Positions 1 to 64,000 of a stretch of 64,000 nt of DNA are shown piece by piece. Origin of the DNA: Treponemataceae bacterium (GTDB lineage: Bacteria > Spirochaetota > Spirochaetia > Treponematales > Treponemataceae); NCBI GenBank assembly GCA_024680915.1, contig JAILBN010000015.1, forward strand, positions 1 to 64,000, in the 5' to 3' direction. The stretch's first letter is position 1. Each line of letters begins with the position of its first letter. The notes below the pieces were generated by a model. The model had not been told where the DNA came from. It ran no database searches and saw only the letters and a list, made by a program, of their open reading frames with translations. Made by a program: the position numbers and the translations under genes.

Positions 1-82
1 TTGCAAGGAATTCTGTTCCACCGTCTCCGGCTAGATAAGCTTTTACAACGCAAATTTTGAACTCAGCTGAGTATTTGGGCAT
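1..82 (-). CDS. IS3-family transposase OrfA, N-terminal fragment (window edge)
   Basis: This reading frame is too short for the ORF track. It starts at an ATG (80-82) preceded by TAGGAGGTGC and encodes MPKYSAEFKI and onward, the usual start of the helix-turn-helix OrfA protein of IS3/IS150-group elements. OrfA binds the element's ends; in complete elements a -1 frameshift normally joins it to the DDE-type OrfB. The gene continues past the left edge, so whether it is intact cannot be judged. Confidence 0.75.
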   Translation of the reverse strand, partial: MPKYSAEFKICVVKAYLAGDGGTEFLA

Positions 83-149
83 AAAAAATGCACCTCCTAA
101 ATTTGAACTTTATTTGTCCAACTTTAGGGGTGCACTTCAAAGTGTCTCA
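1..149 (-). mobile_element. IS3-family insertion sequence, one end only (cut by window edge)
   Basis: The leftward strand reads an IS3/IS150-like terminal sequence (TGCACCCCTAAAGTTGGACA), then a strong ribosome binding site and the start of an OrfA-type transposase. Only about 150 bases lie inside the window, so the second end, OrfB and any target duplication are not visible. The end lies about 30 bases beyond the stop of the ECF S-component gene, so insertion may have replaced that operon's natural terminator. The exact outer boundary (134 to 149) is uncertain. Confidence 0.75.
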
Positions 150-175
150 GGCTTTTTTACAGGCTTCAGACTATA

Positions 176-787
176 TCAGTCCTGAGCCTCGCTTTTTTTG
201 TCCTCCTTAAGGTGCTTACGAAGAATAAGCCAACCTAGATAGACACCGCCCACGGCAAGGGCAAATACCACCACAGTAGAGACAAAGCCCATGAAGCCAG
301 TGGTGAACTTAACCATCTCCTCCATGGCTTCAGGTGTCTGCCCCCGGGAAATCCAGTCAGCCTTATAGCTTTCCAGGAAGAACCAGCTAGGGATTATAGT
401 TCCCCAAGCCTGTCCCACATGGAAAAGACCAGAAGCTATGGCTACCTTCCAGATAGCAGGCTTCTGCTCCCGGGAAGCTATGATATCCGCCAGGACAGCT
501 CCTGTCATAGAGGTAATAAGCCAGGGCAGATAACCAGCACCCATTATTGAGAAAATCAACATGGCGATTGCCTGCATAATAATGAACTGACCGAAGCGGC
601 CTACCTTACGGGTCATAAAAACAAATACGGCACCGGAAAGCAAAGCACAGATACCTGGGCTTATAGCATGGCCAAACTGACCCAACAAAAAGACTCCCAA
701 GCTGGAAGCCATGTAAAAAACAAGATACAATGCGGTAAGAAGCGCAGTCATTACCACGTCCTTGATTTTTAACTTACGCATTTTCAT
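176..787 (-). CDS. ECF transporter substrate-binding (S) component, Trep_Strep/MptD family
   Basis: A 203-residue integral membrane protein with about six hydrophobic segments and a short charged tail. It resembles the Trep_Strep (MptD-type) S components of energy-coupling-factor importers, which bind the small-molecule substrate in the membrane. It is the last gene of a leftward operon: its ATG overlaps the end of the ATPase gene, and the T component lies upstream of that, so all three parts of an ECF importer are present. The operon promoter carries the GTTAGC palindrome shared with other metal-related genes here. Related modules in streptococci are linked to haem uptake, so an iron compound is a reasonable guess at substrate, but the sequence does not prove it. 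Confidence 0.8.
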   Translation of the reverse strand: MKMRKLKIKDVVMTALLTALYLVFYMASSLGVFLLGQFGHAISPGICALLSGAVFVFMTRKVGRFGQFIIMQAIAMLIFSIMGAGYLPWLITSMTGAVLADIIASREQKPAIWKVAIASGLFHVGQAWGTIIPSWFFLESYKADWISRGQTPEAMEEMVKFTTGFMGFVSTVVVFALAVGGVYLGWLILRKHLKEDKKSEAQD

Positions 788-2229
788 GCCTCCTTTTTAA
801 GCTTATCAAAAATTTCGTTCAACTCCCCGACTGTCTCTTGGGACAGAATGAAATTCTTTGAAATTTTACCGCCATCCAAAAAAATAATCCTATCTGCCAC
901 ATGGCGGATAAATTCATAATCATGGGAAATAACAAGAATTGCGGCTTTCTCCCTTAGTCTTATGATTTCCTCTGAAACCTTCTGCATGGAAACCACATCA
1001 AGTCCGCTGGTGGGCTCGTCAAAAATTATAAGCTCCCTGTCACAAAGCATGGCCATTCCAATCTGAAGGCGCTGCTTCTGGCCGCCGCTCAGTGCGAAGG
1101 GATGGGCTGTTTTGTATTTTCCAAGCCCCAGATAGTTCAGGCAGTCATCTATCTCACCGGGAGCCTTCTTAACGATTGAAAGCTCATTCTCCACGGAAGT
1201 ACCGAAAAGCTGGTAATCAGGATCCTGCATAATAAAAAAGGGCAGGCCCTTTGTCTCCACCTTGCCGGAATCCGGCTTCAGGCTTTTGCATAAGAGCTTT
1301 GCCAAGGTGGTCTTCCCTGCCCCGTTACAGCCCACCAGGACAGTTATCTCTCCCTTGTAAAGTTCCATGTTTATTTCGCTGAGAATATCCTTGTAGGATA
1401 CATTCTCAATCCTGGCAGAAGGAAGGTTATCAAAGCCTGCTATCTCATTTTTGGGAATCTTTCTTACAAAAGGAAGATCCAAGGAAAAAAGATCGAAGCT
1501 GCGGGTATCATATCCGCTCCTTTTAAATTCCTCCTCACTTCCATAAATCTTGAGGCAGCCATTGTCCATAAAGAGAACCTTGTCAATAAGACCGTTCAAA
1601 TAATAGAATCTATGGTCCGAAACCAGGACTGTCATACCCTCTTTTTTCAGGTGGCTGATAATCCTTCCAAGCTTCATGGCATTTCCATAATCAAGATTAG
1701 CCGAAGGCTCATCGAAAAGAACGACCCTTTGATTCATAGTCAGAGAGGAAGCCAGAGCCACCATCTGCCGTTCCCCGCTGGAAAGAATATGTATATTGCG
1801 GTTCATCAGCCTGGAAAGTCCGAAGGAAGCCACAAGATCCGAAAGCTTCTCTTCCATCTCTGCCTTGGAGAAGCCATAATTCTCCATGGGGAAAACAAGC
1901 TCAGAGGTGGTATTGTCGGTAAAGAATTGAGAGCGGGGATTCTGGAATACGGAGCCTATTTCCTTATTCAGCTCATGCATCTTCAGCTTACCGTATTTCT
2001 TCCCATTTATGGAAAGCTCTCCAGAAAGCTCCCCTTCTGTCACAGCAGGAATAAGCCCGTTAAGACATTTAAGCAGAGTTGATTTTCCGCTTCCGCTGTT
2101 TCCCGCCAGCAGGACAACCTCACCAGGCCTTATTTCAAAGCTCACATCCTTTATGCCTTCGTCTGAATCCTCGTAAACGAAGGAAAGGTCAGAGACCTGC
2201 AGTACCGGAGAGCTTATTTCTTGAACCAT
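784..2229 (-). CDS. ECF transporter ATPase with two fused ABC domains
   Basis: A 481-residue protein containing two complete ABC ATPase domains in tandem. The first has Walker A GNSGSGKST (about residue 43) and signature LSSGERQ; the second has Walker A GCNGAGKT (about 298) and signature LSGGQKQR, and both have a Walker B motif ending in FDEP. It therefore supplies both ATP sites that EcfA1/EcfA2 provide as separate chains elsewhere. It overlaps both neighbours (T component before it, S component after it), so the three are co-translated. It should power substrate release by the membrane T component. The lines on the opposite strand in this interval are shadows. Confidence 0.9.
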   Translation of the reverse strand: MVQEISSPVLQVSDLSFVYEDSDEGIKDVSFEIRPGEVVLLAGNSGSGKSTLLKCLNGLIPAVTEGELSGELSINGKKYGKLKMHELNKEIGSVFQNPRSQFFTDNTTSELVFPMENYGFSKAEMEEKLSDLVASFGLSRLMNRNIHILSSGERQMVALASSLTMNQRVVLFDEPSANLDYGNAMKLGRIISHLKKEGMTVLVSDHRFYYLNGLIDKVLFMDNGCLKIYGSEEEFKRSGYDTRSFDLFSLDLPFVRKIPKNEIAGFDNLPSARIENVSYKDILSEINMELYKGEITVLVGCNGAGKTTLAKLLCKSLKPDSGKVETKGLPFFIMQDPDYQLFGTSVENELSIVKKAPGEIDDCLNYLGLGKYKTAHPFALSGGQKQRLQIGMAMLCDRELIIFDEPTSGLDVVSMQKVSEEIIRLREKAAILVISHDYEFIRHVADRIIFLDGGKISKNFILSQETVGELNEIFDKLKKEA

Positions 2230-2891
2230 ATGAAGCCTCCTATCATTCCTAGCAGGAAGAAGGTCAAAAAGAAGGAGTCCGAAAAACGGATTTTCTGCTC
2301 GTAATATGAGGACCTCCTCATGGGAGCATCAATACCCTTCACAAGTCCGGCCGCTGTAACCTCCTCGGCAAGGGCTGCACACCTGAAAAGCTGGGGAACC
2401 ACAAAATACCTGAAGCTTCTCACAGGTTGCTTCAATGTAAAGGAAATCCCCCGAAGCCTCATTGACTCCAGGATATATCTGAACTCCCTGCGGAAGGTGG
2501 GTACATATTTAAGGGTTATGGTAACCGCCACCACAAGGGTACGGGGAATATGCATGGTCTCAAGGGCAGAAAGCAGCTCTGCCGAGTTGTATTTTCCTAT
2601 AAGCACGGTCACCAAGGCAAAGCAGGGAATTGACTGTATGAGTACGGCCAGGAAAAGGGAGAAGTTCTCAAGTATTGGTATAAATCTGCTTATAAATATC
2701 AAGCCTTCCATAAGACCATAAAGGAGGTAGAAAATGCCAAGGTTTTTTAAGCAGCCCATGGAAATCAGCACTACGGATGCATAAGCAAATAGGAAATATT
2801 GCAGGTAAGTCCCACCTATGAAGATATACATAGAGGGAGCCAGAATATTAACGATTATAAGAACTATTGGATTTAAAGTAATTTTGTGCAT
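2214..2891 (-). CDS. ECF transporter transmembrane (T) component, CbiQ/EcfT family
   Basis: A 225-residue membrane protein with N-terminal hydrophobic helices and the cytoplasmic helical region typical of EcfT/CbiQ, including an arginine-rich stretch (SMRLRGIS) that corresponds to the coupling helix touching the ATPase. It is the first gene of the ECF operon and overlaps the ATPase gene by 16 bases. The ATG at 2889-2891 is preceded by AGAGG, which lies inside the spacer of the GTTAGC operator, so operator, transcription start and ribosome binding site coincide. A repressor there would block initiation. Confidence 0.85.
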   Translation of the reverse strand: MHKITLNPIVLIIVNILAPSMYIFIGGTYLQYFLFAYASVVLISMGCLKNLGIFYLLYGLMEGLIFISRFIPILENFSLFLAVLIQSIPCFALVTVLIGKYNSAELLSALETMHIPRTLVVAVTITLKYVPTFRREFRYILESMRLRGISFTLKQPVRSFRYFVVPQLFRCAALAEEVTAAGLVKGIDAPMRRSSYYEQKIRFSDSFFLTFFLLGMIGGFIWFKK

Positions 2892-2897
2892 TTTTTA

Positions 2898-2944
2898 GTT
2901 AGCCTCTGCTAACTAAAATTACTCTTTTTGCAATTTATTGTCAA
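2898..2944 (-). promoter_or_regulatory. ecf operon promoter with GTTAGC-type operator
   Basis: On the minus strand there is TTGACA (2939-2944), a 17-base spacer and TAATTT (2916-2921), a near-consensus sigma-70 promoter. Directly downstream lies a perfect palindrome, GTTAGC-N4-GCTAAC (2898-2913), whose arms extend to 11 bp (TTTTAGTTAGC). The operator covers the predicted transcription start, and its spacer holds the AGAGG used as ribosome binding site for ecfT. Confidence 0.75.
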
Positions 2945-2953
2945 TCAGGCTCA

Positions 2954-2987
2954 AGCAGGCAAAGGCATAAAAAGAGCCTTGCCTGCT
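2954..2987. terminator. Hairpin between chemoreceptor gene and ecf operon
   Basis: Arms AGCAGGCAA and TTGCCTGCT enclose a 16-base region that can pair further (GGC/GCC). It lies between the stop of the chemoreceptor gene and the ecf promoter and could end the upstream transcript. It is not followed by a uridine tract in the leftward direction, so a role as an intrinsic terminator is uncertain. Confidence 0.4.
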
Positions 2988-3007
2988 AAAAAAGCATAAA
3001 ATAATAA

Positions 3008-4906
3008 TCAGAGCTTGAAGTTTCCAATCTGCTTTGAAAGCATTATCATCTGGGACTGATTAGTCTGGGTTGATTTGGCAACATTGTCCATGGCAGCAGC
3101 TATACCTTGAATCCTTGATGTCATCTCTTCCATCTCAACATTTATGTTCCTGGTGACGTTGGAAAGATTCTCCATCTCCTTGACGATTTGCTTTCCCCCT
3201 GAAACCATCTGCACAGAACCTTCCTTTACCTCTGAAGTGGAAGAATTTATATTCCTTATTGCATCAAGAACCTGTTTGTTTCCTTCTGCCTGTTCGCTCA
3301 TGGCATTCATGATTACGTTCTCTTGTCTCATCACAGTCTGAGCCAGATCATAAATGACATTGAATTTTTCCTGGACTTCTTTAGTATTAGTAGAAACAAG
3401 CTGAATAGAAGAAGAAAGCTCCTTCAGGTTGTCATTGATATTCTTGCTCTGGGCACTTGTCTGCTCGGCAAGCTTCCTGATCTCATCAGCTACGACGGCA
3501 AAGCCCTTTCCGGCGTTACCAGCATGGGCAGATTCTATTGCGGCGTTCATGGCCAAAAGGTTGGTCTGAGCCGCTATATTCTGTATGATCGTCGTTGCTT
3601 CCATAAGAGTCGTTGACTGTTCTATAATCTTCTCAGAGGTGATAACCGCTGTCTCTACAGATTTACGACCATCATCAGAAGCACTGGAAAGAGAGTTTAC
3701 AGTCTGTGTATTCTGGTTAAGAATCTGAGTTACACTGTTGATATTGGCGACCATTTCCTCCACGGCAGAGGACGACTGGGTAACGGCGGATACCTGTCCC
3801 TCTATATTGTTGTTCAATATATTGGTCCTGGAGATAATCTGATCCACAGAGCCGCTGGTCTCCTCTACTCCAGAGGCCTGAACCCGCATCTCATTATGAA
3901 CGGAATCGATTCCAGAGTTTATAGCCTCCACGTCCTGCTTTACCGTTATCATGTCCTGCCCCAAGTTTCCTGAGATCTCAGCTGTGGAATCTATGGAGCT
4001 CTTGAAATCCGTGAGAAGTTTTTTCGTAGAATCCCTAAGGGCATTCAGATAATTCGCCAATTCACCCAGCTCACAACGGATCAGTATAGGCACGTCCGGA
4101 GTCTGATAATTCTTATTTGACAAATCTTCTGAGAATCTTCCGATGTACTTTATACAGCGGTTCACATCCCTAAGCTGTATGAACATATCAAGAACACCCA
4201 TAAAACCGATGACACAGGCAAAAGGAGTTACTTTAGTGGCAAGAAGCCGGGCTATAGGTATATCTCTGTTGGCAGGTATATCGAAGATAGCCTCAAGAAG
4301 AAGAACCATACCAAGAAGAACAAAGAAGGAGATCAAAAGGCAGCGCTGAAGAAAAGAGAAGGACATATATTTGCGCTCATAGGGAAGCCAGCCTACAATC
4401 TTCTCAAGTCCTGATACTATAAGTATATAGGAGAACACTGAGAAAACACAGAGCCCGCCGAATACCATACAAAATGAAAAGTAGAGATAAGATTCACCCC
4501 GGAAAGAAGCAGGAGAGAAACCTTGGCTCATATTATATTTAGTAACGATCACAGGGTTCAGTACGCAAAGCAGCACAGGTATGGCAAAGGACAGAAGCTC
4601 AGCATATTTTATGGTCTTATTCAGCCTCGCTATGGAAGCCTCCTCATTAGGATTGTAATTTTTTGTCTCTTTGTTAAGCCACAGATAAATAAAGACTGGC
4701 GCCAAAATTGCTATTCCAATGAAGATTACAGAAAAAATATTATTTCCTGTAAGCTGACATTCTTCAAAAGTCAGGCCTCCCATAAAAATATTCATAGGTA
4801 TATACATAAGGAAAGGTAATAAGAAAGCCATCCACATGTAGATAAGGATTCTTATGGGAATACTCTTCTTTGCCATTTCTTGGGAAGAATCAGAAAGGTT
4901 GGTCAT
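3008..4906 (-). CDS. Methyl-accepting chemotaxis protein with multi-pass N-terminal membrane domain
   Basis: A 632-residue chemoreceptor. The first 250 residues contain six or seven hydrophobic segments rather than the usual two flanking a large periplasmic sensor, so the signal may be sensed in or near the membrane. The C-terminal half is the MCP signalling coiled coil, with the conserved hairpin tip [22 protein letters not shown] that contacts CheA and CheW. The ATG at 4906 follows a good site (GGAGATGAG). A promoter TTGCAA-N16-TATAAT can be read upstream, with a GTTAGC-type operator about 20 bases above its -35. The gene lies between the ECF importer and gpmA, all linked to that operator, which suggests taxis under metal limitation. 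Confidence 0.9.
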
Positions 4907-5021
4907 AGCTGCTCATCTCCTTGCGATGCTTTACTGTCTCTCCGAACAGGATCAGGGAAAATTCCCTCCTTATTTTCATTATATACATATTGGAGATTTT
5001 TGCAAGCAACATTCTCTTTTA

Positions 5022-5037
5022 ATTAGCAGTTGCTAAC
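5022..5037. promoter_or_regulatory. GTTAGC-type operator, copy 2
   Basis: ATTAGC-AGTT-GCTAAC matches the palindrome at 11 of 12 arm positions. It overlaps the -35 of the predicted rightward gpmA promoter and lies upstream of the leftward chemoreceptor promoter, so it could serve both genes. Confidence 0.6.
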
Positions 5038-5082
5038 ATTTTTACTAAATGTTATATTTATTTGCGGTTAGTAATGGCTAAC
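5030..5082 (+). promoter_or_regulatory. gpmA promoter with second GTTAGC-type operator
   Basis: TTGCTA (5030-5035), a 17-base spacer and TATATT (5053-5058) form a plausible promoter. GTTAGT-AATG-GCTAAC (5067-5082) follows 8 bases later, the same downstream position as at ecfT, the MATE gene and copA. With the copy at 5022-5037 the promoter is bracketed by two operators, as expected for tight repression. Confidence 0.65.
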
Positions 5083-5114
5083 TGCAACAAATCACATTTC
5101 AGAGGTTTCATAAA

Positions 5115-5861
5115 ATGACAAAACTTGTATTGGTTCGCCACGGAGAAAGTGAGTGGAACAAGCTCAATCTTTTCACAGGTTGGACTGACGTTGAGCTTAG
5201 TGACAAGGGCCGGGAGGAAGCGACCGCAGCAGGGAAACTGTTAAAGGCAGAAGGCTACGATTTTGACATCTGCTATACTTCATACTTAAAAAGAGCAATA
5301 CACACCCTCAACGGCATTCTTTTGGAAATGGACAGGGAATGGCTTCCGGTAATAAAGACATGGAAACTCAATGAGCGCCACTACGGAGATCTCCAGGGAA
5401 AAAACAAGGCAGAGGCAGCAGAGAAATTCGGAGAGGCTCAGGTTAAGATTTGGAGACGTTCCTTCGACGTCAAGCCCCCGGCACTCTCTGACGATGACGA
5501 GCGCTCAGCGAAAAAACAGGCTATGTACCGTGACGTTGACGAAAGCTTCCTGCCTCAGAACGAAAGTCTTGAGACAACTATTGAGCGTGTAGTCCCTTAT
5601 TTCCTGGAAGAAATCAAAGCTCAGATGAAAGCAGGAAAAAGAGTAATCATCGCGGCCCACGGAAACAGTCTCCGTGCCCTTGTGAAATATCTGGATGATC
5701 TTACACCAGAACAGATCCTCGAGGTCAACATCCCCACGGGAACACCTCTGGTATATGAGTTCGATGACAATTTCAAGGTTATAAAGCATTATTATCTTGG
5801 AGACCAGGAAGCAATTGCAGCAAAAATGAACGCAGTCGCCAATCAGGGCAAAAAGAAATAA
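5115..5861 (+). CDS. gpmA: 2,3-bisphosphoglycerate-dependent phosphoglycerate mutase
   Basis: This 248-residue enzyme interconverts 3- and 2-phosphoglycerate in glycolysis. It has the catalytic RHGESEWN motif with the phospho-accepting histidine near residue 9, a [10 protein letters not shown] segment, and the second histidine in [10 protein letters not shown]. The length is normal for dPGM. The ATG follows AGAGG. This form needs no metal, unlike the manganese-dependent iPGM. Its promoter sits between two GTTAGC-type operators in a block of metal genes, and in Treponema pallidum a phosphoglycerate mutase gene lies at the end of the TroR-regulated tro operon, so metal control of this step has a precedent. 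Confidence 0.95.
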
Positions 5862-5889
5862 GAAAAGAAAAATCTCCTGACAAGAATAA

Positions 5890-5927
5890 AGCCTGTACCG
5901 GAAAGAAGGGTACAGGCTATTTTTTTA
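5890..5927 (+). terminator. Rho-independent terminator of gpmA
   Basis: AGCCTGTACC and GGTACAGGCT form a 10-bp stem with a 9-base loop, followed by a T-rich run. It lies 28 bases after the gpmA stop and overlaps the stop codon of the convergent fezC-like gene, so it may serve both directions. Confidence 0.85.
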
Positions 5928-6228
5928 TTCGTTCTACGGCTAATCCAATTTCTCGGATTTGATCAAGGATTTCTTCCTTTTTCCTTGGAGTGTAGAATCT
6001 GAGCTTAGGCTCCAGCTTCAACAAACATGGAAGCAAAGGCTTAAGGGCTTCTGGTGACACCGCATCTTCAGGATAAAGGACAAGTATACTGGAAGTACTT
6101 TCCCTATAAGAGATCTCAGCAATGGAACATATTTTTTTCACGACCTCAACAGCAGCCTTTCTTATATCACCATCACGAAGTATAGGATCACGGAATCTCA
6201 GTCTTCCTGGAGAATAATTATACTGCAT
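5917..6228 (-). CDS. HMA2/FezC-like small protein with arginine-rich PGR motif
   Basis: A 103-residue soluble protein, last gene of a three-gene leftward cluster. Its first residues read YNYSPGRLRFRDP, closely matching the HSLPGRIRIR start of the P-type ATPase upstream; no CxxC is present. The rest looks like a ferredoxin-fold HMA2-type domain with a basic C-terminus. The start follows AGGAG and lies 15 bases after the ATPase stop. In ferrosome (fez) clusters a small protein of this kind accompanies FezB. The role is therefore inferred from context: an accessory or iron-handling partner of the ATPase. The alternative is an accessory to a plain metal exporter. Confidence 0.55.
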   Translation of the reverse strand: MQYNYSPGRLRFRDPILRDGDIRKAAVEVVKKICSIAEISYRESTSSILVLYPEDAVSPEALKPLLPCLLKLEPKLRFYTPRKKEEILDQIREIGLAVERIKK

Positions 6229-6243
6229 AAGAAGAGACTCCTA

Positions 6244-8337
6244 TCATTCGTCTAAAACTGGCTGCATGGCATTTATACAGAACGCTATAGTGGAAGTGTT
6301 ATGCATTACAGCCGCAAGGGAAGGAGATATGAGACCCAAAAGGCCCAACATCATAAAAGCACTGTTCACGGCAACTATTCCCCTGTTGTCCATATCTATT
6401 TTTTGTATAAGACGCCTTCCTAAAACACGGGTTTTGTACAAGCCCTCGAGACCATCCTCGCTGAATAAAACGATATCCGCAGTCTCAGCAGTTATGTCGG
6501 CGCAGTCCCCCATGGCAATTCCTGCATCGGCGGCCGCCAGTGCAGGCGCATCATTTATGCCGTCACCAATCATAATTACAGTATGACCTTTCTCTTTCTG
6601 TTCTTCTATATAATTGAATTTATCCTCAGGCAAAGCCCTTGAAAAATACTTATCAATTTTAGTGACCTCAGCGGCTTTTCTGGCGGCCCCCTCGTCATCA
6701 CCCGTGATCATCACGCAGTTTTTTACTCCGCTCTTATGAAGCTTCTTGATAACCTGGGGAGCATTTTTCCTTACAGGGTCGTTCACTGCGAATATACCGA
6801 CAACCTCTTTCTCCTCCGCAAGATACAACAGAGACTCTCCGTTTTCAATCGCCTCTTTCTGAATTTTCTCCAAGTCTTCTGGCATATTGACTTTCTCATC
6901 CTCAAAAACGAAATGCCGGCTACCTATGACAAGCTTCTTTCCATTAAGTTTTGTCGCAATGCCATGGGCAACAATATATTCAACTTTTGAATGTTTTTCA
7001 GGATGCAGGATACCTCTTTCAGCAGCAGCTTTTACAATAGAGCTAGCTATAAGATGAGCGAAATGCTCCTCGATACATGCAGCCAGGGCAAGCACATCCT
7101 TTTCATCTCTGCCTGCGAAAGCTATTATCCTGGAAAGCTGAGGAGTCGCCTCAGTCAAAGTCCCTGTCTTATCAAAAATCACGGTATCGGCTTTAGACAC
7201 TTCCTCCAGGTATCTGCCTCCCTTAACGATGATACCCTTCTCGGCAGCTTCCTTCATAGCACTCAACACTGCAATCGGAGAAGCCAGCTTCATGGCACAG
7301 GAATAGTCCACCATCAAAGTCGCCATAACTTTTTTCAAATCCCCAGTAAAAAGAAAGACCATAAGAGAAAGTAAAAAATTATATTTCACAAGGGTATCTG
7401 CCAATTTCTCGGAACGAACCTGGGAAGAGACCTTAAGCTGCTGAGAATTATCAATCATAGTCAGAATATTCTGGACTTTTGTCTGACTACCCACTGCTCT
7501 TACTTCCACAAAAAGCTCCCCTTCCTGAACCAAAGTACCGGCAAACACGGACTTTCCCTGTCTTTTTTCCACAGCAAGAGGCTCCCCTGTTATTGAAGCT
7601 TGGTTCACGAGCCCTTCTCCTCTAAGGACGGCACCATCCACAGGAATCACATCACCTGTGCGGACAGCCACAACATCACCTTTTCTTATCATATGCAGAG
7701 AAACAGTTTTCTCTATATCTCCATCCACCTTCTGCACCTGATCATTCTGAGACAGAAGCTTGTCAGCAAGATCACTGTAGGATTTCTTTTTTGTGAATTC
7801 CTCTATAGTGTCACCAACATTCAGCAAAAAATTGATATTGGATGCGGTTTTTGTGTCGCCAGTAAGCAAGGCCATTGAAATGGCAGCTGCATCAAGAACC
7901 TCAGACTTGAACAAGGAACCCTTCCCTATTTGTGCCAAGCCTTTGAGAATACGGGGACTTAATGTAAAAAGACGTAAGAAGAGACGGACATGCACAGGCA
8001 GTATAAGCTTGACATAGTGCATGACCGTCATGGCGGCAAGTTCAAACAAAAGACTGGCTTTTTCTTCAGGCTCCTCCACGTCCTCCAGAAGTTCCTTATT
8101 ATTCAAGTATTTATCGCCGAGTGCTAAAAAATAAGCTTTTATATGTTTCTCATTAAGTTTTTTTACATCATAATATATAAGGAAGGATCCAGTGGTATAA
8201 TTCACCGAAACCTGGATCATTCCATCCTGTACAGAAAGCAGACTATATGCCAAAGCCGCCTGCCGACTAGAAATTTTACTTTTATCATATCGAATACGTA
8301 TACGTCCCGGCAGAGAATGCTTTACTGTAAAATCCAT
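6244..8337 (-). CDS. FezB-like P1B-type heavy-metal ATPase (SCA motif, arginine-rich N-terminus)
   Basis: A 697-residue P-type ATPase with actuator TGE (about 250-252), phosphorylation site DKTGT (389-393), TGDD and GDGINDAP. The membrane metal motif is SCA (346-348) instead of CPC, and the N-terminus has no CxxC; it begins with an arginine-rich HSLPGRIRIR. SCA is the mark of the P1B-6 group, and an R-rich N-terminus in place of a metal-binding domain is described for FezB, which loads iron into ferrosomes. The ATG directly follows the stop of the FezA-like gene (TGATATG), so translation is coupled. A promoter with a GTTAGC-type operator lies upstream of the cluster. A CtpC-like manganese or iron exporter is the main alternative. 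Confidence 0.7.
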   Translation of the reverse strand: MDFTVKHSLPGRIRIRYDKSKISSRQAALAYSLLSVQDGMIQVSVNYTTGSFLIYYDVKKLNEKHIKAYFLALGDKYLNNKELLEDVEEPEEKASLLFELAAMTVMHYVKLILPVHVRLFLRLFTLSPRILKGLAQIGKGSLFKSEVLDAAAISMALLTGDTKTASNINFLLNVGDTIEEFTKKKSYSDLADKLLSQNDQVQKVDGDIEKTVSLHMIRKGDVVAVRTGDVIPVDGAVLRGEGLVNQASITGEPLAVEKRQGKSVFAGTLVQEGELFVEVRAVGSQTKVQNILTMIDNSQQLKVSSQVRSEKLADTLVKYNFLLSLMVFLFTGDLKKVMATLMVDYSCAMKLASPIAVLSAMKEAAEKGIIVKGGRYLEEVSKADTVIFDKTGTLTEATPQLSRIIAFAGRDEKDVLALAACIEEHFAHLIASSIVKAAAERGILHPEKHSKVEYIVAHGIATKLNGKKLVIGSRHFVFEDEKVNMPEDLEKIQKEAIENGESLLYLAEEKEVVGIFAVNDPVRKNAPQVIKKLHKSGVKNCVMITGDDEGAARKAAEVTKIDKYFSRALPEDKFNYIEEQKEKGHTVIMIGDGINDAPALAAADAGIAMGDCADITAETADIVLFSEDGLEGLYKTRVLGRRLIQKIDMDNRGIVAVNSAFMMLGLLGLISPSLAAVMHNTSTIAFCINAMQPVLDE

Positions 8338-8338
8338 A

Positions 8339-8547
8339 TCAATTTTTCGCCTTTGAGTCTTTTTCTGCTTTTATATCCTCAGCATCCTCTTTTAAAATTT
8401 CAAAGTATTCTTTCGCATCATTTTTAAGCTGGATACCACCGGCCATAACCTTTGAAAAACCTTTCCTAAAAGTATCCGTCTTCAAGAAAGTGATAGCAGC
8501 TGCACCGGCAAGCATACCCCACAAAAATTTTTTCCACCATCAGTCAT
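8339..8547 (-). CDS. FezA-like small GxxxG/alanine-rich membrane protein, reading frame broken at a homopolymer
   Basis: The ORF track starts this 61-residue protein at a TTG (8524) with no good ribosome site. Upstream is a perfect one: AGGAGGTTTTT then ATG (8545-8547), but that ATG is out of frame and reaches a stop after 21 codons. Between them lies A6T5. One extra base in this run would give MTDGGKKFLWGMLAGAAAIT and onward, joining the best start to the rest of the protein. The product would have one hydrophobic helix with small residues (GMLAGAAAITFL), then a charged tail, which fits FezA-type proteins that sit beside FezB. The frame break may be a sequencing error, a decayed gene or a slippage switch. 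The internal ATG at 8515 could also start a shorter product. Confidence 0.6.
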
Positions 8548-8601
8548 AAAAACCTCCTGTTTTGCAAATAAGCTATAGTCAATTATTCACAATAAATATA
8601 A

Positions 8602-8659
8602 ATTAGCAATGGTAAACTTTTTAAGCATAAAACTAAAAGATTTTGGAAGAAACTGTCAA
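8602..8659 (-). promoter_or_regulatory. Promoter and imperfect GTTAGC-type operator of the fez-like cluster
   Basis: On the minus strand there is TTGACA (8654-8659), a 17-base spacer and a weak -10 TTAGTT (8631-8636). GTTTAC-CATT-GCTAAT (8602-8617) lies downstream and is an imperfect copy of the palindrome. The layout repeats that of the stronger sites at ecfT and the MATE gene, but the -10 is weak, so the promoter is tentative. Confidence 0.5.
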
Positions 8660-8749
8660 ATTTGCATAATTTGCCCTGCAATTTTTATCAAGACTTTACT
8701 TCAAATCTCCTTCTGTCTATTTTCTTTTTTTCTGAGTTCTGCTATATTT

Positions 8750-8765
8750 GTTAGCATATGCTAAC
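8750..8765. promoter_or_regulatory. GTTAGC-type operator, perfect copy between fez-like cluster and MATE gene
   Basis: GTTAGCATATGCTAAC is a perfect 16-bp palindrome, spacer included. It lies in the middle of the divergent intergenic region, about 90 bases upstream of each predicted -35, so it may act by looping, or serve a promoter not recognised here. Confidence 0.7.
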
Positions 8766-8800
8766 CCTCTAAGGGATTCCTAAACCTCCCCTTCAGCAAC

Positions 8801-8830
8801 TTTTGCAGAATATGATTTTATTTTGCAGAA
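8801..8830 (+). repeat. Direct repeat TTTTGCAGAA, two copies 20 bp apart
   Basis: TTTTGCAGAA occurs at 8801-8810 and again at 8821-8830, two helical turns apart, ending 24 bases above the -35 of the MATE promoter. AraC-family activators bind direct repeats in this position, and an AraC-family gene lies just downstream of the MATE gene. A role as activator site is inferred. Confidence 0.5.
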
Positions 8831-8854
8831 CAGAGTATTTCTTACCTTTTGGAG

Positions 8855-8906
8855 TTGTACAAAATAAAGGTAAAAGATATTTTCTTTCCAGTTAGCAAAT
8901 GCTAAC
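8855..8906 (+). promoter_or_regulatory. MATE gene promoter with perfect GTTAGC-type operator
   Basis: TTGTAC (8855-8860), a 17-base spacer and TATTTT (8878-8883) are followed 7 bases later by GTTAGCAAATGCTAAC (8891-8906). The operator covers the expected transcription start. It also contains the upstream ATG that the ORF track uses, which argues for the later start at 8929. Confidence 0.7.
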
Positions 8907-8928
8907 ATTAAAAATTCTGGAGGTAAAT

Positions 8929-10293
8929 ATGAGTGAAAAACAGGACACAAGAGAAATGCTTGTATCCGGAAATGTTTTCAAAACAATGCTATCATTAAGT
9001 GTACCGGCTATTCTCGGAATGGTCGTTATAGGGCTCTATAACTTTATGGATGCCGTCTTTGTAGGTCAGATGGTCGGTCCGGTTGCAATGACGGCTGTAA
9101 AAGTATCCTATCCTTTCACCTTGATAAACAGTGGTATAGCCACATTGGTAGGTGTAGGCTCATCTTCTGTGCTTTCCCGCGCCATAGGAAAACGTGACCA
9201 GGAAACCATAGATAAGATTATGGGAAACCTTATCGCCACAGTATCAGTTCTTTCCTTAATCGTCATTGTTTGCGGGCTTATATTCACAAGGCAGCTTCTT
9301 ACCCTTGCCGGAGCACAGGGAGAAGTTCTTGAGGAAGCAGTCAGATACCTGAGGATCGTATTCTGCGGCTCTCTCTTCGTCAATCTTGGACAGTCCACCA
9401 ACATGATTATGAGAGGAGAAGGAAAGCTGAAGAAAGCCATGATAATAATGGCTACGAGCGCTATCCTCAACATAGCCCTTGACCCTGCCCTTATCGTAAT
9501 TTTCGGAAAGGAGAAGGGAGTTCTTGGAGCGGCCTTCGCTACAATCATATCCCAGTTAGTGCTCATGATCATGTCTTTCTTCTATTTCATAAAAAAGAGC
9601 ACAACTGTAAGGATTCATAAGATCCGCTTTGAGAAAACTCTTTTCAAACCAGTATTAAGCGTCGGCGTTTCAGCCATGCTCATGCAGGTCATGTCCATGG
9701 TGCAGCAGACCATAGTTTACAACACTGCCCAGAAATGGGGAGGTAACGAATGGCAGACAATTCTTGGAGCCTCCTTGAGTCTCCAAGCCTTCTCCTTCAT
9801 TCCTCTTTGGGGAATAAGTCAGGGCTTCCAGCCTGCAATCGGAACCAACTACGGAGCGAAGAACTACGACAGAGTGGGAGCCTTCACCAAGACCTTCATG
9901 ATATCCGCCACTGTACTGGCTCTGGTCTTCTATGTTCCCATAATGAGCTTTCCTTCAAAGATGCTTTCCATGTTCATCACAGACGCAGCCATCGTAGCAG
10001 CAGGCGCTCCTATGCTCAGAGTACTTTTCATGACCTACATAAGCTACGGTATCCTTATCCTTTCCATAACCTTCTTCCAGGCCATAGGAAAGGCAACAGC
10101 AGCATCTGTGCTTGCTCTGCTCCGCCAGCTGGTGCTCTTCCTGCCACTGGTGATCATATTGCCACAGCTTTTCGGGCTTGAGGTGAAGGGTATTTTCTAT
10201 GCCCAGGCAGTAACAGATCTTGTGGTTCTACTCATGGCAATAATCTTCCTTATAAGTGCATTCAGCAAAATGAGGAAAGAAAAGGCAGCATAA
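8929..10293 (+). CDS. MATE-family efflux transporter
   Basis: A membrane protein of 454 residues with about 12 hydrophobic segments and the two-fold MatE layout, an inner-membrane antiporter that expels organic cations or small natural products using an ion gradient. I chose the ATG at 8929, preceded by GGAGG at good spacing, rather than the track's 8899, which lies inside the operator. The gene has its own promoter with a GTTAGC operator and a direct repeat further up, and it is followed after 31 bases by an AraC-family regulator. Iron-regulated MATE/MFS plus AraC pairs elsewhere often move siderophores, but the substrate here is unknown. Confidence 0.9.
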   Translation: MSEKQDTREMLVSGNVFKTMLSLSVPAILGMVVIGLYNFMDAVFVGQMVGPVAMTAVKVSYPFTLINSGIATLVGVGSSSVLSRAIGKRDQETIDKIMGNLIATVSVLSLIVIVCGLIFTRQLLTLAGAQGEVLEEAVRYLRIVFCGSLFVNLGQSTNMIMRGEGKLKKAMIIMATSAILNIALDPALIVIFGKEKGVLGAAFATIISQLVLMIMSFFYFIKKSTTVRIHKIRFEKTLFKPVLSVGVSAMLMQVMSMVQQTIVYNTAQKWGGNEWQTILGASLSLQAFSFIPLWGISQGFQPAIGTNYGAKNYDRVGAFTKTFMISATVLALVFYVPIMSFPSKMLSMFITDAAIVAAGAPMLRVLFMTYISYGILILSITFFQAIGKATAASVLALLRQLVLFLPLVIILPQLFGLEVKGIFYAQAVTDLVVLLMAIIFLISAFSKMRKEKAA

Positions 10294-10324
10294 TAACAAT
10301 AAGCAAAAGGGATTCGCAACGACT

Positions 10325-11305
10325 ATGGAAATCATTAACATACCTACAAAGAATCAGCTTTCGACGGATAAATTATTTCTTTCCTACATGCACCTCATAA
10401 GCACAAGGGAATCTCAGGAGATATACAGAGTGATAGAACCTGTGGGCTCCGGTATTATGAGACACTGCCATATCGACAAAGGAATAGAATCCGTATATGC
10501 GGAAATGGAATACTATATGCCGGCATATCAAAGTGACCGCAAGAATTTTGATGTACTGGAGATAATGTACATAGCAGAGGGAAATGCTGAATTCGAGCTT
10601 ATGAACAGACAGTTCGTAAGCGGCACCAAGGGTGACATAATGATTTTCAACAGTCAGAGCGCTTCCCGACGATGCATATTGGGTAAAAACGGACTGAGTG
10701 GATTGAGTTTGATCGTCTTTCCAGAAGATGCGGTGAATACAATGAACCGGATCTTGGAGACAGATAAGTTCACGACCGATAACTTTTTCTACGAAATCAG
10801 ACAAAGTGATTCAGTCGTGACCTTTCCTGCAGATGAAGTTCTGGAGACTCTCTTCAAGGAAATGATAAAATTCCATGGTGAATATTCGACTTTCCATATA
10901 AAACTCGCAGCCCTGCAGGCGCTGCTAAACCTCTTGACAAAAAAACACAGAAGGGATCACACAGACTTTTATTTCAGCGGGACAACAGGTAAAAAAGTTC
11001 AGAACGCGCGAAAGATTATAACCGACAACATAGATAGTGACATCTCAATAGAAAAGCTTTCGCGCCAGACAGGGGTCAACAGGACTACACTTCAAAAAGT
11101 ATTCAAGGAGATGTACGGAGTAACGATAAATGAATACCGGACACAAATCAGGATACAAGAAGCGAAGAACCTGTTGATCACCACATCTCTTTCAGTGACA
11201 GAAATAGCAGGCAGATGCGGATACTCCAATGCAAGCAAATTCTCAAGCACCTTCAAACGCTATACGGGAATCCTGCCCCATGAGTGGAGGAAACAGACTA
11301 TCTGA
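10325..11305 (+). CDS. AraC-family transcriptional regulator
   Basis: A 326-residue protein. Residues 1 to about 210 form a sensing region with a likely cupin-type core; the last 100 hold two helix-turn-helix motifs of the AraC/XylS type (ISIEKLSRQTGVNRTTLQK and VTEIAGRCGYSNASKFSSTF). It probably activates the MATE gene just upstream, in whose promoter a 20-bp-spaced direct repeat is found. YbtA, AlcR and PchR are AraC-type regulators that sense siderophores and control export or uptake genes. That parallel is suggestive only. Its stop codon directly abuts the end of the convergent ZIP gene. Confidence 0.9.
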   Translation: MEIINIPTKNQLSTDKLFLSYMHLISTRESQEIYRVIEPVGSGIMRHCHIDKGIESVYAEMEYYMPAYQSDRKNFDVLEIMYIAEGNAEFELMNRQFVSGTKGDIMIFNSQSASRRCILGKNGLSGLSLIVFPEDAVNTMNRILETDKFTTDNFFYEIRQSDSVVTFPADEVLETLFKEMIKFHGEYSTFHIKLAALQALLNLLTKKHRRDHTDFYFSGTTGKKVQNARKIITDNIDSDISIEKLSRQTGVNRTTLQKVFKEMYGVTINEYRTQIRIQEAKNLLITTSLSVTEIAGRCGYSNASKFSSTFKRYTGILPHEWRKQTI

Positions 11306-12085
11306 TCAGCCCAAGGCCACATCAAGGGCAAGCATCAATGAGAAGCCGATCATAAACATAATCGTGGTCATGTTATCATGCTCTCCCTCTGCCATCTCAG
11401 GGACAAGCTCTTCAATCACCACATATATCATAGCCCCTGCCGCAAAGCCAAGGAAATAGGGCAAGACAGGGATTATAATGGATGAGAGAAGGACAGTCAC
11501 AAGACCGGCTATTGGTTCCACAATACCAGAAAGAATTCCATAAAAGCAGGATTTTCCTTTAGAAAGGCCTATTCCATGAAGAGGCATGGAGACGATGGCT
11601 CCTTCCGGAAAGTTCTGTATCGCTATGCCAAGTGCGAGGGCAAGAGCTCCCGCCTCAGTGATATCAACAGTTCCGGATGCCCAGCCAGCATAAACGACTC
11701 CAACAGCCATTCCCTCCGGAATATTGTGAAGGGCGACGGCGAATACCATCATCGTGGTTTTCCTGAGCTGAGTTTTAGGACCTTCCACAGTATTGTTTAT
11801 ATGCATGTGGGGCACAACGACATCCAGCAGCAGAAGAAAAAGCATACCAAGACAAAAGCCGATGACAGCCGGCAGGAAAGCAAGCCTTCCCATATGCTGG
11901 CTCTGTTCCATGGCAGGAATCAAAAGACTCCACACAGAGGCTGCGATCATAACCCCGGCCGCAAAACCAGAAAGAGAACGCTGGACCTTACGATTCAGTT
12001 CTTTTTTCATGAAGAAGACACAAAGGGAACCTAAAGTCGTACCAATAAAGGGAATAAGAAGACCTTGAACGATAACAGATACCAT
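11306..12085 (-). CDS. ZIP-family metal transporter (ZupT-like)
   Basis: A 259-residue membrane protein with about eight hydrophobic segments. It carries the two metal-site motifs of ZIP transporters, HNIPEGMAVGV in helix 4 and QNFPEGAIVSMPL in helix 5, which bind zinc, iron or manganese for import. The length fits the ZupT/GufA group. The ATG follows AGGAG at five bases. It is separated by about 130 bases from the FeoB-associated gene upstream on the same strand and ends exactly where the AraC gene ends on the other strand. No clear operator was found in front of it, so it may be read through from the feo operon. Confidence 0.9.
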   Translation of the reverse strand: MVSVIVQGLLIPFIGTTLGSLCVFFMKKELNRKVQRSLSGFAAGVMIAASVWSLLIPAMEQSQHMGRLAFLPAVIGFCLGMLFLLLLDVVVPHMHINNTVEGPKTQLRKTTMMVFAVALHNIPEGMAVGVVYAGWASGTVDITEAGALALALGIAIQNFPEGAIVSMPLHGIGLSKGKSCFYGILSGIVEPIAGLVTVLLSSIIIPVLPYFLGFAAGAMIYVVIEELVPEMAEGEHDNMTTIMFMIGFSLMLALDVALG

Positions 12086-12214
12086 ATGAACTCCTGGAGA
12101 TAAAAAACGGTGTCACTGATTCACTAAGCTTCATCGTCACGATATATAATACCGCTCTTCAAGCCTAGAAGCAAGTTTCCCAAAAATACAATGAGAATAC
12201 AAGAGACTTTATAT

Positions 12215-12409
12215 CTATGCTTTTTGACTATCCTTTTCAGGACTCTCTGAAGGAGTATGATGCTGGCAGGAACCGCAGAATCCACAGGATGAGCAGTTCC
12301 CGCCACAAGACAAGACGTGTTTGCCGGAGCGTTTTGTCTTAATCATGGACCAGATTACACCAACTACAAGAGCCACAAGAATAACGCTTACTATAATCGT
12401 GCCTATCAT
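12215..12409 (-). CDS. FeoB-associated Cys-rich membrane protein
   Basis: A 64-residue protein with one N-terminal hydrophobic helix (about residues 3-23) and a cysteine cluster, CGGNCSSCGFCGSC, followed by HH. This is the layout of the small FeoB-associated Cys-rich proteins encoded after feoB in Firmicutes and spirochaetes. It may bind ferrous iron or act like FeoC at the membrane; the mechanism is unknown. GGAGG precedes the ATG. It lies 81 bases after the feoB stop, with a strong hairpin between them. The 60-residue frame at 12124-12306 is a shadow. Confidence 0.85.
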   Translation of the reverse strand: MIGTIIVSVILVALVVGVIWSMIKTKRSGKHVLSCGGNCSSCGFCGSCQHHTPSESPEKDSQKA

Positions 12410-12459
12410 AAAACAAAGCCTCCGTATAATTTTTAGACCGCCAAACGACAGTCTTTTCA

Positions 12460-12492
12460 GACACCCCTTTTTCCGGGGTGTCCATTTTTTTT
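12460..12492 (+). terminator. Strong hairpin between feoB and the Cys-rich gene
   Basis: GACACCCC and GGGGTGTC form an 8-bp GC-rich stem. A T8 run follows it on the plus strand, where no gene is seen upstream. In the feoB direction there is no uridine run, so within the feo mRNA it is more likely a 3'-end stabiliser or processing site that lowers expression of the distal gene. Confidence 0.5.
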
Positions 12493-14887
12493 ATTTTGCT
12501 GCCTTAGGCTTTCTTACGAGAGCCCAGATACATGCAGCGAAAACTGCTACAGCAAAGATAAGACCAACAACATTCACATTGCCTGTGAAAAGACAACCGA
12601 ACTGATAGATTACAAAGGATACCGCATATGCGAAACCACACTGCCAACCGATTGCAGCCCAAGTCCATTTAGCACTGTTCATCTCACGCTTGATAGCACC
12701 GATTGCTGCGAAACATGGAGCACAAAGCAGGTTGAATACAAGGAAAGAATAACCTGCAAGCTGAGAAAGGTCAACAAAGTCAAGGACACCGAATACACCG
12801 ACAACCTCTTCCTTAGCGACGAGACCCATGATGGTAGCAATAACAGCACGGATGTTTCCGAAGCCAAGAGGAGCAAAAATCCATTTAAGGGCATTTCCGA
12901 TATATCCCAGAACTGAAAGCTCAAGCTCCATCTCTGGATCGAAGCCGAAGCCGTCACCTGTATTTCCGAATACTGAACCAACCCAGATTACGATAGAAGA
13001 AAGAAGGATGATTGTTCCAGCTTTCTTGATGAAGGACCAGCCACGTTCCCACATGGAGCGCATAACGTTTCCGAAGGTAGGCCAGTGGTAAGCAGGAAGC
13101 TCCATAACGAATGGTGCGACTTCACCCATGAAAGGCTTTGTCTTCTTCAGGATTATACCAGAGCAGATGATAGCTGCAATTCCAAGGAAGTATGCGGAAG
13201 GAGCAACCCAGGATCCACCCCAGAGAGAATTACGGAAGAGAGAAGCTGCTATCAAAGCAATGATAGGAAGCTTAGCACCACAAGGAATGAAGGTAGTTGT
13301 CATGATGGTCATACGGCGGTCACGCTCGTTCTCGATTGTGCGGCTTGCCATAATACCAGGAACACCACAACCTGTTCCAATCAGCATAGGAATGAAGGAT
13401 TTTCCAGAAAGACCGAAGCGGCGGAAGATACGGTCCATGATGAAGGCGATACGAGCCATGTATCCACAAGCCTCAAGGAAGGCAAGGAAGATGAAGAGCA
13501 CAAGCATCTGAGGAACGAATCCGAGGACTGCACCAACACCACCTACGATTCCGTCCAGGATAAGTCCCTTAAGCCACTCAGCACAACCGATGGCATCAAG
13601 ACCACTCTCAACAAGAACAGGAATACCAGGAACCCACCAGCCATAACCGTCAGCAGGATCAGGGAAGTCTTCGCTCTCAAAGGCTTCATCCAAAACAGAA
13701 ATATCATAACCAGCTTCAGCCATATCCTCTACGTAGAAGCCGTAGGACTCTTCGAAAGCACCGTAATCCTCGTCCTCAATTGCTCCCAGAACCTCATCAG
13801 CACCGATTACACCAGCGTCAGCAGCTGCACTTGTAACAGTGATGATATCATCAGTCCACATATTCTCCTTAGCGAACTCGGTCACGGCATCATCATAATC
13901 ACCGCTACCCTTTCCGAAGAAGAAGAAACCATCACCGAAAAGACCATCGTTGGTCCAGTCAGTAACCCAGGTACCGACAGTGGTAACGGATACGAAATAT
14001 ACGAGCCACATTACCACAGCGAAGATTGGAAGAGCCAGCCAGCGGTTTGTGACTACCCGGTCAATCTTATCTGAAACAGAAACACCACCTGAAACCTTCT
14101 TATAGCAGGTCTTGATAATCTGTCCGATGTAGATATAGCGCTCGTTTGTGATGATTGACTCAGCATCATCCTCGAGCTCTTTCTCGGCGGCCTTTATATC
14201 ACCCTTAACATGCTCCAGCTTATCAGCTGGGATACCAAGCTTATCGATAATCTTTTTGTCGCTTTCGAATACCTTGATAGCGAAGAAACGCTGTTTCTCC
14301 TCAGGAAGCTCATGCACAACGGCTTCCTCAATATGAGCCAGAGCATGCTCAACCACACCAGAGAAAGTGTGCTGAGGAACTGCGCTTCCCTTTGATACTG
14401 CCTTAAGGGTCTCTTCAACAGCTGCATCGATTCCCTCACCCTTGAGGGCTGAAATCTCGACCACAGAGCAGCCAAGAGCCTTGGAAAGCTCCTTGATATT
14501 GATTTTATCACCCTTCTTGCGTACCACGTCCATCATGTTGACAGCAACTACAACAGGAATACCAAGCTCTGTAAGCTGTGTCGTAAGATACAGGTTACGC
14601 TCAAGGTTCGTTCCGTCAACGATATTGAGGATTGCATCCGGTTTCGCGTCAAGGAGGTAGTTTCTAGCCACCACCTCTTCAAGTGTATATGGAGAAAGGG
14701 AATAAATACCAGGAAGGTCTGTGATTATTACCTTATCCTGAGCGGAAGCTCTTTTATAAACGCCTTCCTTCTTCTCAACAGTAACTCCCGGCCAGTTTCC
14801 TACGAACTGGTTTGAACCGGTCAATGCATTGAACAACGTTGTTTTACCACTATTCGGGTTTCCAGCCAATGCGATCTTTATTTCCAT
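12491..14887 (-). CDS. feoB: Ferrous iron transport protein B (GTPase-coupled Fe(II) importer)
   Basis: A 798-residue FeoB. The N-terminal G domain has GNPNSGKTT, DLPGIYSLSPYTLEE and NMMD; a GDI-like helical region follows (about 170-260), then the membrane domain with two Gate motifs, including LIGTGCGVPGIMASRTIEN and FIPCGAKLPI. It imports Fe2+. I start at the second ATG (14887), seven bases after AGGAGG; the track's first ATG sits on top of that site. An acidic insertion of about 90 residues lies between the first membrane helix (near 300) and the next, rich in D and E and predicted outside the membrane. A promoter with a GTTACC-type operator lies directly upstream. Confidence 0.95.
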   Translation of the reverse strand: MEIKIALAGNPNSGKTTLFNALTGSNQFVGNWPGVTVEKKEGVYKRASAQDKVIITDLPGIYSLSPYTLEEVVARNYLLDAKPDAILNIVDGTNLERNLYLTTQLTELGIPVVVAVNMMDVVRKKGDKINIKELSKALGCSVVEISALKGEGIDAAVEETLKAVSKGSAVPQHTFSGVVEHALAHIEEAVVHELPEEKQRFFAIKVFESDKKIIDKLGIPADKLEHVKGDIKAAEKELEDDAESIITNERYIYIGQIIKTCYKKVSGGVSVSDKIDRVVTNRWLALPIFAVVMWLVYFVSVTTVGTWVTDWTNDGLFGDGFFFFGKGSGDYDDAVTEFAKENMWTDDIITVTSAAADAGVIGADEVLGAIEDEDYGAFEESYGFYVEDMAEAGYDISVLDEAFESEDFPDPADGYGWWVPGIPVLVESGLDAIGCAEWLKGLILDGIVGGVGAVLGFVPQMLVLFIFLAFLEACGYMARIAFIMDRIFRRFGLSGKSFIPMLIGTGCGVPGIMASRTIENERDRRMTIMTTTFIPCGAKLPIIALIAASLFRNSLWGGSWVAPSAYFLGIAAIICSGIILKKTKPFMGEVAPFVMELPAYHWPTFGNVMRSMWERGWSFIKKAGTIILLSSIVIWVGSVFGNTGDGFGFDPEMELELSVLGYIGNALKWIFAPLGFGNIRAVIATIMGLVAKEEVVGVFGVLDFVDLSQLAGYSFLVFNLLCAPCFAAIGAIKREMNSAKWTWAAIGWQCGFAYAVSFVIYQFGCLFTGNVNVVGLIFAVAVFAACIWALVRKPKAAK

Positions 14888-14904
14888 TTTCATACCTCCT
14901 GTTT

Positions 14905-14933
14905 TAATTACCTACAGACAACCATTGTGTTAA
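14905..14933 (-). promoter_or_regulatory. feoB promoter with GTTACC-type operator
   Basis: Minus strand: TTAACA (14928-14933), a 17-base spacer and TAATTA (14905-14910). The spacer holds GTTGTC-TGTA-GGTAAT (14907-14922), a variant of GTTATC-N4-GGTAAC. This gives feoB its own promoter inside the operon. The placement between -35 and -10 matches the feoA promoter at 15518-15546. Confidence 0.55.
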
Positions 14934-14940
14934 AAAAAAA

Positions 14941-15162
14941 TTACTCAACACAGATTATCGTTGCGTCGGCTTTCCTAAGACTAAGCTCATAACCGCGAAC
15001 AGTAACTTCAACAGGATCTCCTAAAGGAGCGACCTTCCGAACGAAAATCTCGGTTCCCTTAGTAATTCCCATATCCATAATTCTGCGTTTCACGGCGCCC
15101 TCACCATTCAGCTGAACTACCCGTACAGTCTGTCCGACCGGTACTTCTTTCAATGTCTTCAT
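14941..15162 (-). CDS. feoA: FeoA family protein (proximal to feoB)
   Basis: A 73-residue SH3-like protein of the FeoA family, with the usual core of a hydrophobic strand, KRRIMDMGIT, a turn, then a GDPVEVTVRGYELSLRK segment. It works with FeoB in ferrous iron uptake, probably by touching its cytoplasmic domain. I place the start at 15162, preceded by AGGAGG at seven bases; the track's start adds 13 unlikely residues. It is the second of two feoA genes in tandem, 54 bases before feoB. Confidence 0.9.
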   Translation of the reverse strand: MKTLKEVPVGQTVRVVQLNGEGAVKRRIMDMGITKGTEIFVRKVAPLGDPVEVTVRGYELSLRKADATIICVE

Positions 15163-15204
15163 CCTTGTTCCTCCTGTTCTGAACAAAAGAGAATGTCTCA
15201 AGAA

Positions 15205-15220
15205 CTTACCTGTTCCTAAA
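15205..15220. promoter_or_regulatory. Weak GTTACC-type site upstream of proximal feoA
   Basis: Minus strand TTTAGG-AACA-GGTAAG lies within a 17-base spacer between TTCAAG and TAAGTT. It repeats the geometry of the other two feo promoters, but the match to both the operator and the promoter is poor. Confidence 0.3.
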
Positions 15221-15278
15221 ACTTTCTTGAATTAATTACTACAAGATAAATAAAAACTTCCATACGAAAAGGAAGAAT

Positions 15279-15494
15279 TCATACATAAATATTCGCTGCC
15301 ATCTCTTTGCTTATAGCCACTCGTGACTCTTTGACGGCAACTATGATATTTCCGTTGATCTCCGAAACCACACGGACAGCCCCACCTGTAACGAAGCCCA
15401 TATTCTCAAGATGCTGCCTGACTTCCTGTTTACCAGAAATTTTCTTGATGATGTTTTCTTCGCCAGCATCTGCCAGACTAAGCGGTATATTCAT
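15279..15494 (-). CDS. feoA: FeoA family protein (distal)
   Basis: A 71-residue second FeoA-type SH3-like protein, with VRQHLENMGFVTGGAVRVVSEINGNIIVAVKESRVAISKEMA matching the family core. It is the first gene of the feo operon. GAGG precedes the ATG (15494). It is quite different in sequence from the neighbouring FeoA, so the pair probably form different contacts with FeoB rather than being a recent duplication. The promoter upstream has a clear GTTACC-type operator. Confidence 0.9.
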   Translation of the reverse strand: MNIPLSLADAGEENIIKKISGKQEVRQHLENMGFVTGGAVRVVSEINGNIIVAVKESRVAISKEMAANIYV

Positions 15495-15517
15495 AAAGCT
15501 CCTCTAATCATTATCCT

Positions 15518-15546
15518 AATATAGTTACCTATAGATAACCATTTAA
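15518..15546 (-). promoter_or_regulatory. feo operon promoter with GTTACC-type operator
   Basis: Minus strand: TTAAAT (15541-15546), a 17-base spacer and TATATT (15518-15523). The palindrome GTTATC-TATA-GGTAAC (15524-15539) fills the spacer. Binding there would exclude RNA polymerase. The iron-type DtxR repressor encoded 300 bases away is the obvious candidate. Confidence 0.7.
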
Positions 15547-15632
15547 CAAAAAAAACACAGAAATGAACAAAAACACTCCAATCTGCAACAGACTTTACGG
15601 TTACTTAAAGGCAACTTTTTAGTATGATTATA

Positions 15633-15648
15633 GTTACCTGTGAATAAC
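15633..15648. promoter_or_regulatory. GTTACC-type operator between feo and dtxR-like gene
   Basis: GTTACC-TGTG-AATAAC is one mismatch from a perfect inverted repeat. A looser copy (GTTACT-TAAA-GGCAAC) lies at 15600-15615. Together with the site at 15524-15539 they form a cluster in the divergent region, which suggests cooperative binding that also covers the repressor's own gene. Confidence 0.55.
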
Positions 15649-15719
15649 TTGTCAACACCTTGGGACATAAGCTGAGGAAAATAGTACTTGTTACATCACC
15701 ACAAGCTGCAAGGAAATGC

Positions 15720-15748
15720 TTGATTCTTTTGAATAATCCTCTTATAGT
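15720..15748 (+). promoter_or_regulatory. Predicted promoter of the DtxR-family gene
   Basis: TTGATT (15720-15725), a 17-base spacer and TATAGT (15743-15748) lie about 60 bases before the ATG. No operator overlaps it directly; the nearest GTTACC-type site ends about 70 bases upstream. Confidence 0.5.
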
Positions 15749-15806
15749 TGAATGAAAGCTGATTGTCTAAAATATTGATTATTGTTGTTTTTATAACGGA
15801 GGAGCT

Positions 15807-16166
15807 ATGATCCAAGAATCAGGAGAAATGTATCTCGAAACAATACTTCTTCTTTCAAGAAAAAAACCGGATGTCCATGCGATAGACATCTCTGACGAAA
15901 TGAATTTCTCAAAACCCAGTATAAGCCGGGCCTTAGGCAGACTGAAAGCTGAAGGCTGCATCACCATAAATGACGAGAACCATATTTATTTGACAGAAAA
16001 AGGACGGGCCATAGCCGAGAACATCTATGAGAAGCATGAGGTTCTCTCCAAGCTTCTTATGTCTCTGGGAGTTGACGAAGAAACAGCCACAGCCGATGCC
16101 TGCAAGATAGAACACGTTATCAGCGACAAGACCTTTGCTGCCATAAAGGCGAAATTCAACCTTTAA
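15807..16166 (+). CDS. DtxR/MntR-family metal-dependent repressor, iron-type metal ligands
   Basis: A 119-residue regulator of the short DtxR/MntR class: a winged helix (residues 1-65) and a dimerisation region, without the C-terminal SH3 domain. The motif ACKIEHVISD (98-107) places Cys99, Glu102 and His103 where DtxR has Cys102, Glu105 and His106; MntR has Glu at the first of these. Met8 aligns with DtxR Met10 and His77 is also kept. The residue pattern therefore points to iron rather than manganese sensing. It is divergent from feoAAB with GTTACC-type operators between, so repression of feo by iron-loaded protein is the likely job. GGAGG precedes the ATG. Confidence 0.9.
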   Translation: MIQESGEMYLETILLLSRKKPDVHAIDISDEMNFSKPSISRALGRLKAEGCITINDENHIYLTEKGRAIAENIYEKHEVLSKLLMSLGVDEETATADACKIEHVISDKTFAAIKAKFNL

Positions 16167-16172
16167 TCAGAC

Positions 16173-16709
16173 ATGGTAATACTTATAGGTGGCTCAAGCC
16201 ACGTGGGGAAAACTCTCATAGCCCAAAAGCTGATGGAAAAGCTGCATTACCCCTACATCAGCCTGGATCATCTGAAGATGGCCTTTATCCGTACTAAGAA
16301 GACAAGCCTGACGGTGGAGGATGACTACGAGATGAGATATTTTCTCTGGCCCTTCGCTGCTGAAATGATAAAGACTGCCATAGAGAACAAGCAGAATATG
16401 ATTGTTGAGGGCTGCTATATCCCAGGAGAATGGAAGGAAAGCTTTTCCCCTGAATACCTTTCCCATATTTACACTACCTTTATCACCATGAGCAAAGAAT
16501 ACATAGAGGATAAGTTCCAGCTTATAAAAGATTACGCCAGTGTCATCGAGAAAAGACCGGATGACCAGCCAGATATGGACCGCCTTATAAAATGCAGCGA
16601 GAACTTCAGACAAGACTGCAGCAAATTCGATATTCCCCTCATAGATATATCAGAGAACTATGATGCGGACGAACTGGTGTGCGATATTATAAAAAATGCC
16701 GGTCTGTGA
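16173..16709 (+). CDS. P-loop nucleotide/small-molecule kinase-like protein
   Basis: A 178-residue P-loop protein. It has a Walker A motif GGSSHVGKT (residues 6-14), a kinase-type LDHLKMAFIR segment and a central VEGCYI strand. It resembles adenylate-kinase-like or 2-phosphoglycerate-kinase-like proteins whose substrate cannot be read from sequence. It starts only six bases after the DtxR-family gene and is surely cotranscribed, so it may be iron-regulated. No lid domain of true adenylate kinase is present. Confidence 0.7.
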   Translation: MVILIGGSSHVGKTLIAQKLMEKLHYPYISLDHLKMAFIRTKKTSLTVEDDYEMRYFLWPFAAEMIKTAIENKQNMIVEGCYIPGEWKESFSPEYLSHIYTTFITMSKEYIEDKFQLIKDYASVIEKRPDDQPDMDRLIKCSENFRQDCSKFDIPLIDISENYDADELVCDIIKNAGL

Positions 16710-16736
16710 TGAAGAAGCCTTCAATCACAGCCGGCA
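16697..16736. terminator. Hairpin at the end of the dtxR-kinase operon
   Basis: TGCCGG/CCGGCA and TGTGAT/ATCACA pair into an interrupted 12-bp stem that spans the kinase stop codon. There is no T run directly after it. A second palindrome, CTGATAAT and ATTATCAG, follows at about 16746-16773. Together they probably mark the end of both convergent transcripts. Confidence 0.5.
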
Positions 16737-16793
16737 CATCTATACTCTGATAATCATACTCTTTTAATTATCAGCCTTCACAAAGAATACACT

Positions 16794-17363
16794 TTATTTT
16801 TTCTGCTCTTTTGCCTTGTTCTCTACCCAGAAAACAATAAGAGGAATCATAACGATCTGAAGCACGATTCCAGGAAGTGAAGAAGGAATGCTTCTCCAAA
16901 TACCGAGAGGAGCCATATTGGCATTGCCCAGAGCATAGAAGGCGAAAGTACAGGCACCCATGCGGAGTACACGACCTGCCACCATCACAAGAAGAGTCTT
17001 GAGAACAAGATTCATTTTCACGTTACGGAGTAAGCCTGCGGCCAGACCATAACCGAAGAGCTCCACCATCATGAAGGGAAGCTGAGCCATTGTAGGCATA
17101 CCGGAAATAAGGAATGCGGCCACAGGGCCAAGAAGACCTGAGATACCACCAGCAAATGGTCCAGCCAAGAAGCCTACGATAATAATGGGCAGATGCATAG
17201 GAGAGAAGGCAATTCCTGGGGCGGTTCCAGAGCCGGAGACAGCACCCAACCAGTGGAAGAACTGGGGGACAACCACAGCCGCGACAATAGAAATAACTGT
17301 CGCAAGCGTCTGAATCTTGATTGAGAGAGGTTCTCTCCTCTCCAACTGAATAATTCCTGTCAT
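16794..17363 (-). CDS. ECF transporter S component
   Basis: A 189-residue membrane protein with about six hydrophobic helices. It contains FSPMHLPIIIVGFLAGPFAG, a proline/histidine-containing helix motif common in ECF S components of the PF12822 type. It would bind a vitamin or similar nutrient and use a T/ATPase module encoded elsewhere, or the one at 784-2891. I start at 17363, after AAGGT, rather than at 17405. It stands alone on its strand. The upstream 170 bases were examined for known riboswitch cores and none was recognised. Confidence 0.8.
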   Translation of the reverse strand: MTGIIQLERREPLSIKIQTLATVISIVAAVVVPQFFHWLGAVSGSGTAPGIAFSPMHLPIIIVGFLAGPFAGGISGLLGPVAAFLISGMPTMAQLPFMMVELFGYGLAAGLLRNVKMNLVLKTLLVMVAGRVLRMGACTFAFYALGNANMAPLGIWRSIPSSLPGIVLQIVMIPLIVFWVENKAKEQKK

Positions 17364-17534
17364 TTTATACCAACCTTTGACATAGATGGATTTATGCTGC
17401 CACAAAAGAGCTCTGCCTTATAAATCTAGAATATTACGCAGCATTGCTTCAATATTACAGGAGTTTTTTATATTGTACAACATAGACAGCTTTTTTTATT
17501 TACTCAATTCTTTTCTCCATGCTATATTTCTTAA

Positions 17535-18815
17535 ATGGAAAAGAGTGAAGCTAATATTACAGAAAAGAAAAAGGCCTTGCCTTTGTGGACCCGTGATTTT
17601 ACCATAATCACCATAGGAAGCGCCATTTCCATGTTCGGGAATTCCATGGCAAGTTTCGGCATGAGTCTTATGGTTCTGGACTACACACAATCCTCCCTGC
17701 TATACGCTATCTACATAGCACTTTACACCTTTCCGCAGCTTATAAGCCCCATAATATCCGGTGCAATTCTTGACCGCTTCTCCCGGAAGAAGATGATTTA
17801 TACCCTGGATTTTATAAGTGCGACCATATACATTCTTATGGGAACAGTTCTTATGCTGGGCTTTTTTAATTATGCCCTCTTCGCAACCATAGTTTTTCTG
17901 CTGGGAATTATAGAAAGCACTTATCATGTGGCCTACGACAGTTTTTACCCCCTTCTTGTGAGCGAAGGCAACTTTCAAAGAGCCTATTCCGTATCCAGCG
18001 TGCTGGAGACAGTCTCTGCCTTCATGGTTCCCCTGGCTGCCCTTGTCTACAATCTTATAGGCATAGGTCCCATTATGCTTATAAATTCACTGACCTTTTT
18101 GATCGCAGCAATTTTTGAGACCCAAATAAAGCAGGAAGAAAAATACATAGACAAGCATCAAGAAAATATTACAGGAGAAAATGCCAGCCCCGTTATACGT
18201 GTGATTACAGATATCAAAGACGGCTTTACCTATCTTTCAAAAGAAAGAGGCCTTATGGCTATAGCTCTTTATTTTCTATTCATCAACATGGCCGGTGGCG
18301 CTATGAATGTCATGTGCCTGCCTTATTATAAAAGCAACTTCGAAAACGGCGAATACCTTTACATGCTCATATTCGGCATGTATTTCGTAGGCAGAACCAT
18401 AGGCGGAATGCTCCACTACAAATTCAAGCTTCCAGTTAAGTACAAATTCACCATAGCCATTCTAGTCTATGTTTTAATAGGCTTTTTAGACGGTTTCTAC
18501 ATGTTCCTGCCCATTAGATTAGCCATGATAGCCTGTTTTTTCAGTGGTATCAGTGGAATAACAAGCTACACCATAAGGATTTCATCCACACAGAACTATG
18601 TGCCTGATGAAATGAAGGGCCGTTTCAACGGAGCCTTCTTGATTCTTTCCACCACCGGAAGCCTGCTGTCAGAGCTTATAGCAGGCTTCCTTTCAGAGAT
18701 AATGGATGCAAGGTTTGTAGTACTTATTTTCAATCTCGTAGGGGTATTGGCGGCCATAGTCTTAATAGGCGGCAACAGGAAAAAAGTTGCAGCGATTTAT
18801 AACACCGACAATTAA
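17535..18815 (+). CDS. Major facilitator superfamily transporter
   Basis: A 426-residue protein with about 12 hydrophobic segments. An MFS-type loop motif (GAILDRFSRKK) occurs between helices 2 and 3, and FNGAFLILSTTGSLLSELIAGFLSE near the end matches enterobactin-exporter or macrolide-efflux-like (MFS_3) proteins. It probably exports a small molecule. It is divergent from the ECF S gene and lies 100 bases before copA. No GTTAGC operator is seen in front of it. The substrate is not known. Confidence 0.85.
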   Translation: MEKSEANITEKKKALPLWTRDFTIITIGSAISMFGNSMASFGMSLMVLDYTQSSLLYAIYIALYTFPQLISPIISGAILDRFSRKKMIYTLDFISATIYILMGTVLMLGFFNYALFATIVFLLGIIESTYHVAYDSFYPLLVSEGNFQRAYSVSSVLETVSAFMVPLAALVYNLIGIGPIMLINSLTFLIAAIFETQIKQEEKYIDKHQENITGENASPVIRVITDIKDGFTYLSKERGLMAIALYFLFINMAGGAMNVMCLPYYKSNFENGEYLYMLIFGMYFVGRTIGGMLHYKFKLPVKYKFTIAILVYVLIGFLDGFYMFLPIRLAMIACFFSGISGITSYTIRISSTQNYVPDEMKGRFNGAFLILSTTGSLLSELIAGFLSEIMDARFVVLIFNLVGVLAAIVLIGGNRKKVAAIYNTDN

Positions 18816-18867
18816 TTCTGAGCAGAAAGGTGGCGAGACCCTGAAGCCCTACCGGAAAAAAGCGCAT

Positions 18868-18913
18868 TTTACATTTATCCTTTTTATTGTTATATTAGTT
18901 AGCGGAGATTAAC
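18868..18913 (+). promoter_or_regulatory. copA promoter with GTTAGC-type operator
   Basis: TTTACA (18868-18873), a 17-base spacer and TATATT (18891-18896) are followed directly by GTTAGC-GGAG-ATTAAC (18898-18913). The spacer of the operator, GGAG, is also the ribosome binding site for the ATG at 18916, as at ecfT. The transcript would have an extremely short leader. Confidence 0.7.
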
Positions 18914-18915
18914 AA

Positions 18916-21537
18916 ATGAAACAATATATAGTTACGGGGATGTCCTGTGCCGCCTGCAGTGCGCGCGTGGAAAAAGCCGTATCAAAAGTTCCCGGCGTCA
19001 CGTCATGTTCCGTCAGTCTTCTTACTAACTCTATGGGGGTGGAAGGGACCGCCACCGACGAGGAGATTATAAAGGCTGTCGTTGATGCCGGATACGGAGC
19101 CCAGCCCAAGACATCCGGCCATGCATCACAAAAAGGAGCCGGTGGAGGAGCCTCCTGCGGGATAAACTCATCCTGCTCATGCTCCCCTAACTCAGCTCCC
19201 TCAGGAGGGTCAGGTGGTGCAAACGACGCCTTGAAGGACAGGGAAACCCCGGTCCTAAGAAAGAGGCTGATTACATCGCTTGTTTTCATGCTTCCCCTTA
19301 TGTACTTTTCCATGGGACATACCATGTGGAAATGGCCCCTGCCCTCCTTCATAGAAGGCAACCAGGTGCTGATCGCCCTGATACAGCTTCTTCTTGCGGC
19401 TATCGTAATGGTCATAAACCAGAAGTTTTTCATAAGCGGCTTCAAGGGTCTTATTCACAGGGCCCCGAACATGGATACCCTTGTATCCCTGGGCTCTGCG
19501 ACCTCTTTTATTTACAGTACAGTGACACTGATGGCCATGACACAGGCTCTTCTTGCAGGAGATCTGCAAGCTCTAGCCCATTATAGCCACAACCTGTACT
19601 TTGAGAGCGCAGCCATGATTCTCACCCTTATCACCGTGGGAAAGATGCTTGAGGCCAGATCAAAGGGAAAAACCACCGACGCTCTGAAAAGCTTGATGAA
19701 GCTTGCCCCTAAAACTGCGGTAATCATCGAGAACGGAGAAGAAAAGACTCTTCCTGTGGAATACGTAAAAAAAGGCGATATCTTCGTCGTCCGCCCAGGT
19801 GAGAACATTCCCGTGGACGGAATAGTCAGGGAAGGCTCCAGCGCAGTGAACGAAGCCGCCCTTACAGGAGAAAGCATACCTGTGGACAAGCTGCCGGGAG
19901 ACAGGGTCTCAGCGGCGACCACGAATATGTCAGGCTTCATAAAGTGCGAGGCCACCCGGGTGGGAGAGGACACTACCCTTTCCCAGATTATACAGATGGT
20001 CAGCGATGCTGCTGCCACAAAGGCGCCTATAGCGAAAATAGCCGACAAGGTATCAGGCATTTTTGTTCCTACAGTAATTTCCATAGCCTTGATAACCTTT
20101 GTCATATGGATGCTTGTGGGTGCTGACATAGGAACCGCCTTGACCCATGGAGTGGCAGTCCTTGTAATAAGCTGCCCCTGTGCCCTGGGTCTGGCAACCC
20201 CTGTTGCCATTATGGTAGGCAACGGAATGGGTGCTAAGAATGGTATTCTCTTCAAAACCGCAGTGGCTTTGGAGCAGGCAGGAAAGACCAAGATAATAGC
20301 CCTGGACAAGACGGGAACCATAACCGCCGGAGAGCCTGAGGTAACAGATATAATTCCGGCCAATAAGCTTGAAGGCAAAGGAGAAGGCTCAGAGGCGGAG
20401 GAAAATGAGCTTTTGACCGCAGCTCTCTCCCTTGAGAAAAAAAGTGAGCACCCTCTCGCAAAGGCTATTGTAAAAAAAGCTGAAGAGCTTAAAATAAAAG
20501 CCGCAGACTCTTCTGACTTTGTAATCCACCCCGGTAACGGACTTACAGGGAGCCTGGAGGGAAAGGTTCTTGCCGGCGGTAACCTAGCCTTCATAAAGAC
20601 AAAGGCGAATATTAGCGACACCGTGGTAAAGGCTGCAGAAAAGCTTTCGGAAGAAGGCAAGACACCGCTCTTCTTTACAAAGGAAGACAAGCTGCTTGGT
20701 ATAATAGCAGTCGCCGACGTTATCAAGGCTGACAGCGCCGAGGCTATAAAAGAGCTGAAGGATATGGGCATCAGAGTCGTCATGCTCACCGGTGACAACG
20801 AAAGAACGGCAAAGGCTATCGGTAGCCAGGCTGGAGTTGATGAAGTCTTTGCAGGTGTACTTCCAGACGGAAAGGAAAGTGTAATAAAGAAATTAAAGGA
20901 AAAGGGAAAGGTCGCCATGGTAGGTGACGGCATAAACGATGCTCCTTCCCTAACAAGGGCTGACATTGGAATCGCTATCGGAGCCGGAGCCGACGTGGCT
21001 GTGGATGCCGCCGATATAGTACTTATGAAGAACAGCCTCATGGATCTTCCTGCCCTTATAAGGCTCAGCCGAGCCACAGTAAGGAACATACACGAGAATC
21101 TTTTCTGGGCCTTCTGCTACAATGTCATAGGAATCCCCCTTGCGGCGGGAGCCTTCGTATCCCTCTTCGGCTGGCATATGAATCCAATGTTCGGAGCGGC
21201 GGCCATGAGCCTTTCAAGCTTCTGCGTAGTATCGAACGCTTTAAGGCTGAACCTGCTGAAAATTTACAAAAGAAAAGATCTGCAAAAGGCAGACACAAGT
21301 ATAAGTCAAAAGGAGACCAGAAATATGGACGAAAAGACCAAGACCATCAAGATTGAAGGTATGATGTGCACCCATTGTGAGGCACATGTCAAGAAGGCTC
21401 TGGAAGCTGTTCCCGGCATTGTGTCGGCCCTTCCCAGCCATGAGAAAAACAACGCGGTCATAACAATGAACGCACCTGTGGATGATGCAGCTATCACAAA
21501 GGCTGTTGAGGAAGCAGGCTACAAAGTCCTGGACTAA
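18916..21537 (+). CDS. copA: CopA-type P1B-1 ATPase with N- and C-terminal HMA domains
   Basis: An 873-residue metal-exporting P-type ATPase. It has an N-terminal HMA domain with GMSCAAC, a Ser/Gly/Cys-rich linker (about 70-110), the actuator TGES, the membrane motif SCPCALG, DKTGT and GDGINDAP. The CPC and the HMA domains indicate Cu(I). After the last membrane helices there is an unusual C-terminal extension (about 804-873), which is a second complete HMA domain with GMMCTHC. The N-terminal half of the extension contains an in-frame ATG with its own ribosome site, so a free CopZ-like chaperone may also be made. The promoter carries a GTTAGC-type operator; no CsoR or CopY site was recognised. 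The 502-residue frame on the other strand is a shadow. Confidence 0.9.
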   Translation: MKQYIVTGMSCAACSARVEKAVSKVPGVTSCSVSLLTNSMGVEGTATDEEIIKAVVDAGYGAQPKTSGHASQKGAGGGASCGINSSCSCSPNSAPSGGSGGANDALKDRETPVLRKRLITSLVFMLPLMYFSMGHTMWKWPLPSFIEGNQVLIALIQLLLAAIVMVINQKFFISGFKGLIHRAPNMDTLVSLGSATSFIYSTVTLMAMTQALLAGDLQALAHYSHNLYFESAAMILTLITVGKMLEARSKGKTTDALKSLMKLAPKTAVIIENGEEKTLPVEYVKKGDIFVVRPGENIPVDGIVREGSSAVNEAALTGESIPVDKLPGDRVSAATTNMSGFIKCEATRVGEDTTLSQIIQMVSDAAATKAPIAKIADKVSGIFVPTVISIALITFVIWMLVGADIGTALTHGVAVLVISCPCALGLATPVAIMVGNGMGAKNGILFKTAVALEQAGKTKIIALDKTGTITAGEPEVTDIIPANKLEGKGEGSEAEENELLTAALSLEKKSEHPLAKAIVKKAEELKIKAADSSDFVIHPGNGLTGSLEGKVLAGGNLAFIKTKANISDTVVKAAEKLSEEGKTPLFFTKEDKLLGIIAVADVIKADSAEAIKELKDMGIRVVMLTGDNERTAKAIGSQAGVDEVFAGVLPDGKESVIKKLKEKGKVAMVGDGINDAPSLTRADIGIAIGAGADVAVDAADIVLMKNSLMDLPALIRLSRATVRNIHENLFWAFCYNVIGIPLAAGAFVSLFGWHMNPMFGAAAMSLSSFCVVSNALRLNLLKIYKRKDLQKADTSISQKETRNMDEKTKTIKIEGMMCTHCEAHVKKALEAVPGIVSALPSHEKNNAVITMNAPVDDAAITKAVEEAGYKVLD
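21325..21537 (+). other. Possible internal start giving a separate CopZ-like chaperone
   Basis: Inside copA, in frame, AGGAG is followed after nine bases by ATG (21325). Translation from here would give a 70-residue single HMA domain with GMMCTHC, the size and form of CopZ copper chaperones. This may be an overlapping gene within copA, or simply the trace of a past fusion of separate copA and copZ genes. E. coli copA is known to yield a short CopA(Z) product by frameshifting, so dual products have precedent. Confidence 0.45.
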
Positions 21538-21543
21538 AAAAGA

Positions 21544-21616
21544 AGCCCCGTAAGAATGATATGCCCTCCTTTTACTTTTGTTCAGGATTATGGGTACATA
21601 TCAAAATTACGGGGCT
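21544..21616. repeat. Long interrupted inverted repeat between copA and the EAL gene
   Basis: AGCCCCGTAA (21544-21553) and TTACGGGGCT (21607-21616) form a 10-bp stem around a 53-base loop that can pair further (GATATG with CATATC, CCC with GGG). It fills the gap between two convergent genes. No T run follows closely. It may end both transcripts or be a small structured RNA. Confidence 0.5.
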
Positions 21617-21625
21617 GAAATCTAT

Positions 21626-23563
21626 TCATACAGCCACAGACTCATCGATCTGATAAGTTCCATCACTTATCATGCTATAGAATTCGGAATCCGGCATGGG
21701 TTTACCGAACAAAAAGCCCTGGACTTGCTCACAACCAGCCTTCTTAAGGAAATCGTAGGCTTCCTGAGTCTCCACACCTTCGGTAAGAGTCGTCATCCCA
21801 AGCTCCTTTGCCAAAGTGATGACATTGGAGAGTATCCTGCGGGATTTAGGATTCTCAGAAAAATTCTCCAAAAACTTCATATCAATCTTCATGACATCAA
21901 AATCATATTCTTTCAGGACATTCAATCCAGAATACCCCGAACCAAAATCATCGAGCCACAGGGTATAACCGAAGGATCGGAATTTAGACAAAGCGGATTT
22001 CAGATTGCCGTCATTCTCGGAAAGTGTACTCTCAGTAATCTCGATGTGTATGCATTTTTTTTCAATTCCATATTTGAGAAGACACTTCTCTACAGCCTCG
22101 GCCAAATTTATTGAATCAAAATCTATCCGAGAGAAATTCAAGGAAACCGGAAGCAGCGGATAATTGTTTTTCCTGGCCTGCACGAGCATCTCGCAGACCT
22201 TCTCGACCACATACATATCCAGCTTGTAAATCTGATGATATTCCTCTAATATTTGAATAAAATCGCTCGGTGCAAGAAAACCAAGAGAAGGATCATCCCA
22301 ACGAGAAAGGGCCTCCACCCCGCACAGCTTTCCATTTTTAGCATTTATAACAGGTTGGTAATAAACTTTGATATAACCTTTATCCACAGCCTCGTCAATA
22401 TTATTTATGATGTATTGTTTCTTTCTGAAATTACTAGCCATTGAATCATCATATTCACAGTAATTCCTGTTAAAATGCTTTTTTATGGTATAGCAGGCAT
22501 ACCTGGCATGATCGCAGGCCACCAAAGGCAGGCAATCCCTGTTCTCAGGCCTGTAAGCTCCAACTTTAAGCTCCAGGCGCACATCATACTTCATTTCAGC
22601 CATCTTTTTCCGGATGATATCCAGTCTATTACCAACTGAATCACTCTTGGCAAGGATTACGAAATTATCATTCGAAAAATGGGCGACTATGGAATCTTTG
22701 AAAACACCGTCGACAATATCGGCAATGTTTTTTAAAAACCTGTTTCCCTCCCAAAAACCGTATTTCTCATTCAATGCCTTAAAGTTCTCTATATCCAGAA
22801 ACAAAAAGATGTATTCCCGGGGATCCGACCTCTTGTCATGAATCAGGTCAAGGGCCTGGCTCCTGAAATAGTTCATATTGGCAATTCCGGTCACTTCATC
22901 ACTTATAGCTATTTTCAGCAATATACTTTGGGCATGCTCAAGCTTCTCGTCCTTTTTGACCTCCTTCAGGGTCTGATGGAAGGAATTTATAGCACTCATA
23001 AGGATAACGATAAAAACAATGGCCAAATTGACCTGAGTGGCATAAGTCGTAGGCTTTACAAACTCGCAGAGCAAGAAGAAAAGAGCATAGGAAATAGACA
23101 GGAAGAGGATGGAGAAAACCGGCCGCCAGACAATAAAGCAGAAAATCAGGATTGTCATAGTAACCAGGGTGACGAACTGCTCCCCCTTGCCATAATCCAA
23201 GAAAGAAATGAATATTCCGAAAACTATAGCAATGAAAGAGAAAAGATAACGGATAAGCTCCCAGCGAAATCTTCTGCTGCTCGGCTTTTTGAGATGTCTT
23301 ACAGAATAAAAGAAAAGCAGGATGGCGACGGCAAGAAGAGCCAGGTAACAAGAAACATGAGTAAGTACCCAGTCAAAGGATCGTTTCGTAGATTCGTTCA
23401 GCTGGCGGATAAAAGTCATTATTATCATACCCAGCTCAAGAACCATGACGACAGAGGAAACATATAAACTTGACTTGATATTGGCAGTATCCAAGCTCTT
23501 TTTTATATATGGAGAATATCTTTCAGTTCCTAAAAACTTTTTCAATTTTTCTTTCCATCTCAT
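21626..23563 (-). CDS. Membrane c-di-GMP phosphodiesterase-type protein (degenerate GGDEF, EAL)
   Basis: A 645-residue protein: about six hydrophobic helices (residues 30-210), a degenerate GGDEF domain (about 235-370) whose active-site loop reads FSNDNF instead of GGDEF, then an EAL domain (about 385-640). The EAL part keeps GVEAL, EITES, the DDFGSGYS loop, KIDMKFL and TEGVET, so hydrolysis of c-di-GMP to pGpG is likely while synthesis is not. The GGDEF remnant may bind GTP as a regulator. It points away from the flanking pseudogene and ends opposite copA. Confidence 0.9.
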   Translation of the reverse strand: MRWKEKLKKFLGTERYSPYIKKSLDTANIKSSLYVSSVVMVLELGMIIMTFIRQLNESTKRSFDWVLTHVSCYLALLAVAILLFFYSVRHLKKPSSRRFRWELIRYLFSFIAIVFGIFISFLDYGKGEQFVTLVTMTILIFCFIVWRPVFSILFLSISYALFFLLCEFVKPTTYATQVNLAIVFIVILMSAINSFHQTLKEVKKDEKLEHAQSILLKIAISDEVTGIANMNYFRSQALDLIHDKRSDPREYIFLFLDIENFKALNEKYGFWEGNRFLKNIADIVDGVFKDSIVAHFSNDNFVILAKSDSVGNRLDIIRKKMAEMKYDVRLELKVGAYRPENRDCLPLVACDHARYACYTIKKHFNRNYCEYDDSMASNFRKKQYIINNIDEAVDKGYIKVYYQPVINAKNGKLCGVEALSRWDDPSLGFLAPSDFIQILEEYHQIYKLDMYVVEKVCEMLVQARKNNYPLLPVSLNFSRIDFDSINLAEAVEKCLLKYGIEKKCIHIEITESTLSENDGNLKSALSKFRSFGYTLWLDDFGSGYSGLNVLKEYDFDVMKIDMKFLENFSENPKSRRILSNVITLAKELGMTTLTEGVETQEAYDFLKKAGCEQVQGFLFGKPMPDSEFYSMISDGTYQIDESVAV

Positions 23564-23729
23564 ATATCAAGTATACGACACTATAAGAAAAAAAGAAGTC
23601 GTCCAGCAGAAAACAATAATGTATTGCGGTTTTCTTTATTTTTTGACAAAGGGAAAAAACATACACAGTATCATTCAATGAGGACGGTGGCAGCCCCTGT
23701 CCTCAAGCACAAACTATCATGAACAAGCA

Positions 23730-24521
23730 GCATCAAGGATTAATGCAGGCAACATTCCTGACATAGCCACAATGGGCATTGATGCGAGATGGGGCGATAT
23801 TGGGTATGGGGTTCATGCGTATTGTCCGGCATCATTCCGCGCACCACAGGAGATGCGGAATGGATAAAAAAAGCGGTTGACGGACAGGAAAGCTTTACTG
23901 ACACTGAGTTTGTTTCGGCACTTAACGTTATCAAGCAATGGGTTGACGACGGAATCCTCGACCCGGCCTCGGTCACCACAAACGATGCAGAAGGCAAAAG
24001 TAACTTTGCAGCGGGCAAATACGTTATGTATATCGACGGTCAGTGGGGGTTCAGAGAGGCAACTTATCCCGAAATGACTTCCGACATAGAACTTATCACT
24101 ATTCCTGCCGTTCCCGGAGAGGCTGCAAATTCAGTCAGGGGGTCCCTTGCAAGCGCATATAGTACAGGTTGGGGAATAACAAAAAAAAGGCTCGCAAAAT
24201 CAAGCTGTTCTTGATGCTGCAAAACGTTGGATCAATTTTGCAAATAATCAAGCAAACACATTAAGGAGACTTACAGGTGGCGGAATCGTAGCCCCTATAA
24301 TCAGGGACTTCCAATACCCGGATGACATTGATTCTCTTATCAGAGAGAAAGCTGCTCTTGTATCATATCCCTCATGTTACGTAATAGACTCTTACCTTGC
24401 AGGAGACGCAAACGATGCTCTCAACAATGGCATAATAGATATTGTCAACAACAGAAAAACACCCCAAGAGGTTGCTTCCATCATAGCTGAAGCATTGAGA
24501 AACCAAGGCAACAACAATTAA
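23730..24521 (+). pseudogene. Remnant of an ABC sugar substrate-binding protein
   Basis: Translation in shifting frames gives pieces of one periplasmic solute-binding protein: INAGNIPDIATMGIDARWGD near 23740, then GDAEWIKKAVDGQESFTDTEFVSAL from about 23840, then VLDAAKRWINFANNQANTLR after 24200, ending at 24521. At least two frameshifts are needed and the N-terminus with the signal peptide is missing. No permease genes follow. The track's 141-residue frame at 23789-24214 is only the middle piece. This is a decayed gene, probably left from a lost carbohydrate uptake operon. Confidence 0.75.
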
Positions 24522-24562
24522 TTTCTTGCACGGCTTTCTAACCACATAAAGCTAAGAGCTAC

Positions 24563-24608
24563 AAAGCCGCTTGTAGAAGTCTCTCCTTCTTCAGGCGGCT
24601 TTTTTTTG
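24563..24608 (+). terminator. Rho-independent terminator after the binding-protein remnant
   Basis: AAGCCGC pairs with GCGGCTT, with inner pairing of AGAAG and CTTCT, and is followed by a T8 run. It probably served the original binding-protein transcript and now insulates glmS. Confidence 0.8.
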
Positions 24609-24784
24609 AAAAAAAGTTTTTCTGTCACGAGGCACAAAACTACGAGAAAACTCAGGATAACTCATATCTTATCCAATCCGTCATACATACTGCTTGTGCG
24701 AACCCCCTAATAATTGTATATTCAGATAGATACAAAAAAAGGCCAGGATACTATAAACAACACAGAGACAAAAAGGAGAAGGAA

Positions 24785-26626
24785 ATGTGCGGAATAGTCG
24801 GATACATAGGTCATAAAGAAGCCACCCCGGTTCTTATAAATGCACTGAAAAAGCTTGAATACAGAGGATATGACAGTGCAGGAATAGCTGTTTTCGACGG
24901 TGAGGACATAATTGTCCGAAAGGCTAAAGGTGCCTTGAAATTCCTGGAGCAAAAAATTGCAGACGAGACAATAAAAGGTTCTTTGGGAATAGGCCACACC
25001 CGTTGGGCTACTCACGGTGAACCCAGTGACCTGAACGCACATCCCCATACGAATGTAAGCGGATCCATAGCCGTAGTACACAACGGTATAGTTGAGAATT
25101 ATATGGAGCTGAAAGGCTGGCTGCAGGCACAGGGAATAGTATTCCGAAGCCAGACAGATACAGAGGTCATAGCCCATCTTGTGAATTATTTCTACGAACA
25201 GAATCCTGATATATTCCAGGCAGTGATAAAAGCGATTCATAAGCTGGAGGGGAGCTATGCTCTGGGTGTCATCTGCAAGGATTTTCCCGACAGGATGATT
25301 GCGGCAAGAAAAGAAAGCCCCCTTATCGTAGGTCTTGGTGATAAAGAGAACTTTATTGCCAGCGATGTCCCAGCCGTGCTGGAATACACAAGGGAAGTAT
25401 ATTTCCTTGATCAGAAAGAGCTGGCAGTCCTTTACGACGACCATGTGGATCTATTCACCGAGGACGGTGAGAAAGTCATAAAGGAACCCTACCATGTGGA
25501 CTGGGACATTTCATCAGCGGAGAAAGGCGGATACGCCCACTTCATGCTGAAGGAGATTTATGAGCAGCCGAAAGCCCTTACGGACACGCTGCGCCCCCGC
25601 CTGGTGAAGAAAGACGGGTTGAACAAAGATATTGAATTCGATGAGGTCTCCTTCGGAGATGACTGGAAAAATGCGGAAAGAGTCGTAATAACGGCTTGTG
25701 GTACAGCCTACCATGCCGGGGCAGTAGCCAAATATGCCTTCGAGAAGCTTGCCCGCATTCCCGTCGTAGTAGATTTCGCCAGTGAATTCCGTTACAGGAA
25801 CCCCATACTGACAGACAAGGACATCTTCATTGTCATAAGTCAGTCAGGTGAAACTGCGGACACTCTTGCAGCCATGAGGCTGGCGAAAAAGGCCGGGGCG
25901 CATATAATCGCCATAACAAACTGTGTCGGCTCCACTGTCAGCAGGGAGGCAGACGACGTTATATATACATGGGCAGGACCGGAGATTGCCGTAGCCTCCA
26001 CGAAAGCATATACCACACAGCTTATGTGCCTGTGCCTCCTTGCCCTAAAGACAGCTTTTCTAAGGGGCAGCATCCCGCAGGAGAAATACAAGGACATGCT
26101 GGATGAACTGGAACGCATACCGGACAAAGCTCAGACGATTCTTGACAACCAGGCAGCCATACAGAAATTCGCCTCCAGGAATTTCAACAAAGAGAAGGTC
26201 TTCTACATAGGCCGTCAGTTCGACAGCGCCACAAGCCTTGAATGCGCCCTTAAGCTTAAGGAAGTAAGCTACATGCATTCCGAAGCCTTCGCTGCAGGAG
26301 AGCTCAAGCATGGTCCTATCGCACTTATAGACAAGAACACTCTGGTCGTTGCCACAGCGACTCAGAAGGAGCTTTACGAAAAACTCATCAGCAATATCGT
26401 TGAGGTTAAGTCCCGTGGAGCTGCCACTCTTGTCATAACCCAGGACACAGAAGGAGCCTTCGGGGACAGTGCTGACGAAGTCATCAGGATCCCTGATACG
26501 GCAGAGGAATACACTTCCATGCTCTCTATTATTCCAGCACAGCTTTTCGCTTATTACTGCGCGGTGCAAAGAGGAAACGACCCGGACAAGCCAAGAAACC
26601 TGGCAAAATCCGTGACGGTTGAGTAA
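24785..26626 (+). CDS. glmS: Glutamine-fructose-6-phosphate aminotransferase (isomerising)
   Basis: This 613-residue enzyme makes glucosamine-6-phosphate from fructose-6-phosphate and glutamine, the first step to UDP-GlcNAc for the cell wall. It has the N-terminal nucleophile Cys2 (MCGIVGYIG), the glutaminase motifs HTRWATHGEPS and HNGIVENY, then two SIS domains (ISQSGETADT, and AGELKHGPIALI), and ends in KSVTVE as is usual for GlmS. GGAG precedes the ATG. A glmS ribozyme core was looked for in the 260-base upstream gap and was not recognised. Confidence 0.97.
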   Translation: MCGIVGYIGHKEATPVLINALKKLEYRGYDSAGIAVFDGEDIIVRKAKGALKFLEQKIADETIKGSLGIGHTRWATHGEPSDLNAHPHTNVSGSIAVVHNGIVENYMELKGWLQAQGIVFRSQTDTEVIAHLVNYFYEQNPDIFQAVIKAIHKLEGSYALGVICKDFPDRMIAARKESPLIVGLGDKENFIASDVPAVLEYTREVYFLDQKELAVLYDDHVDLFTEDGEKVIKEPYHVDWDISSAEKGGYAHFMLKEIYEQPKALTDTLRPRLVKKDGLNKDIEFDEVSFGDDWKNAERVVITACGTAYHAGAVAKYAFEKLARIPVVVDFASEFRYRNPILTDKDIFIVISQSGETADTLAAMRLAKKAGAHIIAITNCVGSTVSREADDVIYTWAGPEIAVASTKAYTTQLMCLCLLALKTAFLRGSIPQEKYKDMLDELERIPDKAQTILDNQAAIQKFASRNFNKEKVFYIGRQFDSATSLECALKLKEVSYMHSEAFAAGELKHGPIALIDKNTLVVATATQKELYEKLISNIVEVKSRGAATLVITQDTEGAFGDSADEVIRIPDTAEEYTSMLSIIPAQLFAYYCAVQRGNDPDKPRNLAKSVTVE

Positions 26627-26732
26627 AAAAGGTATTTTCCTATATCTTTATTTATGATAATATATTCTCGGTTTGTGCGAAGATTATAAGGTATCTCAGC
26701 ACAAATCATAATCACTTTTACGAGGTATACAA

Positions 26733-26849
26733 ATGAGACTTGCAAAACGTTTCAGAAAAGACACCAACTCAAAGCTTACCAGAACAAACACAAAGAAAAG
26801 AGTAAAGGCAATCAAGGCAAATCTTGCTGTGATCAAAGCTTTGGCATAA
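26733..26849 (+). CDS. Very small basic protein (38 residues), function unknown
   Basis: This frame is below the ORF-track cutoff but looks like a real gene. The ATG follows CGAGG, the 38 codons encode MRLAKRFRKD and onward with about a third Lys or Arg and a hydrophobic end (NLAVIKALA), and a strong terminator follows 23 bases later. The whole unit is an independent monocistron between glmS and a convergent gene. The composition suggests an RNA-binding, ribosome-associated or amphipathic membrane peptide. I do not recognise the family. Confidence 0.65.
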   Translation: MRLAKRFRKDTNSKLTRTNTKKRVKAIKANLAVIKALA

Positions 26850-26872
26850 AGCTCTCCCGATTCTTTTGAAGG

Positions 26873-26902
26873 CTCCCCGTATACTACGGGGAGTTTTTTT
26901 TT
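26873..26902 (+). terminator. Rho-independent terminator of the small basic gene
   Basis: CTCCCCGT and ACGGGGAG form a perfect 8-bp stem with a 5-base loop, directly followed by nine T. Confidence 0.92.
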
Positions 26903-26945
26903 CAACAGAGGATGCCCCTCAGCAGAAGGATATCTTCTCTCGTCT

Positions 26946-27893
26946 CTACTTCAACAAGGCCGCTACTGTCTTCCAGATATGGATTATAGGGTAGAAATAA
27001 GCCGCGAAAGTCGATATTCCGCCGAACTGAGTTATCAGGATACGCCTTGTTATGAAGAACAAAATGGTATAAGCGCCGAACATGGAGATGAATATGATTA
27101 TCCTTTTCTTGAAAACATCGATGTAATAACGGACAATTTCTTCCAGCTCTGGAAAATCTTTCAGTGCCGGAATATAGGGAGAAAGTTTTTTTACGGTATC
27201 GAGAGCCTTTTTCACCTTAGGATACCTTTCCATCAAGTATTTGCATATTCCGGACTCCACATTAGCTTCTTGGATGATATTCTTTATTATAGGATAGGTT
27301 ATCCTGGCGTTTTTTACGAAACGGATACAAGACCATACAAGGGAGAATAGAAAGAATACAGAGGCAATATAATAAGCGGCAGTCTGATTTATAGGTTTGA
27401 AAACGACGAAAAGTATACCGCACATAAGCAAAAAGAAGGTTATGACCGTGTTTTTTATGGTGACTTTAAGGGAAGCATTAAGCCTTCCCTTAATCTCCTT
27501 CTCACCGAAATCAAGAATGGCTGGAAGGGCGTCCCTCTCCATTATCATAACGCCGGCGTTTATAAGGCTGTGAAAAATGGCGCCTATGACGAAAATATCG
27601 TCTAAAAAACCTATGAAGGGAATCGCATCAGGAATAAGATCTATAGGAGATATCACATATATCAGAGCTCCGATAATCTCAACCTTCATCCACTTAGGGG
27701 TATCAGGAGAAAGATAAAACTGCCAGAGCCGCTTCATCTTATCTCCCACCTTCTTCATCGGGCCTTTTATGAATTTGTCGATTTTGTTCTTAACCTCGGA
27801 GATCTGCTGCTCCGTTGCGTCCTCACCGAATTTCTCGGCTTTTTCAAGAGCTTTCTCTTTCTCAAACTCTAAAGGCTTTTTTTTCATTTCCAC
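26946..27893 (-). CDS. DUF1232 (YkvA-like) membrane protein
   Basis: A 315-residue protein. After a charged N-terminal region of about 65 residues comes the DUF1232/YkvA motif LIYVISPIDLIPDAIPFIGFLDDIFVIGAI (about 90-120). The second half has four hydrophobic segments (about 155-195 and 265-310) separated by a charged stretch. The molecular role of DUF1232 is unknown. It starts 20 bases after lon ends on the same strand and is probably cotranscribed, which hints at membrane quality control or stress. Confidence 0.75.
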   Translation of the reverse strand: MEMKKKPLEFEKEKALEKAEKFGEDATEQQISEVKNKIDKFIKGPMKKVGDKMKRLWQFYLSPDTPKWMKVEIIGALIYVISPIDLIPDAIPFIGFLDDIFVIGAIFHSLINAGVMIMERDALPAILDFGEKEIKGRLNASLKVTIKNTVITFFLLMCGILFVVFKPINQTAAYYIASVFFLFSLVWSCIRFVKNARITYPIIKNIIQEANVESGICKYLMERYPKVKKALDTVKKLSPYIPALKDFPELEEIVRYYIDVFKKRIIIFISMFGAYTILFFITRRILITQFGGISTFAAYFYPIIHIWKTVAALLK

Positions 27894-27913
27894 TTTCCTG
27901 GGGCAGACGAATC

Positions 27914-30382
27914 CTAAAACACGAGGGAAAGAACCTCTTCCATCGTAGAGACAGGCAGAAAGCTAAGTCCCTTCTTGACGATATCAGGAATGTCATCAAG
28001 GTCACGAAGGTTCTGCCGGGGAATGATTATAGTCTTAACCTTATTCCTTTTAGCGGCGACAGTCTTCTCTTTCAGACCGCCGATGGGCAGAACCTTTCCG
28101 GTCAAGGAAAGCTCTCCGGTCATAGCAAGATTCGCTTTAATTTTCTTGCCCCGGACAAGGGACATAAGAGCGGTAGCCATTGTTATGCCGGCAGAAGGGC
28201 CGTCTTTAGGGGTAGCGCCCTCAGGAACATGAAGATGTATGAAATGCTTGTCAAACCACTCCACCTTGCAGATTTTCTCTTTTAGAGCGAACATACGGAC
28301 CCAACTCATGGCTATTGAAGCAGATTCCTTCATCACATCTCCCAGCTGCCCCGTGAGCATAAGACCTTCCTTTCCTGGTCCGGCAGGCATATCCATGGCC
28401 TCAATAAGCAAGGTATCGCCACCCATGCTTGTCCAAGCAAGACCCAGAGCAGTTCCCGGCTTATCTGCCTTAAGAATCTCCTCCTCATTGAAAACTGGCT
28501 TACCAAGATATTTTTCAATATCAGCAGCCGCAATAGAAAGAGGCTTTGACAAGGCTTTTGAAAGGGCCGTCCTAGCGGCTTTTATCTCCGAGCTTTCCTT
28601 TTTTGGAGCCGGAGCTTGATCCCCGGTATCAGCCAGAAGCTTATCAAGGGCAGCTGTCGCATCCTTCACTTCCTGGGACATAATGAGCTCTGTGGCATAC
28701 TTACGGTGAATCTTGTCCAGATTCTTCTCAAAATTACGGACACCTGCCTCACGGGCATAGGACTCCGCTATAAGATGGAATGCCTCTTTAGTGTATTTGA
28801 CCTGATTCTTCTTCAGTCCGTTCTTGTCCAAGCTTTTCGGCAAAAGATATTTCTTGCCTATCTCCATTTTCTCCTGATCAATGTAGCCGGAGAGAGATAT
28901 GATCTCCGCCCTGTCAAGCAAAGGCTCAGGGATAGAGTCAAAGGTATTGGCGGTAAGAATAAATACTATGTCCGAGACATCGAAAGGCAGATCAAGATAG
29001 TGGTCGCGGAAGGACACGTTCTGCTCAGGATCCAGGACTTCAAGAAGGGCACTGGCCGGGTCTCCCTGATAACTCTGCCCCATCTTGTCAATCTCATCTA
29101 TCATAAAAACAGGAGCCTTTGTCTTAACGATTTTCAAGCCCTGTATGATTTTTCCCGGCATAGCACCGATATAGGTACGGCGATGCCCCTTTATCTCTGC
29201 CTCGTCCCTCATTCCTCCTACGGAAAAGCGGAAAAAAGGCTTGTTCATGGCTCTCGCCACAGACCGTCCCACGCTGGTCTTACCGACGCCAGGCGGTCCC
29301 ACAAGAAGAATGATAGAGCCCTTGTTGTCTTTTTTCAGCCGCCTCACAGCAAGATATTCTATGATTCGCTTTTTCACATCATCAAGACCGTAATGGTCCT
29401 CATCAAGGATTTCCTTGGCACGGTCCAAATCATAGTATTCAGGATCAGGCTCTTTCCAAGGGAGGGAGGCGATCGTCTCCAGGTAATTACGGGAAACTAT
29501 GTACTCCGCGGAGCTAGGATCCATAAGGCTGAATTTCTCAAGCTCGCTGTCCACGGTCTCTTTTATCTCTCCCGTAAAATGAAGACTATCTAATTTCTCC
29601 TTGAATTTCTGGTAATCGGAGCTTTTAGCATCTGTCGTCATTCCCAACTCTTCTTTTATTGACTTAAGCTCCTCTTTAAGGAAATATTCCCTCTGGTTCT
29701 TCTCTACCTTGTCGTTTATCTCAGTCTGAATTTTCTTCTGTATACGAAGAAGCTCCTGTTCCTTCTTTATGAAGACAAGGACAGTCTCCATCCTCTGCCT
29801 GACATTCTCCATCTCAAGAACCCGCTGCTGATCGTTTTTGTCCACATTCAGTATCGACGCGATGAAATCAGCAATTTTTCCGGGATGATCTATGTTGACC
29901 ATATTCAGGCGCATTTCCTCGGAGAAGAGAGGATTATTCTCAGATATTTCCTTCATCTCACTTATAAGAGCCCGGGTAAGAGCCTTTACCTCGAAGGTGT
30001 CATCCTCAGTATCCTCAAGATACTCCACGATAGCGCACATAGGCTCCCTTTCACTTATGACGCGTTTTATCCTGAAGCGTTTTATCGTGGAAATGAATAT
30101 ATTAAGACCACCGTCCGGCAAGTTTATTTTCTTGACTATACGGGCGACGGTGCCTACCTTATGAAGGTCATCTGTACACGGTCTTTCCGCATCATTTCTG
30201 AGCATGACGATACCCACAAGGCTGTCTCCGGAGGAAGCCTGCTCTATAGCTTTCAGGTCATCCGCGGCATTCACCATGAGGGGGGTAAAAATACCCGGGA
30301 AAATAGGACGCCCGGCAAGTGGAATTAAGACTAGTTTATTTGAAAGTATCTGATCGGCAGGTACTATACTTGGATCTGGCAA
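27914..30382 (-). CDS. lon: ATP-dependent Lon protease
   Basis: An 822-residue cytoplasmic protease that removes misfolded and some regulatory proteins. It has an N-terminal LON substrate-binding domain (about 10-210), a coiled-coil region, an AAA+ module with GPPGVGKTS and MIDEIDK, and a C-terminal protease domain with the catalytic Ser in DGPSAGI and Lys in TGKVLPIGGLKEK. An additional stretch of about 60 residues (around 570-630, KKESSEIKAAR) separates the AAA+ lid from the protease. The start is TTG (30380-30382), seven bases after AGGAGG; no ATG is available nearby. Confidence 0.96.
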   Translation of the reverse strand: MPDPSIVPADQILSNKLVLIPLAGRPIFPGIFTPLMVNAADDLKAIEQASSGDSLVGIVMLRNDAERPCTDDLHKVGTVARIVKKINLPDGGLNIFISTIKRFRIKRVISEREPMCAIVEYLEDTEDDTFEVKALTRALISEMKEISENNPLFSEEMRLNMVNIDHPGKIADFIASILNVDKNDQQRVLEMENVRQRMETVLVFIKKEQELLRIQKKIQTEINDKVEKNQREYFLKEELKSIKEELGMTTDAKSSDYQKFKEKLDSLHFTGEIKETVDSELEKFSLMDPSSAEYIVSRNYLETIASLPWKEPDPEYYDLDRAKEILDEDHYGLDDVKKRIIEYLAVRRLKKDNKGSIILLVGPPGVGKTSVGRSVARAMNKPFFRFSVGGMRDEAEIKGHRRTYIGAMPGKIIQGLKIVKTKAPVFMIDEIDKMGQSYQGDPASALLEVLDPEQNVSFRDHYLDLPFDVSDIVFILTANTFDSIPEPLLDRAEIISLSGYIDQEKMEIGKKYLLPKSLDKNGLKKNQVKYTKEAFHLIAESYAREAGVRNFEKNLDKIHRKYATELIMSQEVKDATAALDKLLADTGDQAPAPKKESSEIKAARTALSKALSKPLSIAAADIEKYLGKPVFNEEEILKADKPGTALGLAWTSMGGDTLLIEAMDMPAGPGKEGLMLTGQLGDVMKESASIAMSWVRMFALKEKICKVEWFDKHFIHLHVPEGATPKDGPSAGITMATALMSLVRGKKIKANLAMTGELSLTGKVLPIGGLKEKTVAAKRNKVKTIIIPRQNLRDLDDIPDIVKKGLSFLPVSTMEEVLSLVF

Positions 30383-30427
30383 AGGAAAGCCTCCTGTTTA
30401 TCACTTAGTGCATGTCTACTGAATTAC

Positions 30428-30450
30428 TATAACATGAAAAACGTGTTATA
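30428..30450. promoter_or_regulatory. Inverted repeat upstream of lon
   Basis: TATAACA and TGTTATA are separated by nine bases, 46 bases upstream of the lon start. The arms include TATAAC-like -10 elements on both strands. It may be the operator of a stress repressor overlapping the promoter. There is no match I can name (it is not a CIRCE element). Confidence 0.4.
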
Positions 30451-30518
30451 AGGATAGAAATAATATACTAAAGAAAAAGCAGGAAAGGCAAGAAAAGAAA
30501 GATTTGCGGCGGGGAAAC

Positions 30519-31862
30519 CTACAGCACAAGGGAGAACTCCGCATACTCCCCTTCAACACTGTTTACGGAAAGCTTTGAATGATGGATATCGGCAATAGAT
30601 TTCGCGATAGAAAGCCCCAGCCCATAACCTCCAGTATTCCTTGCCCTTGACTTATCGGTTCTGTAGAAACGCTCAAAAATGAGCTTCTGATCCTTAGGGC
30701 TTATACCAGCTCCTGTATTCCGGACAGAAAGCACTATTTTGTTTCCCTGGGTAAAAAGAGAAACTTTTATATAGGCATTTTTCTCAGTATGCTTGACCGC
30801 ATTGTCAAGAAGAATGACGGCAATCTGCTTTATGGCGTTCTCATCTCCTGTGTACTGGATATTCTCTGCTATATATGTCTCAAGGACTTTTTCCTGCTCG
30901 AATATAGTACTCTCAAAGGGAAGCACAGCACTCATCACAGCACGACTCAGGTCGAAGGAGGAGAACTGATACTTGACATTCTGACTGTCACATTTAGCAA
31001 GATACAGCAGATCTTTCACAAGCTTGCTCATCCGACTTATTTCACCGCGGATGTAACCTATCCACTTGTTATCACCGGTTTCTCCGGAAAGGACATCAAG
31101 ATTCGCTGATATTACGGACAAGGGGGTCTTAAGCTCATGACTTGCATCAGCCACGAAACTTTTCTGTTTCTCGAAGGCAAGACGCACAGGTTTCACAGCC
31201 CATTTCGAGAAGAACCAGGCTACAACCACTGAGATAACGAGGCTCAGGACATAGAGATACATGGATATCTTGAAAATCGTGGCATGAAGGTTAGCTTCTG
31301 CCTGAACTTCCGCAAAAACGATTATAAAGCCGTAGATTTTACACGTGATAAGATAGCCCAAGCCTCCAAGAAAACCGAAATCATTGTCGGAAAGAGGAAT
31401 GGAATCCACCAGCTCAGCCACCTCATCCTGGGTGAAATGGAGGGGGAAGGGAGACACGATATCAAGTATCTCCCCGTTTTTATCAAGCTTAACAGAAAAA
31501 TAATTCCTCATGCTGGTAACATCAAAGGGCTGGGTGAAGGAGAAAAACATGAAACGGTCTTTTTTGTTACGCATAAGGTTGTTATAGTGCTGGCTGCTTT
31601 CCTCCGGGGGCTCCATATCACTGTCCATATATCCTCCGGACAAAGGACTACCAGAAAGAGCATCCATGAACTTATACTGAAAACCCGGAGAGAAATACAT
31701 ACCGTCATTGTCAGCCAACTCATGAAGCCTTTCCTCCACCTGAGTCTCCGTAATATGAGTGGACATTATGTTTATGACAAAAAAAATGACGCTGAAAATT
31801 AAAGTCAGGATAAAAACAATAGTGATTATGAATTTTACCCGGAGCTTGCTTATTACATCCAT
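30519..31862 (-). CDS. Sensor histidine kinase of an OmpR-type two-component system
   Basis: A 447-residue membrane kinase. Helix 1 is near residues 10-32, an extracytoplasmic sensor runs to about 185, helix 2 is near 190-215, then a dimerisation domain with the H-box FVADASHELKTPLSV (phospho-accepting His), N-box LLDNAVKHT, and G-boxes NTGAGISPKD and GGYGLGLSIA. I prefer the ATG at 31862, which follows GGAG; it is 3 bases after the TAG stop of the response regulator. It responds to an unknown envelope signal and phosphorylates the partner encoded just upstream. Confidence 0.93.
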   Translation of the reverse strand: MDVISKLRVKFIITIVFILTLIFSVIFFVINIMSTHITETQVEERLHELADNDGMYFSPGFQYKFMDALSGSPLSGGYMDSDMEPPEESSQHYNNLMRNKKDRFMFFSFTQPFDVTSMRNYFSVKLDKNGEILDIVSPFPLHFTQDEVAELVDSIPLSDNDFGFLGGLGYLITCKIYGFIIVFAEVQAEANLHATIFKISMYLYVLSLVISVVVAWFFSKWAVKPVRLAFEKQKSFVADASHELKTPLSVISANLDVLSGETGDNKWIGYIRGEISRMSKLVKDLLYLAKCDSQNVKYQFSSFDLSRAVMSAVLPFESTIFEQEKVLETYIAENIQYTGDENAIKQIAVILLDNAVKHTEKNAYIKVSLFTQGNKIVLSVRNTGAGISPKDQKLIFERFYRTDKSRARNTGGYGLGLSIAKSIADIHHSKLSVNSVEGEYAEFSLVL

Positions 31863-31864
31863 CG

Positions 31865-32533
31865 CTAACACTCCAGGGAATATCCCACACCACGAACCGT
31901 TTTTATTTCCGTTTTCGCCCCCAGAAACTGCAATTTTTTACGTAAAAAAGAGATATAGACTTCGACGTTATTATATTCCGCATCGGAGTCCCCACCCCAA
32001 ATCTTATCGATTATACGTTCCTTCGTCAGAATCTGATTAGGGTTATACATAAGCAGCTCAAGGATCTGGAACTCCTTCAGGGAGAGTTTTACTTGATTGT
32101 TGGAAGAGACAAGCTCATTTTTCTTAAGCTTCAAGGCAATATCACCAAAGCAAAGCTCGTCATCGATCACATCCCCTTTCCTGCGGAGCAGGGCGCGCAC
32201 CCTGGCCAAAAGCTCATCAGTAGAGAAAGGCTTGGTCATGTAATCATCAGCCCCATAATCAAGGCCTGTTACTTTATCCTCGATTTCATCCTTTGCTGTC
32301 AGAAGAAGGACAGGAACAGACATTTTCTCTGCCCTCAAATTCTTAAGGACCTCTATTCCGCTCATTTTAGGAAGCATTATATCAAGGATGACAAGGTCAT
32401 ATACTCCTGACATAGCATATTCCAAGCCTTGCTGGCCATCATGAACGGCATCCGCAGCATACATGTTTTTCTTAAGGATTTCAGTCAAAGCCTGAGCCAG
32501 ATGAACTTCATCCTCTACAAGTAATATTCTCAT
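31865..32533 (-). CDS. OmpR/PhoB-family response regulator
   Basis: A 222-residue regulator. The receiver domain (1-115) has acidic residues near 8-11, the phospho-acceptor in DLVILDIMLPKMSG, and the Lys in LLLTAKDE; the C-terminal winged helix (about 125-220) includes LSLKEFQILELLMYNPNQILTKE and ends with RGVGYSLE, the typical wing. It is cotranscribed with the kinase that follows. Its target genes cannot be told from this window. Confidence 0.95.
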   Translation of the reverse strand: MRILLVEDEVHLAQALTEILKKNMYAADAVHDGQQGLEYAMSGVYDLVILDIMLPKMSGIEVLKNLRAEKMSVPVLLLTAKDEIEDKVTGLDYGADDYMTKPFSTDELLARVRALLRRKGDVIDDELCFGDIALKLKKNELVSSNNQVKLSLKEFQILELLMYNPNQILTKERIIDKIWGGDSDAEYNNVEVYISFLRKKLQFLGAKTEIKTVRGVGYSLEC

Positions 32534-32597
32534 GAGTAAAAGTAAAACACCCTTATCTTAAAAAAATCTGAAACAAGGCCGCAAAAAACTCAGCACT

Positions 32598-32632
32598 ATA
32601 AATAATGATAACCGAAGGGAATCATTATTTAT
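32598..32632 (-). terminator. AT-rich hairpin at the end of the diguanylate cyclase gene
   Basis: ATAAATAATGAT and ATCATTATTTAT form a 12-bp stem with a small CCTTCGG-containing loop, overlapping the stop codon. The stable UUCG-type loop suggests a 3'-end structure, although no uridine run follows. Confidence 0.5.
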
Positions 32633-34316
32633 CCCCCAGACAGAAATAACAGTTCTTGCCCTTGGCCTTCGCGGCATACAAAGCTTCGTCAGCGGACTCA
32701 TACAAATCCTTAAAGACAGTTCCGTTCTGAGGAGATATGGCGATACCCACAGAGCAGGATATAGAGAAACCTTTTGCATCAAACTTCACAGGATTACGTA
32801 ATGTACTGCAGATAGATTCCGCCTTTTCCATCACGAAATCGAAGGAAGGCACATCGGGTATAAAGACGGTGAATTCATCTCCGCCTACCCTACCTATGAT
32901 ATCTGACCCACGGAAAACTGATTTTATGCGGGAAGTAATCTCACAAAGAACAGCATCTCCGAACAAATGACCATAGGTATCATTTATAACCTTGAAATCA
33001 TCAAGATCTATCATATAAAGGACACAGGAAGTTCCTTTCTTGGAGGCAGAGGAAAGCTCATAATCTATTTTATGCTGAATGGTCGCCCTGTTGTAAAGCT
33101 TAGTCAGAGAGTCTCTTTCCGCACCATCCTTCAGTATTATTTCCCTTAGCTTCTCATCGTTTATGTTGCGGGCATACATAAGCATGCATACATCACCCTG
33201 CATAGGCTCAAGTATAAAGTTCACGAAAACCCTGCACCATTGAATCTCACCTTTCGTGATAACAGACCGGTACTCAAAGGAGAAGTTCGGCATCTGGCTT
33301 CTGAACAGATTAAGAAGGTAATCCTTGGAGAGCATCTCAATGAAGAAATCCCTGTCCTTCTCATAAACAAGCTCCCGGGACATGACAGTTATCAAGTTCC
33401 AATATGCCATTGAATAGGCTTCCCCGAGTCTGTTCTTAAGCCTCTTATCGGGCTTCAGGACAATATTCTTGGAAAGGTTTATCTCCATGAGGTAGACTGC
33501 ATCAGAAACCATGGCATCATGATACTGCATATCCATAAGGTACTGAAGCTGGCGCTCCTTCTGTTCATTTATGTTGATCATCATACCTATGGCTTTCGTA
33601 GGCTCACAGGTCTCGTCATCATAGATGGTGGAATATTTTATGCTGATCCATTTGAAATTTGTGCCGTCGACCTTAGCCCTTATCTCAGAGCCGCATTCCG
33701 GCTCTCCTCTGTCCAAGGCCTCATGCATCTCCAGGAAAGGAAAGAGTGAATCCGGATGTACGAAGCCGCTGCTCAGCAGGGACTCAGGAACATCAGGGAT
33801 TATGCCGTCCTTCCATCTGTTTTTTACCAAGGAGCTGTTGCAGGTTATAGTTTTTGTCTCAAAATCATATTCCCAGACCAAGGCAGACATATTCTCCATA
33901 CCGATAAGGAGACTCTCGTTCTGACTCTTAAGGCTCAACTCTCGTTTACTTATAGAGGATATGTCGGTTACAGTCCCGCTTATGGAGGAGTTCTTGACAT
34001 CCTTATTAAAACAGAAAACAGCATACATACAGCTGCTGACTGTTTTCTTGAATCTTACCTCAAGAGTAAAAGAAACTTCAGAATTCGAAGCTAACTGTCG
34101 TTTTATCTCCTCAAAGTCTGATGCCATAACACAATTCTTAAGGCAACAGTTTTTAGTCCCGGAGGCGGAAGCCAATCCTGTCATGGAGAGGAAACTGCTA
34201 TTTGAATCAATTACAGTAAGATTACTGTCATTTTTTATGGTAAAAAAACCTGTCTTACTGTCAGAAAAAAACTCAACTACATCCACTATATTATCCCACC
34301 AAATACAATTATACAC
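32625..34316 (-). CDS. PAS-domain diguanylate cyclase
   Basis: A 563-residue protein without obvious membrane helices. At least two PAS-like domains (about 15-130 and 150-260) and a third sensor-like region precede a GGDEF domain (about 395-560) with the intact RVGGDEFTVF active site, which makes c-di-GMP. The inhibitory RxxD site is not obvious. The track start is a GTG; other starts a few codons in are possible because no strong ribosome site is present. It is opposite in activity to the two EAL proteins elsewhere in the window. Confidence 0.9.
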   Translation of the reverse strand: MYNCIWWDNIVDVVEFFSDSKTGFFTIKNDSNLTVIDSNSSFLSMTGLASASGTKNCCLKNCVMASDFEEIKRQLASNSEVSFTLEVRFKKTVSSCMYAVFCFNKDVKNSSISGTVTDISSISKRELSLKSQNESLLIGMENMSALVWEYDFETKTITCNSSLVKNRWKDGIIPDVPESLLSSGFVHPDSLFPFLEMHEALDRGEPECGSEIRAKVDGTNFKWISIKYSTIYDDETCEPTKAIGMMININEQKERQLQYLMDMQYHDAMVSDAVYLMEINLSKNIVLKPDKRLKNRLGEAYSMAYWNLITVMSRELVYEKDRDFFIEMLSKDYLLNLFRSQMPNFSFEYRSVITKGEIQWCRVFVNFILEPMQGDVCMLMYARNINDEKLREIILKDGAERDSLTKLYNRATIQHKIDYELSSASKKGTSCVLYMIDLDDFKVINDTYGHLFGDAVLCEITSRIKSVFRGSDIIGRVGGDEFTVFIPDVPSFDFVMEKAESICSTLRNPVKFDAKGFSISCSVGIAISPQNGTVFKDLYESADEALYAAKAKGKNCYFCLGDK

Positions 34317-34402
34317 TTTTTCCGATTGTTAGCAACATTTTTATTCATGATGCGGACAATCGGAAGTCCAGGAATATTTCGAGTCAGGCAAATGGCTCTC
34401 TT

Positions 34403-35869
34403 CTAAAACAAAGGACCTTTATAGTACAGTATATCCATCGCATCAAGGCGTTTCTTGTGTATTTCCAGACGAGCGGAGAAGCTCGTAAAATCTTTCTCAG
34501 AAACAGGCAGCCAGAAAGTCTCGCAAAGGGCACAAAGCCGGGGGAAAACCATATATTCGGCTATCTTGGGAGCATATATCAGCTCCGTCCACAAATTACC
34601 TTGACCTCCCAGCACATTCTTCCGTGCGCCCTCGCTCATTTCAGGGGACACAGGAGAGAAGCCGTAGGAATCCTTAACAGTTATGACTCCCAGGTTTCCC
34701 GGCTCCATAGGACTGTTCAGATGCTTGTAATCAAGGTAACAACCTGCAGTATTAGGAGACATTATAGATTTATGCCCCAGTGCAGTCGCCCTTTCACCGC
34801 CTTTCTTACCACGCCAGGACTGAACTATCAGGGACAGGGGAAGATCGAATCCCTCGGAACCATCCAAAACCTCATCCCAGCCTACAGGAATACGACCACG
34901 GGTCTCCAGCATCTTTGCGAATTTAGATGTCATATAGCTCTGAAGGAGATTCTCGTCAGCAAGACCTTCTTTCTTCATACGATACTGACATTTAGGACAT
35001 TCCTTCCATCTCTTCCTAGGACATTCATCACCACCGATATGGACATAAGGACCAGGAAAAAGCCTGCACACAGTATCGAAGACCTTCTCATAGACAGAGA
35101 AAACAGCATCATTACCTGCACAAAGAACATCATCAAAGATACCGAATCTGTCTTCAACAGCATAAGGACCGCCAGTACATCCCAACTCAGGATAAGCGGC
35201 AAGGACGGCAGAAGCATGGCCGGGAGTCTCTACCTCAGGCACTACCGTTATATAACGGGCTTTAGCATATTCCACCACCCGGCGGATATCATCATCTGTA
35301 TAGAAGCCACCCTTTGGAGCTTTAGTCTCAGGCAAGCGGAGATTCCTCCGGTAGGCTCCGACCTCGGTAAGCCTTGGATACTCAGGAACGAAGAAACGCC
35401 AGCCCTGATCATCGGTAAGATGCCAGTGAAAGCGGTTAAGCTTATGGAAGGCTGCGGCATCTATCATTTTAAGGACGAACTCCACAGGATAGAAAGTACG
35501 GCAGACATCGAGCATGAATCCTCTCCATTCATACTCCGGTATATCCTCGATATAAAGACAAGGTATCTTATTGTCATTGGTCATGAAAAGCTGACGAAGT
35601 GTTGTCTCCGCATAGAAGAAACCTGCGTCCGACAAAGCATGAATACGTATTGAAGTCTCAGAAACATCCAGGATATAGGCTTCATCAATACGAGCTCCAT
35701 GGAAACTGCCAATCCCCGTAAAATGAAGACAATCGCAACGGACTTTCTCTACGCAAGACAAAAGCTGCTCTATAGAAGTGATCGAGGTTCCGTTGCCTTT
35801 GAAAAAACCTTCCATTGTTCTTAAAAAACGGGGTGAAGGTATCAACCCTAACTTATCGGTATCTGTCAT
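34403..35869 (-). CDS. GH20 beta-N-acetylhexosaminidase
   Basis: A 488-residue glycoside hydrolase that removes terminal GlcNAc or GalNAc from oligosaccharides. It has the GH20 barrel start YEWRGFMLDVCRTF, HWHLTDDQGWRF, and the catalytic Asp-Glu pair in HIGGDECPRKRW, followed by VGWDEVLDG. No signal peptide is seen, so it acts on imported saccharides in the cytoplasm. It lies 22 bases after an AGE-family epimerase gene and probably shares its transcript. Confidence 0.93.
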   Translation of the reverse strand: MTDTDKLGLIPSPRFLRTMEGFFKGNGTSITSIEQLLSCVEKVRCDCLHFTGIGSFHGARIDEAYILDVSETSIRIHALSDAGFFYAETTLRQLFMTNDNKIPCLYIEDIPEYEWRGFMLDVCRTFYPVEFVLKMIDAAAFHKLNRFHWHLTDDQGWRFFVPEYPRLTEVGAYRRNLRLPETKAPKGGFYTDDDIRRVVEYAKARYITVVPEVETPGHASAVLAAYPELGCTGGPYAVEDRFGIFDDVLCAGNDAVFSVYEKVFDTVCRLFPGPYVHIGGDECPRKRWKECPKCQYRMKKEGLADENLLQSYMTSKFAKMLETRGRIPVGWDEVLDGSEGFDLPLSLIVQSWRGKKGGERATALGHKSIMSPNTAGCYLDYKHLNSPMEPGNLGVITVKDSYGFSPVSPEMSEGARKNVLGGQGNLWTELIYAPKIAEYMVFPRLCALCETFWLPVSEKDFTSFSARLEIHKKRLDAMDILYYKGPLF

Positions 35870-35891
35870 ATTCCTTTCCTGATAAAAAAAT

Positions 35892-37142
35892 TCAGAACTT
35901 TCTATTTATAAGTTCGATACACATACGTCCGTTATGATACGGACATTTCCACGGTTCCGTTATTCCATGGGAAGAAGGAACTCCATCTTTCGTAATGCTC
36001 CAATACCACTCGCTGCCTTCCCGGCTGTCGGTCAGCACATTCTGAATGTAATCAGCAATTTTCAGAGCAGCCTCACGATAACCTGCCACCCCGGTTTTCT
36101 GCCAGGCATTCACGAAACCAACCACAGCCTCGGCCTGTACCCACCATATACGCTCTGTATTAATCTCCGGGCAGCACTTACCGTCTGCAGAGGGAATCTC
36201 ACCACGGCACTCATTGTTCAGGGCAGAGCCATCGAAAGCGCAGTCCAGTATTTTTTCAGCGATTACTGGTGTATAAGAAGCCGTACTGTCTATTATCCTG
36301 CGGGCACGTTCCCTGTACTGAGGCAGAAGGATATCCTTGGACAAAGCTTTGTCAAGGGCGGCGGCAGCCTTGTCCAACAACCAGGAAGCCTCAATATCAT
36401 GACCGTAGGAATGAATATCAGCAAGAGAATTCATATCACTATCGAAGAAGGTCTCAAGCCGCTTCATTTTCGGGTTATAAACCTTGCTTTCAGCGACTTC
36501 AAGAATGTTGACAAGCTTTTGGGCAACCACAGCATGACCGTCGGCCTCAAAAAGCTCTGTATAGGCCTCCATTATATGAAGCAGGGTATTCATCGTCTTG
36601 GCAGCGGTGACACCTTGATCACAGATGGCGCTTTCCACAAGGGAGCGCCAATCTGCCGTATAAGCTTCGTTATAGGCATTTCCATCATAAAAATAAGTCT
36701 CTATACACTCAAAAAGCGAATAGGCAAGCCTCAAGGCTTCTTTATCACCGGTCGCCTTGTAATAGGAAGAAAGCCCGTATATGCAAAAAGCCTGGTTATA
36801 CGCGTTCTTGGTACTATCAGCCACAGAACCGTCGAAACGCATCATCCAATATACACCACCATTTTTTTTGTCCACACAGTAGTCTCGTATGAACTGGTAA
36901 GCGTGATAGGCGTTCCGGAGATTCTCTTCTCCACCTATTGTCAGATAGACATTAGAATAAAACCAAAGAATCCTGCTATGAAGCACGACACCTTTGTCGG
37001 CTTTTCTCAGGATTTCCAAATCACAGGTACGGAAACCGTAAAACCCTCCGTACTCATCATCTTTCATACTGTTCCAGTATGGCAATATAACTTTTTTTAA
37101 ATGATTTTCTGCATTGAAATTCACAGCATCCCCCATTTCCAA
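35892..37142 (-). CDS. AGE-family epimerase, cellobiose-2-epimerase-like
   Basis: A 416-residue (alpha/alpha)6-barrel enzyme of the N-acylglucosamine 2-epimerase family. HSRILWFYSNVY (about residue 56) and WKCPYHNGRMCIEL near the C-terminus are typical of cellobiose 2-epimerases, which convert the reducing-end glucose of beta-1,4 disaccharides to mannose; an N-acetylglucosamine 2-epimerase activity is less likely but cannot be excluded. There is no signal peptide. It is first in an operon with the GH20 enzyme, so the substrate may be an imported disaccharide. Confidence 0.85.
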   Translation of the reverse strand: MEMGDAVNFNAENHLKKVILPYWNSMKDDEYGGFYGFRTCDLEILRKADKGVVLHSRILWFYSNVYLTIGGEENLRNAYHAYQFIRDYCVDKKNGGVYWMMRFDGSVADSTKNAYNQAFCIYGLSSYYKATGDKEALRLAYSLFECIETYFYDGNAYNEAYTADWRSLVESAICDQGVTAAKTMNTLLHIMEAYTELFEADGHAVVAQKLVNILEVAESKVYNPKMKRLETFFDSDMNSLADIHSYGHDIEASWLLDKAAAALDKALSKDILLPQYRERARRIIDSTASYTPVIAEKILDCAFDGSALNNECRGEIPSADGKCCPEINTERIWWVQAEAVVGFVNAWQKTGVAGYREAALKIADYIQNVLTDSREGSEWYWSITKDGVPSSHGITEPWKCPYHNGRMCIELINRKF

Positions 37143-37251
37143 GCAGTCTATATTTTCACATCAAAAAATCGGTTTGTCAATTCTCATTCATAGCAAAGAA
37201 GAATGAGCGATGTACAAAAGAGTCAGGGTCTGATATTATTAGGAAAAGATC

Positions 37252-37644
37252 ATGGTTAAGCTTATCCTTCTAATAATTACATTCCCGATCTGGTTTCCTC
37301 TGATAACCGTCATATGCGCAGTTATTCTCGCATTCTCTCTTGTGGTTTCTCTTTCCGGCTTCGCCATTACAGCCGCCGCAGCCGCTCTTTCTATCGCAGG
37401 GGTACTGGCCTTCGTGATTTTCATAGGAGCTGTCACAAGCTCTCTGTCATCAGGGCTCATGGGAATCGGCGGGGGCTGCATTCTGCTGGGATTAGGTTTT
37501 ATGCTTGGTACCGCAGGAATAAACCTGTGTATAAAGCTTTTCCCCTGGCTCATGGAGCTTGTCAGAAGGATTTTCACGAAACCCTTCCAGCGGAGATCCG
37601 GGACTTCATCAGGCAGAGACATCCAGGTTAAGGAGGAAGCATGA
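37252..37644 (+). CDS. Small DUF1700-like membrane protein
   Basis: A 130-residue protein that is almost wholly hydrophobic over its first 100 residues (three or four helices rich in Ala, Ile and Gly), with a basic Ser-rich C-terminus. Its stop overlaps the start of a DUF4097 gene. In Firmicutes a membrane protein of this kind sits between a PadR regulator and a DUF4097 protein; the PadR gene is absent here. The start is at 37252 with little visible ribosome site. Function unknown. Confidence 0.7.
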   Translation: MVKLILLIITFPIWFPLITVICAVILAFSLVVSLSGFAITAAAAALSIAGVLAFVIFIGAVTSSLSSGLMGIGGGCILLGLGFMLGTAGINLCIKLFPWLMELVRRIFTKPFQRRSGTSSGRDIQVKEEA

Positions 37645-38504
37645 AACCCTCACGTTTTTTTCTTTCCACCGGAGCTGTCCTGCTGGTTCTGGGTCTTATA
37701 ATAATAGGAATAAGCTTTATCATGGGAGGGAACTGGGATGAGACACTCACCTTCGCGAATATAAGCAACCTGTCCGAGTACTACAAAAGGAATGACAACA
37801 ACGAGCTTGATTCCGATGCCCTTATTTGGGCAGAAAACGAAAAGAACATAATATCCTATGATTTTTCCAAGGAAGTAATAAAAAATCTGGAAATGAACAT
37901 AACGAACGCAGATATCATCATACAACATGGAGATCTTTTCTCGGTATCATTGGAGAATATAAAAAAAGACGATATTTCCTGCAAAGTTACCCGCTCCGGG
38001 ACAATCATAATAGACAATGCATCCAACAGATTCAGCATTTTCAACATTTTCAGACGGCGTTCCTTCATAAACAGGGGTACAGTTATTCTTTACGTCCCAG
38101 AAGGACTCAAATTCGAGAATATTGAGCTTATATCCCATACGGGAAGCTTGGTAACGGAAATACCTCTTCATGCGGAAAAAACAGAGCTAGAGACAGAAAG
38201 CGGCTCAATATCCATAATGGAGCTGTATTCAGGAAAGACAAGCATCACGACAGCTTCCGGCATAGTCTATACTGCAGGAGCCCTCCACGGCAAGACAGAG
38301 GTAAAATGCGGTTCCGGGGCTGTCGAAATTGACATAAAGGAAGACAAGGAGACTTACTCCTATTCAGCGGACAGCGGCATGGGAGAAATAAATGTCGACG
38401 GGTTCTCCTATACAGGCAGCAAGAAGCTTACATCAGGAAAGACAAAGGACAACAACATAAGGATGAACTGCGGCTCCGGACGGATAAAAATCTCCTTTGA
38501 GTGA
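37641..38504 (+). CDS. DUF4097 beta-helix-like envelope protein
   Basis: A 287-residue protein with an N-terminal membrane anchor (about 8-30) and then the repetitive, Ser/Gly/Thr-rich beta-strand pattern of DUF4097 putative adhesins (for example TESGSISIMELYSGKTSITTASG). The strands alternate so as to form a stacked beta-solenoid. It is cotranslated with the small membrane protein before it (ATGA overlap). DUF4097 proteins are tied to envelope stress responses; the exact role is unknown. Two more members of the family lie at 40-43 kb. Confidence 0.8.
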   Translation: MKPSRFFLSTGAVLLVLGLIIIGISFIMGGNWDETLTFANISNLSEYYKRNDNNELDSDALIWAENEKNIISYDFSKEVIKNLEMNITNADIIIQHGDLFSVSLENIKKDDISCKVTRSGTIIIDNASNRFSIFNIFRRRSFINRGTVILYVPEGLKFENIELISHTGSLVTEIPLHAEKTELETESGSISIMELYSGKTSITTASGIVYTAGALHGKTEVKCGSGAVEIDIKEDKETYSYSADSGMGEINVDGFSYTGSKKLTSGKTKDNNIRMNCGSGRIKISFE

Positions 38505-38540
38505 CAGCCTTTACCTTGAGTGGAAATATAGAGGGGAGAA

Positions 38541-38576
38541 AAAAAACGGGGAATCGCAAAAAGCAGGACTCCCCGT
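38541..38576 (-). terminator. Rho-independent terminator of the CobW-family gene
   Basis: Minus strand: ACGGGGA and TCCCCGT pair around a 17-base loop and are followed by a T8 run. It lies just past the CobW-family stop and also in the gap with the convergent DUF4097 gene. Confidence 0.85.
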
Positions 38577-38588
38577 CAAGTAAAAATA

Positions 38589-39971
38589 TTATAGATCCGG
38601 ATCTGCGGTACACTTGTCCAGTGCGGCGCAAATCGCTTCCTTATCCATATGACGGCCGATAAAGACAAGCTTTATCATACGGTCACCGATTTCCTCATCC
38701 CAGCTCTTGGCGGCTTCAGGATCAGCCTCCAAAACCTTCTTGATCTGTCCCTTTGGTGCGGTGGCAAGCCAGTCTCCGGAATAACCGCAGTTAATCTGCT
38801 TTCCCGCCTGCTCTATGACATAGGCGGCCTCATTATCATCAGAGAACCAGACCAGACCTTTTGCCCTGATTACAGTTGAAGGCCAGGAACTTGCGAATTC
38901 CTCAAGCTTCTCACGGACAAAGGGCCGGCGGCGCAGATACAGGAAGGTTCCTATGCCGTATTCCTCCACCTCGCCACCTTCATGATGGTGATGATGGTGG
39001 TGGTGCCCATGATGGTGACCATGCTCATGCTCATCGTGATCATCATCGTCGTCATGGTCATGATGGTGTTCGTCTTCTTCATGCTCATGCTCGTGACCAT
39101 GCTCATCGTCATTGTCGTGATGATGCTCATGCTCATCGTCGTCATGGTGGTGATGGTGTTCATGATCATGATCGTCATGGTGGTGATGCTCGTGAGCATC
39201 ATCATCGTCCTCATGATGGTGCTCAGGCTCTGCCTCCAGCTCCTCCATCTGCTTTATCCATCCGGCTGACGCATAGACCTTCTCGAAATCGAAGGCGTTG
39301 GTACCAAGAATATTGCTAAGCTCGGTGACACCCTTCTGTGTCTCTATAAGCTTTGCGGTAGGCTGAAGAGTCTTAACCACAGCCTCAACCTCTTTCAGCT
39401 GCTCCGGAGTCACAAGGTCTGTCTTATTGATAAGGACTGTATTACAGAATTCAATCTGCTGGATAAGAAGAGCCTCTATGTCCTCTTCATCAAGATCCTT
39501 CTTAAGAAGAGAATTTCCGCTTCCGAATTCAGTTACAAGACGGGCAGCATCAACTACAGTGACGATATTGTCCAGGCGGCAGACTGCCGGAATCGCACGA
39601 TCTCCGGTCGCCCCGGAAAGAGCCTCTATAGTCTGGGCAATAGGCATAGGCTCACAGATTCCGCTGGCCTCGATCAGGATATAATCAAAGCGTCCTGATC
39701 TTGCAAGACTTATAATCTGGTTCATCAAGTCAGTCTTCAGAGTACAGCAGATACAGCCGTTCTGAAGGGGAACCAGGGAATCCTTGTCCTCCTGGACGAT
39801 TCCTGCTCCTTTGGCGATCAAATCAGCATCGATGTTGACTTCACCGATATCGTTGACGATCACTGCAACTTTATAGCCTTTCTGGTTATTAAGAACATAG
39901 TTAAGAAGTGTTGTTTTACCGGCCCCCAAATAACCGGTAAGAAGTGTTACGGGGATAAGGTTCTTTTTCAT
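38589..39971 (-). CDS. CobW/COG0523-family GTPase metallochaperone with long His/Asp-rich insert
   Basis: A 460-residue G3E-family GTPase. It has Walker A GYLGAGKTTLL (about 12-22), the metal-binding CICC in NGCICCTL, NDIGEVNID, and IEASGICEP; the CobW C-terminal domain is near 345-455. Between them is an 80-residue stretch made almost wholly of His, Asp and Glu, far longer than the few histidines of most members. Such proteins deliver zinc, nickel or cobalt to client enzymes, and the insert should buffer metal. It stands alone with its own terminator. No Zur-like site was recognised in the 300-base upstream gap. Confidence 0.9.
   Translation of the reverse strand: MKKNLIPVTLLTGYLGAGKTTLLNYVLNNQKGYKVAVIVNDIGEVNIDADLIAKGAGIVQEDKDSLVPLQNGCICCTLKTDLMNQIISLARSGRFDYILIEASGICEPMPIAQTIEALSGATGDRAIPAVCRLDNIVTVVDAARLVTEFGSGNSLLKKDLDEEDIEALLIQQIEFCNTVLINKTDLVTPEQLKEVEAVVKTLQPTAKLIETQKGVTELSNILGTNAFDFEKVYASAGWIKQMEELEAEPEHHHEDDDDAHEHHHHDDHDHEHHHHHDDDEHEHHHDNDDEHGHEHEHEEDEHHHDHDDDDDHDEHEHGHHHGHHHHHHHHEGGEVEEYGIGTFLYLRRRPFVREKLEEFASSWPSTVIRAKGLVWFSDDNEAAYVIEQAGKQINCGYSGDWLATAPKGQIKKVLEADPEAAKSWDEEIGDRMIKLVFIGRHMDKEAICAALDKCTADPDL
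38980..39224 (-). repeat. Low-complexity His/Asp/Glu codon tract within the CobW-family gene
   Basis: About 245 bases consist of reiterated CAT/CAC, GAT/GAC and GAA/GAG codons. The tract is prone to slippage by whole codons. The frames on the other strand here, rich in Val, Met and Ile, are shadows of it. Confidence 0.9.
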
Positions 39972-40076
39972 AGTACATTTAATATAACGATTTTCTCAAA
40001 CAAGGGCAACAAATGAAAAATTATGCATTTTTATTAATTTTTTTTGTAACTTTTTTCATATACCGGGGTTACTTTT

Positions 40077-40133
40077 ATGTACCTGATGAAGCATAAACAC
40101 GATACTTTTTCAGCATCCTCCTCCTCTCCTTAG
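40077..40133 (+). CDS. Possible 18-residue leader or small peptide ORF
   Basis: ATG (40077) opens an 18-codon frame, MYLMKHKHDT and onward with a serine-rich end, stopping at 40133, seven bases before a strong terminator. It is divergent from the CobW-family gene. No proven ribosome site exists (a GGGG lies 9-12 bases before the ATG). It may be a small peptide, or the transcript may be a small RNA that merely contains this frame. Confidence 0.25.
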   Translation: MYLMKHKHDTFSASSSSP

Positions 40134-40139
40134 TGTGTT

Positions 40140-40168
40140 GCCGCCGGAACTCCACCGGCGGCTTTTTT
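40140..40168 (+). terminator. Orphan rho-independent terminator on the plus strand
   Basis: GCCGCCGG and CCGGCGGC form a perfect 8-bp stem with a 7-base loop and a T6 run. The nearest rightward gene ends 1.6 kb upstream, beyond a convergent gene, so this implies an unannotated short transcript starting after 39972. Confidence 0.85.
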
Positions 40169-40221
40169 ATGCCACATCCCCCGGCCAGCCATAATGCCGA
40201 CCTTGCATATCAGGGAAAGCC

Positions 40222-40262
40222 AGAAAAAAAAAGCCCTGAAAGTCATAAGCTTTCAGAGCCCT
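40222..40262 (-). terminator. Rho-independent terminator of the DUF4097/2TM operon
   Basis: Minus strand: GGCTCTGAAAGCT and CTTTCAGGGCTT pair into a near-perfect stem with a small loop, then nine T. It lies 17 bases after the DUF4097 stop. Confidence 0.9.
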
Positions 40263-40279
40263 TTTCAGAAAAGACAGAA

Positions 40280-41179
40280 TCAGTCTTTCTTTATTGTTAT
40301 GCTGCCTGAGATTGTTCCCGCCGTGATTTTAAGCTCCCCGTCCTTGTAGGTGTTTTTTCCGCTCTTGCTCTTCCTGTCGGAGACGAAGCCCGTGAAATCG
40401 TTGGAGGTAGTACCGGACACACTTGAATAATCAAGGGTGAAACCATCGTTCTCCGGCAGTGTGAAACGGACAGAGCCAGAGACCGCCTCAAAGGCACACT
40501 TTGAGGTAGGAACCGTAGATGTCTTTACATTTATGCTTCCAGAAACGGTCTGAACATCAACCCCGTCAAGCTTTCCGTTGATGTTTACGCTTCCGCTTAC
40601 AGCATCACAATCCACAGTCTTTGCCTCTATATCAGACAGTACGACAGAGCCGCTGACCACATCAATATCTATGTCAGCTGCTTTTATCTGCTCAATATAA
40701 ATACTGCCGCTGACACCATCAATATCTATTTCGCGGGAGGCTGCATAGCTTGAGCTGTTGAAAGAAGCCGGAACATAAACCTCAACCCTTGTTCTGTAAT
40801 TGTTTAACCAATTATTATTCCCCATATGTTTTGGTGTATGTATCTCCAGGGTGCTTCCGTTGAGCTTTGCTACAGGCCTCTTTTCCTCCGGCAGATTCGT
40901 GATAATCTTAACCTGGACTTCATCCACGGAAGCCTGGGTCATATTAAAGGAGGATGAGACCAGCTCCACATCCACATTTTTTATGGAATCAGCAGAATAG
41001 GAGGTCTCTATGATCTCTGTATCACCAGGTATAACATCCAGTCCCCTGAACATGCTGCCAATATTGAGGATATTCCATTGACTATCTGAGCCACGGAGCC
41101 CTTTGACCAGCACACCACAAAGAAGGACAGCTATCAGTATCCAGATAGCGGCTATTATATAAGAACCAGTGTGCTTCAT
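40280..41179 (-). CDS. DUF4097 membrane-anchored envelope protein
   Basis: A 299-residue protein with one N-terminal helix (about 6-27) and a DUF4097 domain whose strands repeat a short pattern around VSGS (GVSGSIYIEQIKA, VVSGSVVLSDIEA, AVSGSVNINGKLD), as expected for a beta-solenoid. It follows the 2TM-domain gene by three bases and ends at a strong terminator. It is probably exposed on the outer side of the inner membrane. The function is unknown; the family is linked to envelope homeostasis. Confidence 0.8.
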   Translation of the reverse strand: MKHTGSYIIAAIWILIAVLLCGVLVKGLRGSDSQWNILNIGSMFRGLDVIPGDTEIIETSYSADSIKNVDVELVSSSFNMTQASVDEVQVKIITNLPEEKRPVAKLNGSTLEIHTPKHMGNNNWLNNYRTRVEVYVPASFNSSSYAASREIDIDGVSGSIYIEQIKAADIDIDVVSGSVVLSDIEAKTVDCDAVSGSVNINGKLDGVDVQTVSGSINVKTSTVPTSKCAFEAVSGSVRFTLPENDGFTLDYSSVSGTTSNDFTGFVSDRKSKSGKNTYKDGELKITAGTISGSITIKKD

Positions 41180-41182
41180 CTC

Positions 41183-41785
41183 TTACCTCTTGTCCCCGGT
41201 GTTATCAAAGCGATGGGCATCCCATAAAATGCGGATGGCCCTGTCTAAGGCGGCCCCGATCAACCAGATGATCCAAGTTATATACCACTTCATTGTTGAG
41301 AAACTGATCACAAAATAGATAATGGTAACAAGAATCCAGTATATCTCCATTACCTGGCGGAACATCCTGACCGAAGGAGAAATGGTCGTACGGGGCTTCT
41401 TGTAATAGCGATCATCAGGACGGAAGCTTCTGTTTCCAGCCCCCTTCTCACCGCTTCCAGCATTCTCTCCGCTGCCATCAGTCTCGGTTGAGACCTCCCT
41501 GGTCCGGTAACCATCATCCTCTTCAGCATAAGCATAGTCATAGTCATAGCCCCCGTTGCGAGTGAACTCCAGGGGTGTACTCATCCTGGTATAAATGATA
41601 AGACCCGTGGACAAAGCCACCAAAAGCAACAGAATAATGACGCCCATAATCGGCTGAGAGAACATTACAGTACATCCGATCAAACAGATGACAGCAATAA
41701 AGTATCCCATCACAGCGATAGAGACGTTTCTTGCCCTGCGTTGCCTGTAGAACTGATTTTTCTCGTTAAACTCGTTTTCGTTCAT
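41183..41785 (-). CDS. 2TM-domain-like membrane protein
   Basis: A 200-residue protein with two hydrophobic hairpins (about 25-70 and 145-185) linked by a charged, Gly/Tyr-rich cytoplasmic segment (YDYDYAYAEEDDGYRTRE). The second hairpin resembles the 2TM domain (PF13239 type) found next to regulators and DUF4097 genes. I start at 41785, six bases after GGAG. It is between two DUF4097 genes and probably works with them. Confidence 0.7.
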   Translation of the reverse strand: MNENEFNEKNQFYRQRRARNVSIAVMGYFIAVICLIGCTVMFSQPIMGVIILLLLVALSTGLIIYTRMSTPLEFTRNGGYDYDYAYAEEDDGYRTREVSTETDGSGENAGSGEKGAGNRSFRPDDRYYKKPRTTISPSVRMFRQVMEIYWILVTIIYFVISFSTMKWYITWIIWLIGAALDRAIRILWDAHRFDNTGDKR

Positions 41786-41830
41786 ATTTATCTCCATTCA
41801 ATTAGTCTCAGAGGTTTACCACACCTCGCC

Positions 41831-42682
41831 TCAATTTATTCTTTTAGTCTTTTTTTCCAGTGAGATGGCACCGGTAAGGGTTTCTGCCACGATAGATATA
41901 CCTCCGTTTTTATAGGTGACGTTTCCACTACCCTTTCCCTTGAAGGCTGTAAAATCATCGGTTACTAACCCCGTAAGGGAATTATACTCAAACCTGAAAC
42001 CGCTGTTATCCGGCATTCCTATTCTGATTGCACCACTCAGGGAGCTCACAGAACAGTTTCCATAAAAAGGCTCATCCATATCAATCTCTATGGCACCGGA
42101 AGTGGTATTCACATCAAGCTTGGAAAGAGCACCCCTTATACGGACGGATCCACTGGTGGAAGAGAAATCCGCATTACTTGAGCAGACAAGCTTATCGGCC
42201 ACGATTTTTCCGCTGGTGGAAGACACTGCTGCCTCCTTCAGCTCGCATTTCTCAAGAGTTATAGAACCACTTGTGGTGTTTATCTCGCAATCCTTTCCCC
42301 ACAAAAGAGAAGCCTTCACACTGCCTGATACCGTCGATATTTTCCACTGCTCCGCGAAAAACGACTCCGGAACATAAACCTTAACTGTGCCTCGGGAACA
42401 CTCTTCTTTCCCATCTATTTTGCAGAGTAATGTAGATCCGCTGATATAACAATCGGGAAAATTCCCATTGTTTGATTCTGAAATGACAAAAATCTCATTA
42501 TTGTTCCAGAGGTTCACCTCGACAGCTGTTTTATACATATTTATATCTATGCTGTCTGCATCTGAGACAGAGAAAAGCCAGCTTTTCTCCTCATAGCCCG
42601 ATCTGCCTGTCTGGTTTGACACACAGGAAACCGAAATAAGGGCAAGCAGCAGGCTCAAAACCACTGCAGGAATATGTTTCAT
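41831..42682 (-). CDS. DUF4097 lipoprotein
   Basis: A 283-residue protein with a lipoprotein signal peptide: MKH, a hydrophobic stretch, then LISVSC with the acceptor Cys near residue 20. The rest is a DUF4097 domain with repeated TSGS motifs (INTTSGSITLEKCEL, VSSTSGKIVADKL, FSSTSGSVRIRG). It heads the operon with the 2TM and second DUF4097 genes. The lipid anchor versus the helix anchor of its relatives suggests a set that spans different envelope layers. The upstream stretch to 42836 holds no other feature that I can see. Confidence 0.8.
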   Translation of the reverse strand: MKHIPAVVLSLLLALISVSCVSNQTGRSGYEEKSWLFSVSDADSIDINMYKTAVEVNLWNNNEIFVISESNNGNFPDCYISGSTLLCKIDGKEECSRGTVKVYVPESFFAEQWKISTVSGSVKASLLWGKDCEINTTSGSITLEKCELKEAAVSSTSGKIVADKLVCSSNADFSSTSGSVRIRGALSKLDVNTTSGAIEIDMDEPFYGNCSVSSLSGAIRIGMPDNSGFRFEYNSLTGLVTDDFTAFKGKGSGNVTYKNGGISIVAETLTGAISLEKKTKRIN

Positions 42683-42836
42683 ACGGATTTTCTCCTTAAT
42701 TTTTCTTGATATGATTATAAAACAATTCGGGCAGGAAAAAGTGTTACCTTTTTTTCATTATGACAGCTTCTTCCCATAAAGGGGGAATGAAAAAAAGCCT
42801 CTTGCCCTGCCAATAATAACGCTTTATACTATATCC

Positions 42837-43655
42837 ATGAATACTACGATAAAAAAAATAATATATTCAATATCTTTAATGATTTTTTTACTACTTACTT
42901 TCACAGGCTGTATGACAGTCGAGAAGAAAGAAAGTTCTGCATCGACAGAAGGAAAGACTACATCCTCACAATCCGCAAAAATAACGGATTGGTATAAAAA
43001 AAGCGACGGAGAGAAGACAGCATCTCCTGCATGGCTGGAAAATCTTGCTTTCGGTGATGGGAAATCATATCTGGCGTCAAAAAACAAGAGCGACAACTCA
43101 CAGCGCTTCATAGTGATAGCGGCAGGAGAGGCTTCTGATCTGGAAGAAGCGGAACTGGATGCGACAAATGATTTGAGCAGGGCCATGGCAACAGAAATGT
43201 ATCTGGTGCTGAGCATAGCCATGAAAGACTTTACCCAGGAGCAGAAAAAGCAGCTTTTCGAAGCCTGCATGAAAGTAGACGAACCGGTAAAAGCCACAAA
43301 AGAAGGACGCTTCTGGAGAAAGACAGAGACGACAAAGAATGGTAAGACCAGCGTAACATACGTGGACTATGAATTTTACAGTATCACACAGGAAGAATTC
43401 AAGCGACAAAGGGACGAATATCTGACCCAGATATTCCAAATGGAGATATTCGACAGACTCACCCTTTCCCAAATGATAACCCAGTACTCTAATTTCACTA
43501 CCGTCGTAGAGAAAACCTCAATCCAGGAACTTTCCCAGAGCAAGAGAAACGCTTGGAAAGCCACCATAGATGCTTGCAACATCGGGATTATCGAATGCTC
43601 TAAAAGCAGCGGGATAAATCCTGCAGTAAAGGCTCTGATTTCTGAATATCAATAA
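42837..43655 (+). CDS. LPP20-like lipoprotein
   Basis: A 272-residue protein with a lipoprotein signal peptide (hydrophobic stretch then TFTGC, acceptor Cys near residue 24) and a Ser/Lys-rich linker. The middle section, VIAAGEASDLEEAELDATNDLSRAM, resembles LPP20-type domains of outer-membrane lipoproteins in spirochaetes and Helicobacter. It is only five bases before ppk1, so the two are probably cotranscribed. Its role is unknown; an outer-membrane or periplasmic location is expected. Confidence 0.8.
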   Translation: MNTTIKKIIYSISLMIFLLLTFTGCMTVEKKESSASTEGKTTSSQSAKITDWYKKSDGEKTASPAWLENLAFGDGKSYLASKNKSDNSQRFIVIAAGEASDLEEAELDATNDLSRAMATEMYLVLSIAMKDFTQEQKKQLFEACMKVDEPVKATKEGRFWRKTETTKNGKTSVTYVDYEFYSITQEEFKRQRDEYLTQIFQMEIFDRLTLSQMITQYSNFTTVVEKTSIQELSQSKRNAWKATIDACNIGIIECSKSSGINPAVKALISEYQ

Positions 43656-43660
43656 GAGAC

Positions 43661-45739
43661 ATGGAAAACAAAAGCTGTTATAAAAACAGGGAATTATCTT
43701 GGCTTCAATTCAATGAGAGAGTCTTGAATGAAGCCGGAAATCCCCGTGTTCCTCTGGCCGAACGACTGGCATTTATTTCTATATATCAAAGCAATCTCGA
43801 TGAATTCTTCATGGTAAGGGTCGGAACCCTTATGGTTCAAATGAACTCAAAGGAAGAAATCAGAGAGAACAAGACATGGATGACAAGCCGGGAACAGGTA
43901 GAGGCTATTTTAAAAAGAACGAAAGAGCTGGAGACAAAGAAAACAGAGATATATACATCCCTGATGGAGCAGCTTCATGGACAGGGACTGAGCATAATAG
44001 ATTTCAACAAGCTCTCCAAAGAAGATGCCCTTCTCCTTGAAAAATACTTTGACACTCATATAGCGCCCTTTTTATCTCCTATAATCATCGGGAAACACCA
44101 GCCCTTCCCCTTCCTGGACAACAAGGAGCTTTACGCTATAGTGCTGCTGGAGAAAGAGGCCGGGAAAAACAAAATAGGCATAGTTCCCTGCACCAATACT
44201 GTTTTCAAAAGGCTGATAGGGGTGCCATCAAGACCGGGCGCCTTCATGCTGTGCGAGGAACTGATCCTTCATTTCGTTTCTAAACTGTTCGAGCACTATA
44301 ATATAGTGCAGAAATCTGTAATGAGGGTAACAAGAAACGCTGACATAGACGAGGGCGACGTATATGACGAGGATTTGGATTACCGAGATATAATGGAGCA
44401 CCTGATAAAGCAGAGGAAACGTCTCAGTCCTGTCCGGCTTGAGCTTTCAAGGGATATAAACGATAAAACCCAAGAAAAAATAGCTTTATGTCTCGGCATT
44501 GAGAAGAATCATATAATAAGGGTAAACACCCCCCTTGATTTTTCTTTTTCCCGCCTTCTGAAAAACTATCTGGCGGATAAAACAGAGCTTTTCTACAAGT
44601 CCTACAGTCCCCGCCTTGCAGCAGGAATAAATGTGAAAGAAAGCCTTATAGACCAGATAGAACAAAGAGACATCCTGCTTTCATATCCCTTTGAGAGCAT
44701 GAAGCCTTTTATGAGGCTCCTTCACGATGCCGCCGACGATGACAGCGTGGTATCAATAAAAATAACACTATACCGGGTAGCGGACAGGAGCAAAATAATA
44801 GAGCTTCTCTCGGAGGCGGCGGAAAACGGCAAGGAGGTCATCGTCCTGGTGGAGCTCAGGGCCCGCTTCGACGAGGCCAACAACATAGAGATGTCGAAAA
44901 GGCTTGAGGAAGCCGGCTGCACGATAATCTACGGGCTGGGAAACTACAAGGTTCACTCAAAGCTCTGCCTTATAACAAGGAACACTGAAAAAGGAATCTC
45001 ATACATAACTCAGATCGGAACAGGGAATTATAACGAAGAGACTTCCCGGCTTTACACAGATTTTTCTCTTCTGACAGCCAACCAGGAGATAGGAGCAGAA
45101 GTCTCCTCCATCTTCAGATCTCTAATGATAGGTGAGACAGTAGACCATACGGAGAATCTTCTTGTCGCCCCGAAAGAGCTTCAGAATGGTATTCTAAGTC
45201 TTATGGACAAGGAGATAGAAAAAAGCTCGAGGGGAAAGCAAGGTTATATCGGAATCAAAATAAATTCTCTTACAGACAGGATACTCATAGAAAAACTGGT
45301 AGAAGCCTCCAGGGCAGGAGTAAAAATAGAGCTCATAGTACGTGGTATATGCTGCCTTATACCGGGAATCCCCGGACAAACTGACAACATAAAGGTCATC
45401 AGCATTGTGGGCCGTTACCTGGAACATTCCCGGATATATCGGTTCGGCAAAGGAAAGGACGAAAAAATATATATTGCCTCCGCAGATTTCATGACGAGGA
45501 ACACCACAAGAAGAGTAGAAGTGGCCTGTCCTGTATTTGATAAAAAGGCAAAAGAAAAGCTGCGGCATGTATTCGATATGCTTATGGCCGACACTGAAAA
45601 CGGAACGGAGCAGACCTCCGGAGGTCTTTACAAGGAACGTTCACCTGAAAAAGGTCAGGACAGACTCAACTCTCAGGAGCTGCTTTTTGAAGAAGCCTAC
45701 AAAGCAGAAGAAAAAAACAGCGCAAGCAAGGGACAATAA
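43661..45739 (+). CDS. ppk1: Polyphosphate kinase 1
   Basis: This 692-residue enzyme builds polyphosphate from ATP. The four PPK1 domains are visible: the N-terminal helical domain (NRELSWLQFNERVL), the head domain (GKHQPFPFLDN), and two phospholipase-D-like domains with YKVHSKLCLITR, which holds the phosphorylated His, and ASADFMTRNTTRRVEVACPVF. The final 50 residues are a charged tail. PPK can also make ATP from polyphosphate. It is followed after four bases by an ATP-grasp gene. Polyphosphate binds metals, which fits the metal-rich surroundings, although no operator is seen here. Confidence 0.96.
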   Translation: MENKSCYKNRELSWLQFNERVLNEAGNPRVPLAERLAFISIYQSNLDEFFMVRVGTLMVQMNSKEEIRENKTWMTSREQVEAILKRTKELETKKTEIYTSLMEQLHGQGLSIIDFNKLSKEDALLLEKYFDTHIAPFLSPIIIGKHQPFPFLDNKELYAIVLLEKEAGKNKIGIVPCTNTVFKRLIGVPSRPGAFMLCEELILHFVSKLFEHYNIVQKSVMRVTRNADIDEGDVYDEDLDYRDIMEHLIKQRKRLSPVRLELSRDINDKTQEKIALCLGIEKNHIIRVNTPLDFSFSRLLKNYLADKTELFYKSYSPRLAAGINVKESLIDQIEQRDILLSYPFESMKPFMRLLHDAADDDSVVSIKITLYRVADRSKIIELLSEAAENGKEVIVLVELRARFDEANNIEMSKRLEEAGCTIIYGLGNYKVHSKLCLITRNTEKGISYITQIGTGNYNEETSRLYTDFSLLTANQEIGAEVSSIFRSLMIGETVDHTENLLVAPKELQNGILSLMDKEIEKSSRGKQGYIGIKINSLTDRILIEKLVEASRAGVKIELIVRGICCLIPGIPGQTDNIKVISIVGRYLEHSRIYRFGKGKDEKIYIASADFMTRNTTRRVEVACPVFDKKAKEKLRHVFDMLMADTENGTEQTSGGLYKERSPEKGQDRLNSQELLFEEAYKAEEKNSASKGQ

Positions 45740-45743
45740 TACA

Positions 45744-47174
45744 GTGAGAATCGCCGTATTCTGTATAAACCCTTCTCTTTTCAACAGAGAATCTTTTTTT
45801 ATCGCAAACATCCCCTCCTGGACTTCACAATGGAAGGCTGTTGCAGAAAAACATCCAGAGCTGGACATATATATAATAAGCACCCTTCCCGGCTTGTTTT
45901 TGTATGACGGACAGGAAAAAGAAGATTACGGAGCGAATCTCCATGTGAAGATAATTGAGGAAGCGTCTCCTGCGAAAGCTGCAGAGGTCATTGAGGCCAT
46001 CTCCCCTGATATAGCCCTACCTGCCTCCTCCTGGACCTTCTCCCTTGACTGGATGCCCTTGAACGATTCCCTGACTGCGGATATCCTCAGAAAAAAAGGG
46101 ATAAGGACCGTAAGCAACACCAAGGATTTTTCTCTGGCTTGCTTTGACAAGCACAGAACCCATATTCTTCTTGAAAAACTGGGATTCAGGACACCTGATT
46201 ATATCTACGTAAACCACGAGCTCTACAAGGCAGACTTGAAAAAGTGCGATGCCTCTGTCAATGTCTACCGAGAATACATACTTTCAAAAATCTCTGAGAT
46301 GACATTTCCTGTCATAATAAAGCCTGTAACAGGGCTGAGCTCCCAGGGGCTAAGGGTCGTAAAAAGCCTGGAAGAAGCCCGCAGCTTCCTTGATTCAAGA
46401 AGGAATGGCTCTGACAGGATTATAGAAGAATATATGGAAGGAATTCAGGCAGGTTTGGAAATCCACGGAGGATACGGGAGCTACCAGCTTTTTCCACCCA
46501 TGATATTCTCCGTGACTAATTTTGGAATCACAAGCCCCAGACAAAGCATTAAGGCAGGTCCATTGAGCAGCAGTAAATACAGACTTGATAATTTATATAG
46601 TGAAATGACAAGGCTTGCAGAAAGCCTGAATTTCATGGGCTGCATACAGGTGGATCTGGTTTTTACTGGGGAGGAATGGTATATCATCGAAATAAACAGC
46701 CGTCTGTCTGGAATGACCAGTGCTTATGCGGCTGCCTTCGGCACTACGGTCCCGGAAATGCTTTTACGGGACTCTGGAATCCCTATGAACAAAGAGGCTG
46801 ACAGCAGGAATACTCTTATGGACGCCAAGCTGGATCTCAAGCCCTACGGAAAAATGAAGCCTGTGATAAGCATCAAATTTCCTGTAAAAGACAGTAGGAC
46901 CTTCAAAAATGTAAAGGAGCTTCTCTACGGCGGAGAAAAGAAAGCAGCTGCCCAGGACAGAGATGAAGTGAAAAAGCATATCAGCGGCATTACATGCTTT
47001 TATGATGAAGAGGCAGAACAGGAGAGGGAGAAAGGCTACTGCGAGATTATTCTGACCGCAAGGAAAAAAACGGAGGAACTGGTTACCGTCATAAAAGAGC
47101 TAGAGTCTTTGTCAGGAAACTTTTCCGACCATATTTTCCTCAGGGAGGCAGAGAACCTTCTGGCACTTCTTTAG
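45744..47174 (+). CDS. ATP-grasp family ligase, substrate unknown
   Basis: A 476-residue ATP-grasp enzyme starting at GTG (45744) just after ppk1; the track's earlier start lies inside ppk1. Residues 1-125 form an N-terminal Rossmann-like domain (IAVFCINPSLFNR); the ATP-grasp fold has FPVIIKPVTGLSSQGLRVV, a RIIEEYMEGIQAG strand and the magnesium site DLVFTGEEWYIIEINSRLSG. This resembles D-Ala-D-Ala ligase and carbamoyl-phosphate-synthase-type carboxylate ligases that join an acid to an amine. The last 80 residues form an additional domain. The acceptor cannot be told from sequence. Confidence 0.85.
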   Translation: MRIAVFCINPSLFNRESFFIANIPSWTSQWKAVAEKHPELDIYIISTLPGLFLYDGQEKEDYGANLHVKIIEEASPAKAAEVIEAISPDIALPASSWTFSLDWMPLNDSLTADILRKKGIRTVSNTKDFSLACFDKHRTHILLEKLGFRTPDYIYVNHELYKADLKKCDASVNVYREYILSKISEMTFPVIIKPVTGLSSQGLRVVKSLEEARSFLDSRRNGSDRIIEEYMEGIQAGLEIHGGYGSYQLFPPMIFSVTNFGITSPRQSIKAGPLSSSKYRLDNLYSEMTRLAESLNFMGCIQVDLVFTGEEWYIIEINSRLSGMTSAYAAAFGTTVPEMLLRDSGIPMNKEADSRNTLMDAKLDLKPYGKMKPVISIKFPVKDSRTFKNVKELLYGGEKKAAAQDRDEVKKHISGITCFYDEEAEQEREKGYCEIILTARKKTEELVTVIKELESLSGNFSDHIFLREAENLLALL

Positions 47175-47244
47175 ATCTGCCGATACAGGCTCGTATAATA
47201 CGATAGATTTGTCATAAATGACGATATGTGAGATAATATAGAAT

Positions 47245-48693
47245 ATGAAGATTCGAGCAAAAATAATCAGCATTATTATAATCCTGCTGCTTTTCATAAT
47301 AGTATTTTCCTTACATCTTGATATTTGGGGAACATCCTCTTCCATAGAAGAAAGCATAGCCCACATAATAGAGACTCACCGTATTCCATATTGCAGCATT
47401 GCTATATCCAGAAAAGGCGAAACAGAATATATCAGCGACACTTTATCAGGAGAGGAGCTTACACCTACAGCTCTTTTTCTGTCTAATACCATAACAGAAA
47501 TAATGACAGGACTCTCCCTATATCTTCTCATAGACGAAAAAAAGCTTTCTCTTGATGATAAAATCACAGATTTTTACCCATGGCTCACCTTCAATTTCGA
47601 AGGCAAGCCTACAGAAATCACTGTAAGGCAGCTTGCCTCCCATTCAAGCGGAATTCCACTGTTCGCGCAGGACTCACTTTATGGTGAGGATTACGAAGGA
47701 ATGCTTAGAGCCTCCATGAGAAGCATATCTGGATTAAACCTCCGTTTTCTTCCGGGAAGCGATTATAGAAAGACTATGTCCGACTACGCTATCCTCGCTT
47801 TCATCATCGAGAAGGTCACAGGGATGGCATGGTGCGACTATGTCACTGATAACATAATATTCCCTTTAGGACTTGAAAATACCTGCATAAAAAGTGAAGA
47901 TATCCCGCAAGACTCAAAATTGATAAGCGGCTCCCGGACATTGGCAGGAATCATTATGAATTACAATCTGCCGATGAACAGCGCAAACCTGACGGTAAGA
48001 GGGGTCAGGACATGCACAAAAGATATAATCAGTCTCATGAGCTTTCTTTCAGGCCAGACAACAGCCTCAGAGAAATTGATGAAAGCAGGAGAGCAGCTCC
48101 TTATAAAAGAAAACTGCGCCTTTTCTCCTGAGAAAACAGGCAAGGACGCTTTTTTCGGCGGGCTTGCCTTCGCCCAGGACGATAAGCTTTTCTACAGCCA
48201 TGATGAGATGGAAGAATTCAGCACGAGTATTTGGTGCAATACTGAAAAAAAAGAAAGTATAGCCGTCCAGTGCAGCGGGATGAGAGCTCCTTCTGCAAAA
48301 ATCCTTGAAAACTGCAGGAAAAAGCTCGAAGAGAAGGACGATTTTCTCTTGAGCTTTATCTCAACAGAAACCTTCGACATAATCTACTCTTTTCTTATCC
48401 TGATACTTCTCTACATACTTTTTCTCAATATAGCAGCCATAAAACAGAAAAAAAAGAAAAACTACTCTCCAGCCAGAGTCTTTCTGTCCATTGTATCTGT
48501 TATTATATATATGATAGGCTTTGTTTTATTTCCTCTCTATTTTGATATTTCATACAAGATTCTTTACTATAAGTCAGTTTTAGCCATCATAATCTTTATC
48601 GCTCTCAGCCAAGTCCTGGGCTTTATTGCGATTTACAGGATAATAACACACAAAAAAGCCAAGGAAAGGCAAAATATCAGCAGATTCTGGTGA
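47245..48693 (+). CDS. Serine-hydrolase (beta-lactamase class C-like) homologue with C-terminal membrane domain, active site lost
   Basis: A 482-residue protein: one N-terminal anchor (about 7-27), a beta-lactamase/penicillin-binding fold (about 35-360) and a C-terminal membrane part with three or four helices (about 370-470). The fold is clear from LASHSSGIPLF and AILAFIIEKVTGMAW, but the catalytic SxxK aligns with SNTI and the YxN motif with MSD, so it is probably a non-catalytic or altered form. It might bind peptidoglycan peptides. No close neighbours share its direction after it. Confidence 0.75.
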   Translation: MKIRAKIISIIIILLLFIIVFSLHLDIWGTSSSIEESIAHIIETHRIPYCSIAISRKGETEYISDTLSGEELTPTALFLSNTITEIMTGLSLYLLIDEKKLSLDDKITDFYPWLTFNFEGKPTEITVRQLASHSSGIPLFAQDSLYGEDYEGMLRASMRSISGLNLRFLPGSDYRKTMSDYAILAFIIEKVTGMAWCDYVTDNIIFPLGLENTCIKSEDIPQDSKLISGSRTLAGIIMNYNLPMNSANLTVRGVRTCTKDIISLMSFLSGQTTASEKLMKAGEQLLIKENCAFSPEKTGKDAFFGGLAFAQDDKLFYSHDEMEEFSTSIWCNTEKKESIAVQCSGMRAPSAKILENCRKKLEEKDDFLLSFISTETFDIIYSFLILILLYILFLNIAAIKQKKKKNYSPARVFLSIVSVIIYMIGFVLFPLYFDISYKILYYKSVLAIIIFIALSQVLGFIAIYRIITHKKAKERQNISRFW

Positions 48694-48732
48694 TATAAGT
48701 TTTTGAGAAGAAAGCTTTCTTAATCAGGCCTA

Positions 48733-49566
48733 TCAGAATTTACCACTGCTATGGGAATAGCCTCCAGAGTTTACGGAAGTTCCTCCAGATTTCGAAGAAG
48801 ACTCTATAATACGTACTGACTGGGTCGTTTTTATGTAATCATCGATTTTCTCGCTATAGTCAATTCCATTACTTGAAATGAACTTCTCCGCAGAAGCAGC
48901 CGGTCTCACGCTTTTCATCTGAAGCTTGAAATACCAGCAGACAATAAAGGCAAGAACCAAACCTATAAGAAAGGATACAATCAATATTCCAGGAATCCCG
49001 ATCAACTCACGCAAGGACTCAGAGGTAGACCCGACATCCACAGGGTCCCCTTTCTCTGCCCAGATAAGCTCACGCTCAACCTCATCCACATAAAGGGAGA
49101 AGCCTCCGAACCAGTCGTTCTCGCCAAAATCATCCAGGAAGGCCTCTTCAAGTTTGTCTTTACCATAATCAGTGAATGAATAATGGGCCCTCGATCCATA
49201 AGCACAAATATCATACTCCCGCTCATTCATGTCCATCAGGAGCAGGATTCCGTTCTTCTCTTCTCCAAGACCAAGACTCAGGACCTCATAGATATACTCA
49301 GCTATGGTCTGTATATCATAACCTTCTGCTTCTACAAAGCTTTTGTCAGGAATGGTCATTATATAAATGCCCATACCGTACTGATTCACCAGAGAAGAGA
49401 TTTTCATCTCAAGGTTATCAAGTTCGGACACAGAAAGCAAGTTGGCATAATCCATAACCGTGTCAGTACCATCGAAAGCTTCCCTGTCATCTGTATTTTC
49501 AGCAAAGGCCGGAAAAACAAACATGAATAAAAGCAATATAAAAATAAAACGATTCAAATTCCTCAT
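48733..49566 (-). CDS. TPM-domain membrane protein (YdjH/YgcG-like)
   Basis: A 277-residue protein: signal peptide (cleavage near AFA-EN), a TPM domain (about 30-175; VMDYANLLSVSELDNLEMKI and KNGILLLMDMNERE), one membrane helix (about 190-215), and a Ser/Gly-rich tail ending in SHSSGKF. I start at the ATG 49566 after AGGTGG. It is the last gene of a leftward three-gene operon with a zinc-ribbon membrane protein and an SPFH protein, the order found with B. subtilis ydjGHI. TPM domains act in photosystem repair in plants; in bacteria their role is linked to membrane stress. Confidence 0.85.
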   Translation of the reverse strand: MRNLNRFIFILLLFMFVFPAFAENTDDREAFDGTDTVMDYANLLSVSELDNLEMKISSLVNQYGMGIYIMTIPDKSFVEAEGYDIQTIAEYIYEVLSLGLGEEKNGILLLMDMNEREYDICAYGSRAHYSFTDYGKDKLEEAFLDDFGENDWFGGFSLYVDEVERELIWAEKGDPVDVGSTSESLRELIGIPGILIVSFLIGLVLAFIVCWYFKLQMKSVRPAASAEKFISSNGIDYSEKIDDYIKTTQSVRIIESSSKSGGTSVNSGGYSHSSGKF

Positions 49567-49581
49567 TTGTCCTACCACCTT

Positions 49582-50643
49582 TTAAAGGAAAAACATTACA
49601 GCCGTAGATACAGCCGTCACAGTTATAGTGATGATACTGAAAAGGCGCCAGTATTTACCTTTGTCAATGGGAAGGTCACCTACGAATTTACCAGTCTGAC
49701 CATTCATGGCAAAGAGGAAGTTCTTGTCTTTCCATTTCGTGCTAAGGAGCCATACAGGTATAAAAGCATACTTGCAGCCGGTCTTGGTGAAGTTTATCTG
49801 CTTGGAGGCCACTGTAAGCGTGTCATAAACATTTATATCTTTCTCCATCATATTGATAACAGTCGGCTCAATCCTGTTCTGCACACGATCAAGACAGGCA
49901 TCTTCCTCCACATCAAAGGATTCCGCGAGGAATCCTGGAAGATAGGATGAAGAATACTCTTTAAGCTCATCAAAGTCGAAGGGCTCAATGGAGTCCATCT
50001 GAGCATCATCCATTTTTTCGGATGCGTCCTCTGGAATACGGGTAAAGGAGACCGCTCCTTTTCTCTTCAAACGATAATGCTTTGTCGTAGTTATTTCTTT
50101 CTTCCCTGTGGTTCTTACAGTCGATGACGAAGCATCGAAAGTAACATCAGCATCAACTTTTCCATCGAAAAGCCAGAAAGGAACGTACACACCCTTTATC
50201 TCATCGATGTGGTTCTCATCGGAGAAAGCTGTGGGCAGGAACCTCTTACCCTTGTAATGGTCCTTCAAGGCTTGTTTAGCCGCATTTTTGTCCAGTCTGA
50301 AAGGCAGGACATAATCCGGCATTCTTTTTTCCTTAAACTGACAGGGAATGACAGTGGGATTTCCACAGTAAGGACAGCTGGTCGCAACTGTAGTACTGTC
50401 GCAAAACAGCTGGGCACCACAGGAAGGACAATTAAAGGCCTTCATTCCGGAATCTACGACATCTGCCGGCTGGGGCTCAGGCTCCTGTTTGGCCTGTTCC
50501 TCTACCTTTTTCCCATAAATCTCATCCATCTGTTCCACAGTATAGGAGCTGCCGCAAAAATCACAGACCAACTGACCTGTTTTCTCTGAAAAATGAACAG
50601 GTCCCGTACATGCAGGACATTTATAATTTGTAACTGAAGCCAT
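49582..50643 (-). CDS. Zinc-ribbon membrane protein (YdjG-like)
   Basis: A 353-residue protein. The N-terminus has two zinc ribbons, YKCPACTGPVHF...VCDFCGSSY (about 6-33) and FNCPSCGAQLF...SCPYCGNPT (about 70-95). A beta-rich middle part follows, and a single membrane helix ends the protein (about 332-353). It matches the YdjG family, where the zinc ribbons face the cytoplasm. It lies between the SPFH and TPM genes with gaps of about 15 bases, so the three form one transcript. Confidence 0.85.
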   Translation of the reverse strand: MASVTNYKCPACTGPVHFSEKTGQLVCDFCGSSYTVEQMDEIYGKKVEEQAKQEPEPQPADVVDSGMKAFNCPSCGAQLFCDSTTVATSCPYCGNPTVIPCQFKEKRMPDYVLPFRLDKNAAKQALKDHYKGKRFLPTAFSDENHIDEIKGVYVPFWLFDGKVDADVTFDASSSTVRTTGKKEITTTKHYRLKRKGAVSFTRIPEDASEKMDDAQMDSIEPFDFDELKEYSSSYLPGFLAESFDVEEDACLDRVQNRIEPTVINMMEKDINVYDTLTVASKQINFTKTGCKYAFIPVWLLSTKWKDKNFLFAMNGQTGKFVGDLPIDKGKYWRLFSIITITVTAVSTAVMFFL

Positions 50644-50659
50644 ATCTCTTTACCTGCAC

Positions 50660-51988
50660 CTAAGAAACTATATCGCCGTCGTCAAAAGGATCGCCACATT
50701 CCGGGCAGAATTTAGGAGCTTTTGTTCCTGCAGGAGGCTCCCAACCACATTTGTCACATCGGTATTGAGGTACACCGGCAGGCTTTTTTTTACCACATTC
50801 AGTACAGAATTTACCTTTATTCTTTGCTCCGCAGCTGCAGGTCCAGAAATTTTCCTCAGGCTTTTTACTTCCGCATTCAGGACAGAATTTACCGCTTACC
50901 ACAGCTCCGCAAGAACATTTCCAACTGCCGTCAGGTGCTTGAGAAGGATTGCTTGCTTGCTGGGAAGCATTTGAATTTTGCTGCATACCCATATGATACA
51001 GATTCTGAGCATTTACGCCACCAGCCTGCCCGGCCATACCCATTCCCATGAAAGCCATAGCAGCCCCATTGGTATTAGAGGCCGCAGCCTGCATTGCAGA
51101 AGCCTGAGCTCCCACAAGGTGAGCCGCAGCGCGGGTAGGATCCATGAAAGCTGTATTCCTCTGAAGCTCCTTGAGCATTTTCTCGTCCTCTTCTGTCGCA
51201 GAAACGGATGAGACACCGATGTTCTGGATCTCTATACCACGATAATCACGCCATTTAGCGGAAAGCTCCTTTTTAAGTACATCTGCCAGTTCCGTTGTAT
51301 GTCCGGGCAGGGCTGAATACCTGATTCCCAATTCGGAAATACGGGCAAAGGCTGGCTGCAGGGCTGTAAGGAGCTCTGTCTTCAGCTGACCATCGAAGAT
51401 ATCCCGGGTGTAGTCCTCCGAAACATTTCCGCATACATTGGTATAGAAAAGAATAGGATTCGTCACCTTATAGCTGTACTCGCCGAAACATCGCAAGGAA
51501 ACATCTATATCTATACCGGCTCTTTGATCGACCACACGGAAGGGCACTGGAGTAGGCGTACCATATTTGTTACCGACAAGCTCCTTTGTGTTGAAATAAT
51601 ATACCCGCTGGTCCTTGGGGGCTTCACCACCAAAGGTAAAACGCTTTCCTATGGTTTTGAAAATATCGACTATGCCTCCGCCCAGAGTGCCAGAAAAAAT
51701 CGAGGGTTCCGTAGAAGCATCATAGGTATACTCACCTGGCTCGGCACAAATATCCACCACCTTTCCCTGCTCGACGATGATCATACATTGTCCATCTGCC
51801 ACCGCAATGACAGACCCCTGAGATATGATATTGTCATCACCTTTCTTATTACTAGAACGGCCCGAAACCTTTTTTTGACCTTTCGTGACTATTACATCAG
51901 TGGGGATAGCCTCACAATAGAAAAATTCTTTCCACTGATCGGCAAGAACGCCTCCAGCAGCTCCGAAAGCAGCTTTTATAAGACCCAT
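50660..51988 (-). CDS. SPFH-domain protein with C-terminal zinc ribbons (YdjI-like)
   Basis: A 442-residue protein. An SPFH/flotillin-type domain (about 20-280) begins with VLADQWKEFFYCEAIPTDV, followed by an Ala/Met/Gln-rich linker and three zinc ribbons in the last 85 residues (CSCGAVVSGKFCPECG, CSCGAKNKGKFCTECG, CDKCGWEP...CPECG). YdjI of B. subtilis has this layout and recruits PspA to the membrane under antimicrobial stress. I start at 51988, seven bases after GGAGG. It is first in the operon. A PspA (YdjF) gene is not seen next to it. Confidence 0.88.
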   Translation of the reverse strand: MGLIKAAFGAAGGVLADQWKEFFYCEAIPTDVIVTKGQKKVSGRSSNKKGDDNIISQGSVIAVADGQCMIIVEQGKVVDICAEPGEYTYDASTEPSIFSGTLGGGIVDIFKTIGKRFTFGGEAPKDQRVYYFNTKELVGNKYGTPTPVPFRVVDQRAGIDIDVSLRCFGEYSYKVTNPILFYTNVCGNVSEDYTRDIFDGQLKTELLTALQPAFARISELGIRYSALPGHTTELADVLKKELSAKWRDYRGIEIQNIGVSSVSATEEDEKMLKELQRNTAFMDPTRAAAHLVGAQASAMQAAASNTNGAAMAFMGMGMAGQAGGVNAQNLYHMGMQQNSNASQQASNPSQAPDGSWKCSCGAVVSGKFCPECGSKKPEENFWTCSCGAKNKGKFCTECGKKKPAGVPQYRCDKCGWEPPAGTKAPKFCPECGDPFDDGDIVS

Positions 51989-52142
51989 GTATATTCCTCC
52001 GTATTTATAATGAGTAAACAATTATTTTCAGTATCAATGAATAATCCTTAACTGAACTATACTATTCTAGCACAGAAATGACGATTTTAACGAAAAATAT
52101 AAGTAAAAACACAAGAATAAGGAAAAACTTTAATTCTCTTTA

Positions 52143-54110
52143 TTAAAGGAAGAACTCATCCGCGCTCAAGCTGCGGAATTTCTCCATGAAATCTTCCTTA
52201 GACAGCGGCTTAGAATAATAATAGCCCTGAAGATAATCACAACCAAGCTTTATAAGAAGATCTGCAGTCTCCTTTGTCTCCACTCCTTCCGCAAGGGTTT
52301 TCATACCAGCACCCTTTAAGAGAGCGATAGTATTCTTCAGTATACCCTTATCAATATCCGTTGAAGTTTCAGCTATAAACTCCCTGTCAATTTTAACCAG
52401 GGATACAGGTAAGCTGGCTATCCTGCTGATATTGGAGGTACCTGTTCCATAATCATCAAGAGCAAACTGAATTCCCAGATTGGAGAGTCTTTTCATATTC
52501 CTAAGAAAGGCAGATTGATTATTCATCATAGAAGTCTCTTTCAGTTCAAAGGCAAGCATAGAAGGAGACACTTTATATTTCCGCAGGCACTTCTCTATTT
52601 TTTCCGCAAAATCACCTTCCATAAACTGGACTTCAGAGATATTTATATCTATATGATCAAAACCTATAACTTTAAGCTCATTCTTTGAGACGAAATGGCA
52701 AACATCCTCTATCAACAGATCCCAGATCTGATGGATTGCTCCGGAACGCTCCGCTTCCTGGATAAACTGGGCCGTAGGAATCAAACCGTATTTTTCATTC
52801 TCAAGCCTGATGAATGCCTCGGCAGAAACAAAAGCATTCTTCTCAGATGAATAGATGGGCTGATATGTCATTCTGAAGGTCTTGTTGATTATCGCATCCG
52901 CAATTATTTCGGAAAGCTCGTTTTTCAGAATAAAATTCTTGTCGGACAAGATATCTTTGACCTCCGCCACTCCTTTCGTATCTGTCACATACTTTCTGAA
53001 ATTCTCGATAAATTTCAGCAAATCAGGATACCTGTCCATATCAGAGGGACAAGAGATACAGCAAATGGAAGAATTCAACTCCACCATAATCTGATTTATG
53101 ACAGTATCCTCAAGAATCATTTCGTCGATATCCTCAGCCGCCGCATGAATATTCTCAAAAGGGGCGTGGTCATCAACTAAAGCGAAGAAGCCTTGCTCAA
53201 GATAAAAAATATTCTTTTGGACCTTATTTTTCTCCAATATCTCAATAAATCTGCTTTTTATCCTGCGCAGAAGAATTATGGCATTTTCATTTCCCAAAAC
53301 AGAATATATGGATTTCCAGTTGAAAATATTAATAATAAGCAGACTAATAGGTTTCTTAATATAGAGATTCTTCTTCATCTCCAGATTGAAGCTTCTGTAA
53401 TTAAATACACCCAAAATAGGATCCTGCATCTCCTCATTACTACGGGCAGTAACCATAAGGAAGAGAACAGCGACAGCCGCAGCCAGCATCTCCACAAGCA
53501 GCCTGGGATAGAGCAGCTGTATGATGACTGCCATAAGGTTCAGGGGATACATAGCCACAAGGGCAATAAATTTCTCCCAGGGAAAAAGCTTTTTACAGGA
53601 GATGAGCAGCGAAATACCCATCGCCATATACAAGCCGTTGCAGAAATAAAGTATGGATATGCTGTCTCCCCTTTGGTATTTCAATTGATCATCAATAACA
53701 AAAACTTGATTGGTGAAAAGATTGGAGAACAAGGTAATCGTCGCGATCAAAAGAGGAAGAATCGCTATGAACACAAGTATTTTCCTTGAGTAAACCATAT
53801 GACCTATATCAGAAGTCTTTATTATGTACAGAAGATAAATAGGAGCATGGACATTCCTAAGGAAGAAATAAGCATAGCACACAAAGGATCGGAACCAATA
53901 CAATTCCGGCTTGGCTGGTATAAGGACTCCGAACATCTCTGCCAAAAAGTCAAAAACAGTAGTAAGGAAAAGCCCCAGGACTATGAGGAAAAGATATTTG
54001 TCAGCACCGACCCTTGAGACCCTCCGGAAGAGCATCGTAACAAGAACGACAATGTATATAACAATAGCACAAAGATCGAAATCAACTATTCTTGGTAAAG
54101 TCAAATTCAT
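52143..54110 (-). CDS. Membrane EAL-domain c-di-GMP protein
   Basis: A 655-residue protein with six or seven N-terminal helices (about 10-225), a degenerate GGDEF-like domain (about 235-385; no GGDEF loop) and an EAL domain (about 400-650). The EAL motif reads EAF but keeps the catalytic Glu; ELKETSM, the DDYGTGTSN loop, KIDREFI and AEGVETKE are present. It probably hydrolyses c-di-GMP. The layout resembles the protein at 21626-23563 but the sequences differ widely, so they are old paralogues. Confidence 0.9.
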   Translation of the reverse strand: MNLTLPRIVDFDLCAIVIYIVVLVTMLFRRVSRVGADKYLFLIVLGLFLTTVFDFLAEMFGVLIPAKPELYWFRSFVCYAYFFLRNVHAPIYLLYIIKTSDIGHMVYSRKILVFIAILPLLIATITLFSNLFTNQVFVIDDQLKYQRGDSISILYFCNGLYMAMGISLLISCKKLFPWEKFIALVAMYPLNLMAVIIQLLYPRLLVEMLAAAVAVLFLMVTARSNEEMQDPILGVFNYRSFNLEMKKNLYIKKPISLLIINIFNWKSIYSVLGNENAIILLRRIKSRFIEILEKNKVQKNIFYLEQGFFALVDDHAPFENIHAAAEDIDEMILEDTVINQIMVELNSSICCISCPSDMDRYPDLLKFIENFRKYVTDTKGVAEVKDILSDKNFILKNELSEIIADAIINKTFRMTYQPIYSSEKNAFVSAEAFIRLENEKYGLIPTAQFIQEAERSGAIHQIWDLLIEDVCHFVSKNELKVIGFDHIDINISEVQFMEGDFAEKIEKCLRKYKVSPSMLAFELKETSMMNNQSAFLRNMKRLSNLGIQFALDDYGTGTSNISRIASLPVSLVKIDREFIAETSTDIDKGILKNTIALLKGAGMKTLAEGVETKETADLLIKLGCDYLQGYYYSKPLSKEDFMEKFRSLSADEFFL

Positions 54111-54203
54111 AATACTGTATGATACACCATATTTATTTTTTTTTGAAGAGATTTGACATTTTATAATTTATTATATTTTTTTATAAATTTTTCTTCTTTT
54201 TTA

Positions 54204-55313
54204 TCAATCCTCTTGAAAATCCAGCATAGTTTTTATTTTTTTCAGCAGATCTTTTTTGTTATCATCAGACAGCCCTTCTCCCCATTCATCCACATCAAGC
54301 TGAGTCCCGTTTTTATCTTTCATAGCAGATGAATAAAAGCCCGCTGTCTTCATATCCGACGGGGAATTCCAAATATGCCACAAACTGCTGGAAAAACCAT
54401 CATATATGCTGCAATCGTAAAAGAAGCATCTACCATAAGGTCTCCAAGGACGGGCAAGATAAACAGACTCCCTTCCCTTGTCTTTAGGATCAGAAGCAGG
54501 AGAATCTGTCATAAAAGCACATTTCTCGAAGAAAAAACCAGAGGAGCAGTCCCTTTTCGTAAGGGGAAAATCACAGCAAGGAGCAGCGACATAGAAGGTC
54601 CTTTCGGGGGCATCCCCTCCGATTCCCTGAGAATCAGAGGATGTCTTACATTCTCCTCCTTTCCTTACAATAAACTTACAATTACGGAACAAGGCCGCGG
54701 CACCACCGAAAACGAAGTCTACAGTACCAGAAATAGTACAATCCTCATAAAGCTGCAAGGTGGGTTTACGGGGAGAAAACTCTCCTGGCCCACGGAAACC
54801 GCCCTTCTCCCTCTCTTCCCCAGGAAGAGGAGCAAGAAAAAGAGTGTCCTGATGACCGGACAGCTGGATTCCCCTGCAGATCATACGCTCCGCACATGAG
54901 GACAGGGCAATATCCTGCATAGCTTTCCTTCCTATACCCTCCGGAGGTGGAAAAGCCGCCCTGTTCTCTATAGTAAGATCGCGAAGCTCGACTCTCGGCC
55001 CCGCAAAATAAGCAGTATAGGTCCGGAAAGTTCCTCTTTTAAGACCATCCTCAAGGATTTCGGAGGCAGCAAGAGAACCGGATATTACCGTTTTTCCCAT
55101 ACCACAGCCTTCCACAAAAAGAGAGATTCCTGACGATCCTGGCTGAAGCTCGTTCCCATCAAAATAGAACTGTCCCTTATACAGGCCTTCCTCCAGCTTT
55201 AGATAAGCGCAAGAACCTTCCGGCAGGCGGCATATCTCATCAAGAATAAACTGCAGGTTATTTTTTTTCTCCTCCCTATCGGGAAAAGCTGAAAAGTGAT
55301 ATATATTTTTCAA
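54204..55313 (-). CDS. Pectinesterase (pectin methylesterase), CE8 family
   Basis: A 369-residue beta-helix enzyme that removes methyl esters from pectin. It shows the CE8 motifs GHQDTLFL, GTVDFVFGGAALFRNC (catalytic Asp) and YLARPWRPYGR (catalytic Arg). I start at the TTG 55311-55313, seven bases after AGGAG; the track's longer frame has no ribosome site. From that start there is no signal peptide, so it would be cytoplasmic and act on imported oligogalacturonides, or it is exported by an unknown route. No other pectin genes are beside it. Confidence 0.85.
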   Translation of the reverse strand: MKNIYHFSAFPDREEKKNNLQFILDEICRLPEGSCAYLKLEEGLYKGQFYFDGNELQPGSSGISLFVEGCGMGKTVISGSLAASEILEDGLKRGTFRTYTAYFAGPRVELRDLTIENRAAFPPPEGIGRKAMQDIALSSCAERMICRGIQLSGHQDTLFLAPLPGEEREKGGFRGPGEFSPRKPTLQLYEDCTISGTVDFVFGGAAALFRNCKFIVRKGGECKTSSDSQGIGGDAPERTFYVAAPCCDFPLTKRDCSSGFFFEKCAFMTDSPASDPKDKGRESVYLARPWRPYGRCFFYDCSIYDGFSSSLWHIWNSPSDMKTAGFYSSAMKDKNGTQLDVDEWGEGLSDDNKKDLLKKIKTMLDFQED

Positions 55314-55427
55314 ATCATAACTCCTACAAGGATAAACAATGCATCTGATTGACTTCCGATGCAAAGCAAAGACAAAAAAAAACTGTCCAAGAAGAGTTCT
55401 CCGTGGACAGTTCTCAAAATTCTATAA

Positions 55428-55871
55428 TTATTTCACCTGGCTGTAAAGACCGGCAATCTCAGTGCGCCATTCAATTTTTTTATCGTGCGGCTCCCATTCA
55501 ATTATCTTCTGTATGGAGAAATTTTTCGTATCATGGGCTTGCGGAAAAACAAGAACCCCAAACCTTCCCTGCCCTATATAAACGATTTTCTGGTCAGAAG
55601 AAAGCTTCTCGTTTTTCTGAAGATGCTCCAGAACACAGTCAAAATGAACAGGAAGTCCGCTGTCTTTATCGGCGAGAGCTGTGCTAAGTTCCGTAATCGG
55701 CTTCCCACACATGGGACATTCCGGTGTGTTCAGTTTAAATGTACGGATAGCCTCCTGATTCTCTATTTCGTCTTTTGTCAGTACTTCTTTTTTTCCGCGT
55801 CTATCTTGATTGCGTCTTGAATTATTCCATTGACGCCGCCCATTACGATTTCTTCCATTAGTATGATCCAT
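55428..55871 (-). CDS. Conserved spirochaete-type hypothetical protein with Cys/His zinc motif
   Basis: A 147-residue protein. The first 35 residues are basic and Asn/Arg-rich (NGRNRNGRRQWNNSRRNQDRR), as in RNA-binding tails. A CPMCGKPI...HFDC pattern (about 52-80) could bind zinc. A compact beta-rich region follows. It overlaps the small gene before it by 14 bases and ends the long leftward operon starting at rpsP. I do not know its function; its position suggests translation or motility. Confidence 0.65.
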   Translation of the reverse strand: MDHTNGRNRNGRRQWNNSRRNQDRRGKKEVLTKDEIENQEAIRTFKLNTPECPMCGKPITELSTALADKDSGLPVHFDCVLEHLQKNEKLSSDQKIVYIGQGRFGVLVFPQAHDTKNFSIQKIIEWEPHDKKIEWRTEIAGLYSQVK

Positions 55872-56043
55872 TAACAGCTTCCTTAAAACCTCTTGGTTTT
55901 TCTACCAGTTTACGGCTGAGCACGAGCGCAATACGTTGCACAGCATTATCGACATAAGACTCGTCCTGAATTTTCTGTCGTAACTCTAGGATTTTTTCAG
56001 AAACTATCTGATCAGAAGATGTTTCATTACTGATCGTACTCAT
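55858..56043 (-). CDS. Small protein, possible FlgM-like anti-sigma factor
   Basis: A 61-residue acidic to neutral helical protein. Its core, SEKILELRQKIQDESYVDNAVQRIA, resembles the C-terminal helices of FlgM (KIxxGxYxVDxxxIAxxL), which bind sigma-28. It overlaps yraN by four bases and lies among genes with flagellar ties (FlhB-like, FliK-like, HD-GYP). The similarity is short and could be chance, so the call is tentative. Confidence 0.45.
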   Translation of the reverse strand: MSTISNETSSDQIVSEKILELRQKIQDESYVDNAVQRIALVLSRKLVEKPRGFKEAVNGSY

Positions 56044-56402
56044 ACATACTCCGAAAACGCATTTTCTATGTGATACACAGGATCAAATCCCGGCATATCA
56101 ACAACAAGCACGTCGAATCTGACATACTTACAGTTATATTGTCGATATTTTACAAGAAAACATTTAGCCGTTTCCACAATTCTTTTCTGCTTGTGTAATC
56201 CGAGTTCCTTCTCAAGAGTTTGGACATTTCCACTTGGAAGAGTCTTTACTTCAGCAAAGACGACTGTCTCAGCCATCTCCGCTATTATATCAATTTCGCC
56301 CCGTCTTGTCCGCCAGTTCCTGGCAATAATACGGTAACCTTTTTTCTCCAGATATTCGGCAGCTTTCTGCTCACCCTCCGAACCACATTCCTTTTTATGC
56401 AA
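56040..56402 (-). CDS. yraN: YraN/UPF0102 family protein
   Basis: A 120-residue protein of the UPF0102 family, with a nuclease-like fold related to Holliday junction resolvases: GSEGEQKAAEYLEKKGYRII, RGEIDIIAE and VFAEVKT form the restriction-enzyme-like D-ExK pattern. Its true role is unsettled, perhaps DNA repair or recombination. It overlaps the HD-GYP gene by eight bases and the small FlgM-like gene by four, within the rpsP operon. Confidence 0.92.
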   Translation of the reverse strand: MHKKECGSEGEQKAAEYLEKKGYRIIARNWRTRRGEIDIIAEMAETVVFAEVKTLPSGNVQTLEKELGLHKQKRIVETAKCFLVKYRQYNCKYVRFDVLVVDMPGFDPVYHIENAFSEYV

Positions 56403-57630
56403 ACTTCATTGCCTCATCCCTGTTAAGAGGTCTTACAATAAAAACAGCCCGCTGCTCTTTCAGTTTGATCACTGTACCGGTATCTATATCTCCACGACCT
56501 TTCGCCACGATCTTCACCACAGGAAGGAAAAGAGCATCCTCACCACTTTCTATGACTTTGGCAACAGAAATATTACTCATAAGGACAAAAGTACCTGCAG
56601 GGTAAACACCTGTACTTTTCACCACACTTTTTACGACATCGGGATCAAACTGCTTACCAGACATTTTCAGAATGTTTTTTACTGCTTCATAGCCAATGAC
56701 AGCGTTTCTGTAGGGCTTTTCGGAAACCATAGCCTCAAAGGCATCGCATACAGAAATTATCCTGGCCGCTATATCGATATCCTTACCCTTGCGCCCCTCA
56801 GGATAGCCAAAGCCATTATAATATTCATGATGCTGCAGAACTGCGTTCACTATATTTTTAGGCAAAAGAAGAGTATCTGTCAGATAGGAAGCCCCTCTCA
56901 CAGTATGCATTTTGAGAAGCTCGAATTCCGAAGAGGTGAGTCTTCCTTTTTTGTTTATTATCTCCGCGGGAACATAAGGCATATAAATATCATGCAGAAG
57001 AGCCGCCGTCATGACCTGCAATATCTGCCTGTCTGACATATCCATAGAAAAAGCTGCGGCACCTGCCATGACAGCCACATTCACAGAGGCAGCCGGATAA
57101 TCCCCGTTACTGCCTTTGTTCAGGACATAGCTTACAAAACCAGAGAAGTCCTGCTTTACGGCACGAAAAAGCATCTCGGCAGTCTTATCCACCAAAACCC
57201 GTAAAGAGGAATCAGACTCTTTCTGAGAAGTAAAAAGCACCTTCATGTTTTTTACAGCTTCAGCATATTCAGACGCGAGAATAGGAATGCTATCAGTCAG
57301 GATGGGCTGGGATTTATCCTCATCAAGAGACTCGGGACTTTCCAACTCCTCCAGTTCTTCCGGTTTGTCCAATTCCTCCAGCTCTTCCAATTCCTCTAAA
57401 CCATGAAGCTCCGAAGTCTCTTCCAGAGTATCTTTATCGCTATCATCGATAACACGCCCATAAGTCAGGACTTTCTGAATCTTCCACCGTTTCACGACAT
57501 CAAGATGAAACTGTCTCACAGGCTTTTTTTCGGCAAGAAACATATTGACACCATCGTCAAAAAAAACCGGGGCAGAGAAACACATCCCTATTTTCAGCTT
57601 GGAAACTTTTATTTCTGTAAAATCTTTCAC
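56395..57630 (-). CDS. HD-GYP domain c-di-GMP phosphodiesterase-type protein
   Basis: A 411-residue protein. An N-terminal DUF3391-like segment (1-70), an acidic repeat (about 73-110; LEELEELDKPEELEELE), a helical linker, and an HD-GYP domain (about 185-360) with HDIYMPYVP, HTVRGASYL, and HHEYYNGFGYPEG. The HD residues and the GYP loop are intact, so degradation of c-di-GMP is likely. A further beta-rich tail follows. It lies ten bases after the FlhB-like gene in the rpsP operon. Confidence 0.9.
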   Translation of the reverse strand: MKDFTEIKVSKLKIGMCFSAPVFFDDGVNMFLAEKKPVRQFHLDVVKRWKIQKVLTYGRVIDDSDKDTLEETSELHGLEELEELEELDKPEELEELESPESLDEDKSQPILTDSIPILASEYAEAVKNMKVLFTSQKESDSSLRVLVDKTAEMLFRAVKQDFSGFVSYVLNKGSNGDYPAASVNVAVMAGAAAFSMDMSDRQILQVMTAALLHDIYMPYVPAEIINKKGRLTSSEFELLKMHTVRGASYLTDTLLLPKNIVNAVLQHHEYYNGFGYPEGRKGKDIDIAARIISVCDAFEAMVSEKPYRNAVIGYEAVKNILKMSGKQFDPDVVKSVVKSTGVYPAGTFVLMSNISVAKVIESGEDALFLPVVKIVAKGRGDIDTGTVIKLKEQRAVFIVRPLNRDEAMKFA

Positions 57631-57639
57631 TTTTTCCCC

Positions 57640-57885
57640 TCATTCTGAAGAACGGATGGCAGAGAACACGGCAGCAATGACCTTCCAAGTCTCAACAGGG
57701 ATACAATCACCAGCTTTGCACAAGGCAAGGATTTCCGCTGTCTCAGGCTCATAGACTACAGGAACATCATATTCACGCGCCATATCGATCATTTTGTCCG
57801 CAATATCCGCCACTCCATTATACACTATTACAGGAGCCTCGGTATTCTCATTGTAGATAAGAGCGGATGCTTTACCAGATGACAC
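57640..57885 (-). CDS. FlhB C-terminal-domain-like protein (FlhX)
   Basis: An 81-residue soluble protein that matches the cytoplasmic C-terminal domain of FlhB, including APVIVYNG, MAREYDVPVVYEPETAEIL and IPVETWKVIAAVF. The autocleavage NPTH motif is not present, as in other FlhX-type proteins. Such proteins can stand in for the FlhB tail in flagellar export switching. It starts at GTG, with its first base on the stop codon of the FliK-like gene. Confidence 0.85.
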   Translation of the reverse strand: MSSGKASALIYNENTEAPVIVYNGVADIADKMIDMAREYDVPVVYEPETAEILALCKAGDCIPVETWKVIAAVFSAIRSSE

Positions 57886-58847
57886 TATGCTTTTGCCCTC
57901 ACCAGTGCAATATCATCATCAGAAAGAAAGTCAAATTCCATATCAGGCTCATACTGCACATGAACTATCTCTGCAAGACCGGCAAGACAGCTTCTCAATT
58001 TCTCCGCCATACTGCCGATTTTTCCATTCTCATCCTGCGCCGTAAATTTTACGGTACATTCTCTTATTTTAGTCTTGTTTACACCGTAATTCAAGTAAAT
58101 TCTGAACAAAAATACGCTATTACCTTTCCTTGAAGAAATCTTAAGCCTGGAGACACTTCCGTCAGAATCCTTCAAAAGGCAGACAGAACCATAAAAAGGC
58201 TTGTCGCCTATATATTCATAAGGGATGATAACCCAATTCCCCTCCTCGGATCCAGAATTAACACCTGCAGTAAATTCGTTGTCAGAAGAACCACAACCAG
58301 AGATCATAAGCATGAGCTTCTCCACATTCTCCTCTGTGACAGGGATTCCTTTTTCCTCCAATATGGAAGCTGCCTCCGCAGCCTCCTGCTCATGACCAGG
58401 AAATTTCAAGGCAAGCTCCCGGATAAAAGCAGCTTTATCAGGGTCAATACGTACTCCCATCAGCTGCATAAAACTTATGATTCTCTTTGACAGCGCATCA
58501 GGGACAAGACCTAAAGTCGTGAAATACTGTATCATATCCCCTTCCGGAAGATCAGACATCTTAACAGTATTAGATATTTCAGCATTTTGAGATTTATTTG
58601 ATATTCTTGAAAAATCTGGGAGAAGAATAAGCTTTTTACCGTCCGTAGAAAGCTTTGCAGGAAAAGACTCCCCGGGGGAAAGAGGATTATCGGCCTTCAC
58701 GGAGAAACGTCTTCCTGCAAAAGTCACCGTATACATACCGTCAGCTTTTTTGTCCAGAACCCGGACAAAGACAAAAGACCCCTCTCTAAGGCTTTCTGCA
58801 GAAGAGAGGGGTTTATCTGTAATATGTACAGTTGATTCAGGTATCAA
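57885..58847 (-). CDS. FliK-like (hook-length-control-like) hypothetical protein
   Basis: A 320-residue protein. Its N-terminus (REGSFVFVRVLDKKADGMYTV) and its C-terminal third (SVFLFRIYLNYGVNKTKIRECTVKFTAQDENG) resemble the flanking and export-gate-binding domains of FliK-type proteins. It directly precedes an FlhB-like gene, the partner that FliK contacts; the pair is common in Treponema and Clostridia. The start is TTG (58845-58847) with a weak site, and could be elsewhere. Function inferred from context. Confidence 0.6.
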   Translation of the reverse strand: MIPESTVHITDKPLSSAESLREGSFVFVRVLDKKADGMYTVTFAGRRFSVKADNPLSPGESFPAKLSTDGKKLILLPDFSRISNKSQNAEISNTVKMSDLPEGDMIQYFTTLGLVPDALSKRIISFMQLMGVRIDPDKAAFIRELALKFPGHEQEAAEAASILEEKGIPVTEENVEKLMLMISGCGSSDNEFTAGVNSGSEEGNWVIIPYEYIGDKPFYGSVCLLKDSDGSVSRLKISSRKGNSVFLFRIYLNYGVNKTKIRECTVKFTAQDENGKIGSMAEKLRSCLAGLAEIVHVQYEPDMEFDFLSDDDIALVRAKA

Positions 58848-58880
58848 AGAAGGTCAACCTGTTTAGATAATAACTAATGT

Positions 58881-59246
58881 TTAGTTATTCTTGTCTGACT
58901 TCTTTACGATGCGCTCTTTAATCTTTGCACCCTTACCAATCTTATCGCGGATGTAATAGAGCTTCGCACGGCGAACCTTACCTTCGCGGGCAACCTCGAT
59001 TTTCGCGATACGAGGTGAGTTGAGCGGGAAAATTCTTTCAACACCAACTCCGTAAGAGTTTTTGCGCACTGTAACTGTGCGGCGTACACCTGCACCTTTG
59101 AAGCAGATAACCAGGCCTTCATAAACCTGAATACGCTCTGTTTTACCTTCAATGATCTTGAAGAAAACCTTTACCGTATCACCAACTCTGAAATTCGGTA
59201 TATCAGATTTTCTCTGAGCTTCTTCAATTGTTTTAATCAAATCCAT
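58881..59246 (-). CDS. rplS: 50S ribosomal protein L19
   Basis: A 121-residue protein of normal length for bL19, with [29 protein letters not shown] and the C-terminal [21 protein letters not shown]. It sits at the interface of the two ribosomal subunits. The ATG follows AGGAG and lies one base after the trmD stop. Confidence 0.98.
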
Positions 59247-59247
59247 A

Positions 59248-60009
59248 TCAGTCTCCTGAGGTTATTGTCTCAATCATTTTCTCGGCTTCAGCAGAAAGAG
59301 AACCATTATCACGAGCCTTGGCAATCAAGTCAGGCCTCATTCTCAAGGTTTTCTCAAGTCTCTTCAAAAGCCGCCACTTCCTGATATTCTCATGATGTCC
59401 CGACAACAAAACCTCGGGTACATTATGTCCGTCGAACACTTCGGGTCTCGTGTACTGCGGATATTCAAGAAGTCCGTCGGTAAAGCTTTCCTCTTCCAAG
59501 GATTCATGAGAGATGACCCCGTCAACCAAGCGGTAAACTGCATCTATTATAACAGTCGCAGCCAACTCACCTGAGGACATAACATAGTCGCCTATGGATA
59601 TCTCGTCATCAACCCAGGAATCAATTATCCTTTGATCGATACCTTCATACCGACCGCAGATAAATACGAGGTTCTCTACCTGACTAAGTTCCTGCGCCAG
59701 TTTCTGTGTAAAAGGCTTTCCAGAGGGAGTTACGTAAACGACCCTTCTTGCGGCCTTACGTCCCTGACTCTCATTAATTCCCTTGAATACAGACTTGAGC
59801 GCCAAACTCAGCGGTTCCGGCAGCATCAGCATACCAGCACCGCCCCCATACGGACTGTCATCACAAGTCTTGTGTTTATCAAAGGCAAAATCCCTGATAT
59901 TCACCAAATCGTAGGCAAGAATCCCCTTATCTACCGCCTTTGCCATGATTGAGCTCTCAAAAAAAGCACGGGGTATTTCAGGGAACAAGGTCAGCACATG
60001 GAATTTCAT
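59248..60009 (-). CDS. trmD: tRNA (guanine-37-N1)-methyltransferase
   Basis: A 253-residue SPOUT-family enzyme that methylates G37 next to the anticodon and so prevents frameshifting. It has the knot motifs [13 protein letters not shown] and [14 protein letters not shown], and [22 protein letters not shown] in the C-terminal part. It lies between rimM and rplS, the order conserved in most bacteria. Confidence 0.98.
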
Positions 60010-60012
60010 GAA

Positions 60013-60618
60013 TTACTCCAGAATCCAGAGGTGCATAAGCTGCATCGTCTTTCTGCTTATATCCACATCGCCGATGAATTCCTTCTTAAAAGGAACAAGT
60101 ACAGTCCTTCTTTTTTTAGCAGAATCATCGCCTGAAGCAGAAGCAGTCAGCAAGCTCTCGGATACAGAAACCTCAAGCAGGTCTCCAGCACCGCCTTCCA
60201 ATACGTCTGTGACAATTCCGGCAACAATAGCTTCCGGATTACCTTCCTTCAGTCCGTCTTTTGCATCAGATTCAGAAACAGGTTCATAAATCAATGCACA
60301 ATTTTTAAGATCCTCGACATAAAACTCTCCGTCATGTAACGGACAAGCCTTGTCTCTGGGTACCACAATCTCTCCTCCGGCAAGCTTGGAAGCTTCTTCA
60401 GGAGTATCAATTCCGGTACATTTCATAATAAGGAAAGGATGCCCGCCTTCAATCGACTCAACATCGGATAATCTTTCGATTCCATCTTTCCTCAAAGTAA
60501 CTTCAGTCAAGTCGAAAAAATGATCGATCTCACCAGAAGTACTCTCCACTTTAAATTTACCCGCAAGACCATGGGCACCGCGGATAATCCCTACAACCAG
60601 GCTGGCAACTGCATCCAT
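60013..60618 (-). CDS. rimM: 16S rRNA processing protein RimM
   Basis: A 201-residue ribosome maturation factor for the 30S subunit head. The N-terminal domain (VGIIRGAHGLAGKFKVES) and the PRC-barrel-like C-terminal part (FYVEDLKNCALIYEP; GDLLEVSV; LVPFKKEFIGDVD) are present. Two inserts in the barrel (about residues 115-130 and 160-175, rich in Ala, Ser, Asp and Lys) make it longer than the usual 170. The ATG overlaps the stop of the KH gene (TGATG). Confidence 0.95.
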   Translation of the reverse strand: MDAVASLVVGIIRGAHGLAGKFKVESTSGEIDHFFDLTEVTLRKDGIERLSDVESIEGGHPFLIMKCTGIDTPEEASKLAGGEIVVPRDKACPLHDGEFYVEDLKNCALIYEPVSESDAKDGLKEGNPEAIVAGIVTDVLEGGAGDLLEVSVSESLLTASASGDDSAKKRRTVLVPFKKEFIGDVDISRKTMQLMHLWILE

Positions 60619-60851
60619 CAGTCCAAAATTTCCAGACTGTAGCGCTTTCCGGTCTTATTGGCACTTGCACTAAGAACTGTGCGAAGAGCCTTAGCAATAC
60701 GGCCGTACTTGCCGATTACCTTGCCGATGTCATCCTGTGCGACACGCAGCTCAATAACCGTGGATTTGTCACCTTCGACTTCCTGCACCGAGACGCTACT
60801 TGGATCATCGACCAGTGATTTCGCAATATATTCAATCAGGTCTTTTTCCAT
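60618..60851 (-). CDS. khpA: KH-domain RNA-binding protein (KhpA/YlqC)
   Basis: A 77-residue protein with one type-II KH domain, including the GKYGRIAKALR loop that holds RNA (DIGKVIGKYGRIAKALRTVL). It occurs between rpsP and rimM in many bacteria and acts with KhpB in RNA control. The length is standard. Confidence 0.95.
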   Translation of the reverse strand: MEKDLIEYIAKSLVDDPSSVSVQEVEGDKSTVIELRVAQDDIGKVIGKYGRIAKALRTVLSASANKTGKRYSLEILD

Positions 60852-60869
60852 CCCCTACTCCCGATGCAA

Positions 60870-61145
60870 CTAAGAGCTTTTCTTGTTGAAAAGTTTCTTT
60901 ACTGTGTCTGAAGGCTGAGCTCCTACACTGATCCAATACTTAACCCTCTCCTCATTGAAGGAAATCTGCTTGTCAGCAACTTCAATAGGATGATATACGC
61001 CCAATTCTTCGATTGTCGTACCATCGCGGGGTTTGCGGGAGTCCTGCACTACAATTCTGTAGTAAGGACGTTTTTTGGTTCCAAACTTCTTGAGTCTGAT
61101 TCTTACCTCTTCTATCCTCCAATTGACTATGATTTCCATAGCCAA
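60870..61145 (-). CDS. rpsP: 30S ribosomal protein S16
   Basis: A 91-residue bS16 with VRIRLKKFGTKKRPYYRIVV, then RDGTTIEELGVYHPI. Family members begin with M-(S)-V-x-IRL, so the track start adds about 11 residues. The only ribosome site near is GGAGG, nine bases before a GTA codon (VRIRL), and no ATG, GTG or TTG exists in frame between. The upstream ATG (MEIIVNWR) has no ribosome site. The start is therefore unsettled. It opens the long operon, after a promoter at 61205-61233. Confidence 0.95.
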   Translation of the reverse strand: MAMEIIVNWRIEEVRIRLKKFGTKKRPYYRIVVQDSRKPRDGTTIEELGVYHPIEVADKQISFNEERVKYWISVGAQPSDTVKKLFNKKSS

Positions 61146-61204
61146 AATGTACTGAATGATTTATCATGCGCAGAAATCCATCAGCGCACATAATAAGAAA
61201 TTAA

Positions 61205-61233
61205 CTTATAACACAAAAAAAGAGTATGGTCAA
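61205..61233 (-). promoter_or_regulatory. rpsP operon promoter
   Basis: Minus strand: TTGACC (61228-61233), a 17-base spacer and TATAAG (61205-61210). A short palindromic hairpin, TGCGC and GCGCA, lies in the leader between this and rpsP. The promoter probably drives the ribosomal and motility-type genes down to 55.4 kb. Confidence 0.7.
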
Positions 61234-61362
61234 TATAAGGCAAACAACCATTAGATAAAGCTACAGAAAGAGAAACGCAAGGGACGGACATTGAAACCAC
61301 CCCCTGCGTCTTTATACCACAGTTATCTGCTATCTATTACATCGTCACCGGAAAAGGAGATA

Positions 61363-62910
61363 CTAAAATTCCTCGAAATCGCTGTCCGAGACATAGGAAC
61401 TAGGAACATAGTCCTGAGCCAGCGGTATACCCGATGAATTCTCAGTCTCAGGCGGAATATCCTTTTTTACCGTGTCAGAGGAAGCTGAAGCGGCAGTCTC
61501 CGGCTTTATGACATTCCTGCGCCCAAGCCTATCCTGGGCCTTTTCAGAAGCGGCCGTTCCTTCGTCGTCGTTACGAGCTATGACATTCCTGGGCTTGGGA
61601 GCTCCCCGTCCTCCCACATCCTCCATAGGAGCCTCTTTTTCTGGTTTGGGAGAAGGAGGAAGACCAGGCTTCATGGAAGGAGCCTTAAGAGCAGGCTTCT
61701 CCACCTTGTGCTTCACAGAAGGAGAACCATACTTTCTATCAAATTTGAAGAATTGCAGAGCTTTAAGAAGCTCATCGGACTGGGATGCCATCTCCTCGGA
61801 CAAGGATGCGAATTCTTCTGCTGAGGAAGCGCTTCTCTGAACGAGAGAATCAAGCTCTATGACAGCCTTATTAATCTGCTGGGCTCCCACATCCTCCTCT
61901 CTTGCAGCTGCTGAGATCTCCTGTGTCAAATCAGCAGTCTTTATGATATTAGGAATCATGACATCGAAACGCTTTCCCGTATCCTCTGCCACCTTGACGC
62001 TTTCCTCAGACAGCTCGACTATATCCACAGCAGCAGCCTGGCTTCTTTCTGCCAGCTTACGTACCTCACTGGCGACAACGGCAAAGCCACGACCGACCTC
62101 GCCGGCACGGGCAGCTTCAATAGCCGCGTTCAGGGCAAGCCTGTTTGTCTGACTGGAAATATCCTCTATAATCGATATTTTCTCTGCTATGGCATGCATG
62201 GCATCCACGGTACGTTTAACAGCCTCTCCACCGGCACGGCTCTCCTCAAGCACCAGCTGAGCGATAGAATCTGTCTCAGAGGCATTGTCCGCATTCCTGC
62301 GTATATTCGATGACATCTCCTCCATGGTCGAGGAGATTTCCTCCGCGAAGGCTGCCTGGGAAGTAGCATCCGTAGATATAACCTGACTGCCGTGACTCAG
62401 CTCCACACTGCCAGCGGCAACGTTCTCACCAGCCGTATAGACGACAGATACAATGTTTCGCAAAGACGTGAGCAGCTGCTGGAAATTATCACCCAGCTCA
62501 CCAATCTCATCTTTGCGGTTGCTTATCAATTTCTTGTCAGCATCTGTCAAATCCTTCATAACCAGATCACCATTCGTAATCATCTTGAAAGCTTTGGAGA
62601 AGCTCTTCAAAGGCTTTGTAATCGCAAGTGTAGCCGAGATACCCATAATAAGCGACAACAATGCGACCACGTCAGTTATCACCATTATAGCTATGGATTG
62701 TCTGTCAGAGGCGGCATGCATCGCCTCGAAACGAGCAAGCAGCTCCTCGCCTTTTTCCTCTCCGAGAGCCCCCGAAGCGACCACATCTTCTGCTATGGCG
62801 GATATTCTTGTCATGATAGAATCAGCACTGATTACACAAAGAGTAAGGACCACTACAGCTACGACGACAATGGTGATATACGATCCAAGCAGTTTTGTTT
62901 TTAACTTCAT
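61363..62910 (-). CDS. Methyl-accepting chemotaxis protein with small sensor loop
   Basis: A 515-residue chemoreceptor. Two helices (about 8-28 and 73-95) enclose a sensor loop of only about 45 residues, followed by a HAMP region and the signalling domain with [33 protein letters not shown] at the tip. After the coiled coil is an additional 110-residue Pro/Lys/Ala-rich tail (from about 410) with no standard CheR-binding pentapeptide. The true start is 62910, with GGAGG seven bases before; the track adds 25 residues. Confidence 0.92.
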
Positions 62911-63116
62911 TAATTCATCCTCCAAAAGCAAAAATAAGGTGAAATAAGCTTCCACGAAAAAGCGCGGAATGAAACACTCCACCACCTTCTATATATCCTA
63001 TCTCTAAAAAGGCGTGTGTCAAGACAATTAATCTGTTAAATATTATTTTGCGCTTTAATATAAGATTTTTCTTGCGAGTCATCCCGATTTGTCTTATAGT
63101 TTACCTATGGCTGTTT

Positions 63117-64000
63117 TGTTGCCTGTAGCCGGTGGAAAAGGCGGCGTCGGGAAGAGCATAGTTTCATTGAATCTCGCTGTGACACTTGCACATCAGTGCA
63201 AGAATACTATTCTTTGTGACCTTGACTTAGGTGGAGCTAACCTCCACACACTTCTAGGTCTGAAGAATAACCAAGCCGGTCTTGGTACGTACATCACAAA
63301 GCAAGAGAATGATTTCTCGAATCTGCTGCAGGCTACAGGAATTCCTTCGTTGCAGTTCATAGCAGGCGACTGTCATTATCCTGGAGTCGCCAACATGGAC
63401 TTTTTTACAAAGAAAAAAATAATAAAGAACATAAGCAGCCTGGATGCAGATTACATAATCATGGACTTAGGAGCAGGATCGACCTACAACATAATCGACT
63501 TTTTCCTGACTTCCTACGATGGGCTTATTGTTGTGTCGCCAGACCTTACGTCCATACTGAATGCCTATTCCTTTCTGAAGTCCGCGGTTTTCCGCTTCTG
63601 CTATCGTCAGTTCGAGGCGAAAAGCCCGGAAAGGCAGATTCTTCAGAACAGTATCCTCCAGAGGATGGAGGGCAAGGAGTACTCCTTCGAGCAGATTATA
63701 TCTGTCATAGCATCGAGGTTTCCCGACTCCGCTGAGAAAGCGCTGAGGGAAATGAAAAAATTACATCCGCGTATAATCATGAACATGGGACGCGGTTACA
63801 CGGATATCGAACTGGGGAACAGACTGCTGACCCTTACGAGGAACAAGCTTTCGATAGAGGCAGAATACATAGGCTTCATTCCTTATGATGATAATGTTTC
63901 TATCTCGATAGCAAGAAGGCAGCCCCTGTCCATAATAAAGCCGGACTCGCCATTCTGTCTTGCCCTTCCAGAAATAGTGGGTAAGCTTGAGATGACGGCA
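63117..64000 (+). CDS. MinD/ParA-family ATPase (FlhG-like), cut by window end
   Basis: At least 294 residues, open at the right edge and hence missing from the ORF track. The N-terminus has the deviant Walker A GGKGGVGKS (about 9-17), CDLDLGGANLHTLLG and IIMDLGAGSTYNIIDFF, as in MinD, ParA and FlhG. A long insert after TSILNAYSFLKSAVFRFCYRQFEA resembles that in spirochaete MinD-like proteins. FlhG sets flagellar number; a role in cell polarity or flagella is likely but other ParA roles remain open. No strong ribosome site precedes the ATG. Confidence 0.85.

Follow-up and report, generated by a model that had tools for sequence, protein, structure and literature searches.

The locus analysed here raises the question of whether treponemes store iron in ferrosomes. 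Ferrosomes are membrane-bound iron storage granules that are known from few bacteria, and they aid C. difficile against host iron withholding. The window, a 64,000-nucleotide stretch of contig JAILBN010000015.1 from a Treponemataceae bacterium, contains three genes that a first-pass annotation had read as a FezA-like, a FezB-like and a FezC-like gene on one strand, next to an iron-regulation block. The three genes are all on the minus strand, and the adjoining block is present at 12.2-16.2 kb, with two feoA genes, feoB, a FeoB-associated protein and a DtxR-type repressor (Table 1). From homology, gene order, motifs and a shared operator, it is very likely that the operon belongs to the fezAB kind of locus. 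The best explanation, to which we assign a probability of about 0.62, is a spirochaetal fezAB-type locus that would pump Fe(II) into membrane compartments for storage.

Table 1. Features of the window that bear on the fez operon and its control.
Feature	Position	Strand	Description and basis
fezA-like small membrane protein gene	8339..8524	-	in-frame ORF from TTG; a single GxxxG helix followed by an acidic/Ala-rich tail; alignment with 22 relatives
Expected 5' end of fezA	8525..8559	-	CAGGAGG ribosome site 8553-8559, ATG 8545-8547, A-run 8528-8533 one base short versus relatives; direct reading
FezB-like P1B-6 ATPase, 697 aa	6244..8337	-	N-terminal HMA_2 with GRIRIR; SCA in TM4 (aa 346-348); HN in TM6 (aa 679-680); Pfam/NCBIfam, reciprocal best hit, motifs, tree
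Stand-alone HMA_2 protein, 103 aa	5917..6228	-	soluble, without CxxC; PF19991, E 1.3e-7; AlphaFold pLDDT 91; kept in relatives
MATE family efflux transporter gene	8929..10293	+	divergent from fezA; Pfam/NCBIfam
feoB and two feoA genes	12491..15494	-	neighbouring ferrous iron uptake; Pfam/NCBIfam
DtxR/MntR-type repressor gene	15807..16166	+	only PF02742 protein found in the window's genome; candidate metal sensor
Perfect palindrome TTAGCATATGCTAA	8751..8764	.	fezA/MATE intergenic region
Perfect palindrome TTAGCAAATGCTAA	8892..8905	.	just upstream of the MATE gene
Degenerate site, 6/8 fixed bases	8603..8616	.	in the place of the perfect TTAG-N6-CTAA that relatives carry near fezA
Two operator palindromes, starts 5023 and 5068	5023..5081	.	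between chemoreceptor gene and gpm
Operator palindrome	2899..2912	.	upstream of ECF transporter operon with Trep_Strep S component

The middle gene encodes an ATPase with E1-E2 ATPase, hydrolase and N-terminal HMA_2 domains in Pfam, and its annotated traits are all there: SCA in TM4, an arginine-rich PGRIRIR start and no N-terminal CxxC. When compared with two C. difficile genomes, which were picked by a 16S signature, it matches one ATPase over the full length with 41% identity (539 bits; next match 224). In the reverse search against the window's genome, this C. difficile protein finds the window ATPase first (539 bits; next 209); the C. difficile protein is here identified as FezB by homology and its pairing with a DUF6110 protein, not by locus tag. 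Both pumps have D[YF]SCA in TM4, HN in TM6 and a GRxRxR N-terminus, and in the window protein the two membrane motifs read VDYSCAMKLA and HNTS. According to PMC9374683, DUF6110 proteins are encoded alongside P1B6 pumps, which carry HN in TM6; CtpC is P1B6-like, yet has CPC in TM4. In our motif comparison the CtpC of Rhodococcus has CPC and HN; in the window ATPase neither CPC nor SPC was found, and SCA stands in their place. With HN in TM6 and without CPC, the window protein has the marks of a P1B-6 pump. Its predicted structure is of moderate confidence (pLDDT 76, pTM 0.57), and for this reason we took only the domain order from the model.

A maximum-likelihood tree places the spirochaete pumps in one clade (support 100/99) with C. 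difficile FezB and with a Deinococcus pump that is DUF6110-linked. Next to this clade are the SCA pumps of Azospirillum, Arcobacter and Vibrio, while the CopA and CtpC types fall outside, CtpC with support 97/93 and, like Deinococcus, on a long branch. The tree was made without the FezB proteins of D. magneticus, R. palustris and Shewanella. A grouping with CtpC had been set beforehand as the result that speaks against FezB; in the tree the window ATPase groups with C. difficile FezB instead. Together with the reciprocal best hits and the common motifs, this supports the annotated FezB-like identity. It also bears on a simpler explanation, namely that the gene encodes an ordinary P1B exporter, of CtpC type or otherwise, for Mn, Zn, Cd or Cu, beside an unrelated small gene. 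The general P1B fold and an NCBIfam match to a heavy-metal ATPase would fit such a pump. However, both the motifs and the tree contradict it, and a FezA homologue adjoins the ATPase in nearly all relatives; we consider it highly improbable.

The small protein with the annotated GMLAGAAAIT sequence is the second member of the pair. In an alignment of the window protein and 22 relatives, GxxxG and KEDxxDxxAE are invariant. Pfam matches of the treponeme proteins to DUF6110 are under the curated cut-off, and a profile comparison with C. difficile FezA gives an hhalign E-value of 7e-10 (32% identity over 62 residues), with the invariant GxxxG common to both. In C. difficile a DUF6110 protein (E 2e-23) is directly upstream of the ATPase, a position that is conserved in the treponemes. 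The FezA-like assignment is thus borne out by the profile comparison. According to PMC11651100, C. difficile fezAB is the neighbouring pair CD630_05910-05920, and PMC12574912 describes both proteins as needed for ferrosomes and the genes as repressed by Fur. The treponeme operon resembles this pair in its pump and in the FezA homologue directly upstream, and would also resemble it in an iron-starvation type of control. However, the tail of C. difficile FezA is longer, no HMA_2 or DUF4405 gene was recognised beside the C. difficile pair, and C. difficile is under Fur control, whereas the operator here is TTAG-N6-CTAA.

DUF6110 is related to DUF1490/PacL, and DUF6110 proteins are called PacL-like by authors of the effluxosome work (PMC9374683). 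This gives the main rival to the storage reading: a PacL-like FezA that gathers the ATPase into plasma-membrane patches, from which Fe(II) or another metal is exported, with no storage organelle. The PacL helix relies on a glycine pair, as stated in the effluxosome papers, and can be compared with the invariant GxxxG of treponeme FezA; further, FezA of one relative weakly matches DUF1490 (E 5e-4). The zinc effluxosome PacL1-CtpC of M. tuberculosis also combines a one-helix scaffold with a P1B6-like ATPase that has HN in TM6. It differs in the CPC of CtpC, in the C-terminal DLHDHDH metal motif of PacL1 and in a scaffold from DUF1490 rather than DUF6110. In the window, the ATPase has neither CPC in TM4 nor a place beside CtpC in the tree, and FezA has no His and no DLHDHDH-like C-terminal tail, so that the effluxosome combination of a DUF1490 scaffold and a C-terminal metal-binding motif is absent. 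In addition, the operon shares the operator described below with flavodoxin and uptake genes, whereas a pump against iron excess would need the reverse control. We consider an efflux platform, though the main rival, unlikely. C. difficile FezA is itself a DUF6110 protein and hence PacL-like, so the scaffolds of ferrosomes and effluxosomes appear to be homologous. Neither of two effluxosome papers (one of them PMC9374683) mentions ferrosomes.

The beginning of the window's fezA deviates from its relatives. The annotation had placed the start at 8547; the ATG there is preceded by a good ribosome site, yet it does not share the reading frame of GMLAGAAAIT, because the A-run of the window gene is one base shorter than in all in-frame relatives. 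Every in-frame relative of the near group reads M(T/A)DGxKKFLWG(VxAG) in a single frame. The sole in-frame start, the TTG at 8524, would shorten the helix. Use of this TTG, an assembly error and a recent lesion are all possible. If it is a lesion, fezA would be a pseudogene by a recent one-base deletion and the system would be made by relatives only, which is compatible with the storage reading for those relatives. Besides the break itself, the dN of fezA from the window to its relatives is 0.205 versus 0.087 among the relatives, about twice the amino-acid divergence, with synonymous sites saturated, while the fezB values are 0.161 and 0.129. The promoter site near fezA is degenerate, and fezB is split in another genome (G077). 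On the other hand, the remainder of fezA past the break is still conserved, neither fezB nor the HMA_2 gene is disrupted, translation could start at the TTG, and the source is a 134-contig assembly, hence an indel error is possible. Decay in the window's genome is thus possible but somewhat doubtful. Nevertheless, since fezA appears frameshifted here, iron granules are less sure for this genome than for relatives with an intact operon, such as T. denticola.

For the third gene the annotation was right about the SPGRLRFR opening but not about the protein. FezC as described in PMC10979944 is a haem protein or cytochrome of DUF4405-like type. The window protein is a soluble, stand-alone HMA_2 domain in which a membrane helix was looked for and none was found; the FezC-like reading is not supported. 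Its predicted model has the order strand-strand-helix-strand-strand-helix, the same as residues ~1-72 of FezB, and an invariant GRxRxR at the second strand. From this order and motif it follows that the protein is a free copy of the FezB N-terminal domain. A Foldseek search with the model gave nothing significant, with weak matches only, to Atx1 and GolB. The FezABC locus of Desulfovibrio magneticus also has a FezA/FezB pair and a third gene; however, the third gene there encodes the haem protein, so that a locus of this type is not what we find in the treponeme. The soluble window protein may act as an iron adaptor or as a regulator.

The exact sequence TTAGCANNTGCTAA is found 3 times in the window versus ~0 expected, and TTAG-N6-CTAA 6 times versus 1.6 expected. 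The metal-type operator that had been proposed is therefore real as a palindrome. However, its two perfect sites near the operon, within the region common to fezA and the MATE gene, are ~204-345 bp away from the ATG of fezA, and the site closest to fezA is the degenerate one at 8603. Among 28 fezA promoters checked, 17 have a perfect TTAG-N6-CTAA (shuffled mean 0.1, maximum 2; the relatives are not independent), and 11, the window's among these, have none. The TTAG palindrome was not found in the fezA promoter of T. denticola. A stricter form, TTAGC-N4-GCTAA, occurs 12 times in the window's genome versus 3 for a reversed control, and 4 of the 12 are in the first 9 kb of the window. Genome-wide, the palindromes neighbour the ECF transporter with Trep_Strep, a flavodoxin with a partner gene, ABC pairs, the MATE gene, a chemoreceptor and gpm; a NifU/IscU-like gene, named by eye, is also beside a TTAG-type palindrome. 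Induction of flavodoxin upon iron loss is well established, and an iron-starvation regulon is likely given the palindrome near flavodoxin. TTAG-N6-CTAA thus probably marks such a regulon, with the fez operon as a member.

The window's genome has one DtxR-type and two Fur-family regulator genes, and the DtxR-type protein encoded at 15807 is a candidate for binding the palindrome. Recognition of the TroR type is not supported: the T. denticola tro site, ATTTTGATATATCAAAAT, is unlike TTAG-N6-CTAA. The feoA-dtxR intergenic region (15500-15650) has other palindromes of a GTTACC type, GTTACCTATAGATAAC and GTTACCTGTGAATAAC, which suggests a second type of metal operator. In the window region 5023-5861, the gpm gene (phosphoglycerate mutase) is preceded by two TTAG-N6-CTAA palindromes; in T. 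pallidum gpm is within the metal-regulated tro operon (PMC2628430).

How widespread is the operon? In the Treponema family the ATPase is present in ~59 of 145 genomes, counted from the search listing, with 46-80% identity, after which the identity drops to ~30-35%. Nearly all inspected loci have the FezA-like gene upstream of fezB and the stand-alone HMA_2 gene downstream. Matches to C. difficile FezB with E < 1e-85 are found in 34 of 296 sampled genomes of the phylum, mostly from the Treponema family. In the window's own genus the presence is patchy, as only 2 of 7 genomes carry the ATPase. Further, two other spirochaete genomes have a broken fezB (G077, where it is split, and G279), so the loss of the system recurs. 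One genome, G049, contains the 75-base tro promoter and a 30-base flaA probe of T. denticola with zero mismatches (sequences from PMC2628430), and by this match it is near-certainly T. denticola, a cultured strain. Its fezA, fezB and HMA_2 genes are all intact. In the literature searched we found no paper on treponeme ferrosomes and none on treponeme dense granules. The strongest ferritin-superfamily match in the window's genome is Dps-like, and the next ones look rubrerythrin-type or flavoprotein-fused; no clear classical ferritin is therefore seen.

SCA-type P1B ATPases together with YtxH-type small proteins are also found on plasmids of Azospirillum, Arcobacter and Vibrio, so ferrosome-like clusters may be mobile. 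The Azospirillum and Arcobacter clusters share this pairing with the treponeme operon, and that of Azospirillum has HMA_2-type proteins as well; they differ in having more genes and in being sister to the C. difficile/treponeme clade. We take these multi-gene clusters to resemble the six-gene fez set of Rhodopseudomonas palustris. On a Priestia megaterium plasmid, three HMA_2 proteins flank a related ATPase; TM4 of this pump contains DFICG, and the pump is outside the FezB clade.

For the storage reading, the metal, the direction of transport, the formation of granules and the role of the HMA_2 protein are what we infer from the genes. FezA, which has one helix with a GxxxG face and ends in an acidic tail, probably gathers FezB in the inner membrane, and this P1B-6 pump with its SCA site probably moves Fe(II) into a membrane-enclosed compartment for storage. 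The HMA_2 protein probably docks on FezB or on its cargo and acts as a soluble adaptor for iron or as a regulator, and the operon is probably switched within the TTAG-N6-CTAA iron-starvation regulon. That treponemes make iron granules with this operon is, judged from sequence, reasonably probable. A bolder version is tentative, and we hold it at somewhat under even odds: a three-part ferrosome machine in treponemes, T. denticola too, with the HMA_2 protein as the iron adaptor of FezB and a non-Fur operator in much of the family, that shares an ancestral scaffold-plus-pump design with mycobacterial effluxosomes through a PacL-like FezA.

The FezA family (DUF6110) corresponds to the PacL-like proteins of the mycobacterial effluxosome work, which links two literatures. 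If the bolder version is true, ferrosomes and mycobacterial effluxosomes would come from one ancestral design of scaffold plus pump. With the fez operon found across Treponemataceae and in cultured T. denticola, iron storage in spirochaetes is open to direct experiment.
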